64,000 nt of DNA from Magnetococcales bacterium. GTDB taxonomy: Bacteria > Pseudomonadota > Magnetococcia > Magnetococcales > UBA8363. Of this stretch, positions 1 through 64,000 are shown in pieces; position 1 is the stretch's first letter; the number at the start of each line of letters is the position of its first letter. The stretch lies in contig JADGCQ010000002.1 of NCBI GenBank assembly GCA_015228925.1, positions 1-64,000 of the forward strand, read 5' to 3'. The notes below the pieces were generated by a model. The model did no database searches. It saw nothing but the letters and a program-made list of their open reading frames with translations, and was not told the DNA's origin. Position numbers and translations under genes: made by a program.

Positions 1-101
1 AGTCAAAACCCTGGGGGCAATCCCCCAGACCCCTTTTTTCTTTTAATAATTTATTATTTCCGAGACACTTGGATATGCTAATTTTAAATGCGATTGCCCT
101 G
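1..101. repeat. Right half of a palindromic intergenic repeat, with its tail module
   Basis: Bases 1-50 match the right arms of the complete repeats at 13414-13463 and 32027-32076: a CTGGGGG-caat-CCCCCAG mini-hairpin followed by CCCC, a T-rich run and TTTTAATAAT. After about 30 divergent bases comes a second shared module at 80-101 (AATTTTAAATGCGATTGCCC core), also found next to the repeat at 13492-13513 and inverted at 1274-1295. Only the right half is visible; a left half upstream of the window is inferred from the other copies. Confidence 0.8.
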
Positions 102-135
102 AAGCAGTCATTGCTCTGTGGATAGGCAAACACCG

Positions 136-1194
136 TCAACAGCAACCGCCGCCGGTGTTTCCATCTTCGGCCTGGCGTATTGTCACAGGGCCGCAGTTGA
201 AGGGGCCATAATGGACGGAGCGGTCGCCTTGGAGGGTGAAATGGTCACGGTAGCGGGTATTCGCCAGCATAGACGCGGTATTACCGCAGACCAGCAGGGG
301 TTTACCCGTGATGAACCGATGGTGGTCATCGAGATCAAAATGATGGGGCCAATCGGGGATGGTCCCACGATAGACTGCTGTTTGACCGTAGTCCTCGCAA
401 AGATCTTCTAGGTCGGCGAGTTTGAACGCCCGCACGGTGACAGAGTGGAAGTCCACCATGCCAATGCGCTGGGCCACATCGGGGTTATCGAGGCGGATAG
501 GACGGGATTCCATCACCCGATAGTCTGCGCACCCCAGTTCCCGCAACAGACGGCGAAAATCTTCACGGTACATGGCTCCGGCAAGGCATTCGCCATGCAG
601 CAGCGGATCGGCATGAAACCGTTCTGGCACCCGACATCCCGAAAAAACATCGGAGAAGAACAGTTCTCCTCCCGGTTTCAACACCCGGAAGATTTCTCTG
701 AATACGGCCCTTTTGTCGGGGGAGAGATTGAGTACGCAGTTGGAGATGACCACATCCACGGAGGCGTCGGCGATGCCCAAGCCGACGAGATCCTCCATAT
801 ATCCCTGGAGGAACGTCACGTTAGGTCGGTCATAACCGAAGCGGACCATGTGATCATCCAGGTTGGTGCGGGCAACCGCCAATTGTTCTTCCGTCATGTC
901 GAGACCGATCACCTGTCCATGAGGACCAACCAGTTGCGCCGCCAGGAAGACATCTTTTCCAGCACCGCATCCCAGATCCAGCACCGTGCATCCCGAAAGC
1001 ATGGGGGGCAGCGGAGAGCCGCAACCATAAAAACGGTTCAACACAGCATCTCCGATTTTGGCCAAGGCAGCTCGGACGGTGGGCGAAAGGTTGTTATCCG
1101 TTGCACAACACGCGCTGGTTTTCAGGTCTTTGCTTCCCTGCAAGACGGTCCCGTAATAGGTTTTTAATGCGTCACGATCCAGCATCTTATGCAT
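136..1194 (-). CDS. arsM: Arsenite S-adenosylmethionine methyltransferase (ArsM)
   Basis: Methylates trivalent arsenic in the cytoplasm using S-adenosylmethionine. The SAM-binding motif DLGCGAGKD is at residues 73-81, followed by GLDMT at 97-101. The cysteines expected for As(III) binding are present: a CC pair at 29-30, C153 in the SNCVLNL motif and C203 in GECLAG. The protein ends in a Gly-rich stretch and a CC pair, a common ArsM tail. At 352 residues it is normal length for the family. The annotated start has a second in-frame Met three codons later. No arsR or other ars gene is adjacent in the window, so its regulation cannot be read here. The gene is bracketed by inverted copies of a short repeat (80-101 and 1274-1295), which may mark past mobility. 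Confidence 0.9.
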   Translation of the reverse strand: MHKMLDRDALKTYYGTVLQGSKDLKTSACCATDNNLSPTVRAALAKIGDAVLNRFYGCGSPLPPMLSGCTVLDLGCGAGKDVFLAAQLVGPHGQVIGLDMTEEQLAVARTNLDDHMVRFGYDRPNVTFLQGYMEDLVGLGIADASVDVVISNCVLNLSPDKRAVFREIFRVLKPGGELFFSDVFSGCRVPERFHADPLLHGECLAGAMYREDFRRLLRELGCADYRVMESRPIRLDNPDVAQRIGMVDFHSVTVRAFKLADLEDLCEDYGQTAVYRGTIPDWPHHFDLDDHHRFITGKPLLVCGNTASMLANTRYRDHFTLQGDRSVHYGPFNCGPVTIRQAEDGNTGGGCC

Positions 1195-1273
1195 GATTCA
1201 CCCTGTCATGGACGACACAACAACAAGTTACTATCCCGTAACAGATTTTCGACAGATCTTCAACACTTCACGA

Positions 1274-1320
1274 CAGGACAATCGCATTTAAAATTCCTGA
1301 ACGCCAGGGCGTGTTGATAT
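1274..1320. repeat. Inverted tail module plus GTGTTGA module
   Basis: Bases 1274-1295 are the reverse complement, with one mismatch, of the tail module at 80-101 on the other side of arsM. Bases 1305-1320 (GTGTTGATATTCAA) resemble the outermost part of the element at 31859-31876. The C-rich core of the repeat is missing here, so this is either a worn copy or an independent occurrence of the two outer modules. The rest of the 1195-1454 interval is AT-rich, with no gene visible. Confidence 0.6.
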
Positions 1321-1454
1321 TCAACAATTTTCTATGAGGGTTACGATATAACGAGAAAAATATTGATACTGATACTTTATTATCTAAAATAATTACCTGA
1401 TCTATGATCCATACCGGGACGGCGGAGGAGATGCGTTTATCATATAAAATTATA

Positions 1455-2348
1455 TTATGGACATGGGGCGTTAATGACAACCTCATTACCATTACCGATG
1501 AATGATAAACGACCTCCCGACATGAGGTTGGCCAGGGCGACCCCTTTCCCATGCGGGTCAGTCAGTCGCAGAGGGTCAATAGTCAGATAACGCCGCCAAT
1601 CAAATCCATCTCCCTGGTCCTGAACCGTAAACACGAAGCCCCCTTCCGTGGTCTTTTCCATCCGCACTGAAACATACTTGTCGCTATGTTCTGGCAGCAA
1701 CAAACGACGTTCGATCTCCTGATCCAGGATATCATCCGCTAAAAATTGACTTTTTTCATGATAAGTAATTCCAAGATTTCCATGCTCCACAGCGTTGCGG
1801 ATGATTTCCGTAAGAATCGTGACCATGGAAGCCGAGTGCAGATTGCCCAGACGATAAGCAATAAACCACCCTTCATCCAAAGTCCGTAAATGCAGGGTGC
1901 CCGATTGCCACATCGACCAATAGGACTCTTCGTTCTTGACCCGGGCGTACAAGGATTGATATTTGTCAAACTCGGAAATGGCCGATCGGACCGCCGCGAA
2001 CAGTTCTTCCTTGCCAAAAGGTTTTTTCAGATAATAACGGGCACCGGCAGACAACCCATCAACAATGTCTTTAGGCATGACCTTGGCACTTTGAAAGATG
2101 ACGGAAACATGGGCAAGACCCCGATCTTCCCGGATGTGCTGCAACACTTCCATCCCATCCATTCCTTCAGGCATCCTCCGATCCAAAAGGACGCATCCAA
2201 AGCCTGCGGGATCGGCCCGAAGAATTTCAAGTGCCACTTCGCCATCATTTGCGAGGACAACCTCATGTTTTTCTGATTGCAGTTGCAGTTGCAAAATTTC
2301 CAGATTGGTCGGATTATCATCCACAGCTAAAATCTTACATAAGGACAT
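1455..2348 (-). CDS. Response regulator with C-terminal serine-kinase-type (RsbW-like) ATPase domain
   Basis: Residues 1-120 form a receiver domain: acidic pair D10-D11, phospho-acceptor D56 in the LLDRRMPE motif, and the KKPFG lysine. Residues from about 160 form a HATPase_c_2-like domain with an N-box (EIIRNAVEHGN), a DQGDGF box and a GKGVALA box. No DNA-binding or H-box domain is present. Such fusions are typically phosphorylation-controlled partner-switching kinases or anti-sigma regulators; that role is inferred, since no anti-anti-sigma partner is adjacent. It is the last gene of a four-gene minus-strand signalling cluster, starting 12 bp after the stop of the HD-GYP gene, so the two are probably co-transcribed. 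Confidence 0.85.
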   Translation of the reverse strand: MSLCKILAVDDNPTNLEILQLQLQSEKHEVVLANDGEVALEILRADPAGFGCVLLDRRMPEGMDGMEVLQHIREDRGLAHVSVIFQSAKVMPKDIVDGLSAGARYYLKKPFGKEELFAAVRSAISEFDKYQSLYARVKNEESYWSMWQSGTLHLRTLDEGWFIAYRLGNLHSASMVTILTEIIRNAVEHGNLGITYHEKSQFLADDILDQEIERRLLLPEHSDKYVSVRMEKTTEGGFVFTVQDQGDGFDWRRYLTIDPLRLTDPHGKGVALANLMSGGRLSFIGNGNEVVINAPCP

Positions 2349-2360
2349 AAATTACCCCTT

Positions 2361-3443
2361 TTAGGTATCAGGATATTGCTGCTTGATCGCAATAATCTCA
2401 GGAATTGAATCCAAAAAAGCATCACCCAACAGCGGATCGAAATGCTTTCCTCTCTCCTTCCTGATCAGGGCAAGTGCTTGTTCCAAAGACCAGGATTCTT
2501 TGTAGGGCCGACAGGTGGTCAAGGCGTCAAAGACATCGACAAGTGCGACAATTCGCCCCGATAGAGGAATAGCCTGTCCACGCACACCGTCTGGATAACC
2601 ACTCCCATCCCATTTTTCATGGTGCGAAAGGGCGATATCACTTGCCACTAATAACAATGGATCGGCGTGATGCTGTCCAATAATCAAGGCACCCGTGCGT
2701 GCATGGCGACGCATGATTTCCATTTCTTCGCAATTCAGCCTACGCGGAGCAAAAAGGATATAATCGGGGGTTTCAATTTTGCCAATATCATGCATCGGGG
2801 CGGCATACCTGAGAATGTCACAAGTTACGGAAGGGAGTCCCAACTTTATCCCCATCATGTGGGCCAACTTCCCAACGCGAATGGTATGGTTGGCCGTATC
2901 TTCATCACGACGTTTTGCGGCTCGTCCCAATGCTGCGATAAGTTCAAAACGGCTCTTGCGCAACTCGACTGTTCGCTCCTGGATGATCGTTTCCAATGTG
3001 TTATTTTGTTCAGAGAGCCATTTTCTGGCCAGATGACCCATGAGCATATTGTGTATTCGGGCAAGAAATACAGCCGCTTGATAGGGTTTGGTCAGAAAAT
3101 CTTGCGCCCCACAGGCCAACGCTTTCAGTTGAAATCCATGCGTATGATTGGCTGTAACCGCCAGAATCATTGTCGAGAGCTGCGCCTTACGTAACTGTTC
3201 CATCACCTCAAAGCCATTCAACTCTGGCATCATGATGTCCAGAATCACAAGGTCTGGCTTACAGATATGGCCCAACTCCAATGCTCTTTCAGGATCGGAG
3301 ACACTTGCGATGTTGTGGTATCCGGCTCCACGCAATTGGATCTCGTAAATTTCCAGATTGATCGGATTGTCATCGACAATCAGGATGGACGAACCAAGAA
3401 TCCATTGGTCTTTTACCCCGTTGGTTTCATGTACTTTCGTCAT
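2361..3443 (-). CDS. Response regulator with HD-GYP domain, probable c-di-GMP phosphodiesterase
   Basis: An N-terminal receiver (ILIVDDNP, phospho-acceptor in LVILDIMMPE, and the TKPY lysine) is followed by a helical linker and an HD-GYP domain. The metal-binding HD motif (MHDIGK) and the GSGYPDG motif are both intact, so hydrolysis of cyclic-di-GMP is expected. Start choice is uncertain. ATG at 3443 overlaps the end of the preceding receiver gene by 17 bp. ATG codons at 3452 and 3476 and a TTG at 3479 are also in frame, and none has a convincing ribosome-binding site. The overlap implies translational coupling within the signalling cluster. Confidence 0.88.
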   Translation of the reverse strand: MTKVHETNGVKDQWILGSSILIVDDNPINLEIYEIQLRGAGYHNIASVSDPERALELGHICKPDLVILDIMMPELNGFEVMEQLRKAQLSTMILAVTANHTHGFQLKALACGAQDFLTKPYQAAVFLARIHNMLMGHLARKWLSEQNNTLETIIQERTVELRKSRFELIAALGRAAKRRDEDTANHTIRVGKLAHMMGIKLGLPSVTCDILRYAAPMHDIGKIETPDYILFAPRRLNCEEMEIMRRHARTGALIIGQHHADPLLLVASDIALSHHEKWDGSGYPDGVRGQAIPLSGRIVALVDVFDALTTCRPYKESWSLEQALALIRKERGKHFDPLLGDAFLDSIPEIIAIKQQYPDT

Positions 3444-4083
3444 GATTGCCATACCCAGACGCTTTTTCTGTTGCATCAATTAGTTCTTGAATGGATAAAG
3501 ACGCTTTTCTGATCTGTTCTAGGGGTAGCCTGATGTCCACGCAATGACCGGCCTCCACGATGCTGCTTGCGATCTCTGCGAAACTTAAAATATGGTGAGC
3601 GGCTGTGCGAATTTCATGGCTGAATTCTTCCAACTGTGTGGTACGTTCGTGCATGACCTGCTGTATGGCCAATGATTGCCTGAGTTGCATCTCCATTTTC
3701 CTTTTATGGATTTCTCTTCTCACGGAAATAAGCAGAAAATCGAGGTCATAAGGTTTTGGGTGGAAATCGTTCACGCCATTGCGCAGGGCCATTATAATAA
3801 CTTCTTTACGGGTATCAGCGGTCAACATGATAACCGGAATACTTTTGTCTTGTAAGCGGAATCGTGCGAGAAAGTCCAATCCTGATTCATGGGGCATGTG
3901 ATAATCAAGGATGATAAGGTCTGGATGTATCGATGAAATAATTCTATCAGCATCGGGCGTATTGGTTGCCGTATAGATATCAAAACCTTCAGACTCAAGC
4001 TTTGCGGAAACTGCCGCAATAACGTTCTTGTCATTATCAATTATTATAATTTTCTTCTTTTTAATGTTCATGTTTATGGCCAT
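3427..4083 (-). CDS. Receiver domain fused to an isolated histidine-kinase H-box (dimerization) segment
   Basis: A lysine-rich start leads into a receiver domain (IIIIDNDKN, phospho-acceptor in LIILDYHMPHESG, lysine in PKPYD). After a coiled-coil linker there is an H-box-like segment, SHEIRTAAHHILSFAE, at about residues 153-168, with another ~45 helical residues before the stop. The catalytic ATPase domain of a histidine kinase is absent, so the protein cannot autophosphorylate by itself. It resembles a receiver-DHp phosphotransfer shuttle, or a kinase that lost its C-terminus. The full kinase encoded directly upstream (4214-5425) has a very similar H-box (SHELRTPMHAILSFTE), suggesting duplication. 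The HD-GYP gene overlaps its 3' end. Confidence 0.8.
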   Translation of the reverse strand: MAINMNIKKKKIIIIDNDKNVIAAVSAKLESEGFDIYTATNTPDADRIISSIHPDLIILDYHMPHESGLDFLARFRLQDKSIPVIMLTADTRKEVIIMALRNGVNDFHPKPYDLDFLLISVRREIHKRKMEMQLRQSLAIQQVMHERTTQLEEFSHEIRTAAHHILSFAEIASSIVEAGHCVDIRLPLEQIRKASLSIQELIDATEKASGYGNHDEST

Positions 4084-4213
4084 ATAGCATGATTATGCTA
4101 ACATTGATCCAAGTTACGACCAAAAGATTTGCCTAGATGGTTATAGATCAATATGATCAAAAATAATAATTATGCAATCTAAAAACTATATTTTAGTTAT
4201 CATTCATTGCGGT

Positions 4214-5425
4214 TCACTGTTTACAGGGGTGATCATTGTTCCCGGATGAGACATTGGGATGTCTCGGTAGCCAAACCGAGAACAAGGCTCCGCCATTTGG
4301 GTGGGTGGTTGCCCAAATTCTCCCTTTATGGGCTGCAATGATTTCACGGCAAATCGCCAAGCCAAGACCCGTTCCACCAATTTTGCTCCGGTTTTTCTTA
4401 CCCTGAACAAACTTGTTGAAAATGGCATCCGCCTCTTCCTCCGAGATGCCCGGACCGGAATCGTGCAGGTTCAGAACAACCCCCACTTTTTTGTCCGGCA
4501 AAATTTCCTCAGAAAAGAACAAAGTGACCCGGCTGCAAGGCGGAGCAAATTTGATGGCATTACCCAATAGGTTTATGACCACCTGGAGCATTTTTTCGTG
4601 ATCAAAAGCTAAGCATGTGGAGACGTTCGGGGGGACGACATCAAGGCAAATATTCCGGTTGCTCAACAGGGATGAAAGTCCGTCTTCGGCTGCGCGGACG
4701 ACATCCAAGAGGTCGCCCGGTTGAAAATTGAATTCCACTTTCCCGGATTCCAGTTTGGCCAAATCTAAGATGTGGTCCAACAGCGTTGTCAGATGTTGGC
4801 TGGATTGTTGGATGCGCAACAGGAAGTGTCGGATCGGATCCTGGGGAGAGATTTGCGCCAATCCTAGTTCTGTAAAACTGAGAATGGCATGCATGGGGGT
4901 ACGGAGTTCATGGCTTATTTCGCTCAGGAAAGCGGATGTGGCGATGTGGGCATTTCGGGCCAATTCTTTTTCCGCCCATAGTGCAGCCATACGTTCAAAC
5001 ACCAGTTTTCCAAGATCTTTATGGTGTCTCAGCAGTTCCAATTCCTGACTTTTGCGTGCCGTTACTTCTTGGAGAGTTTGTTCCAACACGACGTGTGAGA
5101 GTGTTTCCTTCGTCAGGAAATCAACGATTCCCATCTCCAAGGCCTCATGCCGCAAATGTTCATTCCCAGCGTCCATCAATAATATGAAAGCTGATTTTGG
5201 GTTCAGTAAAATATATTTATCCATAATTTGAATGGATTCCCCATGATCGTTTGTGGCACCGACCAAAACAATGCAGGGCTGAAACTTGGAGAAACACGCA
5301 TCCATGGATTCGGCTGTGGAACAGACGTGGATTTCCAACTCCAGGTGAGTGATTTTTGCAAGAAGCCCTTCCAACCAAACAGCATCGGCAGGAGAACGTT
5401 CATAAATGAGAATAACCATGTCCAC
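4214..5425 (-). CDS. Histidine kinase with N-terminal pseudo-receiver domain
   Basis: Residues 1-115 have a receiver-like length and fold pattern, but the usual phospho-acceptor position reads VLVGATND, with no Asp at the end of that strand, so this is probably a non-phosphorylatable pseudo-receiver. A coiled-coil linker leads to the HisKA H-box (SHELRTPMHA) and a complete ATPase domain: N-box NLLGNAIKF, G1 DSGPGIS, G2 GGTGLGLAI. No transmembrane segment is visible, so the kinase is cytoplasmic and must sense an internal partner. It is first in a run of four signalling genes; 131 AT-rich bp separate it from the next, enough for an extra promoter. Confidence 0.85.
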   Translation of the reverse strand: MDMVILIYERSPADAVWLEGLLAKITHLELEIHVCSTAESMDACFSKFQPCIVLVGATNDHGESIQIMDKYILLNPKSAFILLMDAGNEHLRHEALEMGIVDFLTKETLSHVVLEQTLQEVTARKSQELELLRHHKDLGKLVFERMAALWAEKELARNAHIATSAFLSEISHELRTPMHAILSFTELGLAQISPQDPIRHFLLRIQQSSQHLTTLLDHILDLAKLESGKVEFNFQPGDLLDVVRAAEDGLSSLLSNRNICLDVVPPNVSTCLAFDHEKMLQVVINLLGNAIKFAPPCSRVTLFFSEEILPDKKVGVVLNLHDSGPGISEEEADAIFNKFVQGKKNRSKIGGTGLGLAICREIIAAHKGRIWATTHPNGGALFSVWLPRHPNVSSGNNDHPCKQ

Positions 5426-6419
5426 CTCATATGATTATTTAAGTTATTTAAAAATTGCATAACAAATCTCTTGCCTCGCATCTGCCGCAATGATTTGCAA
5501 TCAATGCACACTTTAAACTCTTGTGATTTTTGAGGCATAATGAACATTAAATGTAATCATAAATTGGTTATACTCTTATTGGATTCTTATGTCAACATGA
5601 ATATGTATTTTCGTTATTATTTATTGTCAATCAGAATATGATGCAAACAAATATCACCCACATATGAACATGTTATATTTGTTAATTACGGATTAAATGA
5701 TAAATATTATTTATTGCTTTATTATGCATATTCATAGAATCCGTCATCAAACTGTTCCGCACTCGAACATTCCATCCCTTCAAGTGCCAATTTCAGATCA
5801 TGGCATACTCTGAAATTTGTGATGGTATATGATATTTTATGGATCAAGGTCAGGATTGGAAGTTTTCGGAGATAAAAAAAAAGCTCAATGGTTGCCCTCC
5901 ATTCAACCGATACAGTGCCAGTTGGGTGAGTGACAAGAATAAGTGATGGTAAATTATCGAAATTAAAAAATTGTATTATTGAATATTAGAGACTCTTTAA
6001 TTCAATCTATTTGTTTATCGAAAGTTGAGTCAATATTTATTCCTTGACACCGTATCGCGAAACTGTTTGAGTATGGCAAGATTCTGGTGGTACCTTGGAT
6101 ATTATTGAAAATTAGCAAAAAATTTTTCGTGAAGGTAGTATTTCCTGTTTACAACGCCACTTTGTTTTGAGTATTTATTCGGAGTGAGCAGGGAGGATTC
6201 GGTTGATAAACTTGTTTTAATACTCAAACCGACCCTGGGTGGCGTAATAACAAGTGTACCCAGATAGATCGGGTGAAGAAAGGGCGTATTATTATTGGCG
6301 AGGGACTCAAAGCATCAAAAGGTAGGCAACGTGGCAAAGGTTCATCGGGCAGGGATCCTTAGTAAAGCGGGATCGTAAACGCAATTTGCAGTAGATCATT
6401 CTACAAACGGGAGAGAAGT
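5426..6419. other. Long AT-rich intergenic region without a convincing gene
   Basis: About 1 kb of strongly AT-rich DNA lies between the divergent kinase gene and the SPOR lipoprotein gene. I see no open frame with protein-like composition. The right part holds an imperfect stem (CTGGGT at 6233-6238 with ACCCAG at 6259-6264) and a purine-rich ribosome-binding site just before the ATG at 6420. Both flanking promoters must lie here; a TTGACA near 6044 lacks a good -10 box at standard spacing. A small RNA cannot be excluded from sequence reading alone. Confidence 0.5.
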
Positions 6420-7958
6420 ATGAAACGACCAGTGAAATCGGTACTCAAGAAAATGGCTGCGCTGCCATTGCTTATGCTCGCAGCCTGCGCACCACAGCCA
6501 TACGACGGTGTCTACGGAACTGTGGACCCGGTGGTTGACACCATTGTCGCAACCAAAATGGATACGGGCTTGATCATCAAACAAGACCTGGGATCCTATT
6601 GCCGGGCCGGAGAAGTCTGGGGCGGTCGGTTGCGTGACATGCAAGGTGCGCTTTATGGCGAAAAACAAACGGATGCGGAATTTGCCTCGTTCCTGAGAAC
6701 GGGTGAATCCCCCAGCACCAATCTGCGTTCGCCCATTGGCCGCTTCTACTTCGGCGTCACCAACGAACTCAAGCAGAAATTTAACTCCTGCTTCACCACG
6801 GCTTACGACCGGATGGATGCCGAGAAAGTCCTCGGACAGCACGTCGCCAAGGCGGCTCATGACATCGGTGCGGAAGTGGGTGAAGATTTCGCCCAGTGGC
6901 CTTTGGAATTCTTCAAGACCAATGTTCCCAAGTCCGTTGAGTACAATGGCCGCTTTGTCAATTTTGCAAAAGAAATCAACGATCATGCCCTGTTGCAGTT
7001 GGAATATTTCAACGAACTGTTGACGGTCGGTTCGCCAGCGGATCGTCAAGCGTTCAAGGTCGGTTTTGTTTGCCATTATAACACGACCATGGTTGATGTC
7101 TTCAACAAGCTTGCCGAATTGGGCGTTACCAAGAAATCGGTTAAGCCCGAAGATGGTCTGACCCAAAAGATCAACTGTAGCACCCCCTCCATGGAGAGTG
7201 TTGAGTTGGTGTACAATCGCAAGGATGAAGTGGGTAACATGGAGATTCCTGGCCTTGTTTACGCCAACCATCCCTTGTTTGCCAAAGATGCGGATGACCT
7301 GGGTTTCCGGGTATTCACCGGAGAAGAACTCTACATGCGCTTCTATCGCCGTGGTCTGTACGAAGCGGGTTTGAGTCTGGGCAAAAAGCTGTATCATGGT
7401 CTCATGAACCGCGACGATGGTTTGGATTATCTGCGTAACTTGGCCCTGGCCATCGAAGCCCCGGATGATATGAAGAAATTCTTCAATCCCGGGTTCTTGG
7501 AAGCCTTTGATCACAAGGGCAATGTCTATCTTGCCGACATGATGTGTGCCATTGACAAGAGCTCCTGCCCCGTTGTCCCCATGGGTACGCAGAAACCAGC
7601 GGCATCCGGCAAAAGTGCCAAGGTAACCCCGCCGGTGGCTCCCAAAGCGGGTGACAAATCGGGACAGGTCGAAGGGACCACCCATGTTTCCAAGAACGGT
7701 CAGGGTCCGTGCTACGTGAATGTTGGCGTCTTTTCCAAAGAAGCCAACACCCTGCTGGCCAAGGAACATTTGGAGAAGGCGGATGTCTTCAATGTTCTGA
7801 TGCGTGAAGTGGCACTCAACGAAGGGAAGGTTGCGACCCAGGTTCGTGTCGGGCCGTTTGCCAGCCGTGAAGATGCCAACAACGTGCGTGCGCGTTTGAG
7901 CAAGTCCTACCATGGTGAGTTGGGTAGTACCGCTTGCATGTCTGCGAAGGCTGAGTAA
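6420..7958 (+). CDS. Outer-membrane lipoprotein with C-terminal SPOR domain
   Basis: The start is supported by GGGAGAGAAG directly upstream. A short basic n-region and hydrophobic core end in the lipobox LAAC at about residue 22, so a lipidated, periplasm-facing protein is expected. The middle (about 25-380) is not recognised. A Pro/Lys/Gly-rich linker around 395-430 leads to a SPOR domain near 435-505, with the typical YVNVGVFS start and VRVGPFASREDA end. SPOR domains bind denuded septal peptidoglycan, suggesting a role in division or wall remodelling. It is followed at about 200 bp by the OmpA-family gene. Confidence 0.82.
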   Translation: MKRPVKSVLKKMAALPLLMLAACAPQPYDGVYGTVDPVVDTIVATKMDTGLIIKQDLGSYCRAGEVWGGRLRDMQGALYGEKQTDAEFASFLRTGESPSTNLRSPIGRFYFGVTNELKQKFNSCFTTAYDRMDAEKVLGQHVAKAAHDIGAEVGEDFAQWPLEFFKTNVPKSVEYNGRFVNFAKEINDHALLQLEYFNELLTVGSPADRQAFKVGFVCHYNTTMVDVFNKLAELGVTKKSVKPEDGLTQKINCSTPSMESVELVYNRKDEVGNMEIPGLVYANHPLFAKDADDLGFRVFTGEELYMRFYRRGLYEAGLSLGKKLYHGLMNRDDGLDYLRNLALAIEAPDDMKKFFNPGFLEAFDHKGNVYLADMMCAIDKSSCPVVPMGTQKPAASGKSAKVTPPVAPKAGDKSGQVEGTTHVSKNGQGPCYVNVGVFSKEANTLLAKEHLEKADVFNVLMREVALNEGKVATQVRVGPFASREDANNVRARLSKSYHGELGSTACMSAKAE

Positions 7959-8166
7959 TCTTCGGTTTTTACGCCGGGATAGAGACCCTTCTGGAGGTGG
8001 TCCAGGGTGATCCCCTCCAGGAGACTCGATCCGGCGGTGATATTTCGGGTGAGGAAAGACAAATCCTTGTACTGGTGTAACCAGGTCTAATAAGATTCCA
8101 TACAATCGACACCGTGAGTGTTGGCAATTGGAATCTCGGAGAGTAGGGAGAGGTAAATTGAAAAAT

Positions 8167-8946
8167 ATGAAAAAAGCTCTGTTAGGGGGGGCACTTGCGA
8201 TTCTTCTCAGCGCCCCTGCGTATGCCCACGATGTGTGGAGCGGCTATGGCTACGGGTACGGCTACTACGGCGTTGACGCCGTGGGACACGACTCCGATGG
8301 TGACCGCATCGATGATGCTGCGGATCATTGCCCGGGGACTTCGCCGCTTTCCACCGTCAACTTCCTCGGTTGCGAAACCGATGGTGACACGGATGGCGTG
8401 GCCGACTATCGCGACGACTGTCAATACACCCCCCCAGGGGTCAAGGTTGACACCCGTGGTTGTCGTATCGATCAGGATATCGACGGTGTTGTCGATGCCA
8501 TGGACAAATGCGCCGATACCTCTTGGGGTGATCGGGTGAGCGGTGATGGTTGCTCATCGCCGGCCAAAGCGGTTCTCTTCTTCAAGAACAACAGTGCCAA
8601 CATCTCCAAGGAAGATATCAAAAAGCTTGAGGATGTGGCCAAAGAGTTGAAGGCCAATCGTGGCTCTCGGGTAGAGATCCAAGGACATGCCGACAGCAAC
8701 GCTTCCAGCTCCTACAATGTCTCGTTGGGTGACAGAAGGGCGCAAGCGGCGAAAAAAGTTCTTGTCGGCAAATACAAAGTTGCCCCCAGCCAAGTGGTTA
8801 TCACCAGCATGGGTGAGCAACGGCCCCGGCACTACAACTACTATTCCGATGGCCGTGCCAAGAATCGTCGTGTCGAGATTCATCTGGTGCGTGACCTTCA
8901 CAGCGCGGACGGTCCTACCGCGCGTGAATTTGACTCCATCCGCTGA
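8167..8946 (+). CDS. OmpA-family outer-membrane protein with thrombospondin type-3 calcium repeats
   Basis: ATG at 8167 starts a clear signal peptide (cleavage near APAYA-HD) and follows a GGGAGAGG site; earlier in-frame codons would add only a polar leader. A Gly/Tyr-rich stretch leads to three Asp-rich TSP3-like repeats (DSDGDRIDD, DTDGVADYRDD, DQDIDGVVD), each with cysteines and likely calcium-binding. The C-terminal ~115 residues form an OmpA/MotB peptidoglycan-binding domain (VEIQGHADS, NRRVEIHL). It probably tethers the outer membrane to the wall. No N-terminal eight-stranded barrel is present, so it is not classical OmpA. Confidence 0.88.
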   Translation: MKKALLGGALAILLSAPAYAHDVWSGYGYGYGYYGVDAVGHDSDGDRIDDAADHCPGTSPLSTVNFLGCETDGDTDGVADYRDDCQYTPPGVKVDTRGCRIDQDIDGVVDAMDKCADTSWGDRVSGDGCSSPAKAVLFFKNNSANISKEDIKKLEDVAKELKANRGSRVEIQGHADSNASSSYNVSLGDRRAQAAKKVLVGKYKVAPSQVVITSMGEQRPRHYNYYSDGRAKNRRVEIHLVRDLHSADGPTAREFDSIR

Positions 8947-8981
8947 TTTTGCGGTTGAAAAATAAGCAGCGTGTCACCTTC

Positions 8982-9017
8982 ATGAGCTTGCGGCGTCGCC
9001 GCAGGCTCATTTTTTTT
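8982..9017 (+). terminator. Rho-independent terminator after the OmpA-family gene
   Basis: An inverted repeat ATGAGC-TTGCGGC with GCCGCA-GGCTCAT, tolerating one G-T pair, forms an 11-13 bp stem with a tiny loop. It is followed directly by eight T residues, about 40 bp after the stop codon. Confidence 0.85.
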
Positions 9018-9033
9018 CGGTTTATGCACACAC

Positions 9034-11094
9034 ATGGATAACGCCCCCCAACTTGCGCAAATCAAGGAGATCCTGGAACAACTTGAGGGGATGCAGCACC
9101 GTTTTCTCCAATGGCGTCAGTCGGATCAGGATGCCATTCTGGCGATACAAAACGATGTGAAGGATCTCTTGCAGCGTGTAGAGCATACGCAAAACAATCA
9201 AGCGCATTTCCAAAAACAATGGCAGGAAGAACTGGCCCATCTTCGAGGAAAAGTGGAAACCGCCGGGCAGGGATGCTTCGAATTTCCCGCCGCCCCAGTA
9301 TCTACGATTGCCGTGACAACATCGCTACCGAAAAAATCTTATTTTCCGGGTTGTCTGGTCCTTCTGCTCTTGTTGACCCTGGTGGTCTTGGGGTTGCAGG
9401 AGGGGCAAAAAAAATTTTGGGAACTCTGGGATGCCTTGCCCAATCAAGAGCAAATCGAAGTAACCAGTCAAGCGCACCAGTTGATCATTCACAAAAACCA
9501 GGAAAATATTGAAGAGGTCGCCGTTGTCAATGCGGTCCATGTTCCTCTGGATCATCTGCCACCCCATCTGCCCCAGGCGTTCATCGCCATTGAAGACCAG
9601 CGGTTTTATGAACATCCTGGTTTGGATCCCATGGGGATGGTATCCAGTTTGGTCCGCGCCCTGTGGCAAGGCCGACGGTTGGGCGGTGGTAGCACGATCA
9701 GCCAACAAACGGTTAAAAATTTATTTTTCAGTTCATCGCGCAGTCTACTGCGCAAACTCAAGGAATCGGTACTCTCGTTAAAACTTGAAAATTATTTTAC
9801 AAAAAAGGAAATTCTACATATCTATTTAAATACTTCCTATTTTGGAGATAACATCTATGGCGTTGAGGCGGCAGCACTGAATTATTTTGGCAAACATGCC
9901 TCAGACCTTAACCTGCTAGAATCGGCCCTGCTGGCGGGGGCGGTCAAAGGCCCTAATTATTACAACCCACAAAAACATCCCGAACGCAGCAAAGGGCGCG
10001 CCGTTTTGGTATTGGAGAAGATGCTGGAGCAGGGATTCATCACATCCCAGGCCAAGGAAAAGGCTTTGGAAGTGGGTATTGAAAAAGGTCGATTGACGTG
10101 GCACCCCATTCAGCATCACTATTTTCGCGATTGGATCATTCCAGAATTGGTGGAAGTTTTAAAAGGATATGAGGGCCGTTTCCGAGTTATGACGACTCTG
10201 GATCCCAAGATACAACATGAAGCCAATACCATTTTGGTTGAACAGTTACGCAAAGCCAAGTCGCGTCAAGTGGAACAGGGTGCCATCCTGACTTTGGCCC
10301 GAGATGGAGCCGTTTTGGCCATGCAGGGTGGCGTTGATTTTTCCGAAAGCCAATTGAACCGTTGTACCCAATCGATACGGTCACCGGGATCGACGTTAAA
10401 AACATTTTTATATTTGACCGCATTGGAAAAGGGGATGACCCAAGAGACAATTTTGGATGATTCTCCGGTAGAAATTGACGAATGGATGCCGAATAATTTT
10501 GACAATGAGTATCTGGGGGAAATCTCTCTTGAGCAGGCTTTTATCCAATCCCGGAATACGGTTGCGGTCAAGGTGTTGCAGGAAATTGGGATTGAGGTGT
10601 ATCAGGAACGGTTGCGTCAATTGGGGTTGGAACGGCAGATGCCAGCCAATTTTACTTTGGCATTGGGAACGGGGGATATGACCATGTTGGAATTGACCAC
10701 GTTGTATGCGACTTTGGCCAATGAAGGTTTCAAGGTGACCCCTTACGCCATTCGTGGCATTTTGGACATGCAAGGGGAATGGATGTATTGGCGTAAGATT
10801 CCCGAACCCAAGCGATTGATCGCAGAAAAACCTATGAAACAAATCAAGGCGTTGTTGGAAAAAGTCGTCCGTTCTGGAACCGGTCGCCGTGCTTTGTTTG
10901 GCAAGAGGCCGATTTATGGAAAAACCGGCACGAGTCAGGGGTTTAGGGATGCATGGTTTGTGGGATTTACCAATCGTGTCACCACAACGGTTTGGTTGGG
11001 CAATGATGACAATTCTCCCATGGATGCCATTACGGGTGGCAGTTTCCCGGCGGGAATCTGGAAAAAATTCATGGAAAAAATCACCAGCCACTGA
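9034..11094 (+). CDS. Bifunctional class A penicillin-binding protein (PBP1-type)
   Basis: Polymerises and cross-links peptidoglycan. About 100 cytoplasmic residues rich in Gln, Glu and Lys, with coiled-coil character, come before one membrane anchor (about 108-125, a Leu/Val run). The GT51 glycosyltransferase domain follows, with the EDQRFYEHPG catalytic Glu motif, GGGSTISQQ and the EILHIYLN helix. The transpeptidase domain has SPGSTLK (catalytic Ser), QSRN and YGKTGTSQ, all three motifs intact. 686 residues is normal. The long N-terminal cytoplasmic coiled coil is unusual for this class. No strong ribosome-binding site precedes the ATG. Confidence 0.92.
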   Translation: MDNAPQLAQIKEILEQLEGMQHRFLQWRQSDQDAILAIQNDVKDLLQRVEHTQNNQAHFQKQWQEELAHLRGKVETAGQGCFEFPAAPVSTIAVTTSLPKKSYFPGCLVLLLLLTLVVLGLQEGQKKFWELWDALPNQEQIEVTSQAHQLIIHKNQENIEEVAVVNAVHVPLDHLPPHLPQAFIAIEDQRFYEHPGLDPMGMVSSLVRALWQGRRLGGGSTISQQTVKNLFFSSSRSLLRKLKESVLSLKLENYFTKKEILHIYLNTSYFGDNIYGVEAAALNYFGKHASDLNLLESALLAGAVKGPNYYNPQKHPERSKGRAVLVLEKMLEQGFITSQAKEKALEVGIEKGRLTWHPIQHHYFRDWIIPELVEVLKGYEGRFRVMTTLDPKIQHEANTILVEQLRKAKSRQVEQGAILTLARDGAVLAMQGGVDFSESQLNRCTQSIRSPGSTLKTFLYLTALEKGMTQETILDDSPVEIDEWMPNNFDNEYLGEISLEQAFIQSRNTVAVKVLQEIGIEVYQERLRQLGLERQMPANFTLALGTGDMTMLELTTLYATLANEGFKVTPYAIRGILDMQGEWMYWRKIPEPKRLIAEKPMKQIKALLEKVVRSGTGRRALFGKRPIYGKTGTSQGFRDAWFVGFTNRVTTTVWLGNDDNSPMDAITGGSFPAGIWKKFMEKITSH

Positions 11095-11117
11095 TTGCGG
11101 AGGTTACTAGGTTTTGC

Positions 11118-13052
11118 ATGGATACGGCCCTCGAAGTCCTGATCGTGGACGACAACCCTGTGGAGCGAAAACTGCTGGCTGGTTTGCTGGGAAAAATTCG
11201 CCCTTGGAACATTGCCATTACCTCTTGCGCCACGGGATCGGAAGCCGTTTCGTGTGTGTGTGGCAAGATGCCCGATGTTGCTTTTATTGATTTTCGTTTA
11301 AAAGGAGAATTTGGCACCGATCTGATTCGCAGACTCAAAGAATCGGGTTGTCGATCGGGTATGATTCTTTTTACGGGCCAGACGGGTGAAACCGCATTGG
11401 TTGAAGCCCTCCGTGCCGGTGCCGACGACTACCTGAGTAAAGATGATCTGAGTATCGAGGCCATCAATCGGGTCATCCACAACACCGTGGCCAAGGTTAA
11501 AACCAACCGTGCCTTGGATGCCGCCCACCACGCCCTGCAAGAGGCCAAGGAAACCCTGGAAAGGCGCGTCAAGGAACGGACGGTGGAGCTTCAAGCGGCC
11601 CAGGAAAAACTCACCGCCATCACTTCGACCGCCCATGATCCCATCATCATGGTTGACCATGATGCGCGAGTCACCTATTGGAATCCCGCTGCACAACGAA
11701 CCTTTGGCTATTCGGAAGAGGAAATTATTGGAAGGGAAGTCTATTGTCTTCTCCCATCCTCCTCTTTCAAAAGAAAAATCATTAAAACATTTCCCCATTT
11801 CCAACAAACCGGGACTGGGGCATTGATCGGCAAGGTCAGTGAATTTGTCGTTAAGAAAAAAGATGGAAGATTTTTATCTGTCGCCGCGTCCATAGCCCGG
11901 TTTCGGCATTCCATGGGATGGCACACCATCGTGATCCCCAGGGATATCACCCTCTACCGCCGCAATGAGTTGTTCTTGCGTCGTGCCAAAGAAGAAGCGG
12001 AACGATCCACCCGTCTCAAGGATCGGTTTGTATCCCTGGTGGCGCATGATTTACGCGGTCCGTTCACGACGATCCTCGGCTTCTTGGAGTTGATGGAAAA
12101 AGACAAAGGAAACCCTCTCAGTGATAAACAAAGGGGGTTTTTGCGTTGGGTTGTCGATAGCTGTCAAAAAATGCTACGTATGATTGATGAGTTATTGAAC
12201 ATCAGCCGCTTTAAAACAGGCAAGATTTCTATTGAACCGGTCTTTATCAATATACGTTTTATGGTTGAAAGGGTCTTTTCCAATTTATCGCCATTGGCGA
12301 CGAAAAAGGGGATCACTTTGGTCAATGATGTGACCGAAACGGCCCGTTTTTTTGCAGACCCCAACCTGATTGGGGAGGTAGTACAAAATCTGGTTTCCAA
12401 CGCTGTAAAATTTTCTTCGCGTGGCGGAACCATCACTTTGTACAACCCGGAGAATCAACCCAATGCCTTGGCTGTCAAGGATACGGGGGTTGGTATTACT
12501 TCAGAACAGATTGGCAAGTTGTTCAAACTGGAAGAAAAGACATCGACCATTGGCACTGCGGGAGAATCAGGGACCGGATTTGGTTTGCCCTTTAGCATGG
12601 ATATTGTCAAAGCCCATGGTGGTTCGTTACATGTGGAATCCAGTCCAGGGCAAGGAAGTGTTTTTCTCGTTGTTTTGCCCGAAGTCATTCCCCGAATTTT
12701 GGTTGTAGACGACGATCCCGATTCCAGAACTTTGTTTGAACACTATTTCACCAAGGAGGGGGTACAACTGGACATCAGCGACGCTGGAGAGAGGGGGTTG
12801 GCATTGCTCAACGTCAACCGTTATCACTTAGTCATTTGTGACATTCAAATGCCGGGGATGAATGGCTTTGAGTTTTTAGGAAAAATGAAGGCGGACCCCA
12901 AACTCAGGTCCATTCCAACCATTTTGATCACCTCGGATGAGAACATAGCAACCCGGCAGAAGGCTTTTCAGATGGGAGCCTATGATTTTATCACCAAACC
13001 CATGGCTTCCCAGGATTTGTTGCCGCGCTTACGTCGCTTTTTGGGGGTGTAG
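11118..13052 (+). CDS. Hybrid sensor histidine kinase: receiver-PAS-HisKA-ATPase-receiver
   Basis: Domains in order: receiver 1 (about 1-125, D11-D12, phospho-acceptor D58), coiled coil, PAS (about 170-285, VTYWNPAAQRTFGYS), HisKA with SLVAHDLRGPF, a HATPase domain (LVSNAVKFSS, DTGVGIT, GTGFGLPFS) and a C-terminal receiver (LVVDDDP, VICDIQMPGMNG, TKPM). There is no transmembrane helix, so it is a soluble phosphorelay kinase taking input from its first receiver and PAS domain. It starts 23 bp after the PBP stop, so it may be co-transcribed with it. No output regulator is adjacent. Confidence 0.9.
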   Translation: MDTALEVLIVDDNPVERKLLAGLLGKIRPWNIAITSCATGSEAVSCVCGKMPDVAFIDFRLKGEFGTDLIRRLKESGCRSGMILFTGQTGETALVEALRAGADDYLSKDDLSIEAINRVIHNTVAKVKTNRALDAAHHALQEAKETLERRVKERTVELQAAQEKLTAITSTAHDPIIMVDHDARVTYWNPAAQRTFGYSEEEIIGREVYCLLPSSSFKRKIIKTFPHFQQTGTGALIGKVSEFVVKKKDGRFLSVAASIARFRHSMGWHTIVIPRDITLYRRNELFLRRAKEEAERSTRLKDRFVSLVAHDLRGPFTTILGFLELMEKDKGNPLSDKQRGFLRWVVDSCQKMLRMIDELLNISRFKTGKISIEPVFINIRFMVERVFSNLSPLATKKGITLVNDVTETARFFADPNLIGEVVQNLVSNAVKFSSRGGTITLYNPENQPNALAVKDTGVGITSEQIGKLFKLEEKTSTIGTAGESGTGFGLPFSMDIVKAHGGSLHVESSPGQGSVFLVVLPEVIPRILVVDDDPDSRTLFEHYFTKEGVQLDISDAGERGLALLNVNRYHLVICDIQMPGMNGFEFLGKMKADPKLRSIPTILITSDENIATRQKAFQMGAYDFITKPMASQDLLPRLRRFLGV

Positions 13053-13070
13053 CGGTCTCCCACCAGAAAA

Positions 13071-13513
13071 TTATTGAAAGAAAAAAGGGGTCTGGGGGAT
13101 TGCCCCCAGGGTTTTGATTTTGATTTTGCCTTTTACGCGCCCTTTATCCCGAAGCATTTTTCCCGTGCCTTTTCTTTTAAAGGGAAAAATGCGCAGGCGC
13201 GCGCCTTGGTTTGCCTTCTTTCGCGGTTTTTGCGAAAGAAGGCAAACACACTGCACTGTTGAAGGTGCTAAAACATGGCATTATGCGTGATGTTTTTCGC
13301 AAAAACCGCGAAAAACATCACGCTAAGGCGTGCGCCCTGCGCATTTTTTTCGCATAAACCAAAAGCGCGAAAAAAATGCTTCGGGAGAAGGGGCGCATGA
13401 AAAGCAAAAGCAAAGTCAAAACCCTGGGGGCAATCCCCCAGACCCCTTTTTTCTTTTAATAATTGATCATTTTCAGGCATTTGTACGTGCCAATTTCAAA
13501 TGCAATTGCCCTG
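13071..13513. repeat. Large nested palindromic repeat with four internal hairpins
   Basis: The outer arms 13071-13117 and 13417-13463 are reverse complements with one mismatch. The similarity continues inward to about 13161 and 13372 with scattered changes. Inside sit four separate hairpins: 13154-13164 with 13182-13192; 13210-13224 with 13232-13246 (15 bp perfect); 13285-13300 with 13308-13323 (16 bp perfect); 13341-13353 with 13367-13379. A tail module at 13492-13513 matches that at 80-101. The element fills the gap between convergent genes, so it may end transcription both ways. Frames inside it are fortuitous. Confidence 0.88.
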
Positions 13514-13527
13514 CACTCGAAACTTTT

Positions 13528-16500
13528 TTAAGCATGTTTGCGCCGGAATACCCTTTTTCCAAACTCCAGAAGATCATCCACATACCCATAAATCACCGGA
13601 ATCACCAACAGCGATAAAAATGTCGAGGTAATCAAACCACCAATCACCACAATCGCCATCGGAGAACGAAAACTGGGTTCCGCCCCAAGACCCAAAGCGA
13701 CCGGCAACATCCCCGCCCCCATGGCAATCGTCGTCATCACAATCGGACGTGCCCGCTTGTTGCACGCATCCAACATCGCCTCCCGACGCAAAAGCCCCCG
13801 ATCCCGTCGCGCCGATACCGCATACTCCACCAACAAAATCGAGTTCTTCGTCACAATCCCCATCAACATAAGAATCCCAATCACCGCCGGCATCGAAAAC
13901 GAGTTGTGCGTGATCAATAACGAGATGAACGCCCCCCCCAATGATAATGGCAACGCCGCCAAAATCGTGATGGGTTGCAAAAAATCATGAAACAACAAGA
14001 CCAATACAATATAAATACACAACACCCCCATGGCCATCGCCCCGGCAAAACTGGCAAATAATTCCTTCATCCGTTGTGCCTCCCCATCCGGCGGTCGATG
14101 CACCCCCGATGGCAGATTCTTCATGGACGGCAAATTCAACACATCGTTCAAAACCTCCCCAAGTGCCCGCTGCCCCAGTTCAATGTCAATGGTGGTGCGC
14201 CGCATCCGGTCAAACCGATCAATCTGCGTCGCCCCACTCTGCATTTCCACCGTGGCAACCGCCTCCAAAGAGACCACACCGTTGCGTGACGCAATAGGAA
14301 CTTGCCGTATCGCATCCAAATCATGCCGCACCCCAGGGGCCAACCGGACCCGAATGGGTACCTGCCGTTCGGGAAGATTGAGCTTGGCCAACTGCACCTT
14401 GAAATCACCCGCTGTCGCCACCCGTACCGCCTGGGAAATCGTCTCCCCGGACACCCCAAGATCCGCCGCCTTGGCAAAATCGGGAAGAATGTGAATCTCG
14501 GGACGGTCCAACGCCGCATTGGAACGGACATTGCCAATCCCCTGCAACGTCCGCGATTCCCTGGCCGTCGCATCCACAACCCTAGCCAAAGCCTCTGCAT
14601 CATTGCTGGCCAACACCAACGTCAACTTGACCCCCGCCCCGTGGGAAGAAATAGAGACCCGTAATCCCGGAATACGTTGCAATCGGTGGCGCAACTCCTC
14701 TTCAACCTGCGGCTGAGTTTTATCCCGCTCCCTCCGATCCATCAACACCACAATCAACGTCGCTTTGCGCACGTCACCACTGGACCCCCCACCCAACGGT
14801 CCCCCTTCACTATTCGCCGCCGCCCCCACCGTCCCATAAACACGAACCACCTCAGGAATTTCCTTGATGATGGCAGAAGCCTGTTGCGATGCCTTCAAGG
14901 TATCGTCAAGAGAAGATCCCGGCGGCAATTCCAGATTGACCAAGGTTTGACTGCGATCCGCCGCCGGGACAAACCCAGAAGGGAGCAAAGGAGCCAAAGA
15001 CAAGGAACCGGCAAAAAACAACAAAGCCGCCAACATGGTCAGACGTGGATGATTCAAACACCCGGTGACCCAGCGCATATAAACCCTTTGCCAACCACTC
15101 TGTTGATGCTCCCGACTGTCGGGACGCAACAGATAGGCCGCCATCATCGGGGTCAACAACCGGGCAACCACCAGCGAGGCAATGATGGCCGCAACCGCCG
15201 TCATCCCAAAGGGGCGAAAAAACATCCCCGGAATGCCACCCATAAAAGCGGTCGGCAAAAACACCGCCACCAGCGTCAAAGTCGTCGCAACAACCGCCAT
15301 GCCAATTTCATCGGCAGCCTCCATGGCCGCCTGATAGGGAGGCTTGCCCATTTTCAGATGGCGCACAATGTTTTCCACCTCCACAATGGCGTCATCCACC
15401 AAAATACCCACCACCAAGGCCAAGGCCAGAAGGGTCAAGGTATCCAGGCTGAAAAGAGACATCTTCATAAAGAAAAACGCAGGGATGATAGACAATGGCA
15501 ACGCCGCCGCCGAAATCAAGGTCGCCCGGCTGTCACGCAAAAACCACCACACCACCAAAAGGGCCAAAGCGGCCCCTTCATAGAGCAATTCCATGGACCC
15601 CTTATAGTTGTCCAAGGCCGGGGCAAACGTATTATAAGCCTCTTCAATCGTCACCTGGGGATGGCTTTCAGAAAATTCCTGGACCTTGCGCCGTACCTCC
15701 TGGGCGACCGAAACCTCGCTCCACCCCTTAGAACGGGTCAATTCAAACCCCACCACCCGTTCACCATCGATCAGAGCGATGCTGCTAGGTTCCGCCCGTC
15801 CATCGGTGATGGTGGCGATATCTCCCAAACGGACCGTGCGGCCACCCGCCAAAGGGAGGTCCAAAAATTCAAGATCCGCCAAGGATTCCGGGGCGGCCAG
15901 GGTCCGTATGGTCTGCACCTCACCGGCAATATCGCCCCGCCCTCCCGGAGAATCTTTACGGACTTGCCGCAACAGGCGAGAAACATCCCCGGCGGTGATA
16001 TTCAACGAACGCATTTTGACCGGATCCAAATCCACCTGGATTTCCCGGTCTATCCCCCCCATCCGGGCAAACTTGCCCACCCCATGAACCGCCAGGAGCG
16101 TTTTGGCAATATCGTTATCCACCAACCAGGATAGTTCCCCCTCATCCATCACCTGGGAACGGGCAACGAACGCGATCATCACCCCTCCCGTGGTGGTCTT
16201 TTTGGAGATCATCGGTGTCGTCAAATCCTGGGGAAGGTCGCTGCGGATGGCATCCACGGCATTGCGCACCTCGCTGAGGGCCACTTCGGCATTTTTATCG
16301 ATGGCAAACTCAACGATAATGCTGACCGTACTGTCGGTGAGGGTGGTACGGATATGATCCACTCCCCCCAAAGAGGCCACCGCATCTTCGATCTTGCGTG
16401 CCACCTCGGTTTCCAACTGCGGGGGTGCCGCCCCCTCAAGGCTGGCCGTGACGCTGATAGAAGGGACTTCAATATCGGGAAAGTTTTGTATCCCCAATGA

Positions 16501-16590
16501 TTGAAAAGCACTCAGACCCAGCAGTGTCAGCAGGATGAATAATAAAATAGCCGGAACCGGATGGCGGATAGATAATGAAGAAAAATTCAC
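13528..16590 (-). CDS. RND efflux pump inner-membrane transporter (HAE1/AcrB type)
   Basis: Proton-driven export of hydrophobic or amphiphilic compounds across the envelope. 1020 residues is the usual size. There is an N-terminal helix (AILLFILLTLLGLSAF), two large periplasmic loops and two membrane halves. The proton-relay aspartates are present in VGILVDDAIVEVEN and the relay lysine in IVTKNSILLVEY. The start ATG overlaps the adaptor stop by 4 bp, so the operon is translationally coupled. The substrate cannot be told from sequence. It is the last gene of a three-gene efflux operon next to a divergent MarR regulator. Confidence 0.93.
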   Translation of the reverse strand: MNFSSLSIRHPVPAILLFILLTLLGLSAFQSLGIQNFPDIEVPSISVTASLEGAAPPQLETEVARKIEDAVASLGGVDHIRTTLTDSTVSIIVEFAIDKNAEVALSEVRNAVDAIRSDLPQDLTTPMISKKTTTGGVMIAFVARSQVMDEGELSWLVDNDIAKTLLAVHGVGKFARMGGIDREIQVDLDPVKMRSLNITAGDVSRLLRQVRKDSPGGRGDIAGEVQTIRTLAAPESLADLEFLDLPLAGGRTVRLGDIATITDGRAEPSSIALIDGERVVGFELTRSKGWSEVSVAQEVRRKVQEFSESHPQVTIEEAYNTFAPALDNYKGSMELLYEGAALALLVVWWFLRDSRATLISAAALPLSIIPAFFFMKMSLFSLDTLTLLALALVVGILVDDAIVEVENIVRHLKMGKPPYQAAMEAADEIGMAVVATTLTLVAVFLPTAFMGGIPGMFFRPFGMTAVAAIIASLVVARLLTPMMAAYLLRPDSREHQQSGWQRVYMRWVTGCLNHPRLTMLAALLFFAGSLSLAPLLPSGFVPAADRSQTLVNLELPPGSSLDDTLKASQQASAIIKEIPEVVRVYGTVGAAANSEGGPLGGGSSGDVRKATLIVVLMDRRERDKTQPQVEEELRHRLQRIPGLRVSISSHGAGVKLTLVLASNDAEALARVVDATARESRTLQGIGNVRSNAALDRPEIHILPDFAKAADLGVSGETISQAVRVATAGDFKVQLAKLNLPERQVPIRVRLAPGVRHDLDAIRQVPIASRNGVVSLEAVATVEMQSGATQIDRFDRMRRTTIDIELGQRALGEVLNDVLNLPSMKNLPSGVHRPPDGEAQRMKELFASFAGAMAMGVLCIYIVLVLLFHDFLQPITILAALPLSLGGAFISLLITHNSFSMPAVIGILMLMGIVTKNSILLVEYAVSARRDRGLLRREAMLDACNKRARPIVMTTIAMGAGMLPVALGLGAEPSFRSPMAIVVIGGLITSTFLSLLVIPVIYGYVDDLLEFGKRVFRRKHA

Positions 16591-17675
16591 GGGGTCACCT
16601 CAGTCACCAAAACCTTGTCGCCATCCTTCAGGAAAGCCCCCCCCGTAGCCACCACGGTGGCCTCCGGGACAATGCCCGACAAGATGGCAATACGATCCCC
16701 CTGACGTTGGGAAGTAACAACCTTGTGCCGTTGGACATGATCCTTCCCCGACATCGTAAACACGTAGGAAAAACCATCGCTGAACACAATCGCCGACTGC
16801 GGCAGAGCCATGACCTTTTCATGACCCAAAAAAATCTCCCCCTGGGCAAACATTCCCGCCTGTAACCTGGGATCCTTGGGCAGGTCAAAATAAACCAACC
16901 CTTTACGGGTATTGGCATCCTGCGTTGGGGCCATTTGACGCATGGTCGCCTGAATATTCTGGCCATTGGACAAGGTTAACCGGGCCTCCTGCCCCGGTTT
17001 GATGCGGATCAACTGCGATGCGGTCAATTCGGCACGCCACTCCAGGCGGGCCTGCCGTAGCAGACGAAACAGTTCACTGCCCACCTGCACCACCGCGCCC
17101 AACGTGGCGGTACGGGTCGAGATAATGCCATCATCGGCGGCCACAATACGGGTTTGGCGCAAACGAACCTCTTCCAAAGCAAGTGCCGCCTGGGCTGCCG
17201 CCAAATCGGCCTTGGCCGACTCTTCCGCCATCAAATATTGGGTAATCTGCTGATCCGACAACGCCCCAGATCCTTTCACCGAACGGGCACGATCACCGTT
17301 CGCCTTGGCCAAGGACAATCCCGCCTTGGCCTTTCCCACATTGGCCCGTTGCAAAGCCAAGGTCGCCGTGACCGTCGCATCGGACAAACGGACCAGTTCA
17401 TCCCCCTTCTTCACCACACTCCCCACGTCCACCGGCAAGGAGACAATCGCCAGACCGCCGATCTCCGAAGCGACCACCGCCTCCTGCCAGGGGAAAATCC
17501 CCCCCGATGTCATCATGGTTTGAGGCCAATTCTCTTGTTGCGGATGAATCACCGTCACACTCAATACCGCCTTTTCCTCTTTAACCGGAGGGGCAGCATC
17601 CGCCACGGATACCAGCAAACCACACATCGCCAGAGGCAATACCAACATGATTATAATTTTCAATATTTTCATCAC
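16587..17675 (-). CDS. RND periplasmic adaptor (membrane fusion protein)
   Basis: Links the inner-membrane pump to the outer-membrane channel. A Sec signal peptide (about 1-27, ending SVADA) precedes a lipoyl half-motif region (VDVGSVVKKGDELVRL), a short alpha-hairpin rich in Ala/Lys/Glu (about 105-170), the second lipoyl half and a beta-barrel domain. 362 residues fits the family. A Cys lies in the signal peptide, but the flanking residues do not make a good lipobox. It overlaps both neighbours by 4 bp (stop/start ATGA), typical of a tightly coupled operon. Confidence 0.9.
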   Translation of the reverse strand: MMKILKIIIMLVLPLAMCGLLVSVADAAPPVKEEKAVLSVTVIHPQQENWPQTMMTSGGIFPWQEAVVASEIGGLAIVSLPVDVGSVVKKGDELVRLSDATVTATLALQRANVGKAKAGLSLAKANGDRARSVKGSGALSDQQITQYLMAEESAKADLAAAQAALALEEVRLRQTRIVAADDGIISTRTATLGAVVQVGSELFRLLRQARLEWRAELTASQLIRIKPGQEARLTLSNGQNIQATMRQMAPTQDANTRKGLVYFDLPKDPRLQAGMFAQGEIFLGHEKVMALPQSAIVFSDGFSYVFTMSGKDHVQRHKVVTSQRQGDRIAILSGIVPEATVVATGGAFLKDGDKVLVTEVTP

Positions 17676-19132
17676 ATGGCCCCTTCATGTGTATTCGATG
17701 CCGTATCCTGGTGCCAACCACCACCCAATGCCTTATACAAGGTGATCCATTGTTGCACCTCCATCCGCTCCAATTGGATCACCGCCCGTTGTGCCGTGAT
17801 ATGTTTCCGCCGGGCCTCCTCCAAAGCCAGAAGGCTGAGTCCCCCTTTGCGCCAGTTTTCCTCACTGGCGGCAAAATAAGCGGCATACCCCGAAGCCGCC
17901 TTGCGGGCATCCTCGGTGCGATTGACAGTCCCCGTCAGGTTGACCATGGCACTTTCCACCTCACGTATCGCGTTTTGCACCGCCAAGCGATAACTGGCCA
18001 AAGCGATCTGCCGACGTCCCTCCGCCGAGCGGAGCGTGGCATCACGGACACCACCATCCCAGACCGGCAGTGTTAGCGCAGGGCCAAAGCTCCAGGGCTG
18101 GTTATCCACGTTGGCACTGCCAAGCTTGATGATACCGATCCCCACACTCCCTAACAGGGAAAATCTGGGATACCAAGCCCCCTTTGCGACCCCAACAGCG
18201 GCATTGGCCGCCACCAGTTCCTCCTCGGCACTGGCCAGATCGGGACGTTGCGCAAGCAGTTTCGCCGGTACGGCTGTCACCACAAATCGGGCAATCTTAG
18301 GCCATTGGGATCCACCTGACTCCAAATCATGACGTACCCTCCCCTCTTCCAATCCGCTCAAGGCCACCAACCCTTTGATCACCAAATCACAAGAAGCCTG
18401 TTGCAAGGTCCGTTGCGAGCGGGTTTCGGCCACCCCCGCACGGGCCAACGCCCCATCGCTTGGGGCCGACAGACCCGCCTGAACCGAGGATTCGGTCATT
18501 TTTTCCGTTTTTTCACGCGATGACAGTTCCGCGTCCAAACTTTCCCGGAGTCGGATGCATCCGCGCCATTCGGTGGTCAGGGTCGCCACTTCCGCCGCCA
18601 GAGAAACCCGCAATCCATACCAATCGGCCTGTCGTGCCGCCACCTTGGCCTGGGCCTCTTCGGTCGCCCTCTTGACCCGGCCAAACAGATCCAGTTCCCA
18701 AACCGCATCCACGGCGGTCCCCAGCGTTGTTTTTTCCACATCCGCCGGATAACGATGATTCCCACTGCGGCTGGCTTTGCCCGCCGCATCCACCTTGCCC
18801 AGTGCCCCGGCTTGTTGCATCGTCACATTGGCCCTGGCCACCTCAATGGCCGCCAATGCCCCTTCCAGGCTGGGATGGTGATCCAAAGTGGCACGGATCA
18901 GAACGGTCAGGGCCTCATCATCAAACCGCCCCCACCAATCGGTCAGGTTGTCCTGAGAGCCACCGTGGGGCAAAGCGGCCTGCCAATCCAGCGTAGGGAG
19001 AACCTCCTTGGGGCGCACATAATCGGTTCCCACGACCAGACACCCCGCCAATCCGGCGGAGAGCGACAGCATCATGACTATAATCAACCGAGCGGGAGAA
19101 ACCATGGTGTGGTAATCCATTGACGAAAGCAA
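17672..19132 (-). CDS. Outer-membrane efflux channel lipoprotein (TolC/NodT family)
   Basis: First gene of the efflux operon, encoding the trimeric exit duct. The signal peptide ends in the lipobox LAGC, so the N-terminus is lipidated as in OprM/NodT proteins. Two repeated outer-membrane-efflux domains follow, with long Ala/Glu/Arg-rich helices and the recurring LAQRPDL and AVGVAKGAWYPR motifs of this family. 486 residues is normal. It is transcribed divergently from marR, and the intervening 100 bp holds inverted repeats that may bind the regulator. Confidence 0.9.
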   Translation of the reverse strand: MLSSMDYHTMVSPARLIIVMMLSLSAGLAGCLVVGTDYVRPKEVLPTLDWQAALPHGGSQDNLTDWWGRFDDEALTVLIRATLDHHPSLEGALAAIEVARANVTMQQAGALGKVDAAGKASRSGNHRYPADVEKTTLGTAVDAVWELDLFGRVKRATEEAQAKVAARQADWYGLRVSLAAEVATLTTEWRGCIRLRESLDAELSSREKTEKMTESSVQAGLSAPSDGALARAGVAETRSQRTLQQASCDLVIKGLVALSGLEEGRVRHDLESGGSQWPKIARFVVTAVPAKLLAQRPDLASAEEELVAANAAVGVAKGAWYPRFSLLGSVGIGIIKLGSANVDNQPWSFGPALTLPVWDGGVRDATLRSAEGRRQIALASYRLAVQNAIREVESAMVNLTGTVNRTEDARKAASGYAAYFAASEENWRKGGLSLLALEEARRKHITAQRAVIQLERMEVQQWITLYKALGGGWHQDTASNTHEGAM

Positions 19133-19144
19133 TACAGATCATTT

Positions 19145-19178
19145 ATCTTTCAAGATAGATACTTTTATGGGATAGTAT
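19145..19178. promoter_or_regulatory. Candidate MarR operator sites between efflux operon and marR
   Basis: The divergent promoter region holds a compact palindrome ATCTT-TC-AAGAT at 19145-19156, then a spaced inverted repeat ATACT (19159-19163) with AGTAT (19174-19178). MarR dimers bind such AT-rich palindromes over divergent promoters, so autoregulation with control of the pump is the natural reading. The assignment is inference from position and symmetry. Confidence 0.5.
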
Positions 19179-19234
19179 GGGCTTTTCGTTTCCGACGCAA
19201 GCAATATTTTCACAAACATTCACTGGGAGCCAGC

Positions 19235-19744
19235 ATGGATTCAGCACTTTTGGAGATCATCGATCAACATCGACACCATTGGCCAACCTCCTTCGATGCC
19301 GACCTAACCCCTTTTTTTCACACACTCCATCGCGCCCATGGCGATCTCCTGGGGGCCGCTTTCAAAGTCGTCGGACACCATGATCTCAGCCCGGCAGAAT
19401 TTGATGTATTGGCCAGCCTGCGCCGTTCCCCACCCCCGCATGAACTGACACCCTCGCAATTGCAACAAGCTTTGGTGATCACATCGGGAGGATTGACAAA
19501 AATATTGCACCAACTCGAAGTACGCGGTCTCATCACCCGGTCTACCGCCAGCAATGACCGCCGTGTCAAGCCGGTCCGTCTGACAGACCATGCCTTCCCC
19601 CTCGTTGAACAGGCTTTACAGGCGATACTCCAACATGTGGGGTGTTGGATCAAAGAAACCTTGTCGGCGCAAGAGATTCAACAAGTCACCCAAACCCTTG
19701 CCAAACTAACGCTGGTTCACCCCCTGGCCACGTTCAAGAAATAA
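19235..19744 (+). CDS. MarR-family transcriptional regulator
   Basis: A 169-residue winged-helix regulator with the MarR layout: N-terminal helix, LSPAEFDVLASLRR, a recognition-helix region (LVITSGGLTKILHQLEVRGLI) and the wing NDRRVKPVRLTD. GGAG lies 6 bp before the ATG. It is divergent from the outer-membrane channel gene of an RND operon, so it probably represses the pump and is released by a substrate. Only the position supports that link. Confidence 0.88.
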   Translation: MDSALLEIIDQHRHHWPTSFDADLTPFFHTLHRAHGDLLGAAFKVVGHHDLSPAEFDVLASLRRSPPPHELTPSQLQQALVITSGGLTKILHQLEVRGLITRSTASNDRRVKPVRLTDHAFPLVEQALQAILQHVGCWIKETLSAQEIQQVTQTLAKLTLVHPLATFKK

Positions 19745-19863
19745 AATTAAGTTCTTGATTTTTACCGTCAGGTCCGCCATTCATGGAAGGGTATGCGGGG
19801 GCGTTGTGGCCCTTGGAACAAGAAAGAATCCGGGGAATACAAAACTTTAGATCCGGCGATCCT

Positions 19864-21516
19864 ATGAGCAAAGTCCTTGTTGGCTGCCAACACTGTCGGG
19901 CCAAGTTTAAAATCGAATCCAAAAACATCCCTGAGTTGGGTGCCAGATCGGTTTGCCCCAATTGCAATGCCCATTTTACCATGTGGCATCCCGATGCCTA
20001 TTACCTAGAACGTTTTCCACGGGAATACGCCGTCTATATTCTGGCACGGAAGATTCAGGGTCATGTCCCTGAGATACGCCATGAGATCAAGCGGATCCAG
20101 GTGTTGGAACAATGGCTTAAGGATCGTCAGGCTTCCATCCTCCAGGCCCCCGATACCCTGCTTGAGACGTACTGCGCCGAGATTCAAGGGCAACTCGGCA
20201 CCGAAGAAGCGGCAGAGACCCAAACCACCCTCCGTCATTTTTTTGAAATTCTTGCCCGCGAGGGATTGCGCACCGGCCATCCTTGCATCACCCCTCAGGA
20301 TCCCCCCCTAGCCGGGCAACTTGAACGGGTGGTGGAGTCCGAACCGACCGTCCCTAGCCCCGCCAAGGGAAGCGATGGGACCAGCGATAAAAACAAACGG
20401 CTCATGATGATTGTGTTGGTGATTCTTGCCTCCGCGAGCGTTTTTTTCTTTTACAAACAAAAGGCGAAGGAAGACTTATTGCTTCAGGAAATCAGCGCGA
20501 TGCAAACCCTGCACAATGAGCAGCTTAAAATGGGCCAATCCGGTACAAAAAAGATCGGATCGGTCGATGATATCCTACGACTGGCCGAAGAGGCAGACAT
20601 TCAAGCGGCAGAAAGGCGTCGTCAGGCCATCGAAAAAACCCAGGCAGACCTGCTCCAGGCCAGCAATCGGAAAGAGCAACAACGCCGTCGGGAATTGACT
20701 GCGGAGGCGGATCAGACCATTGCGCAGATCCTGGAACAAGCCCATCTTTTGGCCGAGGCCCGCCAGAAAAAAGAGTTGGAAACCCAGCATCAAGCCCAAC
20801 GAGAAGCCGAGGCCATCAAGGACAAGCAACGGGCGGCACTCCTGGCACTGGAAGCCAAACGCAAGCGGTGTACCGGTAATTGCGAAAATGGCTATGGCGT
20901 GACAACCTATGAAAATGGTGACCGCTATGAAGGGCAATGGAAAAATGGGCAACGTTGGGGCCAGGGAACCCTGATTGAAGCGAACAAGGATCGTTGGACC
21001 GGGCAATGGCAGGCAGATAAACGGGTCGGCGTCGGACAACGCCACCTCGCCTTTGCCGATTATAAGGCGCAGGAGGCGGCGCGCTTGGCCAAATTGCAGG
21101 AGGCACGACAAAAAGCCCTGGCGCAAAAACGTCTGAACGATGAGGTACAACAAAAGCAGGCTCAAGAACAGGCCAGTCTGAAAGAGATGATTGCCAAGGG
21201 GATGACCGGCTGCGTCCAGGGCAATTGTGATAACGGCCAAGGCTCCTACATTTTTCCCGGTGGTGATTATTATTATGGTGGATGGAAGAATGGGGTGAAG
21301 AACGGTTTTGGCGGTTATATCTTCGCCAAAGGTGGCAGCTATGTCGGCGATTGGGTCGATGACCAAAAGCAGGGACAGGGGACTTACACTTTTAAAAGTG
21401 GCCAAAAGTACGTGGGGGGATGGTTGCAAGACAAAAAACACGGCCCTGCGGTCATCGTGTTTACCGATGGACAAAAGATCCGTTCCCAATGGAACATGGG
21501 TGAGCAGGTCCAATGA
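19864..21516 (+). CDS. Membrane protein with N-terminal zinc ribbon and C-terminal MORN repeats
   Basis: The chosen start gives MSKVLVGCQHCR, a clean zinc ribbon (CxxC near residue 8, CPNC near 32; MJ0042-like); an upstream in-frame ATG at 19783 would add 27 unconvincing residues. One membrane helix lies around 180-197 (MMIVLVILASASVFFFY), then a long Gln/Glu/Ala coiled coil. At least four MORN repeats follow in two groups (YEGQWKNGQRWGQG; YYGGWKNGVKNGFG, YVGDWVDDQKQGQG, YVGGWLQDKKHGP), the groups separated by a second coiled coil. Bacterial MORN proteins often act as envelope or lipid-contact scaffolds; no specific function is claimed. Its stop overlaps the next start (ATGA). Confidence 0.78.
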   Translation: MSKVLVGCQHCRAKFKIESKNIPELGARSVCPNCNAHFTMWHPDAYYLERFPREYAVYILARKIQGHVPEIRHEIKRIQVLEQWLKDRQASILQAPDTLLETYCAEIQGQLGTEEAAETQTTLRHFFEILAREGLRTGHPCITPQDPPLAGQLERVVESEPTVPSPAKGSDGTSDKNKRLMMIVLVILASASVFFFYKQKAKEDLLLQEISAMQTLHNEQLKMGQSGTKKIGSVDDILRLAEEADIQAAERRRQAIEKTQADLLQASNRKEQQRRRELTAEADQTIAQILEQAHLLAEARQKKELETQHQAQREAEAIKDKQRAALLALEAKRKRCTGNCENGYGVTTYENGDRYEGQWKNGQRWGQGTLIEANKDRWTGQWQADKRVGVGQRHLAFADYKAQEAARLAKLQEARQKALAQKRLNDEVQQKQAQEQASLKEMIAKGMTGCVQGNCDNGQGSYIFPGGDYYYGGWKNGVKNGFGGYIFAKGGSYVGDWVDDQKQGQGTYTFKSGQKYVGGWLQDKKHGPAVIVFTDGQKIRSQWNMGEQVQ

Positions 21517-22856
21517 GCATCCATGGCACCGGGAAAGTCATGAATAGGGGAGTCTGGGCAATGCGTTACAAATCGCCTCCTTTTTGGCAAAGGGTGTTGC
21601 TGTTGATCATCCTGGGTTGGTCCCCGTGGGTCTGGGGTGCTGGCGTTGATGGTAAAAAGCCAGAGCCATTGATCATGGGTGCCGGCAATGTTTCAGGTCT
21701 TTATTTTCCCACGGTGGGGGCGATTTGCCGTGATCTCAACCAATTTTCCAAAAAATCGGCGACCAACACCCTGCACTGTGCGGTAGAACCTTCCGATGGT
21801 TCCGTTGATAATATTCAACTGCTGGGGGATGGTGCCATTCAGTTTGGCATGGCGCAATCGGATGTTATCGCCAATGCTTGGCAGGGGCTACCTCCCTTTG
21901 GTGCCAAACACGGGAAATTGCGTTCTCTGGTCAGTCTGTTCAGTGAAACGTTGACGATCATGGTCCGCGCCGACTCAGGCTCCAAAGAATGGGAAGACCT
22001 CCAGGGGAAAACGATCAGCATTGGAAAAAAAGATTCCGAAACCAGACAAACGGCCATCGCATTATTCAAAGAGTGTGACCTTGCCCCCAAACGATTGGAC
22101 GAAGAGAAAGAATTGAGTCCTGACGGTGCCCTGGCGGCGTTAGGCAACAAGGAAATTGACGCCTTCGTTCTGGTTTCCGGTCATCCCAACGAAACCCTAT
22201 GGAACGCAGTGACCACCGCCAAGGGACGGATTTTACATGTCCCGGAAGCGTGTTTAGAGCGCGTCACCAGAAAATATCCTCATTATGTCAAAACAAGTAT
22301 CCCTGGAGGGATCTATCCCGGTCTCTCCGAAGAGATTCCGGCTTTAGGGGTAAAAGCCACGCTGTTGACCACGACCGACATGGATGAGGAAACGGCCTAT
22401 CAAGTGACACGGGTGATTATAGAAAAGGTCTATCGTTTCAAACGGTTGGATCCTGATTTTGTGATTCCTGATCCCAGGTCTTTGTTTGAGGGGTTGGTTG
22501 CCCCGTTGCATCTTGGGGCCTTTAAATATTTTCAGGAAATGCGCGTGATCGAGGTCAAGTCGGGTCGTCCCGATCCGGCATCGCAGATGAAAGCGGTCCC
22601 GACGTTGGAAGGGGAACCGACTTCCCACTGGAAGTTGGAATATAAGGCACCACTCCACTTGGCACAATTGGGTGTGAACACCATCCGGGATGATGATCCG
22701 ATCACCGGCGTTTCCTCCATACAACCTTTTGCGGCGGGAACGACTCCGGGTGGAACGGGGTATTGGATCGTATCCAATACCGACATCACTGGAAAAGGAT
22801 CGGAGGAACCGGGGCAGTCGGTTGACCCGGTTCCGGTTGGCCTGGAGAACAGGTAG
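21513..22856 (+). CDS. TAXI-family TRAP transporter solute-binding protein
   Basis: Periplasmic binding protein. The TAXI signature region is clear: a Sec signal (VLLLIILGWSPWVWG), then IMGAGNVSGLYFPTVGAICRDLN and a GDGAIQFGMAQSDVIANAW stretch. ATG at 21513 overlaps the MORN gene stop; ATGs at 21540 and 21561 are alternatives, the last placing the signal peptide closest to the N-terminus. No TRAP membrane subunit is nearby, so it is an orphan binding protein or partners a distant permease. The C-terminal ~75 residues, rich in Pro, Gly and Thr, extend past the usual domain. Confidence 0.82.
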   Translation: MSIHGTGKVMNRGVWAMRYKSPPFWQRVLLLIILGWSPWVWGAGVDGKKPEPLIMGAGNVSGLYFPTVGAICRDLNQFSKKSATNTLHCAVEPSDGSVDNIQLLGDGAIQFGMAQSDVIANAWQGLPPFGAKHGKLRSLVSLFSETLTIMVRADSGSKEWEDLQGKTISIGKKDSETRQTAIALFKECDLAPKRLDEEKELSPDGALAALGNKEIDAFVLVSGHPNETLWNAVTTAKGRILHVPEACLERVTRKYPHYVKTSIPGGIYPGLSEEIPALGVKATLLTTTDMDEETAYQVTRVIIEKVYRFKRLDPDFVIPDPRSLFEGLVAPLHLGAFKYFQEMRVIEVKSGRPDPASQMKAVPTLEGEPTSHWKLEYKAPLHLAQLGVNTIRDDDPITGVSSIQPFAAGTTPGGTGYWIVSNTDITGKGSEEPGQSVDPVPVGLENR

Positions 22857-22865
22857 GAAAGTTCC

Positions 22866-23141
22866 ATGTCAGGAGAGAGGAAAACCGAGATGGCGACGAT
22901 CACCATGGAAATTCCTGGAGATATGTTATCTGCTCTTCGGAAATCACCGGATGAATTCATGCAGGAATTGCGGTTAGCGGCAGCGATCCAATGGTATGCC
23001 CAGGGATGGATTACCCAGTCCAAGGCGGCTGAGTTCGTTTCCGTCAGTCGTGCCGAATTTCTTGACGAGTTGTATCGGAGGCGGATTCCTGCCGTGCAGG
23101 TTACGGAGAGAGAATTGAGAGAGGAAGTCTTTGGTGGATGA
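22866..23141 (+). CDS. UPF0175-family antitoxin
   Basis: A short protein with the UPF0175 layout: a beta strand (ATITMEIPGDML), a helix with ELRLAAAIQWYAQGWITQSKAAEFVSVS-type helix-turn-helix, and a C-terminal tail. ATG at 22866 gives 91 residues; ATG at 22890, starting at MATITMEIP, matches the usual N-terminus better. It overlaps the downstream DUF3368 gene, the classical antitoxin-toxin arrangement, and should bind and neutralise that PIN-like protein and repress the pair. Confidence 0.82.
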   Translation: MSGERKTEMATITMEIPGDMLSALRKSPDEFMQELRLAAAIQWYAQGWITQSKAAEFVSVSRAEFLDELYRRRIPAVQVTERELREEVFGG

Positions 23142-23616
23142 CCGCTTGGTGGTGAACGCCTCACCGCTTATTTTTCTGGGGCGTGTGGAGCATCTTTGGT
23201 TGCTGGAAAAGATGTCGCGCCAGATTATGGTTCCGCAATCCGTGTGTCTGGAAATCGCTGCGGGACAGCGGAGAGATCGTTCTTGTAAAAAAACACTTGG
23301 ATGGACAGAGCGTTATCGAACTGAAGATACGCCTCTGCCAGCCAGCGTGGCGGGATGGGGCTTGGGAGCTGGTGAGTCCCAGGTCGTCGCAACGGCACTC
23401 CTTCACGGTGGAAAGGCCTTGCTGGATGATCGGATGGGACGCCGGTGCGCCGAAGCACAAGGATTGTCGGTGATTGGCACCCTGGGTATCGTGCTGCTGG
23501 CGAAACGACTTCATATGATCCCATCGGCACGAACGTTGCTGGAGACCTTGCGCCACCAGGGACTGTTTTTGGACGACCGATTACTCGAAGGGATGCTGAT
23601 TAAACTTGGAGAGTAG
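23131..23616 (+). CDS. DUF3368 PIN-like toxin
   Basis: A PIN-fold putative ribonuclease paired with the preceding UPF0175 antitoxin. Conserved acidic and polar positions are visible: VNASPLIFLGR at the N-terminus, GAGESQVVATAL in the middle and LLDDRMGRRCAEAQGL before IGTLGIVLLAKR. Translation begins at TTG 23131 or GTG 23134 inside the antitoxin's last codons; no ATG is available. 161 residues is normal. Cleavage of RNA is known for PIN toxins generally; the target here is unknown. Confidence 0.82.
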   Translation: MVDDRLVVNASPLIFLGRVEHLWLLEKMSRQIMVPQSVCLEIAAGQRRDRSCKKTLGWTERYRTEDTPLPASVAGWGLGAGESQVVATALLHGGKALLDDRMGRRCAEAQGLSVIGTLGIVLLAKRLHMIPSARTLLETLRHQGLFLDDRLLEGMLIKLGE

Positions 23617-23676
23617 GTTTCTGCTGACTTAAATATAACCTTTATTATAATTATCGTTATTTGGCGCAACGACTAT

Positions 23677-24009
23677 TTACCGCGCATACAGCACTTTTCC
23701 TTCCCTCAAGGCTTGGTAGACCAGATGGCAGGTTGCGCTCCGAAATCGCTCAATTTCCTCCCGGCTGTAGACCAGAATATCTGTCGCCACGGGAAAACGG
23801 ACCATAGCCCTTTCCAGACGCGCCATCTCCCGGTAACGGCTGCGCTCAGGACCGAAGGGGGCGGATTCCACCACCAGCAGGTCGAAATCAGAATCGGTTC
23901 GCGCCTCGCCCCGGGCATGAGAACCGAAGAGGATCACCTGCTCAGGATCCGCCACTTCGACGATGATTCGTATGGCCTCCGTCAGCAATTTTTGGGTCAC
24001 ATCGGTCAT
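23677..24009 (-). CDS. MNT-type nucleotidyltransferase domain protein
   Basis: A small protein with the minimal nucleotidyltransferase signature GSHARGEARTDSDFDLLV (GS, then DxD). The chosen ATG at 24009 gives MTDVTQKL and 110 residues; an in-frame upstream codon at 24054 would add a Cys/Trp-rich leader. Family members work with a HEPN protein as a toxin-antitoxin pair in which the MNT protein adds AMP to the toxin. No HEPN gene is adjacent, so the partner is lost or distant. Confidence 0.75.
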   Translation of the reverse strand: MTDVTQKLLTEAIRIIVEVADPEQVILFGSHARGEARTDSDFDLLVVESAPFGPERSRYREMARLERAMVRFPVATDILVYSREEIERFRSATCHLVYQALREGKVLYAR

Positions 24010-24136
24010 TTTCCCCTTCTCCCGCACCGCTGGCCGACACCAACCGCAACACATCCACCCCCTGAATGATCTTGGCCTCGATAGCGGCCAGTTTGTTCAA
24101 GGTCTCCCGATCATTGCTGTGTACCACCCGGGCCAA
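23942..24136 (-). pseudogene. Possible remnant frame upstream of the nucleotidyltransferase
   Basis: A frame with protein-like composition (VTYDELARVVHSND, LNKLAAIEAKIIQGVDVL) begins after a stop near 24200, has only TTG (24136) as a start candidate, and then runs out of frame into the nucleotidyltransferase gene. Its position just upstream is where a HEPN-type partner often lies. I do not recognise it. A worn gene fragment is the best guess; a chance frame is also possible. Confidence 0.3.
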
Positions 24137-24208
24137 TTCGTCATATGTAACTCTACCAAGTTTAACGTTATGTCCTGGAGTTATCTTAAGAATTCTCTAC
24201 AAATATTT

Positions 24209-24979
24209 CTACTCATTTTTTTCGCAATCATCCGATAAAGGGCAAAGACCACATTTCCGATCAGTTTTCCCACAAAATTCTCTGCCAATGTGCCAACATG
24301 CTGCATCGAAGTCGGCAGGAGATTTGAGTTTAAAAGAACCAATTTCATCTGCGGTAACGGATATTTTTGCGCTCGATGTTATTCCACATCTGTATAGCAC
24401 TCTGCACAAATGAATGTCAGGCTTTATTGATAACATGTGTTTATTCTTCTTCCCGCCAGCAACCCCAAATTTTCTAACGAGAATAAACTGGGCCATTTTT
24501 GCAAGAGCATCGCCGATTCCGTCAAATTCTTTGAATCTTTCGTATATCAGAAAACATTCTTCTGGAGAGGCATCCCAAATCAGTCTTGGGTCACTGTTAT
24601 ATTCATCAGAAATTTTCTTTGCAGCCGATCGCAACCATTTCGGGAATTTGTTTGTCTGGAAATTAACAGCATATGACTTGTTATCGAAACCGGTTTTCGT
24701 GATTTTTTTAATCTCGCGTTCTTTTGCGGACGAAATATTTTTCCAAAATGTTTTTCCTGGTTGAAAATGGTTCTCACGAAGATGACGCCCCCCCTCCCAA
24801 GCTCTTTCGGCAACCTGCCCTTGGTCTAACATAACCCCCAGAAAAAAAGCATCAGCCTTCTTCTTTGTCATTTTTTCTGGTGAAGAAGCCCAAACAAGGG
24901 TGTCATCGTTCTTTGCGAGCTTCTTATAGTGTTGATATACGATCTCAATTAATTTATCGCGTCTACGTTTGGTCACCAT
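24209..24979 (-). CDS. Endonuclease III superfamily protein with [4Fe-4S] cluster loop
   Basis: The C-terminus carries C236-x6-C243-x2-C246-x5-C252, the exact spacing of the EndoIII iron-sulfur cluster loop. Before it is a helix-hairpin-helix (EFDGIGDALAKMAQFI) and then IKPDIHLCRVLYRCG, whose Asp fits the conserved catalytic Asp. The Lys used by bifunctional EndoIII glycosylases is not present in the hairpin, so a monofunctional glycosylase or a DNA-binding role is more likely. ATG 24979 is chosen because AGGAG precedes it; an earlier in-frame start at 25033 is unsupported. The N-terminal half is unlike standard Nth. The gene is richer in A and T than its neighbours, suggesting transfer. Confidence 0.72.
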   Translation of the reverse strand: MVTKRRRDKLIEIVYQHYKKLAKNDDTLVWASSPEKMTKKKADAFFLGVMLDQGQVAERAWEGGRHLRENHFQPGKTFWKNISSAKEREIKKITKTGFDNKSYAVNFQTNKFPKWLRSAAKKISDEYNSDPRLIWDASPEECFLIYERFKEFDGIGDALAKMAQFILVRKFGVAGGKKNKHMLSIKPDIHLCRVLYRCGITSSAKISVTADEIGSFKLKSPADFDAACWHIGREFCGKTDRKCGLCPLSDDCEKNE

Positions 24980-25067
24980 ATGTTTTAAGTCTCCTGCACC
25001 AAAGTGGGATATTGTGGCCCCAGAGTACATCAAAAAATCTTATCCACGCAACCCTTTGCTATGGTAA

Positions 25068-25292
25068 TCAAGCTGCAAATCGCAAGATTTCAATCTCGGC
25101 ACCGTTTTCCCTGGCTTGTTGGGCACGCGCCAGCACTTGTTCCGTCACTTTGTCAGAGAGATAATATTCGCCGCAGTTATCACAAATATCGGCTGGTACG
25201 GCTTTGATGAGAACCGTAGTTCCTTCTCTTTCCAGAGTAACCGTGGTTTCACCGGGTTGCGTTTCGCCATTTCGGCAGAAAATGCATTTCAT
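25068..25292 (-). CDS. YgiT-type zinc-finger antitoxin
   Basis: 74 residues from ATG 25292: MKCIFCRNG, a beta region, then ICDNCGEYY, giving two CxxC zinc knuckles, and a helical tail ending LRFAA. This matches the MqsA/YgiT N-terminal zinc-finger antitoxins. Its start overlaps the stop of the DUF4258 gene by 4 bp, so the two form a coupled toxin-antitoxin pair with the toxin first, as in mqsRA. It lacks the C-terminal HTH of full MqsA, so it may not bind DNA itself. Confidence 0.82.
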   Translation of the reverse strand: MKCIFCRNGETQPGETTVTLEREGTTVLIKAVPADICDNCGEYYLSDKVTEQVLARAQQARENGAEIEILRFAA

Positions 25293-25624
25293 GTTTGCCT
25301 CCGCGAACGAAAATCCAGGTTCCAAATTTTTTTATCTGGAACGTAGGCTGTGATCACATGGCATCGCCTACTCAAAGGGTCGAACGAAAGGACAACATGC
25401 ACAGGCCGACCCTTCGGAAAACCCAACAACAAACGACTCGGAAAGGGCTGATCGTCTGGGTAATCCTTGACCATTTCCCCAGATTCAATGGTAAAAACAA
25501 CCTCCTCAGGTACTAGGCCCCTCTCGAACATCCTTTGAACCGCATGCCTGGTAAAGATAATCTTCCCGCAAACAATATCATCCACATGGATGGGATCCTG
25601 TTTTATATCTAAATTTCGCCCCAC
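25289..25624 (-). CDS. DUF4258 putative toxin
   Basis: A small RelE/BrnT-like fold protein with the DUF4258 motifs: IIFTRHAVQRMFERGL near the N-terminus, a VVFTIESGEMVKDYPDD stretch, and HVVLSFDPLSRRCHVITAYVPD at the C-terminus. It starts with GTG at 25624, overlapping the end of the upstream broken frame; a second in-frame GTG at 25585 is possible. Coupled by ATGA to a YgiT-type antitoxin. Toxicity is inferred from the pairing. Confidence 0.8.
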   Translation of the reverse strand: MGRNLDIKQDPIHVDDIVCGKIIFTRHAVQRMFERGLVPEEVVFTIESGEMVKDYPDDQPFPSRLLLGFPKGRPVHVVLSFDPLSRRCHVITAYVPDKKIWNLDFRSRRQT

Positions 25625-25912
25625 AACCGTCCCAAGAAAAGAAAATTACCGGCGCAACCAGTTTCAATACCCATCCATCTTTCATAAACTGACTGACCTC
25701 CAAGCAGCAAGACAACATCAATTTTACCATGAAAGATGTTAACCTTCCAAGTCGTGACTCTCAAGCCACAGGCGTTCCGGGACAATACGGATAACCCCCG
25801 TCTCTGGTAGCAGACCAATGAGGTCATCAATCGTGTGCCCCAGATGCTCTTCCCCAATCATGAAGAGGGCAGGATCGCCTTGAAGATTGGTTTCCATCAC
25901 AAAGTTTTTCAT
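25609..25912 (-). pseudogene. Probable frameshifted small gene
   Basis: ATG at 25912 opens a 57-codon frame (MKNFVMETNLQGDPALF, then IGEEHLGHTIDDLIGLLPE, VIRIVPERLWLES) that stops at 25739. Protein-like sequence resumes at once in another frame (IFHGKIDVVLLLGGQSVYERWMG, then AGNFLFLGRL) and ends at 25609. The two halves together would make a protein of about 100 residues, so a single indel near 25745 is likely. I do not recognise the family. It lies just upstream of the DUF4258 toxin gene, which overlaps its end. Confidence 0.5.
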
Positions 25913-26002
25913 TGCTTGAATCCTCGTCGCATGGGAGGGTCGGTCTGGGTGGGTGCTGCATCGCCATCGAGCCTGTAAGCAAGAAGAGAACCAGAAGAAA
26001 AA

Positions 26003-26890
26003 TTATAACGAGACCGTGACCCCTTCGGCGGCCAGATAACAGGCTGGACCCAGAGCAGCGACGTTTTTGCGGTCCAGGGCCTCCTGGAAAACCCGCTCCA
26101 GATCATCGTCGGAACGGATCGGTTCATGGTGGGTAAAGTAGACCGTTTTGATACCCGCCGCCCTGGCCATGTCGATATTGGCATCGAACGTGGAATGACC
26201 CCACCCTTTTTTTTGCGGATAATCTTGAATGGTGTAGGATGTATCGGCGACAAGAATATCGACACCACGGATAAAGTCGATGATCGCTTTATTCTTCTCG
26301 TTGACATAATGCCGGTATTCCGCCCACTCCTCATCTTCGGGGGCATAGATATTGTAGAGCTGTTCATGGTCACCGGTAAAGAAAATGCTTTTGCCATCGC
26401 ACGCAACCCGGTAACCAAAATTAAGGACCGGATGGTTCATCAAAATATTGCTGACGGTCACCGATCCCACCGGCACGGTTTGCCGTTCTTTGAGCGTCGT
26501 ATAGCGTAGCGTTGCCTTTAATTCCGCCTCCCGAACGGGGAAGTAGCAGTATTCCATTTGCCGGGCCAGGATTTGACGAATATTTTTTTGATCGACGGGA
26601 TCAAATGCACCATAAATATGAATGGAATTGCCGGGAATAAAGGCGGGGATAAAAAATGGCAATCCCTGGATATGGTCCCAATGGGTATGCGTAATAAACA
26701 AATGCGCCGTGACAGGCAGTTCGCCAAAAAGGGTCAGTGCCAGTTGATACAGGCCAGTACCGGCATCAAGAATGATCAATTCGTTGCGATTTCCTCGAAT
26801 TTCCAAACAGGTGGTGTTACCACCATACCGCAATGTTTTTGGACCTGGGACCGGAATGGATCCACGCACGCCGCGAAAAATCAGTTTCAT
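26003..26890 (-). CDS. Metallo-beta-lactamase-fold hydrolase
   Basis: The metal-binding motif THTHWDHIQG sits near residue 67 after an N-terminal MKLIFRGVRGSIPVPG strand. The other ligands are visible in MNHP, FTGDHEQ (Asp) and the late THHEP motif. This belongs to the phosphodiesterase-like branch of the fold; the N-terminal RGVRGS pattern recurs in proteins encoded next to signalling genes. A nucleotide or cyclic-nucleotide substrate is possible but unproven. Its start overlaps the stop of the HDOD gene by 4 bp, so the two are expressed together. Confidence 0.82.
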   Translation of the reverse strand: MKLIFRGVRGSIPVPGPKTLRYGGNTTCLEIRGNRNELIILDAGTGLYQLALTLFGELPVTAHLFITHTHWDHIQGLPFFIPAFIPGNSIHIYGAFDPVDQKNIRQILARQMEYCYFPVREAELKATLRYTTLKERQTVPVGSVTVSNILMNHPVLNFGYRVACDGKSIFFTGDHEQLYNIYAPEDEEWAEYRHYVNEKNKAIIDFIRGVDILVADTSYTIQDYPQKKGWGHSTFDANIDMARAAGIKTVYFTHHEPIRSDDDLERVFQEALDRKNVAALGPACYLAAEGVTVSL

Positions 26891-27795
26891 GGTTTCTGCA
26901 TGGACGGGGTCATGGAACCATCCTCCTGAATGGTGGTCAACAGCAGCGCATGATCGATTTCATCGGCGATCAAACCCAAAGATGCGGTCAGGGAATCCAA
27001 ATCCTTCCCAAAACGGTCTACCATATCGGCGGGGAGAGAAAGATCACGTCGGATCATGCGGGCATGAACAGGATCCATTTTTTTGGCGATCAGATTGGCG
27101 GCAAACACACAATCGAGCAAGGGGGAGGATGCACAAAACGCAGCGTCATGATGCCCAGCCATGCTCTGAATGATCAATTCCGGCAATCCCCATTTGCGCC
27201 CAAGCAACTCACCGACAGCCGTATGGGTTGTGGAAACCGTTTTTTTCTCCAAATCGGTAAAGGGTGTCGCCAAGGTCGCCTCCCGTTTCAGCAAGGGTCC
27301 ATAGTCATCGGGGAATAGTTTAAACAAAGCCAGTTTGCCAAAATCATGGAGCAGACCCGCCACGTAACAGTCGGTCGCCTGGGCTTGGGAAAATCCAAGA
27401 TTTCGGGCCAGTTTTCTGGCAATGATGGCAACCGCCAAGCTGTGCCGTAATATATCGGTGAGCGAATGGGGCGTTTCGCTGATGGAGAGCAGTTCCATGG
27501 GGACAATGCCCAACGCTAGGTTTTTCATGGTGTTGATCCCCAAAAAAACCACCGCCTCCTTGATGGAGGTAATTTTCTTCGCTAGGCCAAAATATTCCGA
27601 ATTGACCAATTTCAACAGGTGCATGGTCAAAATGGGATCCCGATCGATAACACGAACCACCTCCTTGGGTGGACAATTGATGTCATTGGTCAGTTGCAGG
27701 AGGGCATAACCGCTGTGGGGAAAAGCGGGCATGGTCGCCATCAATGAAAAAAGCTGTGTTTCGGAATAGGCCATGATGTTCTGGAATCGTCTCAA
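26887..27795 (-). CDS. HDOD-domain signalling protein
   Basis: A 302-residue HDOD protein: LTNDINCPPKEVVRVIDRDPILTMHLLKLVNS is the typical beginning, with AVVFLGINTMKNLALG and a degenerate HD site (LLHDFGKLAL) later. HDOD proteins are mostly non-catalytic relatives of HD-GYP and act as adaptors in motility or stress signalling. It is first of a two-gene operon with the metallo-hydrolase, translationally coupled by ATGA. Confidence 0.85.
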   Translation of the reverse strand: MRRFQNIMAYSETQLFSLMATMPAFPHSGYALLQLTNDINCPPKEVVRVIDRDPILTMHLLKLVNSEYFGLAKKITSIKEAVVFLGINTMKNLALGIVPMELLSISETPHSLTDILRHSLAVAIIARKLARNLGFSQAQATDCYVAGLLHDFGKLALFKLFPDDYGPLLKREATLATPFTDLEKKTVSTTHTAVGELLGRKWGLPELIIQSMAGHHDAAFCASSPLLDCVFAANLIAKKMDPVHARMIRRDLSLPADMVDRFGKDLDSLTASLGLIADEIDHALLLTTIQEDGSMTPSMQKP

Positions 27796-28075
27796 TCTTG
27801 TTGTTCAAAAATGTCCCCCATCACTGTACAGACATTCCACGTAAGAATGAATCCTCAAATGCTTTTTCGCCGCAAAAAAAAGGGCCGACGTTGGCGATCC
27901 TGAATCTTTTGGTGCTATTCCTGGCCCTGAAATGCGATAATACCTTGAAAAGTCCTGATAAGATTCTTATTGTCTGAACGGAGGAGGGAGCAGCCTTGGT
28001 CTGGCATATCGCCGACAGGCCGCCCCAATTCCCGGCTTGAACCGTTTTTCTACCCTTCTTGATCGAGGTGCTTGG

Positions 28076-28453
28076 ATGTTTGATCTGATCCGTGATGCTC
28101 ACGCACAAGCCGGTACCACCGGAACACAGGCTGCCATCGGCAACGTTATTTTTATGGTGTTGTTGTTCGCCATTTTTTATTTTTTACTGATCCGGCCCCA
28201 GCAAAAACAACAAAAAACCCACAAAGAAATGATCAAAAACCTGCAACGCGGCGATTCTGTCCAGACGGCAGGCGGTTTGCTTGGCAAAGTCCATCGCGTC
28301 GAAGACGACACCATTCTGGTGGAACTGGGCGAGGTGGAAGTCAATGACAAAGCCTTTCGTCCCATCCGGGTCAAAGTGCGCCGAGACACGATCGCTCTGG
28401 TAACAGCCAAAGCAAGTGGCACGCCAACAGAGGATGCCAAGGATAAAAAATAA
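28076..28453 (+). CDS. yajC: Preprotein translocase subunit YajC
   Basis: A single membrane helix (VIFMVLLFAIFYFLLIRPQ) with the RPQQKQQKTHKEM motif and the GDSVQTAGGLLGKV region identify YajC, which associates with SecDF. ATG 28076 is chosen: GAGG lies 7 bp upstream, and an earlier TTG at 28037 would add an unlikely leader. It is followed by secD and secF, the standard order. Confidence 0.93.
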   Translation: MFDLIRDAHAQAGTTGTQAAIGNVIFMVLLFAIFYFLLIRPQQKQQKTHKEMIKNLQRGDSVQTAGGLLGKVHRVEDDTILVELGEVEVNDKAFRPIRVKVRRDTIALVTAKASGTPTEDAKDKK

Positions 28454-28490
28454 ACAACTCCCACCATCCACAAACTTTGGTTGACGCAAA

Positions 28491-30083
28491 ATGAAGCAGC
28501 TTCCCTGGTGGAAACCGGCGGTCGTGTTCTTGGCCACCCTGATCTCTCTTCTATACTCGGCACCCACCCTCCTGGGGGGGGTACCGTCCTGGTGGCCATC
28601 GTGGCTGCCGGACCAAGTTATCGCCCGCGGATTGGATCTTCAGGGTGGGTTATACCTCCTCTTGCATGTGGAAACCGATAAGGCGGTGGAACAAGCGGCG
28701 GAAAATATGGTGGACGAGGTGCGTGGGATCATGCGCAAGGAAAAACTACGCTACCGGGGGGTGGAACGTTCCGGCTTCGATGGTGTGATCATCCGGCTTT
28801 CCCAGGCCTCCGATACCGAGGCGGTACGCAAGGCCATCGCCGCAGAAATGTCCAGTGCCCATTTTTCTGAACAAGCCGATGATTTGACCCTGCATTTGGC
28901 CATTTCCGAGACCGAACAGACCGCCATTCGCACCTTTGCCGTGGAACAATCTATTCAAACCATCCGCTCACGGATCGATCAATTTGGTGTCACCGAACCG
29001 ACCATCCAAAAACAGGGTGGGGAACGCATTCTGGTGCAACTTCCGGGATTGAAGGATCCCGCCCGCGCTAAAGCCCTGATCGGACGCACCGCCCGGCTGG
29101 AATTTAAAATGGTCGATGAGAAGGGCGACTTGGCCGCCGCCATCGGAGGACGCATCCCCGCCGGCAATCTTCTGCTCTATGGCGGAGAGCGCGATAAAAC
29201 CACGGGAAAAACAGCCCGCCAGCCCTATCTCCTGGTAAAACGGACGGTTCTCTCCGGTGATCTGCTCACCGATGCCCGGGTCAATTTTGATACCCAGTTT
29301 AACGAACCCTATGTCTCCATCAATTTCAATAACCAGGGGGCACGAAAATTTAGCCAGTTGACGGCGGAACATGTGGGGGAACGGATGGCCATCGTCCTGG
29401 ACAACACCGTCTATTCCGCCCCCGTGATTCGTGAACGGATCGATGGTGGCCGTGCCCAAATCAGCGGCAGTTTCACCACCGAGGAGGCCCATGATTTGGC
29501 CATCATCCTCCGGGCCGGCGCATTGCCAGCACCCGTCACCGTCATGGAAGAACGTACCGTCGGTCCCGCCCTGGGCCGAGACTCCATCAATCAAGGGTTA
29601 ACCTCAACCTTGATCGGTGCCCTGCTGGTGGTGGTATTCATGGGTATCTACTACAAAGGCTTTGGGTGGCTGGCCAATCTGGCGGTCGTATTGAATATTG
29701 TCATCTTGTTGGCCATCCTGGTATGGATCCATGCCACCCTTACCTTGCCGGGAATCGCGGGCATGGTCTTGCTGATGGGGATGTCGGTGGATGCCAACGT
29801 CTTGATCTTTGAACGAATCCGCGAGGAACTCCGTGTGGGTAGAACCCCCTTGGCCGCCATCGACCATGGTTATGACACCGCCTTTGTCACCATTCTCGAT
29901 TCCAACTTGACCACCTTGATCACCGCCCTGGTATTGTTCCAATTTGGTACCGGACCGGTCAAAGGTTTTGCCGTGACGCTTTCCATCGGTTTGATCGCAT
30001 CCATGTTTACCGCCATCTTCGTCACACGGGTGCTACTGGCGATGATCGTCAAAAATCGGCGCCTGAAATCTTTGAGTATCTGA
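28491..30083 (+). CDS. secD: Protein translocase subunit SecD
   Basis: Uses the proton gradient to help pull exported proteins across the inner membrane. An N-terminal helix is followed by the RGLDLQGGLYLLL motif, the periplasmic P1 region with RIDQFGVTEP, and a C-terminal six-helix RND-like half with GMSVDANVLIFERIREE. 530 residues is typical for the short SecD form. It lies 37 bp after yajC and about 40 bp before secF. Confidence 0.95.
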   Translation: MKQLPWWKPAVVFLATLISLLYSAPTLLGGVPSWWPSWLPDQVIARGLDLQGGLYLLLHVETDKAVEQAAENMVDEVRGIMRKEKLRYRGVERSGFDGVIIRLSQASDTEAVRKAIAAEMSSAHFSEQADDLTLHLAISETEQTAIRTFAVEQSIQTIRSRIDQFGVTEPTIQKQGGERILVQLPGLKDPARAKALIGRTARLEFKMVDEKGDLAAAIGGRIPAGNLLLYGGERDKTTGKTARQPYLLVKRTVLSGDLLTDARVNFDTQFNEPYVSINFNNQGARKFSQLTAEHVGERMAIVLDNTVYSAPVIRERIDGGRAQISGSFTTEEAHDLAIILRAGALPAPVTVMEERTVGPALGRDSINQGLTSTLIGALLVVVFMGIYYKGFGWLANLAVVLNIVILLAILVWIHATLTLPGIAGMVLLMGMSVDANVLIFERIREELRVGRTPLAAIDHGYDTAFVTILDSNLTTLITALVLFQFGTGPVKGFAVTLSIGLIASMFTAIFVTRVLLAMIVKNRRLKSLSI

Positions 30084-30125
30084 CGGCCCCCCCCATGAAG
30101 CCCAGCAGAGAGTTTTTTTTATAAA

Positions 30126-31064
30126 ATGGAAATTTTCTCAAGCAAAAGCTCTATCGATTTTATTCGCCTCCGTTGGGGTGCTTTTGTGCTGTCGGGTCTG
30201 ATGATCCTGGCAGGTGCCATTTCCATGGTCACGCAGGGGATCAATCCCGGCATCGACTTTGCTGGGGGAACTTTGATCCAACTCCGTTTTCCCGCACCAC
30301 CACCGCTGCATGAAATTCGCGGTGCCCTGACCGCCATGAATCTGGGTGATGTCGTCATCCAGGAGTTTGGCTCCCCAGAAGAAATCCTCATTCGGGTGGA
30401 AAAACAATCCTCGGGTGAAGGGAAATCGGAAGAATTGGCCACACGGGTGATTCAGGTTTTGGAGCCGTTGATCGGTGGAAAAACCGTCGAGTTGCGCCGC
30501 GTGGAATTTGTCGGTCCCCAGGTGGGTGCCGAACTGGTGCAAAAAGGTTTTTTGGCCATGGCCTATTCCATGGCGGCCATCCTTATCTACGTCGCTTGGC
30601 GTTTTGAACTCCGCTTTTCCTACGGTGCCATCGTGGCCCTGATCCATGATGCCTTTATCACCATGGGATTATTGTCGATCCTCCAAAAAGAATTTACTTT
30701 GGTTATCGTAGCCGCCATACTCACGCTGGTCGGATATTCCATCAACGACACCATTGTCGTCTATGATCGTATCCGCGAGGAGATGCGAAAGAATAAAAAA
30801 GGGCAATTGGCCGATGTGATCAATCTTGCCGTCAACCAGACGCTTTCGCGCACCATCATCACTTCGGGGACTGTTTTACTCGTTTTGCTGTCTTTGCTGC
30901 TGTTTGGTGGTGAAGTGATCCACGATTTTGCCTTAGCCTTGTTTTTCGGCATCTTTGTGGGTACCTATTCCTCCATATTTGTCGCAGCCCCCATCGTGTT
31001 GTTTTTTGAAAAGAAAAAACCTGCCCCATCGATGGCAAAAACACAAAAGGATGCCGTGACATGA
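30126..31064 (+). CDS. secF: Protein translocase subunit SecF
   Basis: Partner of SecD. Shows the GIDFAGGTLIQLRF motif, a periplasmic loop, and membrane helices with YSINDTIVVYDRIREE and TLSRTIITSGTVLLVLLSLLLFGG, as in all SecF proteins. 312 residues is normal. Its stop overlaps the start of the next gene (ATGA), so an uncharacterised protein is translated with it. Confidence 0.95.
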   Translation: MEIFSSKSSIDFIRLRWGAFVLSGLMILAGAISMVTQGINPGIDFAGGTLIQLRFPAPPPLHEIRGALTAMNLGDVVIQEFGSPEEILIRVEKQSSGEGKSEELATRVIQVLEPLIGGKTVELRRVEFVGPQVGAELVQKGFLAMAYSMAAILIYVAWRFELRFSYGAIVALIHDAFITMGLLSILQKEFTLVIVAAILTLVGYSINDTIVVYDRIREEMRKNKKGQLADVINLAVNQTLSRTIITSGTVLLVLLSLLLFGGEVIHDFALALFFGIFVGTYSSIFVAAPIVLFFEKKKPAPSMAKTQKDAVT

Positions 31065-31447
31065 GTGGTGACGACGATTATCAACTGCGTTTTCAGGTAG
31101 CCAATCCAGGTTACTCCAAAGATGACGACGCAATTTATGAGCAAGCCATGCGTGCCATCGGTGAGGCGGTGGAACGTGGTGTCGCCTGGAAAAAAATACC
31201 CGAATCTTTGAGCATGGTTGCCGATGCGGGGTTTCGACAGATCATTGTGGATGATTATGTCAAGATTACTTTGGCCACCCGTCATTTCCAAAATTCCGAA
31301 GGGTTGAAACCTATTTCCAAAGCCACCGGCATCCCCATGGATGTACTGGTTCGCTCCAAACAGGAAATGCTTAAGGAGGTGGAAGAATCGGCGGTTGCAG
31401 CCTATCACCTGACCCAACAGGCTGGGGGTTCAACCCAAACGCATTAA
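31061..31447 (+). CDS. Uncharacterised protein coupled to secF
   Basis: 128 residues, soluble, acidic at the N-terminus (SGDDDYQLRFQV), with mixed alpha/beta character and a segment FRQIIVDDYVKITLATRHF. No signal peptide, membrane helix or known motif is seen. The ATGA overlap with secF and the following receiver gene 14-24 bp away suggest one transcript. A KATGIPMDVLVRSKQ stretch resembles the second half of a helix-turn-helix, but the evidence is weak. Confidence 0.65.
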   Translation: MSGDDDYQLRFQVANPGYSKDDDAIYEQAMRAIGEAVERGVAWKKIPESLSMVADAGFRQIIVDDYVKITLATRHFQNSEGLKPISKATGIPMDVLVRSKQEMLKEVEESAVAAYHLTQQAGGSTQTH

Positions 31448-31470
31448 TGTAATCCAAGGGAGTGGTGTAC

Positions 31471-31854
31471 TTGGCTCAAATCCTGATTATTGACGACGAC
31501 AGCATCATTCGTGCCTATCTGCGTGCCATCCTTGAAGGGGAAGATGGGCATCATCTTCAGGAAGCACAGGATGGTGAGGAAGGGCTTCGATTATACCGGA
31601 CCCATCCCTTTGATCTTGTGATCACCGACATCCTGATGCCGGTCAAAGATGGCGTTGAGTTGATCATGGAGATGACGGAGGCAAAGCCTGGCGTCCCCAT
31701 CATCGCCATGTCGGGTGGTGGACGGGGGTTGGATGCCGCATTCAGCTTGGATATGGCCAAGGATCTTGGGGCCAGTTTTGTGTTGCCCAAACCGTTTACC
31801 CCAGAGAATGTCCGCAGTGCGGTAGCGGAGGTACTGGGTCAGAATCAACCGTGA
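31471..31854 (+). CDS. Stand-alone receiver (CheY-like) protein
   Basis: A single receiver domain: ILIIDDDSIIRAYLRAIL, phospho-acceptor in LVITDILMPVKDG, AMSGGG for the Ser/Thr position and the LPKPF lysine. TTG 31471 is preferred because AAGGGAG lies 8 bp upstream and it gives the usual MAQILIIDDD start; GTG 31462 and 31465 are too close to that site. No output domain is present, so it acts by protein contact. Its gene ends 5 bp before the palindromic repeat. Confidence 0.85.
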   Translation: MAQILIIDDDSIIRAYLRAILEGEDGHHLQEAQDGEEGLRLYRTHPFDLVITDILMPVKDGVELIMEMTEAKPGVPIIAMSGGGRGLDAAFSLDMAKDLGASFVLPKPFTPENVRSAVAEVLGQNQP

Positions 31855-31858
31855 TAGG

Positions 31859-32094
31859 GTGTGTTGACATTCAATAAAATTATTAAAAGAAAAAAGGGGT
31901 CTGGGGGATTGCCCCCAGGGTTTTGATTTTTTTTGAACTTAAATAAAAAGCTTCATTCTTCGCTTTTGATTTTGTTTAAATTCAAAAACAAATTCAAAAA
32001 CGAAGAATGAAGCTTTTTGTTTAAAGTCAAAACCCTGGGGGCAATCCCCCAGACCCCTTTTTTCTTTTAATAATTTTATTGAATGTCAACACAC
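31859..32094. repeat. Perfect 68-bp terminal inverted repeat element
   Basis: Bases 31859-31926 and 32027-32094 are exact reverse complements over 68 bp. The spacer carries a second perfect inverted repeat, 31945-31962 with 32001-32018 (AAGCTTCATTCTTCG core). The total of 236 bp holds no gene. The arms share the CTGGGGG/CCCCCAG mini-hairpin, flanked by AAAAGG and its T-rich complement, with the repeats at 1-50 and 13071-13463. It lies between convergent genes, 5 bp after lpxA, so it may act as a two-way terminator. No clear target-site duplication is seen. Confidence 0.92.
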
Positions 32095-32099
32095 ATCAT

Positions 32100-32891
32100 T
32101 CAGCGACAAAAGCCACGTTGCCCCGTCTGCAAGAACTCAAGCATCCACTGCACTTCGGGAATGGCCGAGAAATTTTTCTCCAATTCTTCAACCGCCTGTT
32201 CCAAACGAAGATTGGAACGAAACACAATACGGTGAGCCTGCCGAATCGCAGTGATCGTCTCTTCCGAGAAACCACCGCGTCGCAACCCCACCACATTCAC
32301 CCCCGTCACCCGCGCCCTGTTCCCCGCAGCCGACAAGAACGGCACCACATCCATGGAAACAGCCGACGCCCCACCAATAAAAGCATTACGCCCGATCCGG
32401 GCAAACTGATGAATCGCCGTCAAACCACCGATGACCGCATGATCTTGAATTTCCACATGTCCCGCCAACGTCGCCCCATTGGCCATGACCACCTTATCGC
32501 CCACACGGCAGTCGTGGGCAACATGAGAGTAGGCCATCAACATGCAATCATCGCCCACCCGCGTCAGCCCACCCCCCGATTCGGTGCCCCGATGAATACT
32601 GACAAACTCACGAATCTGACACCCATCGCCAATCTCAACCCGCGTCGGCTCGCCACGATAATGGACATCCTGGGGATCAAGCCCCACAGAAGCAAAATTA
32701 AAAATGCGCGTTTTCTTGCCGATGACCGTATGGCCATCGATGACCGCGTGCGGACCGACCTCAACCTCGTCATCCAAGACGACATCGGCACCCACCACCG
32801 CATAGGGACCAATCCGAACCCCCTCCCCCAACCGGGTCCGCTCCGAGACCACCGCCGTCGGATGAATATCAACTCCCGGTTTGAGCGTCAT
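32100..32891 (-). CDS. lpxA: UDP-N-acetylglucosamine acyltransferase LpxA
   Basis: First step of lipid A synthesis. A left-handed beta-helix of hexapeptide repeats is clear from the start (VDIHPTAVVSERTRLGEGVRIG), the catalytic His lies in SHVAHDCRVGD, and a helical C-terminal domain follows. 263 residues matches the family. It overlaps fabZ by 23 bp. It is the final gene of the long envelope operon; the palindromic element begins 6 bp past its stop. Confidence 0.94.
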   Translation of the reverse strand: MTLKPGVDIHPTAVVSERTRLGEGVRIGPYAVVGADVVLDDEVEVGPHAVIDGHTVIGKKTRIFNFASVGLDPQDVHYRGEPTRVEIGDGCQIREFVSIHRGTESGGGLTRVGDDCMLMAYSHVAHDCRVGDKVVMANGATLAGHVEIQDHAVIGGLTAIHQFARIGRNAFIGGASAVSMDVVPFLSAAGNRARVTGVNVVGLRRGGFSEETITAIRQAHRIVFRSNLRLEQAVEELEKNFSAIPEVQWMLEFLQTGQRGFCR

Positions 32892-33348
32892 CGGTCTTCA
32901 AACTCCCATCTGCATCACGAGTCATCGCCATCAATAACGCTTCCGCCGCCAGATCTTCACCGGTATAAGCCTCTCCGACAAACCGCCAAATATCGCGGCG
33001 CCGTTTGGCCAGCGTCAACACCAGACGCAATTGATCTCCTGGAATCACAGGCTTTCTGAAACGGACGCGGTCGATGGTCATAAAATAAACGAGTCGCCCT
33101 TTCATGGACTCAGGATCGGTGGCACCCGCAAACAACGCCCCGGCCTGGGCCATAGCCTCCAGAATCAACACACCCGGCATCACCGGATTTTCAGGAAAGT
33201 GTCCCTGGAAATGCGGTTCATTGAAGGAGACATTTTTGATAGCCACCAAATTCCGGCCAGGATTAAACTCAACCACCCTGTCTACCAGCAAAAAAGGATA
33301 CCGGTGTGGCAATATCTTCAGGATATGTTCAGGTTTATCAAGGTTCAC
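32869..33348 (-). CDS. fabZ: 3-hydroxyacyl-ACP dehydratase FabZ
   Basis: Dehydrates 3-hydroxyacyl-ACP in fatty-acid synthesis. Hot-dog fold motifs are intact: LPHRYPFLLVDRV, then HFPENPVMPGVLILEAMAQAGA with the catalytic His and Glu. 159 residues is normal. It follows ompH after only 4 bp and overlaps lpxA, so all are co-expressed. lpxD, usually found between ompH and fabZ, is missing here. Confidence 0.94.
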   Translation of the reverse strand: MNLDKPEHILKILPHRYPFLLVDRVVEFNPGRNLVAIKNVSFNEPHFQGHFPENPVMPGVLILEAMAQAGALFAGATDPESMKGRLVYFMTIDRVRFRKPVIPGDQLRLVLTLAKRRRDIWRFVGEAYTGEDLAAEALLMAMTRDADGSLKTDDAQTGS

Positions 33349-33352
33349 GATA

Positions 33353-33877
33353 TTAAAACCAACTGGTTGTACGTTTATTGAGCCGTTTCAGGACTTGATC
33401 GGTAATATCGATCGACCCACTGGCAAACAAAACCTGCCCTTTGCCAAAAACCACCGTAAATCCCTGCTCCCGACCAATCTCTTCGATGACCTCACGCATG
33501 GCCTCACTGATCTTTTTGGTCCACAAGCCATTTTCCCGGTCAATGGAAGCTTGATTGTCTTCTACCAAACGCTGATATTCACGAAACTTACTCCGAACCT
33601 TCTCGGAAGTTTCCGCACGCGATTCTGGAGTCATCAAACTCTTCCGCTTCTCCAGGTCACTTTTCATCCCCTTGATTTTCTGTTCCAGGGAATCCACTTC
33701 CTTTTGTTTGGATGCCAATTTTCTTTCCAAAAGATCCCTGGCCCGTTTGGCAGCATCGGACGAAGCCATCGCCCTGGGAACATCCACATAGGCAAACAAA
33801 TATTGCTCCGCCTGGGCCATCACCCCGCCCGATAAAAACACGACGGCACTCACGAAAATCATGATGACGTTGCGCAT
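33353..33877 (-). CDS. OmpH/Skp-family periplasmic chaperone
   Basis: Carries unfolded outer-membrane proteins to the BAM complex. ATG 33877 gives a signal peptide (VIMIFVSAVVFLSGGVMAQA) and follows AGGG; an upstream in-frame start at 33931 only adds a charged leader and coincides with the bamA stop. The mature part is a long coiled coil (KRARDLLERKLASKQKEVDSLEQKIKG pattern) between short beta segments, the Skp layout. It sits between bamA and fabZ. Confidence 0.9.
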   Translation of the reverse strand: MRNVIMIFVSAVVFLSGGVMAQAEQYLFAYVDVPRAMASSDAAKRARDLLERKLASKQKEVDSLEQKIKGMKSDLEKRKSLMTPESRAETSEKVRSKFREYQRLVEDNQASIDRENGLWTKKISEAMREVIEEIGREQGFTVVFGKGQVLFASGSIDITDQVLKRLNKRTTSWF

Positions 33878-33930
33878 CAACACCCTGCCGCCCCGTTTGT
33901 TGCAACGATCTTGAAATAAAAAGTCGCTCA

Positions 33931-36219
33931 TTACAACGTTGTCCCCATGGTAAAGTCAAAGATTCGAGTCTCGTCAAAGTCCTCTTTCACAAGAGGGGTT
34001 CCCAGGACCATCTTCAATGGTCCAAAGGGAGAATTCCAGTTGATGCCGATGCCCGTGGACACCCTAATCCCCCCCGAATCGGGCACATTCGTGGGAAGAT
34101 CCCAATCACCCAGGTAGGCGGTATCGACAAACAGCAAACCACGGACACCTTTTTCTTTCAGATCCAACACCGGGAACAGCAATTCGGCATTCACCTGCTC
34201 AAAGTGTACCCCACCATAGGCATCACCTTCCACCGTTCTCGGTCCGATACCGCCGCGATTAAACCCGCGAACCGTCGATGCCCCCCCCAATTGAAACCGT
34301 TCAAAGATGGGAATCTGTTCACCCAAACCATCCGCAACCCCTGCACGCCCACGAATATGCCCAACCCAGGCATCATCGAAAGTAAAAGGATAGTACGCCT
34401 CGTTATCTGTCACCAAGCGCGCAAAAGTCACATCGCCCCCAAGCCCCGAATAATCGGTAATCAACTTGTGTTTCCGACCTTCGGATGGGAATACCGGATC
34501 ATCCAGATCATCCCAGACAAACGCATGGCTGACCATGGATTGGTCATACGGACTCTTATCCACCATCGCACGAATCGCCGACGACGCCCCCAGCCCAATT
34601 TCCTGAATATCGGTATGCGTATAACTATAACTAGCGTTGCTACGCAGATTCTCCGAAATGGGAAACCCTAACCGGAGCGTGCCACCAAACGAATCCTGCT
34701 TGTAAGATGAGACCGACCGCTGATCGGTTTTCTTGTTGAATATGTCAAATCCGGCGGAAAGATTTTTGCCAAGGAAATACGGTTCGGTAAAACCAAGGCT
34801 GTAATCCTGGGTGATCCCCGACAGCATGAACGACAAAACTAACTTCTGACCTCTCCCCATGAAATTGTTTTGACTGATACTGGCCGTCCCCAAAAAATTC
34901 TCGGTACTGGAATAGCCACCGCCAATGGAGAAAGTACCCGTGGGCTTTTCCTCAACCTTGACGTGGATATCAACCTTCTCTCTCCCTTGGGCCGGAGGGG
35001 TAAGAATCTCAATATTCTCAAAGAAGTTCAATTGCTTCAACCGAACCTTGGAGCGACGCAGTTTGGAGGCGGAAAACAAATCTCCCTCCGTCATCCGCAC
35101 TTCTCGCCGAATCACCTCATCGCGTGTTCGGTCGTTACCAGACACCTCAATACGGTTTAAATAAACCCTCTGCCCCTTTTTCACCTTAAAATTGACCGAC
35201 ACCACCAATTTTTCATCGTCAACCTGGGTATCCGGCTGAATATCGAGGAATGCATAACCAAAATCCCCAATCCGATCATTCAACTTTTCCATGGAGGTCA
35301 TCAGCTTGGATTTGGAATACCAATCCCCATCCCGGAATTTAAGTTCCTCACGAAGCACATCATTGGGAAGTTCGTCAAAATCGCCCGTAATCTCAACCGG
35401 CCCAAACCTATAGCGTTTCCCTTCGTGGACGGTGTGGGTCACCACGAAGGCAGAGCGATCCGGCGTCAACTCCGCCACGGACGAGTCCACCTGCACCCGG
35501 ACAAAACCGGCATCCAAATAGACCTTGCGCAGTTGGGATTGGTCAAAAATCAACTTTTCCCGGTCATAGGTGTCATCATCGGTAAACCAAGAAAACCATC
35601 CGCTGGGTTTGATCATAAGATCTTTGATCAATTCCTTATCAGAAAGTTGGCTGTTACCCACAATTTTGACCTTGGCAACCTTGGATTTGGCCCCTTCGTC
35701 AATCCTGTAGACCAGATTGACCTGGTTGGCCTCACCGGGATTGATGAGCAGATCAATCTTTGCCAAAAACAACCCCTTGATGCGATACGCCTGACGTAAG
35801 GCGGCCAGATCGCGGTCCGTCTTGGCACGGTTATAGATCGTCGAAGGTTTGACCTGGACCAGTTTGTCCAACTCCTCCTTGCTGAACGCATCGTTCCCCT
35901 CATAGGTGATCTCGTTGACCACGGGATTCTCCGTAACCCGGACAACCAAATCATCGCCACGACGGTCAACGACCACATCCTTGAAAAAACCCGTAGCGAA
36001 CAGAGCCTCGATACTTTTTCGTATTTTGACCGAATCGAACCGATCCCCTTCCTGAAGTTCCAGATGACTCCTGACCGTATCCTTTTCGACGCGGCCCGCC
36101 CCTTCGACGACCACGCTGCGGATGAGATCACCCGCCACTGCACCATTCGGCACAGCCAAAACCAGTACGAAAAGCAGCACTAAAGTCGATGGAAAAATCT
36201 TGTAATAGGCCATTTTCAT
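33931..36219 (-). CDS. bamA: Outer-membrane protein assembly factor BamA
   Basis: Inserts beta-barrel proteins into the outer membrane. The signal peptide ends near PNGAVAG. POTRA domains fill residues 30 to about 430, and an Omp85 barrel follows to the C-terminus, including VRGFNRGG, the conserved loop-6 motif, and a terminal DFTMGTTL strand. 762 residues is normal. It lies downstream of rseP and upstream of ompH, the classical order. The 96 bp before it contain no other gene. Confidence 0.95.
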   Translation of the reverse strand: MKMAYYKIFPSTLVLLFVLVLAVPNGAVAGDLIRSVVVEGAGRVEKDTVRSHLELQEGDRFDSVKIRKSIEALFATGFFKDVVVDRRGDDLVVRVTENPVVNEITYEGNDAFSKEELDKLVQVKPSTIYNRAKTDRDLAALRQAYRIKGLFLAKIDLLINPGEANQVNLVYRIDEGAKSKVAKVKIVGNSQLSDKELIKDLMIKPSGWFSWFTDDDTYDREKLIFDQSQLRKVYLDAGFVRVQVDSSVAELTPDRSAFVVTHTVHEGKRYRFGPVEITGDFDELPNDVLREELKFRDGDWYSKSKLMTSMEKLNDRIGDFGYAFLDIQPDTQVDDEKLVVSVNFKVKKGQRVYLNRIEVSGNDRTRDEVIRREVRMTEGDLFSASKLRRSKVRLKQLNFFENIEILTPPAQGREKVDIHVKVEEKPTGTFSIGGGYSSTENFLGTASISQNNFMGRGQKLVLSFMLSGITQDYSLGFTEPYFLGKNLSAGFDIFNKKTDQRSVSSYKQDSFGGTLRLGFPISENLRSNASYSYTHTDIQEIGLGASSAIRAMVDKSPYDQSMVSHAFVWDDLDDPVFPSEGRKHKLITDYSGLGGDVTFARLVTDNEAYYPFTFDDAWVGHIRGRAGVADGLGEQIPIFERFQLGGASTVRGFNRGGIGPRTVEGDAYGGVHFEQVNAELLFPVLDLKEKGVRGLLFVDTAYLGDWDLPTNVPDSGGIRVSTGIGINWNSPFGPLKMVLGTPLVKEDFDETRIFDFTMGTTL

Positions 36220-36315
36220 TTTTCACAAACCGGTCAATGGTGACGAACGAGCTGTACGGGCTAAACATAACCTCATTGCCATCAAAGGGCAAGAAGACGC
36301 GCAACCTCCCCCCTT

Positions 36316-37401
36316 CTAAAATTCAGAAGCGAACAACCGCGTCAAATCGTTCTTCAGTGCCCACACCATCAACAACACCAATAATCCCAACCCTACCCGA
36401 TTGGCAACCATTTGAATCGTTTCCGTCACCGGCCCCCCCTTGATCGCCTCGATCATAAAGAAAAACAGATGTCCCCCATCCAAAACAGGGACCGGCAACA
36501 GGTTGAGGATACCCAAGTTGACACTGATCAACGCCATGAAAAATAAAAGACTTGTCGCTCCCTGTTGCGCCGTTTTCCCCGCCATTTCCGCAATCATCAA
36601 CGGTCCGCCAATCTGATCCGCCGGGACCACACGAGTCATCAATTTCCAAATACTTGTCACCGTCAGATCCATGATCATCCATGTCTGCGTAACACCTTTG
36701 ACCAACGCATCGGGAATGGAATAATAGACCATCTCCTCTTCCCCACTCGGACCGATGCCAATCAGAGGATGGCGCACCGGCTCTCCGAAGATGTTCTTGA
36801 CCTCCTTGATTTCGGGAATCACCTTTAAATCGAACCGCACATGATCCCGTTCGATCGTCAACACCAGCGCATCTTCCCCCAATTCCCCAAGCTCCTTAAT
36901 GCGACGACTCATCACTTCCCATCGCAGCATCTCTTCACCGTTCAACGCGACGATGCGGTCCCCCACCTTGACCCCCGCCTTCTGCGCCGGCATCCCCTCC
37001 GCGACCGAACCCACCACCGGCAATATTTCCCCAACACCCACCATAAACGCGATCACCAAAGCGGCCACCGCAAACAAAAAGTTAAACAACGGCCCGGCAA
37101 AGACAATGGCAAATCTTTGATAAACCCGCTGCGCCGCAAAGGATTCCGGCCAAAGCGACTCCGGTATCTCCTCACCATCGTCCGACTCCCCCAGCATCTT
37201 CACATAACCACCCAAAGGGACCGCCGATAATTGGTACTGCGTCCCATTTTTCCCCGTCCATCCACCCACTCTCGGGCCAAAACCCAGGGAAAAAACCAAT
37301 ACCTTCACCCCAAACAGTCGCGCCACCAAAAAATGGCCCAACTCATGGACAAAGATCAACACCCCCAAAACAACCAACGCCCAAAAGACCGTATTGATCA
37401 T
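36316..37401 (-). CDS. rseP: RIP metalloprotease RseP (site-2 protease)
   Basis: Cleaves membrane-bound anti-sigma factors and remnant signal peptides. From ATG 37401, 2 bp after the dxr stop, the protein starts MINTVFWALVVLG and carries the HELGH zinc motif at residues 19-23. One PDZ domain is visible (VGSVAEGMPAQKAGVKVGDRIVALNG), and the second membrane motif NLLPVPVLDGG follows. At 361 residues it is shorter than the E. coli protein and seems to have a single PDZ domain. A longer frame to 37530 overlaps dxr and is not used. Confidence 0.92.
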   Translation of the reverse strand: MINTVFWALVVLGVLIFVHELGHFLVARLFGVKVLVFSLGFGPRVGGWTGKNGTQYQLSAVPLGGYVKMLGESDDGEEIPESLWPESFAAQRVYQRFAIVFAGPLFNFLFAVAALVIAFMVGVGEILPVVGSVAEGMPAQKAGVKVGDRIVALNGEEMLRWEVMSRRIKELGELGEDALVLTIERDHVRFDLKVIPEIKEVKNIFGEPVRHPLIGIGPSGEEEMVYYSIPDALVKGVTQTWMIMDLTVTSIWKLMTRVVPADQIGGPLMIAEMAGKTAQQGATSLLFFMALISVNLGILNLLPVPVLDGGHLFFFMIEAIKGGPVTETIQMVANRVGLGLLVLLMVWALKNDLTRLFASEF

Positions 37402-37403
37402 GA

Positions 37404-38618
37404 TCAACCAACCGCCACGATGGTGGGAAAGAATCGATCCCGTACCCTTTGGCGGGTTTCCCGATCCAATTCGAGAACCTCCGCCAAAGATCCTGGCTTC
37501 AACGCACCATCGACATGCGCCAAAGACCATTCAATCACCGCAGGAATCTGAGTAAATCCTATCATACCTTCTAAAAAAGCGGCCACCGCAACTTCATTGG
37601 CCGCGTTCAAAACTGCGGGTGCCCCACCCCCCTGAGCCAAAGCCTCATAGGCCAAACCCAAACATGGAAACGCAACCGGATCCGGTGGGCCAAAAAAATT
37701 CAAAGAACCGATACTGACCAAATCCAACGCTGCAACTTCAGTCGCCATCCGTTCCGGCCAAGCCAACGCGACCGCGATAGGGGTTCGCATATCCGGTACC
37801 CCCAATTGCGCCAACACCGAACCATCCCGATAAGAGACCATGGAATGGACGATGCTCTCAGGATGCACAACAACGTCAACCTGTTCCGGGGGCATCCCAA
37901 ACAAAAAACAGGCTTCAATAACCTCCAAACCTTTGTTCATGCACGTCGCCGAGTCGATAGAAATTTTTCTCCCCATCGCCCAGTTGGGATGCGCCAAAGC
38001 CTGTTCGGCGGTCACCTCGCGTAACGCCTCCAAACCCCAACCCCGAAACGGCCCCCCCGATGCGGTCAAAATCAAACGATCAATCTTGTCCCGATTGGCC
38101 ATGACCAACCCACGGGAATTTCGCAATGAACCATTATATAACACTTGAAAAATGGCACTGTGTTCCGAATCGACCGGCAGCAATGCTACCCCCGCCTGAG
38201 AGATCTCACGCATGAAAATCTCTCCCGCCATCACCAAGGATTCCTTATTGGCCAAAGCCATATCCTTGCCAGCACGAATGCCCGCCAATCCAGGCTCCAA
38301 ACCCGCCGCGCCAACAATGGCCGATACCACCAAATCAGCCGAATGCCAGCCAGCCGCCGCCACAACACCTTCCACACCCACCGCCATTTCAACATTCACA
38401 CCCGACAGTGCCTCTTTAAGTTCCCCATACACCGAATGGTCTTGAATCGCCACCAACTCGGGCCGAAAATGTCGAACCTGCCGCGCCAACAACCCCACGT
38501 TTTTCCCCGCAGCCAGTGCCACAACCCGAAAACGGTCGGGATGACGATAGACCACATCCAACGTGTTGACCCCAATGGAACCGGTAGAACCCAACAGAGA
38601 AATATTTTTCACGGACAA
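37404..38618 (-). CDS. dxr: 1-deoxy-D-xylulose 5-phosphate reductoisomerase
   Basis: Second step of the MEP isoprenoid pathway, NADPH-dependent. The N-terminus has LLGSTGSIGVNTLDV (nucleotide binding), then KDMALANKESLVMAG, the metal-site region LPVDSEHSAIFQ and HPESIVHSMV. 404 residues is normal. It lies between cdsA and rseP in a contiguous operon. Confidence 0.95.
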   Translation of the reverse strand: MSVKNISLLGSTGSIGVNTLDVVYRHPDRFRVVALAAGKNVGLLARQVRHFRPELVAIQDHSVYGELKEALSGVNVEMAVGVEGVVAAAGWHSADLVVSAIVGAAGLEPGLAGIRAGKDMALANKESLVMAGEIFMREISQAGVALLPVDSEHSAIFQVLYNGSLRNSRGLVMANRDKIDRLILTASGGPFRGWGLEALREVTAEQALAHPNWAMGRKISIDSATCMNKGLEVIEACFLFGMPPEQVDVVVHPESIVHSMVSYRDGSVLAQLGVPDMRTPIAVALAWPERMATEVAALDLVSIGSLNFFGPPDPVAFPCLGLAYEALAQGGGAPAVLNAANEVAVAAFLEGMIGFTQIPAVIEWSLAHVDGALKPGSLAEVLELDRETRQRVRDRFFPTIVAVG

Positions 38619-38630
38619 TGGCTGATACTC

Positions 38631-39428
38631 CTAGGGACGGACCACCCAAACACGGATGAGCAGATACAACACCGGTGCGGCAAACAACAAGCTGTCCAAA
38701 CGATCCAACAATCCTCCATGCCCTGGGATCAATCGACCCGAATCCTTAATCCCCGCTTCACGCTTGACCATGGACTCCGCCAAATCTCCCATCTGCCCCG
38801 CCAAAGAAAGTATCAATCCATACCCAATCATCTGAATCCAAGACCCCGGCAATGAAAACCATGCCACGGCCAGAGCAGCCCCCGCAACCCCAAACAACAG
38901 CCCGCCGAAAAATCCCGCCATCGTTTTATTGGGACTGATCTGCGCGGCAAACTTCCGCCGTCCCAGCCACTTTCCCAAAAACAGGGCACCACTGTCGGTC
39001 CCCCACATCACAAAAAGGAGAAATACAATCCAACGTCCCTCACCCAACTGGTGAATTTCCAGCAGCAAAACCAGCGGAAGGGTACAATAAATAACACCAG
39101 TCAATCGGCTCCCCACCCAGCCCGTAACCTTTTGCCCCTCCCGATAACGATACATTAAAAAAAAGAACCATATCATCAAAAAAACGGCCATCAACAACGC
39201 CGTCGGGAGATAAAACCCCAAAAGAGCGTTGGCCAACAACATCCAAGCCATGAACACGCCAACCGTAAGGTCAACCCAGGAATCATCGGCCAACATCCTG
39301 TGCCATTCGTACAAAAGAATGCCGCTGACCGGCAACAACAGCAAGAAAAACCATTCCGAAGGGGCGCGCAGCAACAGCAACAACAGGGGAGGGATCAGAA
39401 CAACCGACGAGAGGATCCGGCGCAGCAT
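38631..39428 (-). CDS. cdsA: Phosphatidate cytidylyltransferase
   Basis: Makes CDP-diacylglycerol for phospholipid synthesis. An integral membrane protein with about eight hydrophobic helices and the CDS signature KDSGRLIPGHGGLLDRLDSLL near the C-terminus. 265 residues is typical. Its start lies 9 bp after the uppS stop. Confidence 0.94.
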   Translation of the reverse strand: MLRRILSSVVLIPPLLLLLLRAPSEWFFLLLLPVSGILLYEWHRMLADDSWVDLTVGVFMAWMLLANALLGFYLPTALLMAVFLMIWFFFLMYRYREGQKVTGWVGSRLTGVIYCTLPLVLLLEIHQLGEGRWIVFLLFVMWGTDSGALFLGKWLGRRKFAAQISPNKTMAGFFGGLLFGVAGAALAVAWFSLPGSWIQMIGYGLILSLAGQMGDLAESMVKREAGIKDSGRLIPGHGGLLDRLDSLLFAAPVLYLLIRVWVVRP

Positions 39429-39437
39429 GAACGTACT

Positions 39438-40157
39438 CTACGCCGAAGCGCCGAAGCGGCGTTCTCTTCGACCAAACTCCTCGATGGCCTTGCGCAAATG
39501 GTTGGCATCAAATTCCGGCCAAAAGATAGGGAGAAACACCATCTCGGAATAAGCAAGCTGCCACAACAAAAAATTGCTGACCCGTTGTTCACCACCGGTA
39601 CGAATCAAAAGATCGGGATCATCCATACCCGCAGTCGTCAAACGCTGTGACACAGCGGCTTCATCAATCGCATCAATCTGCAACTGCCCCCCCACAACCT
39701 CCCGAGAAATCTGGATTGCCGCATCCACCAACTCCTGGCGACCCCCATAGTTCAAAGCAAGATTAAATAATAACCGGCTGTTATGAGACGTTTGTTGTTC
39801 CAACTCGCGCACAAGATCCTGAATATTTTGCGGTAACCTAGCAATCCGCCCCAATGCCTGAAATCTGACCCCCTCCTTGACCAACTCATCCATCTCCTTG
39901 CGCAGATGAATCGCCAAAAGGTTCATGAGGGCCGAAACTTCTTCCTGCGGACGATTCCAGTTTTCCGCCGAAAAAGTATACAGAGTCAGCACGGGTATCC
40001 CAAAATCAAGGCAAGCCTCGACCGTCCGGCGAACCGCCTTGACCCCCTGGCGATGCCCTTCAAATTTTGGCAAAAACCTCGCCTTGGCCCAGCGCCGATT
40101 ACCATCCATGACAATGGCAACATGGCGTGGCGTTTTCTCAAACGACGTTTGTGTCAT
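39438..40157 (-). CDS. uppS: Undecaprenyl (isoprenyl) diphosphate synthase
   Basis: Builds the C55 lipid carrier for wall and LPS precursors. The cis-prenyltransferase motifs are present: IVMDGNRRWAKAR (catalytic Asp), LYTFSAENWNRP and DLLIRTGGEQRVSNFLLWQ. 239 residues is normal. It lies between frr and cdsA, as in many proteobacteria. Confidence 0.95.
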   Translation of the reverse strand: MTQTSFEKTPRHVAIVMDGNRRWAKARFLPKFEGHRQGVKAVRRTVEACLDFGIPVLTLYTFSAENWNRPQEEVSALMNLLAIHLRKEMDELVKEGVRFQALGRIARLPQNIQDLVRELEQQTSHNSRLLFNLALNYGGRQELVDAAIQISREVVGGQLQIDAIDEAAVSQRLTTAGMDDPDLLIRTGGEQRVSNFLLWQLAYSEMVFLPIFWPEFDANHLRKAIEEFGRRERRFGASA

Positions 40158-40177
40158 TGGTGCTGTTCCCAGTCCGT

Positions 40178-40741
40178 TTAGACCTGCATGATATCCGTTT
40201 CTTTTTGGGCCACCGCGCCATCGACATCCTTGATAAAGTGGTCGGTCCGGTCTTGAATTTTCTTTTCCAACTGCCGCAATTCATCCAACGATATTTTTTT
40301 CCCTTTTTCCATCTTTTTAGCCTGATCCATACTATCTCGGCGGATATTGCGCATGGCGACCTTGCCCTGCTCACCGAGTTTATGAAGTATTTTGACCAGC
40401 TCTTTGCGTCGCTCCTCCGTCAACTCCGGCAAAGGAACCCGGATCATTTCCCCATCATTCATGGGATTCAGCCCCAAATCCGACTCCATAATCGCCTTTT
40501 CTACCGCCTTCGTCGTACTTTTATCCCAAGGCTGCACGGTGATCAACCGCGCTTCCGGGACATTGATGGCCGCCAACTGGTTCAGTGGCGTAGGCGTCCC
40601 GTAGGCCTCGACCATGATGTGTTCCAAAAGCGACGTCGAGGCCCTCCCCGTGCGAATCCCGGATAACTCCTCCCGCAACGCGCTGACTGCCTTCTTCATC
40701 CGTGCATCCATCGACTGCAAAAATGGCTCAACCATTATCAT
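40178..40741 (-). CDS. frr: Ribosome recycling factor
   Basis: Splits post-termination ribosomes with EF-G. 187 residues with the hallmark [14 protein letters not shown] segment, [12 protein letters not shown] and the long three-helix bundle ending in [15 protein letters not shown]. Its start overlaps the pyrH stop by 14 bp. A second in-frame ATG at 40735 is possible. Confidence 0.95.
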
Positions 40742-41465
40742 CCCCTATCCATGTATAAAGCCCCTCCCCACGAATGATCTTCGCAAGGGCCTCCGGCTGA
40801 AAGATGGAAAAAACCAGAATGGGAATTCGATTATCCCGGCAAAGTGTTATCGCCGTCATGTCCATCACCCCCAACCGCTGACGCCACACATCATCGTAGG
40901 AAAGCCTGTCCAACCTTTGGGCTTGGGGATTGCGCACCGGGTCATCGGTGTAGACCCCATCCACCTTGGTGGCCTTCAGAAGACAGGTTGCCCCAATTTC
41001 TGCCGCCCGGAGCGAAGCTGCTGTATCGGTGGTAAAAAAAGGATTACCCGTTCCCGCCGCAAAAATAACGACACGGCCTTTTTCAAGGTGTCTCACGGCA
41101 CCGTTTTGCGTATAGAGTTCGGCAACCTGGGGCATAAAAATGGCCGACTGAACCCGTGCCTCCACCCCCTGACGCTCAAAAGCACTCTGCAACGCCAAAG
41201 AATTGATCACCGTCGCCAGCATCCCCATGTGATCCGCAGTGGTCCGCTCCATCCCCTTGGAACTGCCGGCCAAGCCACGAAAAATATTCCCTCCCCCGAC
41301 GACGATAGCCACCTGCACCCCTTGGGCACAGACCGCCCGGATATCCAGGGCCAACCCTTGCAAAAACTCTGGATCGATGGCGTCCCCCCCACGCATCAAC
41401 GCCTCCCCAGACATTTTAAGCAGAATTCTGGAAAAATTGTGTTTGGCCAATGGACGTATCCTCAA
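40728..41465 (-). CDS. pyrH: Uridylate kinase
   Basis: Phosphorylates UMP. The amino-acid kinase fold is shown by [56 protein letters not shown] and [12 protein letters not shown]. 245 residues is normal for bacterial PyrH. It overlaps the tsf stop by 4 bp and frr by 14 bp. Confidence 0.95.
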
Positions 41466-42373
41466 CCTTTGGCCGCTTTGGCCACCTCTTCCGCAAAATC
41501 ATCCTCGCGTTTTTGCAAACCCTCTCCCAGGACATACCGTTGAAAGCCAACGACCCGAATTTTGGTTTGCATTTGTTTGGCGGTCTGTTCCACCAATTTT
41601 CCCACCTTTTGATCGGGATCCATAATAAACGGTTGTTCCAGGAAACAGTTCTCCGCATAAAACTTGGACAGCCGCCCCTCTACCATTTTATCGATGATAT
41701 TGTCCGGCTTCCCCGATGCGCGGGCCTGCTCGACAAGAATGGACCGTTCCCGTTCAAGATCCTCCTTGGAAACCGATTCCCGATCCAAGTACGGCGGGGC
41801 AGATGCGGCCACATGCATGGCCAACTTGCGCCCCAACTCCATTAATTTTTCATGATCACCCTCCGAGTCCAACCCCACAAGGACACCGATCTTCCCCTGC
41901 ATATGGATATAGCTGGCCACACACCCCCGCGACACCTCCTGACAAACCAGTCGGCGCAGGCTTAAGTTTTCACCAATGGTGGCGATCCGATGGGTCAACT
42001 CTTCGCCGACCGTCCGCCCGGTGTCGGGATAAGGGCTTGCGGCGAGGGATTCAATCTCTTTAATCTTTTTCGTCAACGCCAGTTGCGCAGCGGTCTCGGC
42101 AAAGGCGATAAACTTTTCATTTTTTGCCGCAAAGTCCGTTTCCGAATTGACCTCCAGCAACACACCCATCGTCGCGTCGGAAACAGCGACCACTTTACCT
42201 TCCGCTGCCACCCTACCCGCCTTTTTGGCCGCCGAAGCAAGCCCTTTCTTACGCAACCAATCCACGGCTGCCTCAAGGTCGCCACCCGTCTCCGCCAGGG
42301 CCTTTTTGCAGTCCATCATCCCGACGCCCGTCTTCTCACGAAGATCCTTTACCAGATTTGCGCTCACTGACAT
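41462..42373 (-). CDS. tsf: Translation elongation factor Ts
   Basis: Guanine-nucleotide exchange factor for EF-Tu. From ATG 42373 the protein begins [26 protein letters not shown], the standard EF-Ts N-terminus; a longer frame to 42433 adds 20 unrelated residues. Two core domains and a C-terminal extension give 303 residues. It follows rpsB, the universal order. Confidence 0.95.
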
Positions 42374-42464
42374 CTTTACCAATCCTTGATCATGAATATG
42401 ACAGAAAAATTTGCGGGAATCCGGGTCTCTCATCGAGACCCGGTATGATCCACAGTCCTAAAAA

Positions 42465-43262
42465 TTACAACTGCTCTACCATTTCTTCGTCCTGGTCAGC
42501 CTCTTCAATCAACTTGGAAGGTGCCGATGACAGGTGGATGGAGGTATCCTCGTTCTTTTCGTAGACCGGATTTTCACCACGAACCTGAATACCGTCAAGA
42601 ATCGCCTCTCCCATCTTGGTAAGAAACAGCTTCAAGGAACGGATGGCATCATCGTTGCCCGGAACAATCCAGTCAATGGTATCGGGGTGACAATTGGTAT
42701 CCACCAAGGCGACCACGGGAATCCCCAATTTGTTGGCTTCCTTGACGCCAATGGATTCCTTGTTGGTATCCACGACGACGATCAGCCCGGGCAGCCGGTT
42801 CATATCTTTGATGCCACCCAGGGAACGTTCCATTTTCATACGCGATCTTTCCAACCCCTGGACCTCTTTTTTGGTCAAGGCATCGAAGGTTCCATCGGTC
42901 TTCATCTTCTCGATGTCCTTCAACCGGCGGATCGAGCCTTGGATGGTCTTCCAGTTGGTCAATGTTCCGCCCAGCCAACGATGGTTGACATAATATTGTC
43001 CGGTCTTCTGGGCTACCTCGGAAATCATGTCCACCGATTGGCGTTTGGTTCCAACAAACAAAACGACCCCCCCTTTGGCCACTTCGTTGCGGACAAAGAC
43101 ATAGGCATCGCGCAACATCCGCACCGTTTGTTGAAGATCGATGATATGAATGCCATTACGCGATGAAAAAATATACGGTGCCATTTTTGGATTCCACCGT
43201 TTGGTCTGATGACCAAAGTGAAACCCAGCGTCCAACAATTCCCTAACGGAAAACTTTGCCAC
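42465..43262 (-). CDS. rpsB: 30S ribosomal protein S2
   Basis: First gene of the operon. Starts with GTG at 43262, preceded by AGGAG at 7 bp. S2 signatures are clear: [24 protein letters not shown] and [28 protein letters not shown]. 265 residues, with an acidic C-terminal tail ([13 protein letters not shown]) longer than in E. coli. Confidence 0.95.
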
Positions 43263-43610
43263 AATGAATCTCCTGTTTTATTTCGGTTGGTCCACCGACG
43301 GGTTGGTTATTTTCCGAAGGTCCAACCCCTTCCCTGACACATGAGGGGGGGGGGCACCGGGACCGACAAACACCGCCGTGTGTCGTGTTGTTGACTCCAT
43401 ATAAACCCACGGAGTGTAGCCTTTGATCAAAAAATAATCAAGCGGCAGCCCTTTTTCTTTTTAAAGTTCATAAACCCATGCATCCTCTTTGCGAACGTTT
43501 CCCAGGCGTTGAAATCATCCCCCTCGTAGATCATCATAAGACCGTGCGGGACACCGGCGTACCCTGGATCGCCTGTTTAGCCCCTCTGGCCCCTTAAGGA
43601 GAAACGAATC
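43263..43610. promoter_or_regulatory. rpsB leader and divergent promoter region
   Basis: 348 bp between rpsB and the divergent coiled-coil gene. A stem formed by 43285-43290 (GGTTGG) and 43322-43327 (CCAACC) lies between the rpsB start and a long C run, and could fold in the rpsB leader RNA. S2 represses its own operon in many bacteria, so a leader site is plausible, but I see no family-level match. AAGGAG precedes the GTG at 43611 on the plus strand. No gene is visible. Confidence 0.4.
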
Positions 43611-44948
43611 GTGAACACGATCAAACATGAATATATGATACGGAAAACAATAGGAAATTCCATGTTCCGCACTCTGCTTCTCATCGGTCTTTCGGTAGGG
43701 ATCGGATTGTTGGCATCAACACTCCACGCCGACTGGAACGCCACGGTCAAAGAGGCCTGGGACACCGGTAAAGGGGTTTTGGACAGCACGTCCGCCGTCG
43801 GGAAAAAAGCGTTGGATGTCACCGGGGATGTCGCCACTCAGGCGGTCACGACCGCCAAAGGCTGGATAAGTCCCGAACCCAACACCGAAGACCGTGAACG
43901 CTTTGCCCGCGTTTGGGAAACCACACTGGCCAAGCTAGATCAGGCCCTGGAAACCAGTGACCAGATGCAACAGGCCCCGGAATCCAGCATGTTCGGTCCC
44001 GATAAAGTCTCCATCCGCAACGATTTCAACGCAATCCTTGATGACCTCCTCGCCATCCTTGAAGATCCGCGCATCACCACGCTCATGGATGATATCCGGC
44101 AAAATCGCCGGACGATCACCCAATTGGAAGATTCCATCCTGCGCGACAAGGAGGCGCAGATCAGTGCCCCCGCGCAGCATATGATCAAAACTACCCAAGA
44201 GGGCTATGAAAAAAATATCAAACAGTCCCGAAACCGGATCGTCAGTCAGCGACGCAGCGTGCAACATCAAAAAGAGCAACTCCGTTTGCGACTCCAAGAG
44301 ATCGGTATCACCGTCTCCCCAGATCAGGTCGATGTCCTGTTGGTCCGGGTCGATTCGGAAAACATACTGCAAATGGCCGCCGTCTTCGCCATTCTCAAGC
44401 AGATTACGCAACAATTGATGGTTTTGACGCAAGAATCACAGGAAAGTCTACAGGCGGCGCGGCGGTATTATGGGATGCACATGGTCGTGCTGGAGAGTGT
44501 GGTCCACATGCAAAAAAAATATATCGACCAAGTTGAGAACCATTTCATGGCAGGCATCTCGCGGATCACCGACGAAACCTCACAACTGACCGCCGAGACC
44601 CAGCGCAGTCTGCAATCCGCTTCCCAACCCCAACATCGCCACAGCTACGAACAAAATCTGGAAGCCCAACGCCTGACATTAAAAACCGCGCGTGTGTATC
44701 TACAAGATTTAAATGCGCAACGGCAGAAGGTGGAACAGGCCATGACCCGAACCCTGAAAGATCTGGGCGTCGCAAAGAACACCTATGCCACCGTCCGCAT
44801 CAGCAGCCAGCTCATGGATCTGCTACAGTCCAGTCAACAAAATTTTGATGCCATCATGGGCTTGCAGGTTCCAGATATCATCCCCTTTGAAAATCTGGAA
44901 ATGCAGAAAAAATATGAAGAATTATCAAAACGACTCACCGAAGGATAA
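43611..44948 (+). CDS. Secreted coiled-coil protein of unknown function
   Basis: Starts with GTG 43611 after AAGGAG. A hydrophobic segment (FRTLLLIGLSVGIGLLAS) ending near LHADW looks like a signal peptide; ATG codons inside it (MIRKT, MFRTL) are alternatives. The mature 400 residues are almost entirely helical, rich in Gln, Glu, Arg and Ser with long heptad-like stretches (about 165-240 and 330-400). No known domain is recognised. It is convergent with the next gene, with a strong hairpin between. Confidence 0.65.
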   Translation: MNTIKHEYMIRKTIGNSMFRTLLLIGLSVGIGLLASTLHADWNATVKEAWDTGKGVLDSTSAVGKKALDVTGDVATQAVTTAKGWISPEPNTEDRERFARVWETTLAKLDQALETSDQMQQAPESSMFGPDKVSIRNDFNAILDDLLAILEDPRITTLMDDIRQNRRTITQLEDSILRDKEAQISAPAQHMIKTTQEGYEKNIKQSRNRIVSQRRSVQHQKEQLRLRLQEIGITVSPDQVDVLLVRVDSENILQMAAVFAILKQITQQLMVLTQESQESLQAARRYYGMHMVVLESVVHMQKKYIDQVENHFMAGISRITDETSQLTAETQRSLQSASQPQHRHSYEQNLEAQRLTLKTARVYLQDLNAQRQKVEQAMTRTLKDLGVAKNTYATVRISSQLMDLLQSSQQNFDAIMGLQVPDIIPFENLEMQKKYEELSKRLTEG

Positions 44949-44959
44949 ATGTAAACCCA

Positions 44960-45008
44960 CGATTGCGGAAGTCTGGGGGGATGATCCCCCCCCCGCAATC
45001 GTTTCGAC
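44960..45008. terminator. Bidirectional terminator hairpin between convergent genes
   Basis: CGATTGCGG (44960-44968) pairs with CCGCAATCG (44993-45001), and inside it GGGGGGAT (44975-44982) pairs with ATCCCCCC (44984-44991), giving a long GC-rich stem with a one-base loop. The T runs on both sides are short. It lies between the stops of the two convergent genes. Confidence 0.7.
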
Positions 45009-45796
45009 TACAACCCCCCCGCAAAATCAGACAACAAAGCATGGGTCATCTGAATGCGGAATTTTTGCACCTCTTCATCACACTGAGAAGATCGAATGGC
45101 CGTCGCTTGGTGATCTTCCAACTGTTGATTAAAAACAGGCCGATCATTGCCCGTGTGATAAGCCTCCAAAAGATTGTTCAAGCTCTGAACCAACAAAGAC
45201 ATGTCCCTGGGATGATACGAACGGACAAAATCACGCAAAAATCCAAATTTTTCCAATGTAAACGTGCCCTTTGCAATCATCGCCTTCAAACACGGTCCAA
45301 GAAGATTGGGAAATTGCGTCCAAATCTGACTACGCGCATAACTCATCCCCAAAGACAAATCCTCACCGACCAAGAACCGTCCCAAAATATCACGAACATC
45401 CGCACTCACAGCCACACTCAAACGTAATAAATGCACATGCCGCTCAACAGCAACTTCCAAAACAGGCATCATCACCGTATCATCGCCAAAAATAACCTTG
45501 GACTCAATAGCTTGTTGGGATAACTGGACGATAATGCCACGCTCCTCCTCCTTCGATATCCCCCCTAACGGCAAAAACGGCTCGCACGCCGCCCTGTCCT
45601 GCATCGATGGGGTAAACAACGGTGATACCAAAAGGTCCACCTCATACTCTTCCCGATGCTTTAAAACCCCAGCCTTCAAACCCAATAGCGGATCTTCAAC
45701 ATTCAACTGGGTCGAAATGGCCGAAGCATTACGTGCTGAAAGATACCGGTCGCCGGATAACTGACCACGAATAACACCCATAAGTTCAGCGTTCAC
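45008..45796 (-). CDS. Uncharacterised soluble protein
   Basis: 262 residues from GTG 45796, which has AAGGGG 7 bp upstream; a TTG two codons earlier is less likely. No signal peptide or membrane helix. The first half is mixed alpha/beta (VIRGQLSGDRYLSARNASAIST; REEYEVDLLVSPLFTPS), the second half helical (VLEVAVERHVHLLRLSVAVS, DVRDILGRFL). I do not recognise a family. It lies about 90 bp downstream of the EAL gene on the same strand, so it may be part of that signalling unit. Confidence 0.6.
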   Translation of the reverse strand: MNAELMGVIRGQLSGDRYLSARNASAISTQLNVEDPLLGLKAGVLKHREEYEVDLLVSPLFTPSMQDRAACEPFLPLGGISKEEERGIIVQLSQQAIESKVIFGDDTVMMPVLEVAVERHVHLLRLSVAVSADVRDILGRFLVGEDLSLGMSYARSQIWTQFPNLLGPCLKAMIAKGTFTLEKFGFLRDFVRSYHPRDMSLLVQSLNNLLEAYHTGNDRPVFNQQLEDHQATAIRSSQCDEEVQKFRIQMTHALLSDFAGGL

Positions 45797-45891
45797 AAGC
45801 AATCCCCTTGATCAAAACGTAAAAAAGCCAGCCCAAAGTTTGACAAACAAACCTTGGACCGGCTTATCATCAACCCAATAGTCCCTTCACG

Positions 45892-47178
45892 CTAGATGGC
45901 TTCTTCACGCCAAAGCACATCACAGCACAAAATGTGAAGGCTACCACCGACGTGGACCGTCACCGAAAGGGTCGTCACAGTCTTCAAACTGGCAATGGAA
46001 CGATACGGCAAGGACATATGGACCTTACCCGGATCACGCATGGCATCCTGAAACCCCGAACGATGCGCAACCGTTGCCCCACGAAGCTGTTGAATCGGTT
46101 TGAAACGTTTGTCAAGATTATCCTTCTGATCATGCGAGTACACGCTCTCCTCGTTCTGGACCCCCTTGGCATCCAAAAGATAAACGCGCTTGACCCGCTC
46201 CAACCCCAACAAAGGTTGCGCCGCCGTCTCCAAAGGAACCCCATCGGCCACCGACCAGGCACACTCCTGAAACTCACCCGAAAAAGTACCCATTTCCATG
46301 GTGTTGTGTTTCAAATCCTGGTAGTACCGCTTCTCCGCCCGTTCCACCAGCACATGGAAACTTCCAGGGGTGTCGCCCGGAGTCCAACGGACCGGACGCG
46401 CCACATGGTCACCCCAATACTGCCCTTGGCAAAAATCGGCTTCCACCCGACGCACCAAAAAGGCCTCATCCTCGGATTCAATCTTCTCCATCAAAACCAA
46501 CGCACCCGATGCATGGATCAACGAAACCAACTTGTTCAGCATCCGCTTGGCTTTCTTGGACTGCACCGCATTCTCAATCGCACTGCGTTGCAGCTTGACG
46601 ATATCGGGATTGTACTGCCACAACCGATCCAGATTGGCAGAAGCCCCGTTAAAATCATCAAAGAGAACCAAACAGCCCAAATCACGGATCTCTTTCACTT
46701 GCGTCCTGAAAATCTCTTCATTCTCGCCCGGATGCTCACGAATCATCACGACAACCTGACTGGTCGGCAAGCCGTTCTTCTTCAATACATCGTGGAAAAA
46801 ACCTGTGTCCGGTTCCTTCCTTCCAATCATCGCCTTCGGCTGGATATTGATGAACAGCCAACGATCATCAATCCTGGAGGACACAAAATTTTTAACATGC
46901 AGAATCAACCGCATGCGATCCATCTGCAAAGCATCATCGGGATTGGTCAGACCGGTAAAAATGTCAGCACTCGACGACACATTGCCAGACTCATCAACCC
47001 CCTGGAAAAACGCTTCAAATCCCACCTGGCGTTGATGGACAAAACTGAAAACTCGTTGAAAACCAGTCCCTACCTTTTTGTCCTTGTAGCGCGAAAAGAA
47101 AATCCCACCTTCTTCATGGACAGACTTTTCAAGCACCTCAAGACTCTTACCACCATACAAACCCGTTCCTGCGGTCAT
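45892..47178 (-). CDS. Divergent EAL-domain protein with C-terminal sensory domain
   Basis: The first ~270 residues follow the EAL phosphodiesterase plan, but motifs differ from consensus: FEAFFQG for EALLR, NIQP for NxSP, DDFNGASANL for DDFGTGYSSL, IVKLQRSAIE for KIDRSFI, MEKIESEDEA for EGVET, and FCQGQYWG. Most metal-ligand positions (Glu, Asn, DD, Lys, Glu, Gln) seem retained, so activity is possible; c-di-GMP binding without turnover is the alternative. Residues 285-428 form a separate domain with VYLLDAKGVQ, similar in layout to the PAS/Cache-like C-domain of YkuI. Soluble. Confidence 0.75.
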   Translation of the reverse strand: MTAGTGLYGGKSLEVLEKSVHEEGGIFFSRYKDKKVGTGFQRVFSFVHQRQVGFEAFFQGVDESGNVSSSADIFTGLTNPDDALQMDRMRLILHVKNFVSSRIDDRWLFINIQPKAMIGRKEPDTGFFHDVLKKNGLPTSQVVVMIREHPGENEEIFRTQVKEIRDLGCLVLFDDFNGASANLDRLWQYNPDIVKLQRSAIENAVQSKKAKRMLNKLVSLIHASGALVLMEKIESEDEAFLVRRVEADFCQGQYWGDHVARPVRWTPGDTPGSFHVLVERAEKRYYQDLKHNTMEMGTFSGEFQECAWSVADGVPLETAAQPLLGLERVKRVYLLDAKGVQNEESVYSHDQKDNLDKRFKPIQQLRGATVAHRSGFQDAMRDPGKVHMSLPYRSIASLKTVTTLSVTVHVGGSLHILCCDVLWREEAI

Positions 47179-47351
47179 TTCTCGTCTCCTTTGGTTCCCT
47201 TAAATCACCTGTGTCCAAACGTTTACTCCGATCCAAACCGCCGTGAACCAATACCCCCGTACCATCGACTGCAATCGACAAACATCATGCTGCGATCCTA
47301 AATACCGGGTATTGACCCACAACCGTTTCGTCGGACCCGCGACGGAAGCCC

Positions 47352-48998
47352 TTAAGCAGCACCTTTTTGTTTGGACTGCTGTTCCTCCCATTCCGCCTCG
47401 CGGTCAACGTTGGTGACACCGGCCAGTTCCTGAAGCAGGCGCCAGTTATCCAAACGCTCCTGTGCGGAGGCCTGAATCACTGCGCTGGGTTTGCCACCCT
47501 TGAAATGCTTGGAAAACCGACCTTCCGTCCTCGCAAAGGTGAGAAAATCCACCACTTCTTCCCCATCCTTGGTCTTGCGATGATGCCAATCCCGCTTGAC
47601 GGAAGGGTTGCCCTGCAACGAAAGTCGAGATGCCAAGGTCGGCCCACCCTCTGGATTGTGAACAAACACCGGAAACGCCCTGGACTCCACCGCCAGAAGG
47701 GCTTGCGCACAAGAAACATCATCGGCAACTTGGTGTTCCGGCTGACAAGTCGTGTAGATATTGATCAGAGCCGGCCCCTGATAGCGCAACGCCTGCTCAA
47801 CACCCTTGTAAAAATGACTGGTCATCGGACCCGCCGTCTGCACCACAAACACATTGGGATGCATCACGGCAATGTTGCCCAACTCCTTGCGGCGTTCAAG
47901 CTTGCCCGCCATGACCGAACCATGAACCGCCATCTTGGCTTCCTGGCCGATGAAAGAAGCGGTGGAAGCCTGTCCCCCAGTGTTGGAATATACCTGGGTA
48001 TCGACACAAACCGCCTTGATGTTCATCCCCGACGCCAACATCCGTGATAAGGATTGGAATCCGATATCCAACATCGAACCGTCACCACCCAAAGCCAGTA
48101 CCACATGGTCCTTACGACCAATCTGATCCCAGTGCGCCCGAATACCCATGGCCACCGTGGAACAGTTCTCAAACAATGAATTGACCCAGGGAACCCGGAA
48201 CGGATTGTACGGATAGGTCGAACCATAAACCGTGTTACATCCCGTGTTGGCCGTGATGCCATACTTGGTGCCATACACCTCGTGGGTAATGGCCAACAGT
48301 TGGCGCAACGCCGAGGTTTCACCGCACCCCATGCAGGATCCCGCACCACCCACGTACTGGTTGGCACTGTCCTTGAGCATGATATCAACCTTAAGCTTCG
48401 GATTGATGTACTCACGCGGCGTCTCAGGAGTTTTCTTGTAATAATCCCAGATTGCAAAATAATCGGGCAGATTATCACGGGTTTTCTTGATCATCTTCAA
48501 AGACTTATGATCGCCGCAAGCCGTCACGCACTCGCCACAACCCTTGCATTTGGTCGGATCGATGAAGATGCCAAACCATCCCCCTTCAACACCCCCAGCC
48601 TCACCCTTCTTCTTCTCGTAGGTCTTCCAAAATTTAGTCGTCTGGACAAACTGCCTACGAACCAACGCTTTGTTCTCTTCCGTATCGACGGAAGAAAGCG
48701 TGTCATCCAACCGGCTCCCAGGAACAACAAGTCCCCATATCGAAGAGTCCGGACAATTCTGCACACACTCCATACAAGCAACACAGCTTTCCGCATCAAA
48801 CTCGGGAAGATCGGGGGCAATATAGGAAAAATCCCGATAAGATCCGCTCCCTGCGGGAACCGCCGAAACACCAACAAACAGGTCAGCCGGTTGGCCCGAA
48901 CCGCTACCTGAATTATAGGCATTGATAATCTCTCTCGCCCGCTTTACGTCGTACCACTCCGGGGTGGGTTCTGAATAAATCTTTGCTCGTTGACTCAT
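47352..48998 (-). CDS. Pyruvate:ferredoxin oxidoreductase, ferredoxin-plus-beta part
   Basis: C-terminal half of a NifJ-type PFOR. The first part has two [4Fe-4S] motifs, CVACMECVQNCP and CKGCGECVTACG. The beta domain has GSCMGCGETSALRQL (proximal cluster) and the thiamine diphosphate motif GGDGSMLDIGFQSL, then VYSNTGGQAS. Start is ATG 48998 or ATG 49010. 548 residues. It follows the alpha/gamma gene by about 60 bp. Catalyses reversible pyruvate oxidation to acetyl-CoA with ferredoxin, used in the reverse TCA cycle by some members of the suspected group. Confidence 0.9.
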   Translation of the reverse strand: MSQRAKIYSEPTPEWYDVKRAREIINAYNSGSGSGQPADLFVGVSAVPAGSGSYRDFSYIAPDLPEFDAESCVACMECVQNCPDSSIWGLVVPGSRLDDTLSSVDTEENKALVRRQFVQTTKFWKTYEKKKGEAGGVEGGWFGIFIDPTKCKGCGECVTACGDHKSLKMIKKTRDNLPDYFAIWDYYKKTPETPREYINPKLKVDIMLKDSANQYVGGAGSCMGCGETSALRQLLAITHEVYGTKYGITANTGCNTVYGSTYPYNPFRVPWVNSLFENCSTVAMGIRAHWDQIGRKDHVVLALGGDGSMLDIGFQSLSRMLASGMNIKAVCVDTQVYSNTGGQASTASFIGQEAKMAVHGSVMAGKLERRKELGNIAVMHPNVFVVQTAGPMTSHFYKGVEQALRYQGPALINIYTTCQPEHQVADDVSCAQALLAVESRAFPVFVHNPEGGPTLASRLSLQGNPSVKRDWHHRKTKDGEEVVDFLTFARTEGRFSKHFKGGKPSAVIQASAQERLDNWRLLQELAGVTNVDREAEWEEQQSKQKGAA

Positions 48999-49057
48999 GA
49001 CATCCTCCAAATTGGCAAACGGGTTTCCGTCAACAGGTCCGGTGACTCAGGTGATGG

Positions 49058-51097
49058 TTAAATGAAGAAGGCGTTCACGTCCTTACCTTTGGCATCCCAC
49101 TCCACTTTGCCCTCAGCCAGGACTTCTGGAGACGTCGCATTCATGATATCCCTCGTGACCTCCATGACCCGATCATAACCACGTTGGGCAGCTTGAAGAT
49201 TGTCCTCAACGACCTTCTCACCCCGCTTGCCAAAATATTTCGTCAAAGGTTTGCGGACGTTCTTGAACAAATCCTCTTTGCTCATTCCCGCCTTTTCCCG
49301 GAATGGGGTGACACGCAAAAACACACCCAATAAAACAACCCCTTGGAACCTTTGAATCAGCGATACGTCCGAACGGCAGGATTCCCGGGCAATCTCAATG
49401 GTATCCACACCGTAGAAGCGGATATTCTTTTCCCGGATGAAATATTTCGCATACGGCGGCAAAGAATCCCACAAAGCTTCTGGCGTCAATTCATCCGTGT
49501 GTTGAAACACGATGCCGCCATCCTGCAAACCAACCAACGGGTTGCCCATGAACCAAGTCGTCGGATCCATCAATGGGACAAACTCAACCTGCTGAAGTTC
49601 GCAATGGGTCAAAATCTTACCCACCGGGGTCACGGTGAGATACGTATTGGTCGGCAACCCCTTTTTCTCAGAACCATACTTCGGTGCCGCCTGAACCTTG
49701 AAATTGAAGATATCACCCAACATTGAGGCAATAATCTTGTTGGTGGTAATGGTCCCGTATCCACCAACAGAGTGCGCCCGCACCGAAAAAGATCCCGGGG
49801 GACGAACATCCGGCTCTTCAATGACTTCCAGTGCCGTCGGATGATCAATGGCCAGGGTGAAAAAGCGTTTCCGCTTCCCATCCAGATTCATCATATTCCG
49901 CACCACGGAGATGATATGACCCGGGGTCGTATCCCGCGAACCAAGACCCGCAGCCCCAGAACAAACATAAGGGATCGTCGTCAGTTTCTCAAATCCATCG
50001 ATTCCCATGACCGCCTTGGCCAAAGCGGCCTCAACATCGGTGGTCAACGGATTATCAACCATGGTGGGGATATCGCACCGCTCAATCACCGAAACCCCTT
50101 TGCAGTTCTTGATCGCTGAAACCAGCGCTTCTGCCGGGAAAGGACGATAGCTGACGACGTTCACAACACCAACCCTGACACCCAAAATATCACGCACGGC
50201 GTCAATGGCGGATACAGCGGTCTCCGACAACGTCCCCATGGCGATGACGGCATACTCCGCATCCTCCATCCGAACGTTTTCAATCAGATCATACCGGCGC
50301 CCCGTCAAACGATAAAACTCATCCATGCTCTGCTGAATCTGTCCCGGCAACTTGTCATAAAAAAACCGTTGACCAATTTTGCCCTGCATGTAGGCATCCT
50401 GATTCTGCACCACCCCAACCTGAAGCGGATAGTCGGTATCGAACACCCGCCGCATCATTATCCGGGGATCCCCAAGGTACTCACGAATCAGTTCATCTTC
50501 TGGATAATTGAGGTTTTCAATGGTGTGCGTCCCCAAAAACCCGTCCTGGACATTCATCATGGGAATGAATGATCTTTCCGCAACGTGCCGGGAAATCAAG
50601 CACAAATCGGCGTTCGCCTGGACGCAATTTCCAAACAGAATTCCCCATCCAACATCAGACACCCCCATCACGTCGTCATGACCAGCATGAACGTTCAGCG
50701 ATTGTGATGTCAAAGCGCGCGCCCCAACATTGAGTACCTGGGGAAGCTTCTTGCCCGATATGATATAAAGCACCTCTTTCATGAGGATTAAACCTTGACC
50801 CGAGGTGAAGTTGGTAACTCTTCCTCCAGCCAGTGCAAACCCTTCGCAAGCCGAAGCCGCAGAATGCTCCGATTCCAATTCCATCCATGCCAAGTCCTGG
50901 CCCCAAACATTCTTGAAGCCATTGGCCACAGCAATTTGAAACAGTTGCCCCATGATCGTCGATGACGTAATGGGATAGGCAGCCGCTCCATCCGTCGCTC
51001 TGGTTTCTACGTAGGCAATCGCATCGGAACCATCACCGGTCCCGGGGATTCCCGGATAGGGAAAGGCCTGTGGTTGTTCAGCTTTCGGCGTGGCCAT
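49058..51097 (-). CDS. Pyruvate:ferredoxin oxidoreductase, alpha-plus-gamma part
   Basis: N-terminal half of a NifJ-type PFOR. From ATG 51097 (GGAGGG upstream; a frame to 51217 is longer but unlike the family) it shows AAYPITSSTIMGQLFQ at the alpha-domain start, the TSGQGLILM and ARALTSQSLNVHAGHDDVMG motifs, a second domain, and a gamma domain with RAHSVGGYGTITTNKIIASMLG. It lies upstream of, and is expressed with, the ferredoxin-beta gene. The two lengths (679 and 548) add up to a full NifJ. Confidence 0.9.
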   Translation of the reverse strand: MATPKAEQPQAFPYPGIPGTGDGSDAIAYVETRATDGAAAYPITSSTIMGQLFQIAVANGFKNVWGQDLAWMELESEHSAASACEGFALAGGRVTNFTSGQGLILMKEVLYIISGKKLPQVLNVGARALTSQSLNVHAGHDDVMGVSDVGWGILFGNCVQANADLCLISRHVAERSFIPMMNVQDGFLGTHTIENLNYPEDELIREYLGDPRIMMRRVFDTDYPLQVGVVQNQDAYMQGKIGQRFFYDKLPGQIQQSMDEFYRLTGRRYDLIENVRMEDAEYAVIAMGTLSETAVSAIDAVRDILGVRVGVVNVVSYRPFPAEALVSAIKNCKGVSVIERCDIPTMVDNPLTTDVEAALAKAVMGIDGFEKLTTIPYVCSGAAGLGSRDTTPGHIISVVRNMMNLDGKRKRFFTLAIDHPTALEVIEEPDVRPPGSFSVRAHSVGGYGTITTNKIIASMLGDIFNFKVQAAPKYGSEKKGLPTNTYLTVTPVGKILTHCELQQVEFVPLMDPTTWFMGNPLVGLQDGGIVFQHTDELTPEALWDSLPPYAKYFIREKNIRFYGVDTIEIARESCRSDVSLIQRFQGVVLLGVFLRVTPFREKAGMSKEDLFKNVRKPLTKYFGKRGEKVVEDNLQAAQRGYDRVMEVTRDIMNATSPEVLAEGKVEWDAKGKDVNAFFI

Positions 51098-51334
51098 CCG
51101 TCTTACCCTCCGTGGGTTGGTTGATTTGTGTACAAAATATCCTATTGTCACTATCGAAAAAAACAAACCGGGATGAACGCTCCCGCGCCTTCCCCGTTGG
51201 ACCTCAAACACATCCAAAATCGCTCACGCACACGTATACCATGTTGCCGGGTGTTGCACAAAGAATCGCAGTTCAATAATCCCCTTTTTTTAGAAAAATT
51301 GATGGCATCATCAATTTTTCCGTCCCGGTGATCA

Positions 51335-52696
51335 TCACCCTGGAACCCGACGAACCCGATTCATCGGAATCCGGCCAAAATTCCCTTGGAGAAAAAATTG
51401 CGGCCAAGTCTGATGCGCTGCCAAAGTGATGTTCATGTCGCTCAAGGGATAAAGCCGTGACTCATGAAGTTCATTCTTTTCCATAATCCACAACTGGTCA
51501 GGACGCATGAAACTTTGATCCAAAAGATTGGATTTATGGGTGGTGGCAACCAACTGTGACTTCTTGGGATTCCTGCTGGGATCATTGAATAAATCCAAAA
51601 GAAAACGGGACAATTTATAGTGCAACCCCGTCTCCATTTCATCCACCATCAACACAAAACCGTTGTCGATCACATCCTTGACACAACTGGCCATGGCAAA
51701 AACCCGGTTGGTCCCCTGGGACTCCATGTCCGCGCTGAAAGAGACCGCATCACCCGTCGTCGGAATCGTCCGAACAATTTTTAACTCACGTCCTTGAAAA
51801 TCAAGTCCCAACTTGGCCAACGTTTCGGTATCACTCGCCTTGATGGCATTGACCAAAGCCGATTTTTTCTCGTGCGAAGTCGTAACCCGGCCCACCAAGT
51901 CAATCAAATCCAACTGAACATCCGCAGAAAGCCTCTCCGACTTCTCCAGTTGCAACGTATCAATACCTGGATCGACAACCTGCAAAAATTTTAAAATCCA
52001 CAGCATCCGTTCCGTATCTTTGGAAAACTCCAACGCCTTGTCATGCGGCACCTCGTGAATCACCGGCATGACACGCAACGTATCCTTAAACCAATTGTAA
52101 ACCGACAAAACCCCTTCCCAAGATTCTTTAAGCTCCGTGCGAAAATACCCCTGGCACAGATGCGTCAACGCCAACCAATCCTCAGGGACGTGTTCTATCG
52201 CCAGCTTGATCCCCTTCAACCCTTTGATTTCAACATGGTAACCATTATTTCCCCGATCATGGACGCGACGAAAACCACTGGGACCGCCTTCACCAGAATA
52301 GATAGAAAGCCATTCTTCCCAGACCAACTGCCGATCCACCCGAAAGCCATAGCGACATAAACGACCATTGACAACAATCGCCATTTCCAAGGTGCTAGGC
52401 TGCTGTCGTGACTCTGGGTCCAGCAAAAAAGGGGTCGCACCAATCGCACTCTCCACCGGCTTGCGGTTGGAATTGAGTACCATATCGCGCATAAACTGCG
52501 CCGCCTTGACCATCTGGCTTTTGCCCGACGCATTGAAACCATAGATCAAAGCCGAATTCGCAACCCGAACAGGATTGCCATCCAAGCCTGTATTCATCAA
52601 ATTGCCAGAAAGACCATCGAACTCCGTGGCCGCCATTTCAAGGCGTTGCGTCTCCTTGAAGGAACCAAAATTGGCTATCGTAAATTCAATCAGCAT
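51335..52696 (-). CDS. AAA15/RloC-like ATPase, orphan
   Basis: An ABC/SMC-type ATPase of the COG1106 kind. Walker A GFNASGKS at about residue 53, Walker B VLMVDEMETGLH and the H-loop ATTHKSN are all present; a long insertion lies between. In defence contexts such ATPases are paired with an RloB-like nuclease gene, but none is found here: PFOR genes lie downstream and recR upstream. 453 residues is complete. Role unknown; phage defence is one possibility. Confidence 0.75.
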   Translation of the reverse strand: MLIEFTIANFGSFKETQRLEMAATEFDGLSGNLMNTGLDGNPVRVANSALIYGFNASGKSQMVKAAQFMRDMVLNSNRKPVESAIGATPFLLDPESRQQPSTLEMAIVVNGRLCRYGFRVDRQLVWEEWLSIYSGEGGPSGFRRVHDRGNNGYHVEIKGLKGIKLAIEHVPEDWLALTHLCQGYFRTELKESWEGVLSVYNWFKDTLRVMPVIHEVPHDKALEFSKDTERMLWILKFLQVVDPGIDTLQLEKSERLSADVQLDLIDLVGRVTTSHEKKSALVNAIKASDTETLAKLGLDFQGRELKIVRTIPTTGDAVSFSADMESQGTNRVFAMASCVKDVIDNGFVLMVDEMETGLHYKLSRFLLDLFNDPSRNPKKSQLVATTHKSNLLDQSFMRPDQLWIMEKNELHESRLYPLSDMNITLAAHQTWPQFFLQGNFGRIPMNRVRRVPG

Positions 52697-52906
52697 TGCT
52701 CAACCCCCAAATGATTTCCAATGCACCATTGCAACGGTCTGGTCATTTTTTCTAAGAATATATGAGATTCATTCTGGAACTATCCACCATTTCAATATGG
52801 AAACCCGAAGAATACCCGACGAACATCAAGGATGTCACCCCCCCAAAAAAAATAAACAATGAAAACAATGAAAACATTCAAGATAAACGATACATACCCA
52901 CCGCAA

Positions 52907-53521
52907 TCAATACTGCCGACGCCCCTCCATCGCTTGAAACAGCGTCGATTCATCCAAATATTCAAGTTCCCCACCCATGGGGAGACCATAGGCCAAACGG
53001 GTCACTCTGGCAACAAAGGGCTGCGAGATCTGGGCAACATAATGGGCCGTTGCCTCACCTTCCACCGTGGGATTGGTCGCGATCACCAACTCTTCGATCT
53101 CCCCCCCCTGCAATCGCATCCTGAGACTCTCCATGTGCAACTGCTCCGGGCCAACCCCATTCAAGGGACTCAACCTACCACCAAGGACATGATACACACC
53201 ACGAAAAACACCCGCCCTCTCCATGGCCATCAAGTCGGCGGGTTCTTCCAGAACACATAATAACGACGACAACCGGCGCGGATCCGCACACACCCAACAA
53301 CGCGCCCCCTCTGCCAGATTGTGGCAGCAGACGCAAAATCCCACTTTATCCCGCAAATCCTCCAACGTGCCAATCACCTGTTGGATTTCCGAAATACCGC
53401 CACGCAGAAGATAATGAACCATCCTTTGGGCACTTTTCTTCCCAATCCCTGGAAATCGGGAAAGGACAAAAATGGCCTTTTCGACCGATGGCAAACCTTT
53501 CATGGCGACGCTTCCAGTCAA
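52907..53521 (-). CDS. recR: Recombination mediator RecR
   Basis: Works with RecFO to load RecA at gaps. The HhH motif FPGIGKKSAQRM, the zinc site CVCCHNLAEGARCWVC and the Toprim region with YHVLGGRLSPLNGVGPEQL are present. 204 residues is normal. It is the last gene of dnaX-ybaB-recR, the classical cluster. The 210 bp after it hold no gene. Confidence 0.95.
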   Translation of the reverse strand: MTGSVAMKGLPSVEKAIFVLSRFPGIGKKSAQRMVHYLLRGGISEIQQVIGTLEDLRDKVGFCVCCHNLAEGARCWVCADPRRLSSLLCVLEEPADLMAMERAGVFRGVYHVLGGRLSPLNGVGPEQLHMESLRMRLQGGEIEELVIATNPTVEGEATAHYVAQISQPFVARVTRLAYGLPMGGELEYLDESTLFQAMEGRRQY

Positions 53522-53555
53522 ACAACTCTTATGGCAATCGACAAATCCGTCCGCA

Positions 53556-53897
53556 CTAAAAGGGTAAATTGAGTCCTCCAGGGAGATTCAGTCCACCCGT
53601 TATCTTGGACAAACTCTCACGAGTCAGATCCTGCACCTTCTTCTGGGCATCATTGAAAGCCGCCGCAACAATATCTTCCAACAACTCCACATCCTCCTTA
53701 TTGACCACCTCAGGATCGATGCGCACTTTCCTGACTTCCTGTTTTCCATCCATCGTCACTTCCACCATCCCGCCACCCGCCTGCCCAACGACGGTGGTTT
53801 CAGACAGCTTCTCCTGAATTTTAGCCATTTCTCCCTGCATTTTCTGCGCTTGTTTCAATATATTTCCAAGATTTTTCAATGAAGTTCTCCCAGTCAA
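53556..53897 (-). CDS. ybaB: YbaB/EbfC-family nucleoid-associated protein
   Basis: 113 residues with LGNILKQAQKMQGEMAKIQEKL and VRKVRIDPEVV, the YbaB pattern; it binds DNA as a dimer. It begins directly after the dnaX stop (adjacent bases) and precedes recR, matching the conserved order. Confidence 0.92.
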   Translation of the reverse strand: MTGRTSLKNLGNILKQAQKMQGEMAKIQEKLSETTVVGQAGGGMVEVTMDGKQEVRKVRIDPEVVNKEDVELLEDIVAAAFNDAQKKVQDLTRESLSKITGGLNLPGGLNLPF

Positions 53898-55595
53898 TTA
53901 GTGAAGGCTTCTGTGTTCCACAGGTGCAATGGAGAGGATCTCAGCGTTAAAACGGGTCGTCAAAGCGCACAGGTCTGGATGGGCACGAATATCCCTTTCC
54001 AGTTGGTCCATCGCCTCCTCCTGCACCCGGTTGTCCCTCTCCTGAAGGGTCTCAGGCCGACAGACCGCCCCCGCCGCGTGAACGACAATTTCAATCTTGA
54101 CAGCAAACATCTGAATAATAAAATCCTCAACCGTCTTACGAATCCCCTCACAAGTCCCGAAACAATCGTTAATCCATTGCAGTTCAATACGCCCCGATTG
54201 TTGGTCATCGGGGCATCGAAACCCCAAGCAGGCCAGTTGGGTACTGAGCTTCATGGCAAGGGGCCTGTGTTTTACGCCAACAAAAGCAATAAAACGATCC
54301 CAATCTTCGGGGAAATGGGCCATTTCCATCCTGGGAGGATCGGACTGGTTCCGTGACACAAGAGGGTTTCCCAACGGTGCCGCAGCAGAAACCGGTTGCG
54401 ATGGCGGTGGCATGGAAGGGCCTTGAGATTCTGTAGGCATGGCATTGCCCCCCCCTGGACCCGATTCGCTCCCCAGCACCCGAATCAGCTTTTTCAAGTC
54501 AGGGATGGGTGCCAAATAACAAGCACGCAAAAGGAGCATTTCCAAAGCACGCCACGGATGATCGGTAAGCCGTAATTCCTGGCCTCCCTTGTTCAGCACC
54601 ATGTAAACCATTTGCAGATGCTCCAAGGAGACGGTCCGTACCAAATCCTTCCAGTGATCGGTAGGGGTGACATCCCCGGGACCATCCGCATCGGATAGGG
54701 TTACCTTGGCCCGAACTTCCGTATGCAAGGCGGACAGAATATCCCGAACCATACTTTCAGGCTCCACACCGTTTTGGTAAACCAGGGCTAGGGCCTCAAG
54801 CAATTTTTTTCCATCTCCAGTCAGCAGATGCGCAATGATCCCCAGAGTCGATTCACGGTTGGTCAAACCAAGAAGTTGGCTAACGGTCTCGAAAGCAACA
54901 CGACCATTTCCATGGGATATAACCTGATCCAGGAGCGACAAGGCGTCACGGACAGACCCTTCAGCCGCCGTAGCAACCAGTTGCAGGGCATTGTTTTCAA
55001 AAGGGATGGTCTCTTGTTCCAAAATTCGGGACATATGCGCACAGAGCATCTCTTCGGATACCCTTTTCAGCTCATACCGTTGGCATCGGCTCAAGATGGT
55101 CGCGGGCAATTTCCGCAATTCGGTGGTTGCAAAAAGGAATTTTACATGACCCGGTGGTTCCTCCAATGTTTTCAAGAGCGCATTGAATGAAGGAACCGAA
55201 AGCATGTGAACTTCGTCCAGGATGAAGATTCGGAAGCGAGAATGGGTTGGGGCGTATCCCACCATATCCAACAATTCCCGCATCTGTTCCACCTTGGTAC
55301 GGGAAGCGGCGTCCACTTCCAAGACATCGGGATGATTGCCGGCAATAATTTCGCGACAGGATCCGCAGACGCCACAAGGCTTCGAGGTGGTCCCCTGTTC
55401 GCAGTTGAGACAGAGGGCGAGAAGTCTTGCAAGGGTTGTTTTTCCGGTCCCACGGATACCGGAAAACAAGAATGCGTGGGAAAGACGCCCGCTATCCAAG
55501 GCATGAATCAGTGCCCGCGTCACATGATCCTGGCCAATAAGGGTATCGAAAGAGCGCGGGCGCCAGCGTCTGGCAAGGACGACATAATTGGACAT
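53898..55595 (-). CDS. dnaX: DNA polymerase III subunit tau/gamma
   Basis: Clamp-loader ATPase. From ATG 55595 (MSNYVVLARRWRP) it has Walker A SGIRGTGKTTLAR, a zinc module CLNCEQGTTSKPCGVCGSC, DEVHML and the sensor region ATTELRKLPATILSRCQRY. 565 residues, with a Pro/Ser-rich linker and a short tau-like C-terminus. A longer frame to 55637 would start inside the SRP RNA gene and is rejected. Confidence 0.94.
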   Translation of the reverse strand: MSNYVVLARRWRPRSFDTLIGQDHVTRALIHALDSGRLSHAFLFSGIRGTGKTTLARLLALCLNCEQGTTSKPCGVCGSCREIIAGNHPDVLEVDAASRTKVEQMRELLDMVGYAPTHSRFRIFILDEVHMLSVPSFNALLKTLEEPPGHVKFLFATTELRKLPATILSRCQRYELKRVSEEMLCAHMSRILEQETIPFENNALQLVATAAEGSVRDALSLLDQVISHGNGRVAFETVSQLLGLTNRESTLGIIAHLLTGDGKKLLEALALVYQNGVEPESMVRDILSALHTEVRAKVTLSDADGPGDVTPTDHWKDLVRTVSLEHLQMVYMVLNKGGQELRLTDHPWRALEMLLLRACYLAPIPDLKKLIRVLGSESGPGGGNAMPTESQGPSMPPPSQPVSAAAPLGNPLVSRNQSDPPRMEMAHFPEDWDRFIAFVGVKHRPLAMKLSTQLACLGFRCPDDQQSGRIELQWINDCFGTCEGIRKTVEDFIIQMFAVKIEIVVHAAGAVCRPETLQERDNRVQEEAMDQLERDIRAHPDLCALTTRFNAEILSIAPVEHRSLH

Positions 55596-55603
55596 GAGAT
55601 TAA

Positions 55604-55721
55604 GGGCGGCTCCGGTCAGGTTGAATACGGCACACACAAGATCCCATTACCGCTGCTACCTTCCGGTCCTGACGGGGTTCATGAGGTTGTGTTGCGTATG
55701 ACCTGACCATCAACACCGCCC
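55604..55721 (-). ncRNA. ffs: Signal recognition particle RNA (4.5S)
   Basis: The conserved SRP tetraloop region GTCAGGACCGGAAGGTAGCA reads on the minus strand in the middle of the interval. The ends pair: GGGCGG with CCGCCC (55716-55721 with 55604-55609) and GGTCAGGT with ACCTGACC (55701-55708 with 55614-55621), making the long hairpin of a ~118-nt bacterial SRP RNA. It lies immediately upstream of dnaX, a common location. The exact ends are estimated from the pairing. Confidence 0.92.
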
Positions 55722-55783
55722 GCGCACCTTGCAGTTTGGCAAAACGCCTACCTTGTGGGTGTTTGAGGCCATTGGTTTTTAAC

Positions 55784-55874
55784 TGGCGGAGGGAGAGGGA
55801 TTCGAACCCTCGGTACCCTTGTGGAGTACACACGCTTTCCAGGCGTGCACCTTCAACCGCTCGGTCATCCCTCC
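55784..55874 (-). tRNA. tRNA-Ser (anticodon GGA)
   Basis: A 91-nt class II tRNA with acceptor GGAGGGA paired to TCCCTCC, a long variable arm, TTCGAATCC in the T arm and an encoded CCA. The anticodon loop reads CTGGAAA, giving GGA, serine. Confidence 0.96.
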
Positions 55875-55956
55875 AGTGTTCATCGATCAACCCGGCTTGG
55901 CATCGAATGCCCATAACCAGCCCGGCGTTTCGGTCCAACGCACTACAGTAGAAAAT

Positions 55957-56457
55957 TTATCGTCGCTGTTCAAAGAAAAAACGTAACAAGGCGACAGAGC
56001 ATTGTGAAAAAAGGGTCGTAGACTGACCTTCCTCTTGGAGTGATTCTCCAGCAATATCATATTCTTCACCAAGGATTCCAGGCATTTTTTCCTGGGAAAA
56101 TTTTTCTTGGGATTTTTCAGTAGACTTTTGGGCGAGGAAAATCCATTGGGACAATCGTGCCGCCTCCATGGCACCAAGACACATGGGACATGGCTGCAAC
56201 GAGGAGACCAACTGGCAACCTGAAAGGCGATAATTGGATTGCCGCGCCGCCCCTTGGGCCATAGCACGCAATTCTGCGTGTCCCATGGGATTATTCGTCA
56301 TCAGGACTTGGTTTCCGACTTCGCTGAGGAGCGTTCCAGAAGATGCGCAGAGGACGGCTCCCACGGGTACTTCGCCACGGCAACCGGCTTTGGATGCGGC
56401 CAGGATAGCCAAGCAGCTCAGGGCATCGACGTGGCTTAAGGGGTTAAAAGCGTCCAT
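55957..56457 (-). CDS. tadA: tRNA(adenine34) deaminase TadA-like
   Basis: Zinc-dependent deaminase that makes inosine in tRNA-Arg(ACG). The motifs GHAELRAM and PCPMCLGAMEAARL carry the catalytic Glu and the zinc ligands. 166 residues, with a C-terminal extension richer in Lys/Glu/Ser. A related nucleoside deaminase is possible, but this motif set is the TadA one. Confidence 0.86.
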   Translation of the reverse strand: MDAFNPLSHVDALSCLAILAASKAGCRGEVPVGAVLCASSGTLLSEVGNQVLMTNNPMGHAELRAMAQGAARQSNYRLSGCQLVSSLQPCPMCLGAMEAARLSQWIFLAQKSTEKSQEKFSQEKMPGILGEEYDIAGESLQEEGQSTTLFSQCSVALLRFFFEQRR

Positions 56458-56475
56458 TTTGGGATGGGGTTGAAT

Positions 56476-56994
56476 TCACGAGTCGCCTTCGATGGATTCA
56501 GCAGGTCCAAGGAAGGTCAAGTCATAGCGTTGGTGATCCCAAGCGGTTTGCGCGGTATCGCGGGAGAATACCCAGCTTTCGTGAAAGGGGTTACCTTTTT
56601 CGTCCTGCAAGGTAATCCAAACTGCGGGGTTAACATGTCCCTCTGGCCCATGGCGAGCGACCCCTTCAAGGATGACGAGATCGGGGACAAAGGCGACCGG
56701 GTATATCCATCCATCCCAGGGGGCTTTTATTTTTTCTCCCGTTTTAACGACCATGCGATACACGTTGAGGGTACGTTTATCCAGGATCATAAAATGAAGC
56801 GGGGTTGCGGCACCGGAGGCGATCATTTCGCTATCGGGTCGCGCGACGATTTTTGTCACATGGGGAGCCAGGGACAGGAGACCCTTTCCTTCTTGTTGAC
56901 CCAAGGTCAAGTAGACCTTGCTGGTCTTTTGCTCAAGCAGGAAGACCGAAAGGACGAGGGTAGCGACGATAAGGACGATCAGAAATTTGCCCAA
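56476..56994 (-). CDS. DUF2155-like exported or membrane-anchored protein
   Basis: 172 residues with one N-terminal hydrophobic helix (FLIVLIVATLVLSVFLL). The C-terminal half contains PWDGWIYPVAF, NPAVWITLQDEKGNPFHESWVFS and WDHQRYDLTFLG, which resemble from memory the DUF2155 pattern seen in alphaproteobacteria. Function unknown. Its stop lies 18 bp upstream of the tadA start on the same strand. Confidence 0.65.
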   Translation of the reverse strand: MGKFLIVLIVATLVLSVFLLEQKTSKVYLTLGQQEGKGLLSLAPHVTKIVARPDSEMIASGAATPLHFMILDKRTLNVYRMVVKTGEKIKAPWDGWIYPVAFVPDLVILEGVARHGPEGHVNPAVWITLQDEKGNPFHESWVFSRDTAQTAWDHQRYDLTFLGPAESIEGDS

Positions 56995-57025
56995 GGGAGA
57001 ACGAACTGCGGATGAATGGTTGACT

Positions 57026-57116
57026 TGGCGGGGAGAGAGGGATTCGAACCCTCGATACCCTTTACGGATATAACACCTTAGCAGGGTGCCGCCTTCAACC
57101 GCTCGGCCATCTCCCC
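57026..57116 (-). tRNA. tRNA-Ser (anticodon GCT)
   Basis: Class II tRNA of 91 nt: acceptor GGGGAGA with TCTCCCC, a long variable arm and an encoded CCA. The anticodon loop reads CTGCTAA, giving GCT, serine for AGC/AGT codons. Confidence 0.96.
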
Positions 57117-57246
57117 AACGGACTTAATGCGGGATTTTTCCTCAATTGGTCTCAGAAGTCAATGCCCCAGAGCAAAGAATTCACTTTATTCAGAACCAAC
57201 CCTTGACGGTGAGATTGGTCTGAGGTACTAAGATGCCCAAGCGAAT

Positions 57247-57323
<77 letters not shown>

Positions 57324-57402
57324 TTCCATGATACTTCGGCTTGGCAAACACCCGGATCCATCTCTTTCCGTTAAAAATTATCGCCTAGAAATAACCATTT
57401 AA

Positions 57403-57478
57403 GGGGATGTAGCTCAATTGGGAGAGCGCCTGCTTTGCAAGCAGGAGGTCGTCGGTTCGATCCCGTCCATCTCCACCA
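57403..57478 (+). tRNA. tRNA-Ala (anticodon TGC), probable attachment site of the downstream element
   Basis: 76 nt including the encoded CCA; acceptor GGGGATG with CATCTCC, anticodon loop TTTGCAA (TGC). A tyrosine integrase gene begins 160 bp past its 3' end in the orientation typical of tRNA-integrated islands, so the 3' half is probably the attachment core. The far end lies outside the window, so the duplicated core cannot be seen. Confidence 0.93.
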
Positions 57479-57486
57479 AAACTATA

Positions 57487-57555
57487 TCCGAAGCAGTCCG
57501 AAGAGAACGAAATAACCCGCAAAATCAACGATTGCGGGTTTTTTTGTGTCCGAAG
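57487..57555. repeat. Direct TCCGAAG repeats, candidate integrase arm sites
   Basis: TCCGAAG occurs at 57487-57493, 57497-57503 and 57549-57555, between tRNA-Ala and the integrase gene, with a related TGCCGAGG nearby. P4-like integrases bind short direct repeats next to the attachment core, so these fit arm-type sites. Confidence 0.45.
57514..57545 (+). terminator. Rho-independent terminator after tRNA-Ala
   Basis: AACCCGCAA (57514-57522) pairs with TTGCGGGTT (57532-57540), followed by five more T residues. It would end the tRNA transcript before the integrase promoter. Confidence 0.85.
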
Positions 57556-57572
57556 TGTGCCGAGGAAATGCG

Positions 57573-57638
57573 TTGACAGCCAGAATATTTGGGGGCATCT
57601 ATGGGGGCATGATTTTATTTTCAGAAGGAGATGCCCCC
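57573..57638 (+). promoter_or_regulatory. Integrase promoter and inverted repeat covering its ribosome-binding site
   Basis: A TTGACA box lies at 57573-57578. GGGGGCATCT at 57591-57600 pairs perfectly with AGATGCCCCC at 57629-57638, and a second GGGGGCAT at 57603-57610 can pair with the same partner. The ribosome-binding site AGAAGGAG (57623-57630) runs into this stem, 9 bp before the start. It may be an operator (three half-sites) or an RNA structure that hides the ribosome-binding site. The -10 box is weak. Confidence 0.5.
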
Positions 57639-57639
57639 A

Positions 57640-58854
57640 ATGCCTCTGACCGACACAGCAACCAAACAGGCCAAGCCCAAGGAAAAGCTTTTCCGACTCT
57701 CTGATGCTGGGGGGCTTTACTTGGAAGTTACCCCAAGTGGTGGAAAACTGTGGCGACTCAAATACCGATTTGGGGGCAAGGAGAAACGGTTAGCTTTTGG
57801 GGTCTATCCTGAAGTGTCTTTGAAACAAGCCCGTGAACGGCGTGATGAAGCCCGCCGACTTCTGGCCGAGGGTATTGACCCTGGCGAACACCGGAAGATC
57901 ACCAGGGCCATGGATAAGAGCCGCACCGAGGATACTTTTGAAGCGGTTGCCCGTGAATGGTTCTCGAAGTTTTCACCAACGTGGGCAGAGACGCATTCCA
58001 GCAAAATCATTCGACGGCTTGAGGTGGATATTTTTCCCTGGCTGGGTGGGCGTCCAGTCAAAGAGATTTCCGCATTGGAGTTGCTGACCGTCCTACGTCG
58101 CATTGAAGACCGTGGAGCGTTGGACACTGCGCACCGTGCTAAACAGAATTGCGGACAAGTGTTTCGATATGCTGTTGCAACGGGTCGAGCCGAATATGAC
58201 CCATCGTCTGCCTTGCGTGGTGCGCTTCCTCCCGCCAAGGGTGGGCATTTCCCTTCCATCGTTGAACCCCAGGCCGTTGGGGAACTGCTCCGGGCCATTG
58301 ATGGTTATTCGGGATCCTACGTTACCAAATGCGCCTTGCGGTTGGCTCCGTTGGTCTTTGTCAGGCCGGGTGAACTCCGGCACGCTGAATGGGCTGAATT
58401 TGATCTTGATAACGCGACATGGACCATTCCAGGCGAAAAGATGAAAGCGGGGGAAAAACACATCGTTCCTTTATCCATCCAGGCGGTTGCCATCCTCCGA
58501 GAGATTCAACCACTTACCGGAAGCGGGAAATATGTGTTCCCTGGGGAGCGCACCACCACCCGTCCGATGAGTGAAAACACCGTCCTGGCCGCTTTGCGTC
58601 GCATGGGGTATCCCGTTGGCGCAATGACAGGGCATGGCTTCCGGTCCATGGCCAGCACGATCCTGAATGAACAGGGTTGGCACCGGGACGCCATAGAACG
58701 TCAATTGGCGCATGGGGAACGCGATGCCGTGCGAGCCGCTTACAATCACGCCGAACACATGCCAGAACGCAAAAAGATGATGCAAGCTTGGGCAGATTAT
58801 TTGGACCAACTGGCAGGGAGAAACGTGGTGCCGATCAAAGCAAAGGCAGTTTAA
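57640..58854 (+). CDS. P4-type tyrosine integrase
   Basis: Site-specific recombinase of the integrative element. ATG 57640 (MPLTDTATKQAKPKEK) is chosen because AGAAGGAG lies 9 bp upstream; ATG 57631 touches that site. It has an N-terminal DUF4102 arm-binding domain, a core-binding domain and a catalytic domain with RPGELRHAEW (Arg), GHGFRSMASTIL (His-x-x-Arg), LAHG and AAYNHAEHM (Tyr nucleophile). 404 residues is normal and all catalytic residues are present, so it is probably active. Confidence 0.93.
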   Translation: MPLTDTATKQAKPKEKLFRLSDAGGLYLEVTPSGGKLWRLKYRFGGKEKRLAFGVYPEVSLKQARERRDEARRLLAEGIDPGEHRKITRAMDKSRTEDTFEAVAREWFSKFSPTWAETHSSKIIRRLEVDIFPWLGGRPVKEISALELLTVLRRIEDRGALDTAHRAKQNCGQVFRYAVATGRAEYDPSSALRGALPPAKGGHFPSIVEPQAVGELLRAIDGYSGSYVTKCALRLAPLVFVRPGELRHAEWAEFDLDNATWTIPGEKMKAGEKHIVPLSIQAVAILREIQPLTGSGKYVFPGERTTTRPMSENTVLAALRRMGYPVGAMTGHGFRSMASTILNEQGWHRDAIERQLAHGERDAVRAAYNHAEHMPERKKMMQAWADYLDQLAGRNVVPIKAKAV

Positions 58855-58946
58855 CCCTGCACCAAGATACCCGGTCTACCGCGACGGCGGGAAAAGGTGG
58901 AAACCTCAACTACCCTGGCCGGGTCCATTATTGAGGACGCCAGAGG

Positions 58947-59687
58947 ATGCGTAATATGAAAACGTGGAGAACGGTGGGTGAACAACTAAAATACGCAATG
59001 AAATTCATGATTTCAGAAGATGATAATCGGCTTACCGCTACAGAGGCATTGTCCTGTGCTGAAGAGGCAATAGATAAATTAGATTGGATACGGTGGCATC
59101 ACATTGAAGACTTCGGGGAAGCGGATATATACAGGCTTAAACGAAAAGCTGAAGCAAAGCCCGTTATTCTTGAAAACTCCCGAAAAGCATTTCCTCAATT
59201 CTTGATCGATGGCCTATATATTGGATACGGTTATGTTGATGTTCTATCAGAGAAACGAGAGCCAATAAAGCCACATCTATGGGAGTTTCTTGTCATCGAT
59301 TACGACAAGAACTCAGCATCAGGAGGCGGTATATCCTATAATGGGTTGCGTTTTTTGGTTAGGCGGGAATTGACCCCCGATGAGAGGGAAGAAATTGACC
59401 AAGAAGTGTCAAATACGATTATCCCGCCAGGAAAAGTTCCTTCATCAGTCAAGATTGTTCTGCCAGAGGAACCCATAAAGTTTCAAATGGTAAAAGAAAC
59501 TGTCCACCCTTTAGCAACGGGAAAGAAAGAAACGCCATTGGATCGGAAGCACCGTTTGGAGAAATGGCTTAAAGAAGAGATGGCCGTTAATCCGAGAGGA
59601 GCAAAGACTCGCGTGGCAAAGAGAGAAGGCATTACCACTCAAGCACTTGCCAAGATTTTTAAGAACTACCATGGCCTTGACCCCTAA
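58947..59687 (+). CDS. Uncharacterised protein of the integrative element
   Basis: 246 residues, soluble, more AT-rich in codon use than its neighbours. The N-terminus is helical (LTATEALSCAEEAIDKLDWIRWH), the middle mixed with LWEFLVIDYDKNSAS, and the C-terminal 50 residues (LEKWLKEEMAVNPRGAKTRVAKREGITTQALAKIFKNYHG) form a probable helix-turn-helix. No family is recognised. It lies between the integrase and alpA, a cargo position in such elements, so a regulatory or accessory role is possible. Confidence 0.65.
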   Translation: MRNMKTWRTVGEQLKYAMKFMISEDDNRLTATEALSCAEEAIDKLDWIRWHHIEDFGEADIYRLKRKAEAKPVILENSRKAFPQFLIDGLYIGYGYVDVLSEKREPIKPHLWEFLVIDYDKNSASGGGISYNGLRFLVRRELTPDEREEIDQEVSNTIIPPGKVPSSVKIVLPEEPIKFQMVKETVHPLATGKKETPLDRKHRLEKWLKEEMAVNPRGAKTRVAKREGITTQALAKIFKNYHGLDP

Positions 59688-59695
59688 AAAAGAAC

Positions 59696-59841
59696 GTAAC
59701 CGTTACGTAAGGGTTACCTTTCAACAAAAAAATAATAAATAATTATAATAAGTTGAAACAATTTTTAAATGCAACTTGACAGTAACCCGGTTACCTAGCG
59801 CAATTAAGGAACCTCTACCAACCAATGGTTAATGAGGTTCC
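59696..59841 (+). promoter_or_regulatory. alpA control region: GTAAC/GTTAC operators, promoter and SD-covering stem
   Basis: GTAAC-c-GTTAC at 59696-59706, GTAAgg-GTTAC at 59707-59717 and GTAACccgGTTAC at 59782-59794 are three copies of one palindrome. The last overlaps a TTGACA box (59777-59782) with a possible -10 near 59801 at 18 bp spacing. GGAACCTC (59808-59815) pairs with GAGGTTCC (59834-59841), which contains the GAGG ribosome-binding site of alpA (ATG 59845). This suggests repression at both DNA and RNA level. Confidence 0.6.
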
Positions 59842-59844
59842 AAA

Positions 59845-60078
59845 ATGTCCAAACAAGATTTTTCCCCCACCGAAATCGTACCGCCCCCATACACCCCTCT
59901 CGACAAAATTTTACGGCGTCCTGCCGTGTCCGAAATCACTGGGTTGAGCCGGTCCACCCTTCATGACTACGTGCGAAAAGGAATTTTTCCTGTCCCCGTC
60001 AAGCTTGGGCCGCGAAACGTTGGTTGGAAAGCATCACAAGTCAGTGCATGGATTAATTCCCGTCATCCAAAAGGTTGA
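59845..60078 (+). CDS. AlpA-like regulator / excisionase
   Basis: 77 residues with the AlpA winged-HTH pattern: LRRPAVSEITGLSRSTLHDYVRKGIFPVPVKLG then VGWKASQVSAWINSR. Such proteins activate integrase or excision in P4-like islands. Its start lies 7 bp after GAGG in a stem, and the primase gene begins 14 bp after its stop. Confidence 0.88.
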   Translation: MSKQDFSPTEIVPPPYTPLDKILRRPAVSEITGLSRSTLHDYVRKGIFPVPVKLGPRNVGWKASQVSAWINSRHPKG

Positions 60079-60091
60079 GGGAGATTTTTTC

Positions 60092-62620
60092 ATGAGCCAG
60101 AAAAACGAAACCCCCATCGATGGATGGGGGCGGTCTTACGGGCGTTCGGGACGCTCTGAAGGAAGCCCGATTGTGCCGGATTCGGGCGTCCCTTTCCAGG
60201 GAAAAAATCCCCGTCTGGATGTTGACCGAATCCGCCATGCGGCGGAAGGCCAGTGGGGGCGGATTCTCCCCGCTTTGGGATTGGAACCGAAATTCTTGTC
60301 CAACAAACATGGACCCTGCCCTTTTTGCGGCGGCACCGACCGTTTCCGACTCGACGACCGAAATGGCTCCGGGTCGTTTTTTTGCTCGCAGTGTGGGCCG
60401 GGTGACGGGTTTTCCATGGCGGCGCGGCTTCTGAGCCACGGGCAGCAGGATTTCCCGAAAACCCTTGGAGCGATTGCCGACGTGATTGGGATTGTAGACG
60501 ATTTGCAACCTGCCAAGAATCATTCCTCACCCAAGGCCGCACCACGGCACCCTGAATCGCTACCTGATCGAGCCGCACAGGCTGCCGAAAAGGCGTCCAT
60601 CGTTTGGCGTGCATCGACCCCAGCACGGGAAGATCACGGGTATTTGCAGCGAAAAGGTGTTCAAGCAACGGAAACATTGAAGGAAATCTGCCTTGATAAA
60701 CTGGTCGAAATCATCGGATACCGTCCAAAAGGCAAGTCTGGGCCATTCCAGGGTGAAACGGTGTTGGTTGCGCCGATCCGCGTGGGCGACGAGTTGACGA
60801 GTCTATCCCTGGTCGATCCAGATGGCAGAAAACATTTCCTGGCTGGTGGGCAACTCAAGGGCGGCTATTGGTCTACGCAACCCCTCCCAGGGGGCGATTT
60901 GCCGGGGCTTTGGTTTTTGATAGGGGAAGGGATCGGCACATGCCTTTCCGCGTGCCATGCGGTTCCTGGGGCTGTTGGCGTGTCGGCTATGATGAATTCC
61001 AACCTGCCCGCCGTCTCTCAATTCCTCCGGGGGCGATTTCCAAGGGCGAAAATCACCCTCTTGGCCGACGTTGAAAAGAAATCTGGCGCACCGGACAAGT
61101 TCGCGGTCCAATCCGCAATGGCCATCGGTGGATTTTTGGTCATCCCCGATTTTGGCGAAGCCCGCCAGGAAAAAGACACCGACATTAATGATGTTCATCG
61201 GCTCTTTGGCCTGGAAAAGGTACGTCTTTCCATCGAGTTGGCGCGTATCGTCAAGGCTGTTGCCGAGGCACGACCAGGGCCGATCCTGGGGGGGCATTCT
61301 GGCATGAACGTCATGTCGGGAAATCTCCCCAACCATGGCGTTGGCTATCGGCGGATGGCTGAAGTTCAAGCTGAACCTGTTCAATGGCTTTGGCCTGGAC
61401 GGATTGCCAAAAAGAAACTGACATTACAAGCGGGTGATCCTGGCCTTGGAAAAAGTCAAATCGGCCTATATCAAGCTGCGGTCGTTTCGACAGGCGGTCT
61501 ATGGCCGGATGGAAGCCAATGTTCCAGGCCAGGAAACGTGGTGATCATCAGTGTTGAGGACGATCCAAGCGACACTATCAAGCCTCGACTTGAGGCATGT
61601 GGCGCGGACATGAACAAAATTTTCATTCTTGAAGCTATTCACGACGTTGATTCCCAAGGGCGAAAACGGAAGCGCGGATTCAACCTTCAAGAGGATTTGG
61701 GCCGTTTGGAAACGATGATCGACCAAATCGGTGGAGCAGATTTAATCCTCGTTGACCCGGTGTCAGCATACGTCGGGCGTACCGACAGCTACAAAAACTC
61801 CGATGTTCGGGCGTTGCTCGCACCCCTGTCCGATTTGGCGTCCAGGCGGGAATGTGCGGTCGTCGCTGTTTCTCATCTAGCGAAATCCGGTTCCAGCGCA
61901 ATGACCAAAATCTCTGGCAGTTTGGGCTTTATTGCGGCGGCACGGGCGGGCTACTTGATCGTCAAAGATCCAATCGACAAAGAGAAGCGACTTTTCTTAC
62001 CAGTTAAAAACAACATCGGCATCGACCAGACGGGGTTTGCCTTCCGTATTCAATCGGTGGAATTGCCATCAGGCATCCAGACTTCCAAAATTGGATGGGA
62101 AGCGGACCAGATTTCAACTACAGCAGATGAGGCGTTGGCCGCGCAGTGTTCCAACCAAGAGGAAAGATCACAACTGGACGAGGCAAAGGAATTTTTGGTG
62201 GACCAATTAAAGAACGGGCCAATCGATGTGCAAAAGATCAAAACCGAATCGCGGGGGGCAGGCGTTTCGGAAATTACCCTTCGCCGAGCAAAAACCGCAC
62301 TGAAAATCAAACCCAGGAAGGAACCTATCTCAGGAAGGTGGAAATGGGCCTTGCCCCCTTCCAGTGATGAAAAAAGAGGCACTGCCAACCAAGATGCTCA
62401 TCCACCCACCCACGATCACCTTGATCACCTTGATCACCTTGATCAACATGCATCACACACATCATATAAAAATAATATAAATAATAATAACCCCAGGATA
62501 CCTTCTATAGGAAAACTAATAGAAGGTGATCAAGGTGATCAACATGCTCATGATGATCGTGGGTGGGGGGATGAGCATCTTGGTCAGATTGACCTTGAAA
62601 ATAACGGGGAGATTTTTTGA
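60092..62620 (+). CDS. Primase-helicase with zinc ribbon, Toprim and RepA-like ATPase domains
   Basis: Replication protein of the element. ATG 60092 follows GAGGGAG at 8 bp; an earlier in-frame start overlaps alpA. Zinc ribbon CPFCGGTDRF and FCSQCGPGDGF (about 75-115), a Toprim region (WFLIGEGIGTCLSA, ITLLADVEKKS, DTDINDV), then a RecA/RepA-like ATPase with GDPGLGKS, VIISVEDDPSD, LILVDPVSAY and AVSHLAKSGSSAMTKISGS. A C-terminal helical domain and an Asp/His/Asn-rich tail, partly encoded by 9-bp repeats, end the protein. 842 residues. Confidence 0.9.
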   Translation: MSQKNETPIDGWGRSYGRSGRSEGSPIVPDSGVPFQGKNPRLDVDRIRHAAEGQWGRILPALGLEPKFLSNKHGPCPFCGGTDRFRLDDRNGSGSFFCSQCGPGDGFSMAARLLSHGQQDFPKTLGAIADVIGIVDDLQPAKNHSSPKAAPRHPESLPDRAAQAAEKASIVWRASTPAREDHGYLQRKGVQATETLKEICLDKLVEIIGYRPKGKSGPFQGETVLVAPIRVGDELTSLSLVDPDGRKHFLAGGQLKGGYWSTQPLPGGDLPGLWFLIGEGIGTCLSACHAVPGAVGVSAMMNSNLPAVSQFLRGRFPRAKITLLADVEKKSGAPDKFAVQSAMAIGGFLVIPDFGEARQEKDTDINDVHRLFGLEKVRLSIELARIVKAVAEARPGPILGGHSGMNVMSGNLPNHGVGYRRMAEVQAEPVQWLWPGRIAKKKLTLQAGDPGLGKSQIGLYQAAVVSTGGLWPDGSQCSRPGNVVIISVEDDPSDTIKPRLEACGADMNKIFILEAIHDVDSQGRKRKRGFNLQEDLGRLETMIDQIGGADLILVDPVSAYVGRTDSYKNSDVRALLAPLSDLASRRECAVVAVSHLAKSGSSAMTKISGSLGFIAAARAGYLIVKDPIDKEKRLFLPVKNNIGIDQTGFAFRIQSVELPSGIQTSKIGWEADQISTTADEALAAQCSNQEERSQLDEAKEFLVDQLKNGPIDVQKIKTESRGAGVSEITLRRAKTALKIKPRKEPISGRWKWALPPSSDEKRGTANQDAHPPTHDHLDHLDHLDQHASHTSYKNNINNNNPRIPSIGKLIEGDQGDQHAHDDRGWGDEHLGQIDLENNGEIF
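62414..62547. repeat. TGATCA-centred iterons with inverted partner, candidate origin
   Basis: Four 9-bp units of TTGATCACC type run from about 62414 to 62447 (the last ends AAC). GGTGATCAA occurs twice at 62525-62542 in the opposite orientation, and AACATGC follows both groups. CCTTCTAT and ATAGAAGG form an inner stem. The whole could fold into a cruciform, or bind the primase-helicase as iterons. It lies in the 3' end of that gene, where P4-like elements can carry their origin. Confidence 0.5.
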
Positions 62621-62621
62621 C

Positions 62622-63317
62622 ATGGGCGTCCAACACGTTTTTGAATCACTCAAAAAATCTGGATTGAAGGTTTCTATCCTGGATGGTGATCAGCTTTTGG
62701 TTACTCCACGCGAAAAGATCACAGCCGAATCCCGCGCCATGATCCGGGAACATAAGGCTGGGTTGGTTCGTTTGCTCCAAGGCGTGGCCACCGGCACCCC
62801 AAATCCCCCTCCTGGAAGGCCCACCACTTTTCTCCAAGAACCCGGCACCCCAACTCCCGACAGCCACAACCAGGCGGAAGAATCGCTGATCATGACGGGT
62901 GAAGACGCCTTCCAGGAAAGATCCTCTATCATCGAGTCCGAGGGTAGGATCCCACGGGATTGGGCTGAGGGGTTGGCGCGGATCGCCACCATGGACAGGC
63001 CGAATGACATTCCACCCCGACGTTGGGAGATGATCGTCAAGACGGCGGCAATATTCGCGGAACGGTGGGCGGCGGAGGCTTCCCGACTCGGATGGACCAC
63101 GGAAGAGGTTTTCGGGATTCATCAACATGGGCCAAACGTTCGGTTCGATTCGATGGGGCTGGTTTATTCCTTGGCCGACGACCGGGTAAGCCTTGAATCC
63201 ATCGACCATGAAAAGGCCGTGATCCGGGTAAACAACGGGGCTGTGCAAACCTTTCGGCGCGAACCCTCTGGAAGGTCTGCCGTTCGTTTGCTATGGGATC
63301 AAGGAAGGCAGCAATGA
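62622..63317 (+). CDS. Protein with TubC-like N-terminal domain
   Basis: ATG 62622 follows GGGGAGA; a longer frame to 62526 would lie in the repeat region. The first ~50 residues (VFESLKKSGLKVSILDGDQLLVTPREKITAESRAMIREHKAGLVRLL) match the TubC docking-domain pattern, seen both in NRPS assembly lines and in proteins next to P4-like primases. The remainder is Pro/Gly-rich, then helical (EMIVKTAAIFAERWAAEASRLGW) and a beta C-terminus. Function unknown. ATGA overlap with the next gene. Confidence 0.68.
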   Translation: MGVQHVFESLKKSGLKVSILDGDQLLVTPREKITAESRAMIREHKAGLVRLLQGVATGTPNPPPGRPTTFLQEPGTPTPDSHNQAEESLIMTGEDAFQERSSIIESEGRIPRDWAEGLARIATMDRPNDIPPRRWEMIVKTAAIFAERWAAEASRLGWTTEEVFGIHQHGPNVRFDSMGLVYSLADDRVSLESIDHEKAVIRVNNGAVQTFRREPSGRSAVRLLWDQGRQQ

Positions 63318-63820
63318 AGGGCATTTGGCTTTCAATGGCCGACGTGACCAAGGCATTTCAACGCGGAGAAATTTCGTTTTCAAAGGCCGTCCAACTGGCA
63401 AAGGACATCAGAAGCCGGGAACTTGAGGGAGATTCTTATTGCCAATCATCCGAAAAAAGAGAGGAGTTTACGATGAAAATTTATCCTGAATTTATTGTTG
63501 CGGCATATCTTATCAACCAAGGCTGTGAAGCCGACCCCAAGTTTCTTGATACCGAAGAAGGAATGGAAATCCTTCTCGAAATGATTCGACATGCTCCACC
63601 CAACTTTCACGACCAGTTGAGGGCAAAACTTCTTGAAGTCAGGGGGCCACTTCCAAAGCCGCATGGCTTCGGCGATGACGGGAAACCGCTATTTCTCCCC
63701 AGCCAAATTGCCGCATGGGCCGGAACAACGGAGTCTTACGTAAAAGAACATCTCGAAGAATTACAAACCGAATATGGAGAAGACTATTACCATCGGGGTC
63801 CAGTCCATCCGTGCCAGTGA
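63314..63820 (+). CDS. Uncharacterised protein of the integrative element
   Basis: 168 residues from ATG 63314, overlapping the previous stop, with AAGGAAGG 5 bp upstream. A strong GAGGAG before an in-frame ATG at 63473 (MKIYPEFIVAAYLINQG) offers a second start giving about 115 residues, so two products are possible. A C-terminal segment LPSQIAAWAGTTESYVKEHLEEL is HTH-like. No known family. Confidence 0.6.
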   Translation: MKGIWLSMADVTKAFQRGEISFSKAVQLAKDIRSRELEGDSYCQSSEKREEFTMKIYPEFIVAAYLINQGCEADPKFLDTEEGMEILLEMIRHAPPNFHDQLRAKLLEVRGPLPKPHGFGDDGKPLFLPSQIAAWAGTTESYVKEHLEELQTEYGEDYYHRGPVHPCQ

Positions 63821-63834
63821 GATGGGAAAGAGGC

Positions 63835-63863
63835 AAAGGGTGTAACCAGTCGTTACACCCTTT
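63835..63863. terminator. 12-bp perfect hairpin after the last complete gene
   Basis: AAAGGGTGTAAC (63835-63846) pairs exactly with GTTACACCCTTT (63852-63863) around a 5-nt loop, 15 bp after the stop codon. The T tract is part of the stem, so it is only a moderate terminator. It also contains the GTAAC/GTTAC halves of the alpA operators, so a regulatory role is an alternative. Confidence 0.6.
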
Positions 63864-63924
63864 CGGCTCTGAGAACATGCCTCGTCAAACCGTTTGTGGC
63901 GCGTCATCCCCTCAATGGCAAGGG

Positions 63925-64000
63925 GATGTTCATTTACGGCAAAAGACGCAGTAGAAAGGCTCCCATGATGGTTGTTGGGTCCTTCCAGGCTTGTTCACAT
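63925..64000 (+). CDS. Possible partial gene running off the window
   Basis: ATG 63925 opens a frame (MFIYGKRRSRKAPMMVV) that stays open to the window edge, 25 codons. AAGGGG lies almost against the start, which is too close for a good ribosome-binding site. It may be the start of the next gene of the element, or chance. Confidence 0.25.

Follow-up and report, generated by a model that had tools for sequence, protein, structure and literature searches.

MITEs are usually classified by a single parent transposon. Bacterial MITEs derived from insertion sequences, MITEAba12 among them, are short and non-coding, carry full-length IS terminal repeats and are bordered by target duplications (PMC6382973). 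Terminal repeats of 20–30 bp and 8-bp duplications are typical of the IS66 family, while members of the ISAs1 family have terminal repeats of 14–22 bp that start with CAGGG, and a 10-bp duplication (PMC11946415). Another described class of repeat, the BIME and REPIN mosaic palindromes, is abundant, extragenic, modular and hairpin-forming (PMC3116915, PMC2817692). For inverted repeats in general, polymerase template switching has a described signature, namely arm homogenisation together with spacer inversion (PMC8604942, PMC8794818).

The nested-hairpin family that we describe here resembles IS-derived MITEs in being short and non-coding, with IS ends and target duplications, but differs from them in that one palindromic core, made of nested hairpins, is found in the ends of three transposon types and takes part in exchange. 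With the ISAs1 family it shares ends of the form CAGGGCAATYGCATTTG, duplications of 9–10 bp and an intact transposase, resident in the same genome, that lies between such ends; with the IS66 family it shares 8-bp duplications, ends of 19–21 bp and an IS66 transposase in sister species. However, the MITE interior is a hairpin array devoid of transposase sequence and unrelated to the IS66 transposase gene, and the IS66-type ends begin with GTAAC, not GTAAGCG. In its abundance, extragenic location, modularity and hairpin formation the family is like BIMEs and REPINs, from which it is set apart by long arms, target duplications, DDE-type ends and the lack of a RAYT association. A literature search, which left most subscription journals outside its reach, found no account of this hairpin repeat family in Magnetococcales. 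We conclude that the element at 13 kb is, with good probability, a degenerate copy of a MITE family that combines an exchangeable palindromic core with terminal repeats of host transposons.

Structure and abundance of the family

The window, a stretch of 64,000 nucleotides from the Magnetococcales genome G000, contains at 13066–13467 a nested palindrome with four internal hairpins (Table 1). Its outer arms (13069–13197 and 13336–13464) are 129 nt long and 84% complementary, and the whole element has a folding energy of -269 kcal/mol as single-strand RNA. The original prediction of four inner hairpins within outer arms shared with the 31.9-kb element is borne out: three stems are perfect, the fourth hairpin corresponds by homology to the 11-bp hairpin A that other copies carry, and the arms of the two elements agree at 53/53 and 54/55 nt. 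The predicted end coordinate, 13513, is the exact last base of an ISAs1-type terminal repeat.

The arms are not a product of chance, as the 23-nt arm core GGGGTCTGGGGGATTGCCCCCAG has 325 matches (157 + 168) with up to 3 mismatches in the 4.25-Mb G000, and the reversed-pattern control has none at the same threshold. Further copies thus exist, and since the four-hairpin plan recurs among them, the inner stems are not unrelated chance sequence. G-arms are common to all copies and enclose interiors of two main types. The short interior (31.9-kb type) is one AT-rich hairpin, and the long interior (13-kb type) has a fixed plan of hairpin A, block B-C-D and hairpin E.

We estimate about 160 copies in G000, including the 13-kb element, a number that is uncertain, as are the joins, because the palindromes break assembly. 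All data are draft assemblies broken at the hairpin repeats, with many contigs terminating within copies of the element, and some of the mixed ends described below could therefore be assembly joins. Among the first 100 core matches listed in G000, about 40 lie no more than 125 bp from the start of a contig. The relatives named here are Magnetococcales MAGs; the family is abundant in most species of the same genus, as judged by strong element matches, and weak matches occur in some other families. Copies were studied on the sequence stretch around each (L numbers; G numbers are genomes).

Table 1. Positions of the hairpin element at 13 kb, its parts and the other copies in the window.
Feature	Position	Strand	Remarks
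Left G-arm	13066–13120		Inverted repeat I1; AAAATTATTGAAAGAAAAAA at the outer boundary, followed by core GGGGTCTGGGGGATTGCCCCCAG (13087–13109)
Terminator-like hairpin with T-rich tail, inside left arm	13091–13120	+	Consensus match only
Mirror terminator-like hairpin	13442–13414	-	Consensus match only
Outward-facing terminator-like version	13424–13441	+	Consensus match only
Outward-facing terminator-like version	13109–13092	-	Consensus match only
Inner hairpin A	13154–13192		GCATTTTTCCC...GGGAAAAATGC; also in L138, L140, L207 and others
Inner hairpin D	13209–13247		GTTTGCCTTCTTTCGC...GCAAAC; 16-bp perfect stem
Inner hairpin C	13248–13284		Degenerate here, only 5 bp left; intact ATAATGCCATGTT... 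in L138
Inner hairpin B	13285–13323		GCGTGATGTTTTTCGC...; 16-bp perfect stem
Inner hairpin E	13341–13379		GCATTTTTTTCGC...; 13-bp perfect stem
Right G-arm	13413–13467		Core at 13424–13446
Right transposon end (M3 frame)	13468–13513		Terminal repeat CAAATGCAATTGCCCTG at 13497–13513
Second copy (31.9-kb element)	31855–32093		Short core in TA/GGGTGTGTTGACATTC (M2) frame
Third copy	1–52		Right half only; contig start

Transposon ends around a common core

Outside the G-arms we find three kinds of terminal repeat. M1, of IS66 type (GTAACCGTTCAG-CCCCCC), is bounded by 8-bp target duplications, M2 (GGGCGTGTTGACATTC) by TA, and M3, of ISAs1 type (CAGGGCAATYGCATTTG, with the initial CAGGG), by target duplications of 9–10 bp; the core meets all three frames at one boundary, AAAATTATT. 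Among 91 distinct copies, 8 are framed by M1 on both sides, 10 by M2 and 7 by M3, while 11 have mixed ends and the remainder one or no recognisable end (about 30% of copies are without recognisable ends); a few of these assignments reflect chance, given that such ends, mostly the short M1 motif, also occur in 10 of 182 control windows. Long cores favour M3 (Fisher p=0.002, same-frame copies) and are also found with M2 and M1 ends; long and short cores both occur across frames. One arm family carrying differing hairpin cargo, the modular repeat of the original prediction, is therefore what we observe, both in the two interior types within shared G-arms and in the combinations of frame and core. 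In L064 (4434–4529) and L067 (5640–5830), M1 and M3/M2 ends surround different G-rich hairpins, so these frames may accommodate other cores as well.

Units with two matching ends carry the duplications expected for those ends. Five perfect 8-bp duplications are present at M1 ends (TTTTCGCC, AAAATGAG, CATCACCC, GTAGAAGG and ACAATATA; carried by L052, L107, L169, L186 and L033), the chance of one at a given end pair being 1.5e-5. For M3, there are ACTGGTTCGG, CTTTTCTGT and two more at 9/10 (by copy, 10/10 in L177, 9/9 in L058, which is copy L032, and 9/10 in L114 and L130). The M2 copies L081, L123, L195 and L213 have TA on both sides, which is the target duplication of a Tc1/IS630-type MITE.

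Comparison with G004 (DCbin2), a close relative with about 95% DNA identity in the flanks, reveals clean insertion of whole units in the IS66 and TA frames. Where G000 has a single TTTTCGCC (L165), G004 has a 306-bp M1 unit with a hairpin core between two copies of TTTTCGCC (L052). The TA at 38632–38633 of the window is an empty site at which G004 carries a 302-bp M2 unit (L256, 17572–17875). At L157/L266 each of the two genomes has its own M1 insertion, at a site of its own that the other genome leaves empty; the duplication on the G004 side matches at 7/8. These empty sites, set against filled units that include the core, indicate that the core travels together with the rest of its unit; for a unit in the ISAs1 (M3) frame, no clean empty site was found.

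For two of the frames there are transposases with the same ends. G000 itself carries an intact ISAs1 element, L242, whose transposase matches NF033564 (E=3e-121); its 22-bp M3 ends are perfect, and it is bordered by the 10-bp target duplication ACTGGTTTTG (10/10). These ends are of the same type as those of the 7 copies framed by M3 on both sides and as the right end, the only one present, of the 13-kb copy. IS66 elements in G001 (L231) and G002 (L238) have the M1 ends GTAACTATTCAG / GTACCCGTTCAG around NF033517 transposases, and the 21-bp ends of the IS66 element in G001, GTAACTATTCAGCACCCCCCT, are the end variant of the L107 MITE. No autonomous partner of the M2 (TA) frame was found, PF13358 (IS630) loci in 8 genomes being without M2 ends. 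On this evidence, ISAs1- and IS66-family transposases may move the units in trans.

The 13-kb copy lacks a left terminal repeat and a target duplication, and its own transposition is consequently putative. Its M3 right end, the absence of a left end and the different order of neighbouring genes in relatives favour the reading that it was a long-core MITE of the ISAs1 frame, whose left end has probably gone through deletion or recombination. We sought its empty site in relatives, but none is readable, because the genes downstream of the neighbouring histidine kinase gene differ in all six relatives that have it.

Exchange within the palindrome

Mixed ends, a swapped interior at an orthologous locus, inverted inner blocks and breakpoints at copies fit shuffling of core and frame by recombination and template switching. 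In L136 and L286, the same locus carries different interiors in two species. In L164 and L262 the element and the left flank are the same and the right flank is different, which places a rearrangement breakpoint at the element. For the 31.9-kb copy, G004 shares the right flank but has a different left neighbour and interior; at this locus G007 has a copy, G006 a remnant, and G001 and G005 none.

Within the long interior, hairpins B and D share one 16-bp design (TTTCGC-7 nt-GCGAAA), of which they are variants. In 26 distinct B/D hairpins, 98.9% of pairs form, a value that leans high since these hairpins were chosen for good pairing; the two-sided changes, found in 58 cells versus 13.9 in shuffles, are the informative measure. 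When arms are shuffled among 33 more loosely selected hairpins, outer-stem pairing falls from 95% to 58%. Covariation of the outer G-arms within G000 gives p values of 0.03–0.27, the arms being too uniform to tell. The inner block is inverted relative to hairpin A in 5 of 17 scorable copies, including the 13-kb copy (D-C-B), a flip that could also be explained by recombination between arms. The loops of hairpins D and B in the window (13225–13231 and 13301–13307) are complementary (GGTTTTT / AAAAACC), as they are in several other copies, though not in all.

We propose that the near-identical G-arms recombine homologously, which would generate mixed ends, core swaps and chromosome rearrangements, and that replication template switching inside the palindrome may keep hairpin arms matched and flip the inner blocks. 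The reading that best covers these observations, and that we regard as probably correct, is of MITEs that are active and mobilised in trans, carry a terminator-like palindrome open to exchange, and have diversified by recombination and template switching. The presence in one genome of one core in the ends of at least three unrelated transposon types suggests a sharing and trading of parts among bacterial mini-transposons. Since sister species differ by recent insertions and by a swap in place, MITE origin and transposase switching become directly testable, and the family offers natural material for the study of template switching in palindromes and of repeat-driven rearrangement in the Magnetococcales lineage. 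A bolder idea, which we offer only tentatively, is that the palindromic core is a selfish module. It would capture ends from any transposon active at the time (IS66, ISAs1 or TA type), exchange them when its own palindrome recombines or undergoes template switching, and thereby outlive any single transposase family.

A different origin was implied by the original prediction that the repeat was built by insertion of hairpins into hairpins, in which case the core would be a mobile hairpin that targets the middle of MITE palindromes already in place. We consider this unlikely: although the core joins three frames at the one boundary and other hairpins lie inside the same frames, no target duplication was noticed at the frame–core join (a casual observation, not a systematic search), and the many mixed-end copies and the core swap within one locus fit recombination. 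Instead of nested insertion, we see interiors and ends exchanged, inner blocks inverted and both stem arms changing in concert.

Gene context and mode of spread

Terminator-like sites in 12950–13650 number 11, versus 1.7 expected, and face both ways, as judged by consensus match only. Copies lie between convergent genes in 21 cases and between divergent genes in 5 (p=0.002), a bias that weakens when genes are called more strictly (17 versus 7, p=0.06). It is plausible that a putative role as bidirectional terminator makes insertions tolerable, in that the intrinsic-terminator-like hairpins of the core, acting in both directions, would make a position downstream of genes nearly harmless.

This enrichment, the preference for gene 3' ends and the covariation of stems are also what leads one to consider a conserved structured RNA, or a host bidirectional transcription terminator, spread by selection and not by transposition. 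Such an explanation has little probability in our view, as it is at odds with insertion polymorphism with target duplications and with the lack of any Rfam match at the 13-kb element. Moreover, mismatches in the outer arms are about equally often G-T (54) and A-C (49), that is, there is no strand-specific signal of RNA pairing; this speaks for a copying process at the DNA level and against selection acting on a single transcribed strand. A structured RNA was rejected on the negative Rfam scan at the element and the absence of a G-U excess.

Movement of a REP/REPIN-like element by a hairpin-recognising Y1 (RAYT) transposase, the enzyme type to which the original prediction pointed, agrees with the hairpin structure, the extragenic location and the occurrence of Y1_Tnp (two genes in G000 and matches in 11 of the 12 related genomes that were searched). 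It is nevertheless largely refuted and highly improbable, given target duplications of 8 and 10 bp, terminal repeats of DDE type that match ISAs1 and IS66 with their autonomous elements, and Y1_Tnp genes that are fragmentary or not found in some copy-rich species. In G000, moreover, neither RAYT gene is arm-flanked; one has its own, unrelated repeats, and about 1.3 kb and other genes separate it from the nearest related core. REPIN/RAYT mobilisation was thus rejected after the Y1_Tnp search and inspection of flanks, the palindromes neither flanking nor neighbouring RAYT genes. The Y1 (RAYT-type) transposase gene in L187 (1693–2457), with its own repeated GGAGGCCACCATCC-like sequences, is a candidate for a separate REP system. 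Elsewhere in the window, a match to the int-alpA RNA family at 58869–58937, near tRNA genes, suggests an integrated element.
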